A DNA stretch of 8,687 nucleotides, from contig JALGZO010000393.1 of NCBI GenBank assembly GCA_025774865.1, forward strand, positions 1-8,687. Direction: 5' to 3'. The notes beneath the pieces were generated by a model, which saw nothing but the letters and a program-made list of their open reading frames with translations, was not told where the DNA came from and ran no database searches. Positions 1-8,687 of this stretch are shown here, piece after piece. Source of the DNA: a bacterium (GTDB lineage: Bacteria > ARS69). How positions within the stretch are numbered: position 1 is the stretch's first letter; each line of letters starts with the position of its first letter. A program made the translations under genes and the position numbers.

Positions 1-61
1 GGCGAGCTCATGAGCCCGGTCCGAGAGGGTTAGCGCGTTCCCCCGGGTCGGTGGTACCATC

Positions 62-87
62 CCTCCCCGTGTGCCCTCCAGGGGAGG
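62..87 (+). promoter_or_regulatory. inverted repeat that could mask the first gene's ribosome-binding site
   Basis: CCTCCCC at 62-68 is the exact reverse complement of GGGGAGG at 81-87, giving a possible 7-bp GC-rich stem with a 12-base loop. The right arm is the Shine-Dalgarno sequence of the gene starting at 93. A second, mutually exclusive stem is possible between CCTCC at 75-79 and GGAGG at 83-87 with a 3-base loop. Either would hide the ribosome-binding site. The complementarity is seen directly; any regulatory role is inference, and short GC-rich repeats of this kind arise by chance in such DNA. Confidence 0.3.
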
Positions 88-88
88 A
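81..88 (+). promoter_or_regulatory. Shine-Dalgarno site deciding the start at 93
   Basis: GGGGAGGA lies 4 bases before the ATG at 93. The same frame is open to the left edge of the window and also contains an upstream GTG at 51, but that codon has no comparable purine-rich site before it. The residues it would add (rich in Pro, Val and Ser) do not look like part of a Rossmann fold, whereas starting at 93 puts the first beta strand and glycine motif at the usual place near residue 8. Confidence 0.75.
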
Positions 89-92
89 ATCG

Positions 93-1889
93 ATGTCCGA
101 CCGCGATTCCACGGTCCTGATTCTCGGCGGTGCCGGCCTCGTCGGGCGACAATGCGCGAAGAGTATCGGGCGGACGCTCGCGCCGTCGCGGATCGTCATC
201 GCCGCTCTCTTCCGCAAGGAAACACGAGAGACCGTCACCGAGCTGCGCCAGCAACTGCCTCATGTCGAGGTCCAGGGCTACTACGGGAACCTCTTCGTGC
301 GCGGGGAGCCGACCCCGATCGACCGGCGGGCACCGGAACCATCACCGCGCGAATTCGCGGACATTCCCGAGAATCGCCGGGCGATCTTCGAGGACCTGTA
401 CGAGGATTTCGAGGCGGCGTACCGCGACTCGTTTCTCGTCCGTCTCGTGAAGACGGTGAAGCCCGACGCCGTGGTCGACACGGTCAACACCGCGACGGGC
501 ATCAGTTACCAGGACATCTTCTCCAGCTCGTTCGTCGTGTCACGGGGACTGCGCGAAGCGCGCTCGGGGACGCAGCCGCTGTCGCCGGAGCTCGAAACGG
601 ACGTGGAGAATCATCTGATCTCGGCGTCCGTTCCCCAGCTCATCCTCCACATCCGCTTGTTGCAGCGCGCGCTTTCCGAGATCGGGACACGCATTTACGT
701 CAAGGTCGGCACGACCGGAACGGGAGGAATGGGGCTCAACATCCCGTACACGCACGGCGAGGACAAACCGAGCCCCACCCTGATGTCGAAGACGGCGACG
801 GCCTTCGCCCACACCGGACTGCTCTTCCTCATGGCCCGAACGCCGAACTGTCCCATCATCAAGGAGATCAAGCCGGCCGCGATGATCGGATACCGTCGGA
901 TCGGGTTCCAGCTGGTGAAGGGTCCCCAGTACCGTCCGTCGAAGGATCGCTCTCGCGTTCGGCTCGTATCGGGCGAGGCCTACCACCTCTACGAGGCTCG
1001 CAAGCAGACTCTCGGCGACACGCTCGACAACGAGCCCACGTTCGACGGCTTCTCCACCGTGAACGACGGTGACGGCAAGCCGACCAAGCTGACCCTGCCG
1101 TGCGTGAACACGGGCGAGAACGGCATCTTCACGCGGGGGGAGTTCGAGGCCATTACGGCGTTGGGCCAAATGGAGTTCGTCACCCCCGAGGAGATCGCCG
1201 ATCTCGTGACACTCGAGCTGCAAGGGAGCAACACCGGCCGCGACGTCATCTCCGCCATCGATTCGTCGATCCTGAGCCCTTCCTACAAAGGGGGATTGAT
1301 CCGGAGCGTAGCGGTGGAGGAACTCGAAAAGCTCGAGCGGGAGCGGGGGGTTCCCTCCGTCGCGATCGGCCAGCTCGGCCCGCCGCAGCTTGCCAAGTAT
1401 CTCTACGAGGCGCATTTTCTCAGGGAGCTCTACGGCACCGTGGAAGGTGTCCTCAGCGACGAGGATGGCAAACCCCGCCGCGGGGGCGATGTGTCCGCGG
1501 CGCTCGAGAGAAGCGTCCTGAAGAGCACGTTGCGGCACACCATCACATCGGTGGGAATCCCGATCCTTCTCGCCGACGGCGAGACTGTCTTGCGCGGACC
1601 GGTGATCAAGATCCCGCCCTACAACAAGAAGGCTCACGTCGTGCCGCTCGGGCCGGAGCGCATCGACCGTTTCGCGAAGAAGGGCTGGGTCGATCTGCGT
1701 CCCTCGCACGCCACGTGGTGGCTGGAGCAGTTCCGCAGCATGCGCCGCTCCGTCTATCGCCGGGGAGCCAAATGGAGCTCGGAGCGGCTCGACTCCCGCT
1801 CTTACCTTTCCGACGAGATTCGCATTGGCGAAGTGGTCGCCTGGATCTTCAACAACCAGATCGATCCGCCGGGTCACCGCATCAAGTAG
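93..1889 (+). CDS. large NAD(P)-binding Rossmann-fold protein, SDR/epimerase-like, function unknown
   Basis: This 598-residue protein begins with a beta strand (VLIL, residues 8-11) followed by GGAGLVG at 12-18, the GxxGxxG dinucleotide-binding signature of classical Rossmann folds. A later strand, AVVDTVNTAT at 126-135, sits where SDR/epimerase proteins have the cofactor-contacting fourth strand. Residues 203-233 (strand VKVGTT, a Gly-rich GTGGMG turn, Tyr219, Lys225, Lys233) resemble the catalytic Ser/Thr-Tyr-Lys region of extended SDRs, but no clean YxxxK is present, so catalysis is uncertain. Extended SDRs are usually about 300-350 residues; this one has roughly 250 further residues of unrecognised sequence with a basic C-terminus. 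No signal peptide or membrane segment is apparent, so it is probably cytosolic. It is first in the apparent operon, 33 bases before the acyl-ligase fusion gene, which suggests an oxidoreductase acting on an activated acyl substrate; that role is inference. A saccharopine-dehydrogenase-like protein is an alternative. Confidence 0.7.
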   Translation: MSDRDSTVLILGGAGLVGRQCAKSIGRTLAPSRIVIAALFRKETRETVTELRQQLPHVEVQGYYGNLFVRGEPTPIDRRAPEPSPREFADIPENRRAIFEDLYEDFEAAYRDSFLVRLVKTVKPDAVVDTVNTATGISYQDIFSSSFVVSRGLREARSGTQPLSPELETDVENHLISASVPQLILHIRLLQRALSEIGTRIYVKVGTTGTGGMGLNIPYTHGEDKPSPTLMSKTATAFAHTGLLFLMARTPNCPIIKEIKPAAMIGYRRIGFQLVKGPQYRPSKDRSRVRLVSGEAYHLYEARKQTLGDTLDNEPTFDGFSTVNDGDGKPTKLTLPCVNTGENGIFTRGEFEAITALGQMEFVTPEEIADLVTLELQGSNTGRDVISAIDSSILSPSYKGGLIRSVAVEELEKLERERGVPSVAIGQLGPPQLAKYLYEAHFLRELYGTVEGVLSDEDGKPRRGGDVSAALERSVLKSTLRHTITSVGIPILLADGETVLRGPVIKIPPYNKKAHVVPLGPERIDRFAKKGWVDLRPSHATWWLEQFRSMRRSVYRRGAKWSSERLDSRSYLSDEIRIGEVVAWIFNNQIDPPGHRIK

Positions 1890-1910
1890 CCCGAACGGAC
1901 CCGGCGGAAT

Positions 1911-1915
1911 GAGGA
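1911..1915 (+). promoter_or_regulatory. Shine-Dalgarno site supporting a GTG start at 1923
   Basis: GAGGA lies 7 bases before the GTG at 1923, a normal spacing, and no in-frame ATG with a better site is visible in the 33-base gap after the previous stop. The match is moderate. Choosing GTG adds an N-terminal segment ahead of the ligase domain, so this site decides how long that extension is. Confidence 0.6.
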
Positions 1916-1922
1916 CTCGGTC

Positions 1923-4900
1923 GTGGAACCTCTCGTGACTCAGGAAGCGAGCCGCGCGCGGCGACCCCGCCGCTCCGCGATCGATGGTCTCGTCGACCGC
2001 GTGCAAGACCTGCTCGGTTCTCTGGAGAAGTCAGGCGGCGCGGAGACCGGCCTGAGCGACGCCGCTCGCGTCGCCGGGCTCTTCCGTTCGACCCGCGAAG
2101 CGGTCGCGGCGCTGGAGAGTGCGAAGTCGGATGCCAGCGAATCCGCCGCCGGCAGGGTTCACGCCACGCGGTCACTCGTTCACCGCATCCTCGAAGCCGC
2201 ATCCACGAGGGCCGTGCGCCTCGCGTTTCACACGTCGCCGTTCGCGACGGAATGGACGGACCTTCTCCTCGAAGCCGTGCAGCTTTCGGACTACACGGTC
2301 GGGAAGATGTTCTTCGCGCGCGCCCATCAGCTGGGCGACCACTCGCTGTTCCTCCTGCCGTCGCGCTACCGGCAGGATCGTGTGACCTGGCACGATGCCG
2401 GCGCGCGCGTCATGGCGATCGGGCGGGCGCTCCTGGCGCTCGAGAAGAGCGAGAGGATCGCGCCGGTCGCGATGCTCAGCGCCAACTCGCCGGGTCTCGC
2501 GCTCTTCGACCTCGCCTGCCTCTCCGTCGGGATCCGGAACGTGCCGGTACCCACGAACTCGCCGACGCCCCAGATCGACTTCATTCTCGAGCACTCGAAG
2601 GCGCGATCACTCTTCGTGGGCGACGCGATCCTCGCGGAGGTCGCGCGCGAAGCTCTCGGCAAGCGAGACGGTCTCCGGGTTCATTGGCTCGACCCGGACC
2701 GGGAAGCCGACGGTTCGATCCGGACGTTCGCCGAGTTCCTGGCGGCCGGCGACTCGGTCTCGGAAGATCAGGTCACCGAGGCCGTGGCCGCCGTGCGTTC
2801 CTCGGACGTCGCCACGACCATGTACACGTCGGGCACGACGGGCATCCCGAAGGGCGTCCCCTTCACGAACGGCAACCTGATGACGAAGCGCTTCGCGCGG
2901 GCTGCCGCCTGGCCGGACGTCGGCGAGGGAGATCGCTTCCTCTGCTATCTCCCGCTCTACCACACGTTCGGCCGGTGGCTCGAGATGCTCGGGTGCGTGT
3001 TCTGGGGCGCGGTATACGCCTTCGTGGAAGACGTGTCGAAGGAAGGGCTGCTCGAGTCGTTCAAGCTCATGCGCCCGACGACGTTCATCTCCGTTCCGAA
3101 GAAGTGGATCGATGTCGCCGAGCACGTGGCGCCCCTCGAAGGCGAGAGCCCCCCCGAGGCGGCCCGTTCGCTCGCGAAGAGACTGCACGAGGAGACCGGG
3201 GGATATCTGAAGCGGGGACTCTCGGCGGCGGGGTACCTGCCGGCCGCCGTCTTCCGGCGCTTCCACGACGCTGGAGTCGCCCTCCACTCGGGATTCGGGA
3301 TGACCGAGGCCACCGGCGGCATCACGATGACGCCGGTCGGTGACTACCGCGACGACTCCATCGGCGTGGCTCTACCGGGGATCGAGCTCCAGATTGCGGA
3401 CGACGGCGAGCTCCTCGTTCGCGGTCCGTACGTGACCCCGCCGACGGAGGACGACCCGCCGCGTGCGGAGGGCTGGCTGGCCACCGGCGACATCGTGCAG
3501 CAAGATGACGAAGGTCACCTTCGCATCGTCGATCGCAAGAAGGAGATCTTCAAGAACGTTCAGGGCGAGACGATCTCCCCTCGACGCATCGAGAGCCTCT
3601 TCGAGGATTTCGATGTCGTCGATCGCGCGCTGGTGATCGGCGACCGGCGCGACTTCTGCACCGTTCTGCTCGTTCCGAGCTCCGACCTGCGGGAGCAATA
3701 CGCCGCGGACACCGGCGGACCCACGCTCGAGTCGCCCGAGCTCTGGGAGCTCTTTCTCCCGGTCGTCGCCACGGTGAACCGGTTCCTCGCTCCGTACGAG
3801 CGCATTCTCGACTTCGCGATCCTCGCCCGTGACCTCGACGCCGAGCGCGGGGAGCTGACCGCGAAGGGAACCCCGAAGCGCGCGCTCGTGGCCGAGCGCT
3901 ACAACGAGATCATCGAGCCCATGTACTCGCGAGAGGAATTGACGCGTCAGGTCGGCGACCTCGCCGTGACCCTGCCTCAATGGTTCCTCCGGCACGCGGG
4001 AATCTCGGCCGGCGACGTGCACGCTTCCGACGACGGCCTCCGGATCGTGACTACGGGAATCCAACTCACGATCCGGCGCGAGCCTCGCGGCGCGGGCGTT
4101 CGGGTGGGTGACCTCGTCTACGACCTCGGGGACCACGCAGACGAAGTCTGGTTGGGGGAGATTCTCGGTCGCGCCCAGCTTTGGCTCGGCAACGAGGCCG
4201 TTCGCCGGTTCGGGGGACCCGGGATCGTACACTGGTGGCGTCGCGGCCGACGCTCGAGAGTCGGCACGAGTCTTCGGGAGCGCCCACTCGGGAAGGAGTC
4301 CGCCACTTCCGCGTGGAGCGAGACATCATCCGGCGAAGGTCTCGCGCCACCCCTGGATCTCGAGGGGCTGCACGAGCGGGCGAGGGCTTTGCTGCACCCT
4401 CTGCCTGAGGTGCGACGGGCGGCGGTGGAGTCGTGCGGACGACGGCTCGCAAATGCTCCCTCCGAGGTGCAGTCGTTCGCCCGCGAAGTGCTGTACTCCG
4501 TCCTGGACGATCGCGAGGTGCGGTCGGCCGCGCTCATCGCACTGCTCCCGTCTCTCTCGCCCACCGATCTCGAGAGTCTCTTCGCCGAACGACTCGACGA
4601 CGACGACTTTCTCTCGGAGTCGGAGGCGAACGTCGTCGCCCGCCAGGCGCTCCGCGGCGATCAGCTCGCGAGTCTGCTCGAGCGAACGACCGTGTTGGCC
4701 GCCGCCGACCACCGCGGACTCGGGCGGCTGCTGGGATACCTCGTTCGGCAGGCGGTGGAGCACGCTCAGAGCCACCTCCAGGTTCGGTCGTTCCTGGTGG
4801 GGCTTCGCGAGGAGCACCCGGATGCATTCCACGAGGAGTTGCTCGACCGGTGCCTCGAGGACCTGGCGAGCGGCCTGCGAGCACGAGCTCCCGCCCTCGA

Positions 4901-6686
4901 AACCGCGCCCGGCGTGTCGTGGGAGGAGGCCGTCGAGCTCCACGGCGTGACCGACAGCGGAGAGCGTGCCCGCATCCTTGATGCGCTCGCGAACACGAAG
5001 CTGCTCCCCGAGGCCATCGCTCTGCTCGGCGCCAGCCCGGCGCGGAGAATCCTCCCCCTCGAGCCGAAATGCGTCCGCGTCACATTTCTCGGCACCGGGA
5101 ACGGACGCGCAATCCACCTTCTCGAATGGTCCCCGACCGGCCTCGACGGGGCGGCGCCGGCATTCGAGTGTCTTCTGAAGGTCAATCGCGATCTGGACTG
5201 GGACGATGTGCGCCGCGAGGTTCGTCTCTTGATCCGGGCTCGTACCGGTGGGTCCGGTCGCCCCGTGGTCAAGACGCAGGGTGGCGGCTATCCGGAACAG
5301 GGCATCTGGACGGAGGAGTGGGTGCCCGGGCGCACACTCGACGCCGCGATCGAGAGCCTGATCGTCGCCGACGGCACGAGTCTCGAGGCCGTCACCGCCC
5401 GGGGACGTTGGCAGTTCGTCGTATCGACGTGCACGTCGCTCATCGTGGACTTCTGGAAGCGAACCGGCCAGAAGGTCTCCCTGGCCCACGCAACGCCGGA
5501 GAAGATCGTCGTGCCGAGGCACGACTGGCAGGTCGGCGGCCGTCTCGTCTCGGTGGCCGAACGGGTGCCGTGCGGAACGTTGTCGGAGGTGCTGGAGGCG
5601 ATCGACGAAGGACTCGTCCGGCCTCTACGCGCTCGGTTCCCCGACTCGGACCTCGGACCCTCCTGGCCGTACCTACTCTCGTCGGCCCTCGAAGTACTGG
5701 GAGAGACCGAGGGGTTCCGGCGGCTCGAAGAAGAGACCGGCGACGAGCGGGCAAGTCGACCGATCCGGGACGCGATCCAGCGGTTCCTGTCGTCCGCCCA
5801 CCGGCGTGGCTTCCTGCCGCTGCGAATTCGAAACGCCGTGCGACGCTACCGGACGTGGTCACAGCTCAACCCCCGCGCGACGCTCGAGGCGCAGGCCGCC
5901 ACTCTCGACCAGATCCAGGACGCGTACGCGCTCGAGGATCTCGATCGTGAGCGACCGGGCTCGATTGCGCAGTTCTATCGCCACACCGTCTTCCGCGGCT
6001 CGAGCTCGGAATTCAGGAAGCGATTCGACGAGATGATCGCCGGACACCGAGCGGAGCCCCACACGACCGCCGAGTGGCACCGCGAGGTCGCCGATCTCCG
6101 AGAGTCATGGGAGCTCTCAGGTCACGAGGAGTTCTGGCTCGCGCGGATGCTGTACCCCCACGTCGATCCCGCGGGCCGGGCGTTCCTTGTCCGAGAGGAG
6201 GACCCCGGCGGCGGGTTCCAGACCGGCATCCAAGTGGAGTACGAGGACCAGCAGGGCGAGCGATTCAGCGTCCGGCGACCGACGAATCCGAACGAGATCG
6301 CCGCGCTCGTCCGTGTCTTCGCCGCCGCCAACTTCCGGCGCGTCCCGATCACGAAACACCACGACTTCCTCGTCGTGACGGACGCGACGGGCCGCGTGGC
6401 CGGGGGTCTGATCTTCCGGCGGATGAGCGATGCTTACGTGCGGCTCCATGGGCTCGTCGTGAGCCGGCACCGCCGTGGGAGGGGCATCGGCAAGGCACTG
6501 CTCACCGATCTCCTGCAACGTCTCAGGGTCCAGGGGGTTCAGGCCGTTTCGACGGGCTTCTTCCGGCCGGCGTTCTACTCGGCCTTCGGGTTCGGCGTCG
6601 ACCCTCGCTACGCGGGACTCGTGCGATTCCTGAGTGACGACGCGGCCGATCGGGTCGGTTCAGAGACCACCGAACGGGGTCGATGA
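1923..6686 (+). CDS. multidomain acyl ligase (ANL) - helical - kinase-like - GNAT acetyltransferase fusion
   Basis: A 1587-residue protein starting at GTG. Residues 1-123 are a mainly helical extension. From about 124 to 680 it is an AMP-forming acyl ligase resembling the long-chain acyl-CoA synthetase branch: ATP-binding loop YTSGTTGIPKG at 301-311, GFGMTEATGG from 457, WLATGD at 518-523 with Asp523 for the ribose hydroxyls, hinge DRKKE at 537-541, and LTAKGTPKR at 645-653 holding the candidate catalytic lysine. Residues 680-772 are a beta-rich segment, and 773-810 an Arg/Ser-rich linker. Residues 811-985 are helical and could be HEAT-like repeats. Residues 1047-1240 weakly resemble a kinase/phosphotransferase fold. 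Residues 1260-1420 are helical. A GNAT acetyltransferase occupies about 1446-1575, with the acetyl-CoA loop RRGRGIGKA at 1517-1525 and FYSAFGF at 1551-1557. The ligase would adenylate a carboxylate and the GNAT would move an acyl group from CoA to an amine. Stand-alone ligases are 500-650 residues. The next gene starts 6 bases after the stop. Ligase and GNAT calls are firm; the middle domains and the substrate are uncertain. Confidence 0.85.
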   Translation: MEPLVTQEASRARRPRRSAIDGLVDRVQDLLGSLEKSGGAETGLSDAARVAGLFRSTREAVAALESAKSDASESAAGRVHATRSLVHRILEAASTRAVRLAFHTSPFATEWTDLLLEAVQLSDYTVGKMFFARAHQLGDHSLFLLPSRYRQDRVTWHDAGARVMAIGRALLALEKSERIAPVAMLSANSPGLALFDLACLSVGIRNVPVPTNSPTPQIDFILEHSKARSLFVGDAILAEVAREALGKRDGLRVHWLDPDREADGSIRTFAEFLAAGDSVSEDQVTEAVAAVRSSDVATTMYTSGTTGIPKGVPFTNGNLMTKRFARAAAWPDVGEGDRFLCYLPLYHTFGRWLEMLGCVFWGAVYAFVEDVSKEGLLESFKLMRPTTFISVPKKWIDVAEHVAPLEGESPPEAARSLAKRLHEETGGYLKRGLSAAGYLPAAVFRRFHDAGVALHSGFGMTEATGGITMTPVGDYRDDSIGVALPGIELQIADDGELLVRGPYVTPPTEDDPPRAEGWLATGDIVQQDDEGHLRIVDRKKEIFKNVQGETISPRRIESLFEDFDVVDRALVIGDRRDFCTVLLVPSSDLREQYAADTGGPTLESPELWELFLPVVATVNRFLAPYERILDFAILARDLDAERGELTAKGTPKRALVAERYNEIIEPMYSREELTRQVGDLAVTLPQWFLRHAGISAGDVHASDDGLRIVTTGIQLTIRREPRGAGVRVGDLVYDLGDHADEVWLGEILGRAQLWLGNEAVRRFGGPGIVHWWRRGRRSRVGTSLRERPLGKESATSAWSETSSGEGLAPPLDLEGLHERARALLHPLPEVRRAAVESCGRRLANAPSEVQSFAREVLYSVLDDREVRSAALIALLPSLSPTDLESLFAERLDDDDFLSESEANVVARQALRGDQLASLLERTTVLAAADHRGLGRLLGYLVRQAVEHAQSHLQVRSFLVGLREEHPDAFHEELLDRCLEDLASGLRARAPALETAPGVSWEEAVELHGVTDSGERARILDALANTKLLPEAIALLGASPARRILPLEPKCVRVTFLGTGNGRAIHLLEWSPTGLDGAAPAFECLLKVNRDLDWDDVRREVRLLIRARTGGSGRPVVKTQGGGYPEQGIWTEEWVPGRTLDAAIESLIVADGTSLEAVTARGRWQFVVSTCTSLIVDFWKRTGQKVSLAHATPEKIVVPRHDWQVGGRLVSVAERVPCGTLSEVLEAIDEGLVRPLRARFPDSDLGPSWPYLLSSALEVLGETEGFRRLEEETGDERASRPIRDAIQRFLSSAHRRGFLPLRIRNAVRRYRTWSQLNPRATLEAQAATLDQIQDAYALEDLDRERPGSIAQFYRHTVFRGSSSEFRKRFDEMIAGHRAEPHTTAEWHREVADLRESWELSGHEEFWLARMLYPHVDPAGRAFLVREEDPGGGFQTGIQVEYEDQQGERFSVRRPTNPNEIAALVRVFAAANFRRVPITKHHDFLVVTDATGRVAGGLIFRRMSDAYVRLHGLVVSRHRRGRGIGKALLTDLLQRLRVQGVQAVSTGFFRPAFYSAFGFGVDPRYAGLVRFLSDDAADRVGSETTERGR

Positions 6687-6692
6687 AGAGAG

Positions 6693-8375
6693 ATGGAATC
6701 GAGAATCTGGCACCACGCCTACGACGCGGGGGTTCCCGCGGAGATCGGGTTCGCGGAAACAGCGCTCCCGGAGCACCTGAACGAGTCCGCGGCGCGATTC
6801 GGTGATCGCCCGGCGCTCCGTTTTCTCAACCGTCGGATGAGCTATCGTGAGCTCGACGCTCAGGTCGACCGTTTCGCGGCGGCGCTCGCGGGTCTCGGCG
6901 TCGCGAAGGGCGACCGGGTCGCGATCCAGCTCCCGAATCTGCCGCAGACAATCATCTCGTTCTACGGGACGCTGCGACTCGGTGCCGTCGCGGTCATGAC
7001 GAACCCGCTCTACGTGGCGCGCGAGCTGGAGCACCAGTGGAACGACGCCGGTTGCAAGATCGCGATCACGACCGACTTTCTGTACGCGGGTCGCATCGAG
7101 CCGATCCGTGACAAGTTGCCGGTCGAGCATTTCGTCATCGCGGAGATCGCAGAATACCTTCGCTTCCCGCTGAAGCAGCTCGCACCGATCAAGCTGAAAC
7201 GGACGACCCCGCCGCTCTGCGCCGACGTGAAACCGGGACCGGGCATTCACCGGTTCCGGGAGCTGCTGGACGCGGCCCCCGGAGGCCCGCCCACGGTGGC
7301 GAACAACCCGGGGGATCTCGCCGCTCTCCAGTACACCGGCGGCACCACCGGATCGTCGAAGGGGGCCATGCTGACGCACGCGAACCTCTCGTGCCAGGCG
7401 CAGCAGCTCAGCGCGTGGCTTCCGGAGCTGGTTGCCGGTGAAGAGGTGTTCCTGGCCGCCCTCCCCTTCTTCCACGTTTTCGGGCTGTCGGTGGCGATGA
7501 GTCTCCCGGTACACGTCGCCGCGGAAGTGATCCTCCTCCCGAATCCCCGCGAGATACCCTTGATGATCGACGCCATCAACAAGCACGGCGTCACGATCTT
7601 CCCGATCGTTCCGGCGATGGTGAACGGGATCAACCAGAGTCCGAAGGTCGCCGGGCTGAAGGTCGGGACCTTGAAGATCTGCGTTTCCGGATCCGCCCCG
7701 CTGCCCGAGGACACGCTTCGCTCGTTCGAGGCCCGAACGGGAGGCCGGATCGTCGAGGGCTACGGACTCACCGAGGCTTCCCCGGTGACCCACGTGAATC
7801 CGAACAACGGTGTTCGCAAGATCAACACGATCGGGGTGCCGATCCCCGGGACCGACTGCCGGATCGTCTCCCTGGAGGACGGGCGGACGTTGGGGGCCGG
7901 CGAAGAGGGTGAGCTGGTCATCCGGGGTCCCCAGGTGATGAAGGGCTATTGGAATCAGCCAGAGGAGACGGCGGGGACTCTGCGGGACGGGTGGCTTCAC
8001 ACGGGCGATCTCGCCTCGATGGATGACGACGGCTACTTCCGGATCGTCGGTCGCAAGAAGGAGCTCATCATCGCCGGCGGCTACAACATCTATCCCGACG
8101 AAATCGACGAGGTTCTGGTCTCTCACCCGGACATCCTCGAGGCCGCCACGATCGGAGTGCCGGACGAGAAACGGGGAGAAACCGTGAAGTCGTTCGTGGT
8201 GTTGAGACCCGGCGCTTCCGTCTCCGAGGAGGAGATCACCTCGTACTGCCGCGAGCGGCTCGCCGCCTACAAGATCCCACGCCTCCTCGAGTACCGCGAC
8301 GAGCTACCCAAGAGCAGCGTGCTGAAGATCCTTCGCCGAAAGCTCCTCGAAGAGGAGCTCGCGGCGAAGGCTTGA
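6693..8375 (+). CDS. fadD: FadD-type long-chain fatty acyl-CoA synthetase
   Basis: This 560-residue enzyme matches the length and layout of E. coli FadD (561 residues) and should convert a fatty acid, ATP and CoA to acyl-CoA, AMP and pyrophosphate through an acyl-adenylate. The start near a Trp-x3-Tyr-x2-Gly-Val-Pro motif is typical of the FadD group. Visible signatures are the ATP-binding loop YTGGTTGSSKG at 214-224, YGLTEASPV from 357, WLHTGD at 434-439 with Asp439, the hinge GRKKE at 453-457, GGYNIYPDE at 462-470, and the C-terminal LPKSSVLKILRR at 538-549, where Lys545 is the expected catalytic lysine. The residue before that lysine is Leu544 instead of the usual glycine. The hydrophobic, non-secreted sequence suggests a cytosolic or membrane-associated enzyme. 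The ATG follows the preceding stop by 6 bases with only a weak, very close purine tract (AAGAGAG), which suggests translational coupling to the fusion gene. Chain-length preference cannot be read; a role in biosynthesis is as possible as beta-oxidation. Confidence 0.92.
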   Translation: MESRIWHHAYDAGVPAEIGFAETALPEHLNESAARFGDRPALRFLNRRMSYRELDAQVDRFAAALAGLGVAKGDRVAIQLPNLPQTIISFYGTLRLGAVAVMTNPLYVARELEHQWNDAGCKIAITTDFLYAGRIEPIRDKLPVEHFVIAEIAEYLRFPLKQLAPIKLKRTTPPLCADVKPGPGIHRFRELLDAAPGGPPTVANNPGDLAALQYTGGTTGSSKGAMLTHANLSCQAQQLSAWLPELVAGEEVFLAALPFFHVFGLSVAMSLPVHVAAEVILLPNPREIPLMIDAINKHGVTIFPIVPAMVNGINQSPKVAGLKVGTLKICVSGSAPLPEDTLRSFEARTGGRIVEGYGLTEASPVTHVNPNNGVRKINTIGVPIPGTDCRIVSLEDGRTLGAGEEGELVIRGPQVMKGYWNQPEETAGTLRDGWLHTGDLASMDDDGYFRIVGRKKELIIAGGYNIYPDEIDEVLVSHPDILEAATIGVPDEKRGETVKSFVVLRPGASVSEEEITSYCRERLAAYKIPRLLEYRDELPKSSVLKILRRKLLEEELAAKA

Positions 8376-8380
8376 CCCGC

Positions 8381-8386
8381 GGAGGG
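8381..8386 (+). promoter_or_regulatory. Shine-Dalgarno site for the gene starting at 8396
   Basis: GGAGGG lies 9 bases before the ATG at 8396 and 5 bases after the preceding stop codon. It is the main support for the start of the truncated last gene. Confidence 0.65.
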
Positions 8387-8395
8387 CACGACCCG

Positions 8396-8687
8396 ATGAG
8401 CAGGCTCGAAAAGTACCGCGGCCATCTGCGGGAGCGCGGTTTCGCGTGGACCGCGCTCTACGCGCTCCGGATGGTCGGGATGAAATACGTCCAGCTCGTA
8501 GACCGGCTCGTCGTCAGAATCGAGCAGCGACGTTTCATCACGGGCGAAGACACCGTCTCAGCCCATTACAACTCCCTCGTCGAGAATCGCCATCGGTGGG
8601 AGGTGCACGATTGGTCTCGACTCGGCGAAGAGTGGACCGACGGGGCACGCATCCGGAAAGGGCTCGATCCGCAGGAGTGGAAGAACA
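8396..8687 (+). CDS. partial probable class I SAM-dependent methyltransferase (N-terminal 97 codons)
   Basis: The frame opens at ATG 8396, 20 bases after the acyl-CoA synthetase stop, and runs to the window edge without a stop, so only 97 codons and one base are visible. The first 45 residues form a basic, amphipathic helical stretch. Residues 49-60 read TGEDTVSAHYNS, and around 68-81 the pattern is Trp, then DWS (72-74), then GEEWT (77-81). As I recall, this TGxxTVSxxYNS...DWSxxGEEWT arrangement occurs in a group of bacterial class I SAM-dependent methyltransferases just before the SAM-binding glycine-rich loop. That loop would lie beyond the window, so the assignment rests on the N-terminal pattern only. 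Spacing and strand make it part of the same apparent operon, where it could methylate a product of the upstream enzymes; the substrate is unknown. Confidence 0.6.
   Translation, partial: MSRLEKYRGHLRERGFAWTALYALRMVGMKYVQLVDRLVVRIEQRRFITGEDTVSAHYNSLVENRHRWEVHDWSRLGEEWTDGARIRKGLDPQEWKN

Follow-up and report, generated by a model that had tools for sequence, protein, structure and literature searches.

A conserved single-chain fusion of an AMP-forming acyl ligase, a degenerate kinase-like domain and a GNAT acetyltransferase with a possible role in protein acylation

Introduction

Pat-type acetyltransferases (SePat and RpPat) consist of a large domain followed by a C-terminal GNAT domain and are linked to acyl-CoA metabolism. 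The large domain of Pat is probably regulatory (PMC4053389). In E. coli, the GNAT YiaC lactylates the citrate synthase GltA in vitro, and the acyl-CoA comes from a separate enzyme, YdiF (PMC9636275).

The window analysed here is the whole stretch of 8,687 nucleotides, and its main gene encodes a protein that shares features with both systems. As in Pat, a large part precedes a C-terminal GNAT, and there is a link to acyl-CoA metabolism. However, the large part of the fusion consists of an AMP-forming ligase, apparently active, together with a solenoid and a probable pseudokinase; Pfam and NCBIfam show this ligase and no Pat-type large domain beside the GNAT. Like YiaC and YdiF, the fusion combines a GNAT with a maker of acyl-CoA, but those are two proteins and the donor enzyme is a CoA-transferase, whereas the fusion has an AMP-forming ligase. 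ANL acyl-CoA ligases share with the fusion the full ligase module and all catalytic residues; the fusion differs in that this module is joined to about 900 extra residues and misses all curated NCBIfam cut-offs by far. All the modules belong to known types. Their combination, the degeneration of the kinase-like part and the link in the genome have no description in the libraries and non-subscription literature searched. The features of the locus are listed in Table 1.

Table 1. Features of the window and the basis for each assignment
Feature	Positions	Strand	Basis
Rossmann/SDR-like gene upstream, about 598 aa from ATG 93	93..1889	+	same place in L015, L018, L019
Single-chain fusion protein, 1587 aa, GTG start	1923..6686	+	open frame; full-length single-ORF homologs
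Variable N-terminal region (residues 1-104)	1923..2234	+	lowest conservation in homolog alignment; no Pfam match
AMP-forming acyl/CoA ligase module (residues 105-675)	2235..3947	+	Pfam AMP-binding, AMP-binding_C_3; PDB relatives
ATP-binding loop YTSGTTGIPKG (residues 301-311)	2823..2855	+	T302, S303, G304, G307 invariant in 50 homologs
Ligase hinge DRKKE (residues 537-541)	3531..3545	+	R538, K540 invariant in 50 homologs
Lys648, putative catalytic lysine of the ligase C-terminal subdomain	3864..3866	+	K in 50/50; motif E-L-T-x-K-x-[TS]-x-x-R
Small conserved beta-rich domain with L-W-x-G-N motif (residues 676-765)	3948..4217	+	predicted strands, pLDDT about 71-85
Alpha-solenoid, weakly HEAT-like (residues 813-988)	4359..4886	+	predicted helical array, pLDDT mostly 72-91
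Protein-kinase-like domain, degenerate (residues 1041-1315)	5043..5867	+	Foldseek/VIA fold matches
Conserved helical linker (residues 1316-1435)	5868..6227	+	predicted helices; conserved positions 1348, 1355, 1357
GNAT acetyltransferase domain (residues 1436-1579)	6228..6659	+	Pfam GNAT; fold matches
His1509, position occupied by Glu/Asp in 49/50 aligned homologs	6447..6449	+	homolog alignment
Second, free-standing acyl-CoA ligase (FadD-like) downstream	6693..8375	+	Pfam/NCBIfam; same place in L015, L016, L017, L019

The Fusion as a Stable Protein Family

The reading frame of the fusion is uninterrupted over its 1587 codons, counted from the GTG. Third-position GC bias is uniform along the frame, and coding periodicity, with a high third-position GC, is retained in every 150-codon block. 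The motifs YTSGTTGIPKG, DRKKE and RRGRGIGKA (residues 1517-1525) lie where that annotation had placed them. Its claim of one real protein is borne out by conservation, as relatives of about 36–56% identity over the whole length are single ORFs in several phyla. The order that it gave (ligase, helical section, kinase-like segment, GNAT) recurs in one chain in 50 aligned full-length homologs, and the conserved small beta domain and helical linker can be added to it.

The source is a metagenome-assembled genome of 4.7 Mb, fragmented into 785 contigs and with 8% contamination, which leaves room for an assembly artefact or a chance read-through of separate genes. However, dozens of independent genomes, including several that consist of one contig, have the same single-frame layout, and this conservation led to the rejection of the artefact, which has next to no probability. 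The initial annotation had named separate ligase and GNAT genes in related genomes as a sign of an artefact; none of the genomes searched had the middle part apart from the ligase and GNAT.

The same arrangement is present in at least five bacterial lineages. All five genomes analysed from the window's own small phylum carry the middle part, with ORFs of 1598, 1615 and 1758 residues on contigs that contain the complete gene. In a scan of species genomes, seven loci matched most of the chain, with 36–54% identity; five are labelled Gemmatimonadota, one is an Acidobacteria bin and one is another bacterium. Positive genomes number 25 of 195 in the phylum of G186 (family f162 accounts for 24 and f183 for one), 9 of 298 in that of G006 (two marginal) and 27 of 297 in that of the Acidobacteria bin L022. 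A profile of residues 985-1445 alone matched 11 of 386 genomes across the domain. Whole-phylum and domain-wide searches gave no convincing free-standing middle part; matches in shorter frames were on short contigs or in broken-looking frames. Because the fusion recurs as one chain across genomes and its middle part is never convincingly free-standing, it is a stable family and not an artefact. The description "rare-looking" therefore holds only in that few genomes outside particular families have the fusion. Plasmid relatives of the fusion were not found, and anti-phage defence models gave no match. In L022, the fusion (8162-12546) is interrupted: it occupies two frames that part between residues 402 and 435, which probably reflects a frameshift or an error in sequencing.

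The ligase is the module with the highest identity to the window. In L024, identity to the window is 48% for the ligase, 26% for the beta domain, 23% for the solenoid, 34% for the kinase-like part and 33% for the GNAT. The initial annotation had allowed that the architecture might prove to be functionally assigned; no function is assigned to it in Pfam, NCBIfam or the literature searched.

The Ligase Module

Pfam AMP-binding matches residues 149-505 (E 3e-56) and AMP-binding_C_3 matches residues 546-672 (E 7e-13). The best PDB relatives are adenylation domains of carboxylic acid reductases, a domain of this type being the best match, and luciferases; the best NCBIfam match is FadD11. No carrier protein or reductase domain was found in the fusion. 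E462, D523 and K648, together with the invariant loop and hinge residues of Table 1, are identical in all 50 full-length homologs. The module thus has what marks the ANL family in sequence: an AMP-binding domain, the T-S-G-T-T-G-x-P-K-G loop and the catalytic Glu, Asp, Arg and Lys. The ligase part is apparently active. The acyl chain that it uses is not fixed by its nearest relatives.

Lys648 also suggests a way in which the chain could control itself. The GNAT would acetylate this lysine, in cis or between chains, and switch the ligase off, with the solenoid and pseudokinase as a sensor. This would be analogous to Pat acting in trans on acetyl-CoA synthetase, and it agrees with the invariance of Lys648 and with modules that are never separated. 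However, this lysine is invariant in any active ligase of the same kind, so its conservation gives the proposal no special support. Control of the ligase by its own GNAT is possible but rather unlikely.

The Middle Region and Its Degenerate Kinase-like Domain

Pfam gave nothing above threshold between the ligase and the GNAT or at the N-terminus, and searches of the middle part against Pfam, NCBIfam and PDB sequences gave no usable match. In a structure model of residues 676-1587, which is of middling confidence (912 residues; pLDDT 70, pTM 0.43, 8-row alignment), the beta-rich domain is followed by a disordered linker, the alpha-solenoid and a kinase-like arrangement, and then by helices and the GNAT. 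In the beta domain, which has no Pfam match, W754, G756 and N757 are nearly invariant in the homolog alignment. The solenoid does not reach the HEAT profile, since HEAT_2 at residues 822-895 stays below threshold (E 0.0076; 17-18 bits against a cut-off of 27.7).

A fold search with the entire 912-residue model returned only the GNAT among the matches listed, and the kinase-like part was therefore folded alone (residues 1020-1400, 8-row alignment). All Foldseek/VIA matches listed for this domain are kinases (Foldseek E 1.5e-4), for a model whose pLDDT is only 62. Bud32/PRPK and RIO-type small kinases are the best among the matches listed; the first of them, Bud32/PRPK, has a Z of 7.4, which is too low to be relied on alone. 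Unlike these kinases, the fusion domain has mostly lost its catalytic residues, and it has no sequence match to them.

The positions of the kinase residues are approximate because the model is of low confidence. In the alignment of 50 homologs, members of the window's family retain the strand-3 lysine; the others mostly carry Asn or a different residue at this position. The HRD aspartate is present in about one of the 50 (L082), and the DFG aspartate, after strand 8, in a minority, mainly f162 rows. No row has all three residues, and the window retains the lysine only. Because the catalytic lysine and HRD aspartate are lost in nearly all members and the DFG aspartate in most, the low-confidence model and the alignment suggest that this part is probably a pseudokinase. 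A working kinase that phosphorylates a partner would suit the fold of the model and the lysine kept in the window's family, but the near absence of the HRD aspartate, the scarcity of the DFG aspartate and the replacement of the lysine outside that family make it very improbable. The fold comparison, made with this low-confidence model, supports the earlier term "kinase-like", but most of the catalytic residues have been lost.

The GNAT Domain

Pfam Acetyltransf_1 matches residues 1478-1557 (E 2e-9). The fold is close to YhbS (Z 16.1, rmsd 2.2 over 141 residues) and GCN5/PCAF (Z about 15.5), and it carries the R/Q-x-x-G-x-G/A CoA loop, whose glycine G1521 is retained in 49 of 50 homologs. This fold resembles both protein and small-molecule acetyltransferases, so it does not decide between the functions considered here.

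GNATs commonly have an acidic residue on the strand preceding the CoA loop, although not every GNAT requires it. The window has His1509 in its place; of two partial homologs from the same family, one has Leu and the other Glu. The GNAT of the window could be altered, or a different base could serve in it. With His in place of the acidic residue, its activity is less assured than that of its relatives.

Gene Neighbourhoods

In the window's own family, the gene order is an SDR-like gene, the fusion and a FadD-like ligase. The SDR-like protein contains a GGAGLVG nucleotide-binding motif and had no Pfam, NCBIfam or PDB match. Its relatives (39–54% identity) occur in genomes of other families without a fusion match, and one in another phylum (L163) lies near a ligase-like ORF. 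Citrate synthase is not linked to the fusion in this family, and its gene lies elsewhere in the genome. At a further locus, L014 (G004), a C25 peptidase (gingipain-like) with a type IX secretion-like C-terminal domain is encoded near the fusion at 16124-18442.

Outside this family, citrate synthase is the one clear neighbour common to more than one phylum. It lies within 6 kb of the fusion in about a dozen genomes and is single-copy in most of them. It is downstream in tandem in L020, L024 and L080, convergent in L021, L084, L085/L150 (one genome), L125, L127, L128 and L129 and, at larger distances, in L022 (2.5 kb) and L132 (5.8 kb), and upstream in L079. On the homolog tree, this neighbour needs at least three changes. 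By a rough estimate, each locus has a 0.5% chance of lying within 6 kb of a citrate synthase, and ten in 22 loci would have a probability of about 1e-18 if independent, but the loci are not independent, and neither are linkage counts inside one clade. A second clade of the tree, with 19 homologs, has neither citrate synthase nor homocitrate synthase as a neighbour. The L020 citrate synthase (G006, 14707-16065) matches its family over the first 273 residues only, and another partial citrate synthase lies elsewhere in that genome, which suggests a frameshift or break.

In every f162 neighbourhood examined, the gene immediately after the fusion encodes a homocitrate synthase (TIGR02146, above cut-off); the two genes overlap or are at most about 30 bases apart. 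L079, a member of f162, has this gene in addition to the citrate synthase directly upstream. The possibility that it is a disguised Re-citrate synthase was dropped, as it is close to the Thermus homocitrate synthase and above the family cut-off.

These neighbourhoods bear on a biosynthetic role, in which the ligase and GNAT would make an N-acylated small molecule or lipid, in the window's family with the SDR-like and FadD-like genes. The conserved three-gene tandem points to this role, as does the L163 relative beside its ligase-like ORF. However, the recurrent neighbours elsewhere, citrate synthase and homocitrate synthase, belong to primary metabolism, and the GNAT fold, which resembles both protein and small-molecule acetyltransferases, does not decide the matter. 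Such a role is unlikely.

Proposed Function

Protein acylation is our best guess for this conserved single-chain acyl-transfer protein and is held tentatively; self-control of the ligase ranks below it, and small-molecule synthesis comes last. The ligase would convert a carboxylic acid into its acyl-CoA. The solenoid and pseudokinase would serve to hold a partner or ligand or to sense it, and the GNAT would transfer the acyl (or acetyl) group onto lysines of metabolic enzymes. The initial annotation had proposed adenylation followed by acyl transfer to an amine; the invariant ligase residues and the GNAT fold are compatible with this, but the chemistry itself is a proposal. Protein acylation is favoured by the invariant ligase residues, by a GNAT fold near those of GCN5/PCAF and YhbS, by the persistence of the modules in a single chain and by the citrate synthase gene beside the fusion in about a dozen genomes. 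The lactylation of GltA by YiaC is counted as a precedent. Against it count the lack of citrate synthase linkage in the window's family and in the 19-homolog clade, as well as His1509 in the window and Leu in its same-family relative.

Citrate synthase would be the first candidate target in the clade with Gemmatimonadota and Acidobacteriota members, because its gene recurrently adjoins the fusion there. In the window's own family, the neighbours are the SDR-like oxidoreductase and the second acyl-CoA ligase, so the target may differ. A fuller version, a self-sufficient machine that makes its own acyl-CoA and acylates lysines of central enzymes, citrate synthase first, with the pseudokinase as sensor or substrate clamp, is improbable.

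Since the fusion lies beside citrate synthase in some lineages, it may couple carbon-source activation to the control of central metabolism. If carboxylic-acid activation is linked to enzyme acylation in this way, the carbon source would be reported to TCA-cycle entry within one protein, and the family would offer a direct, testable bacterial case of such reporting.
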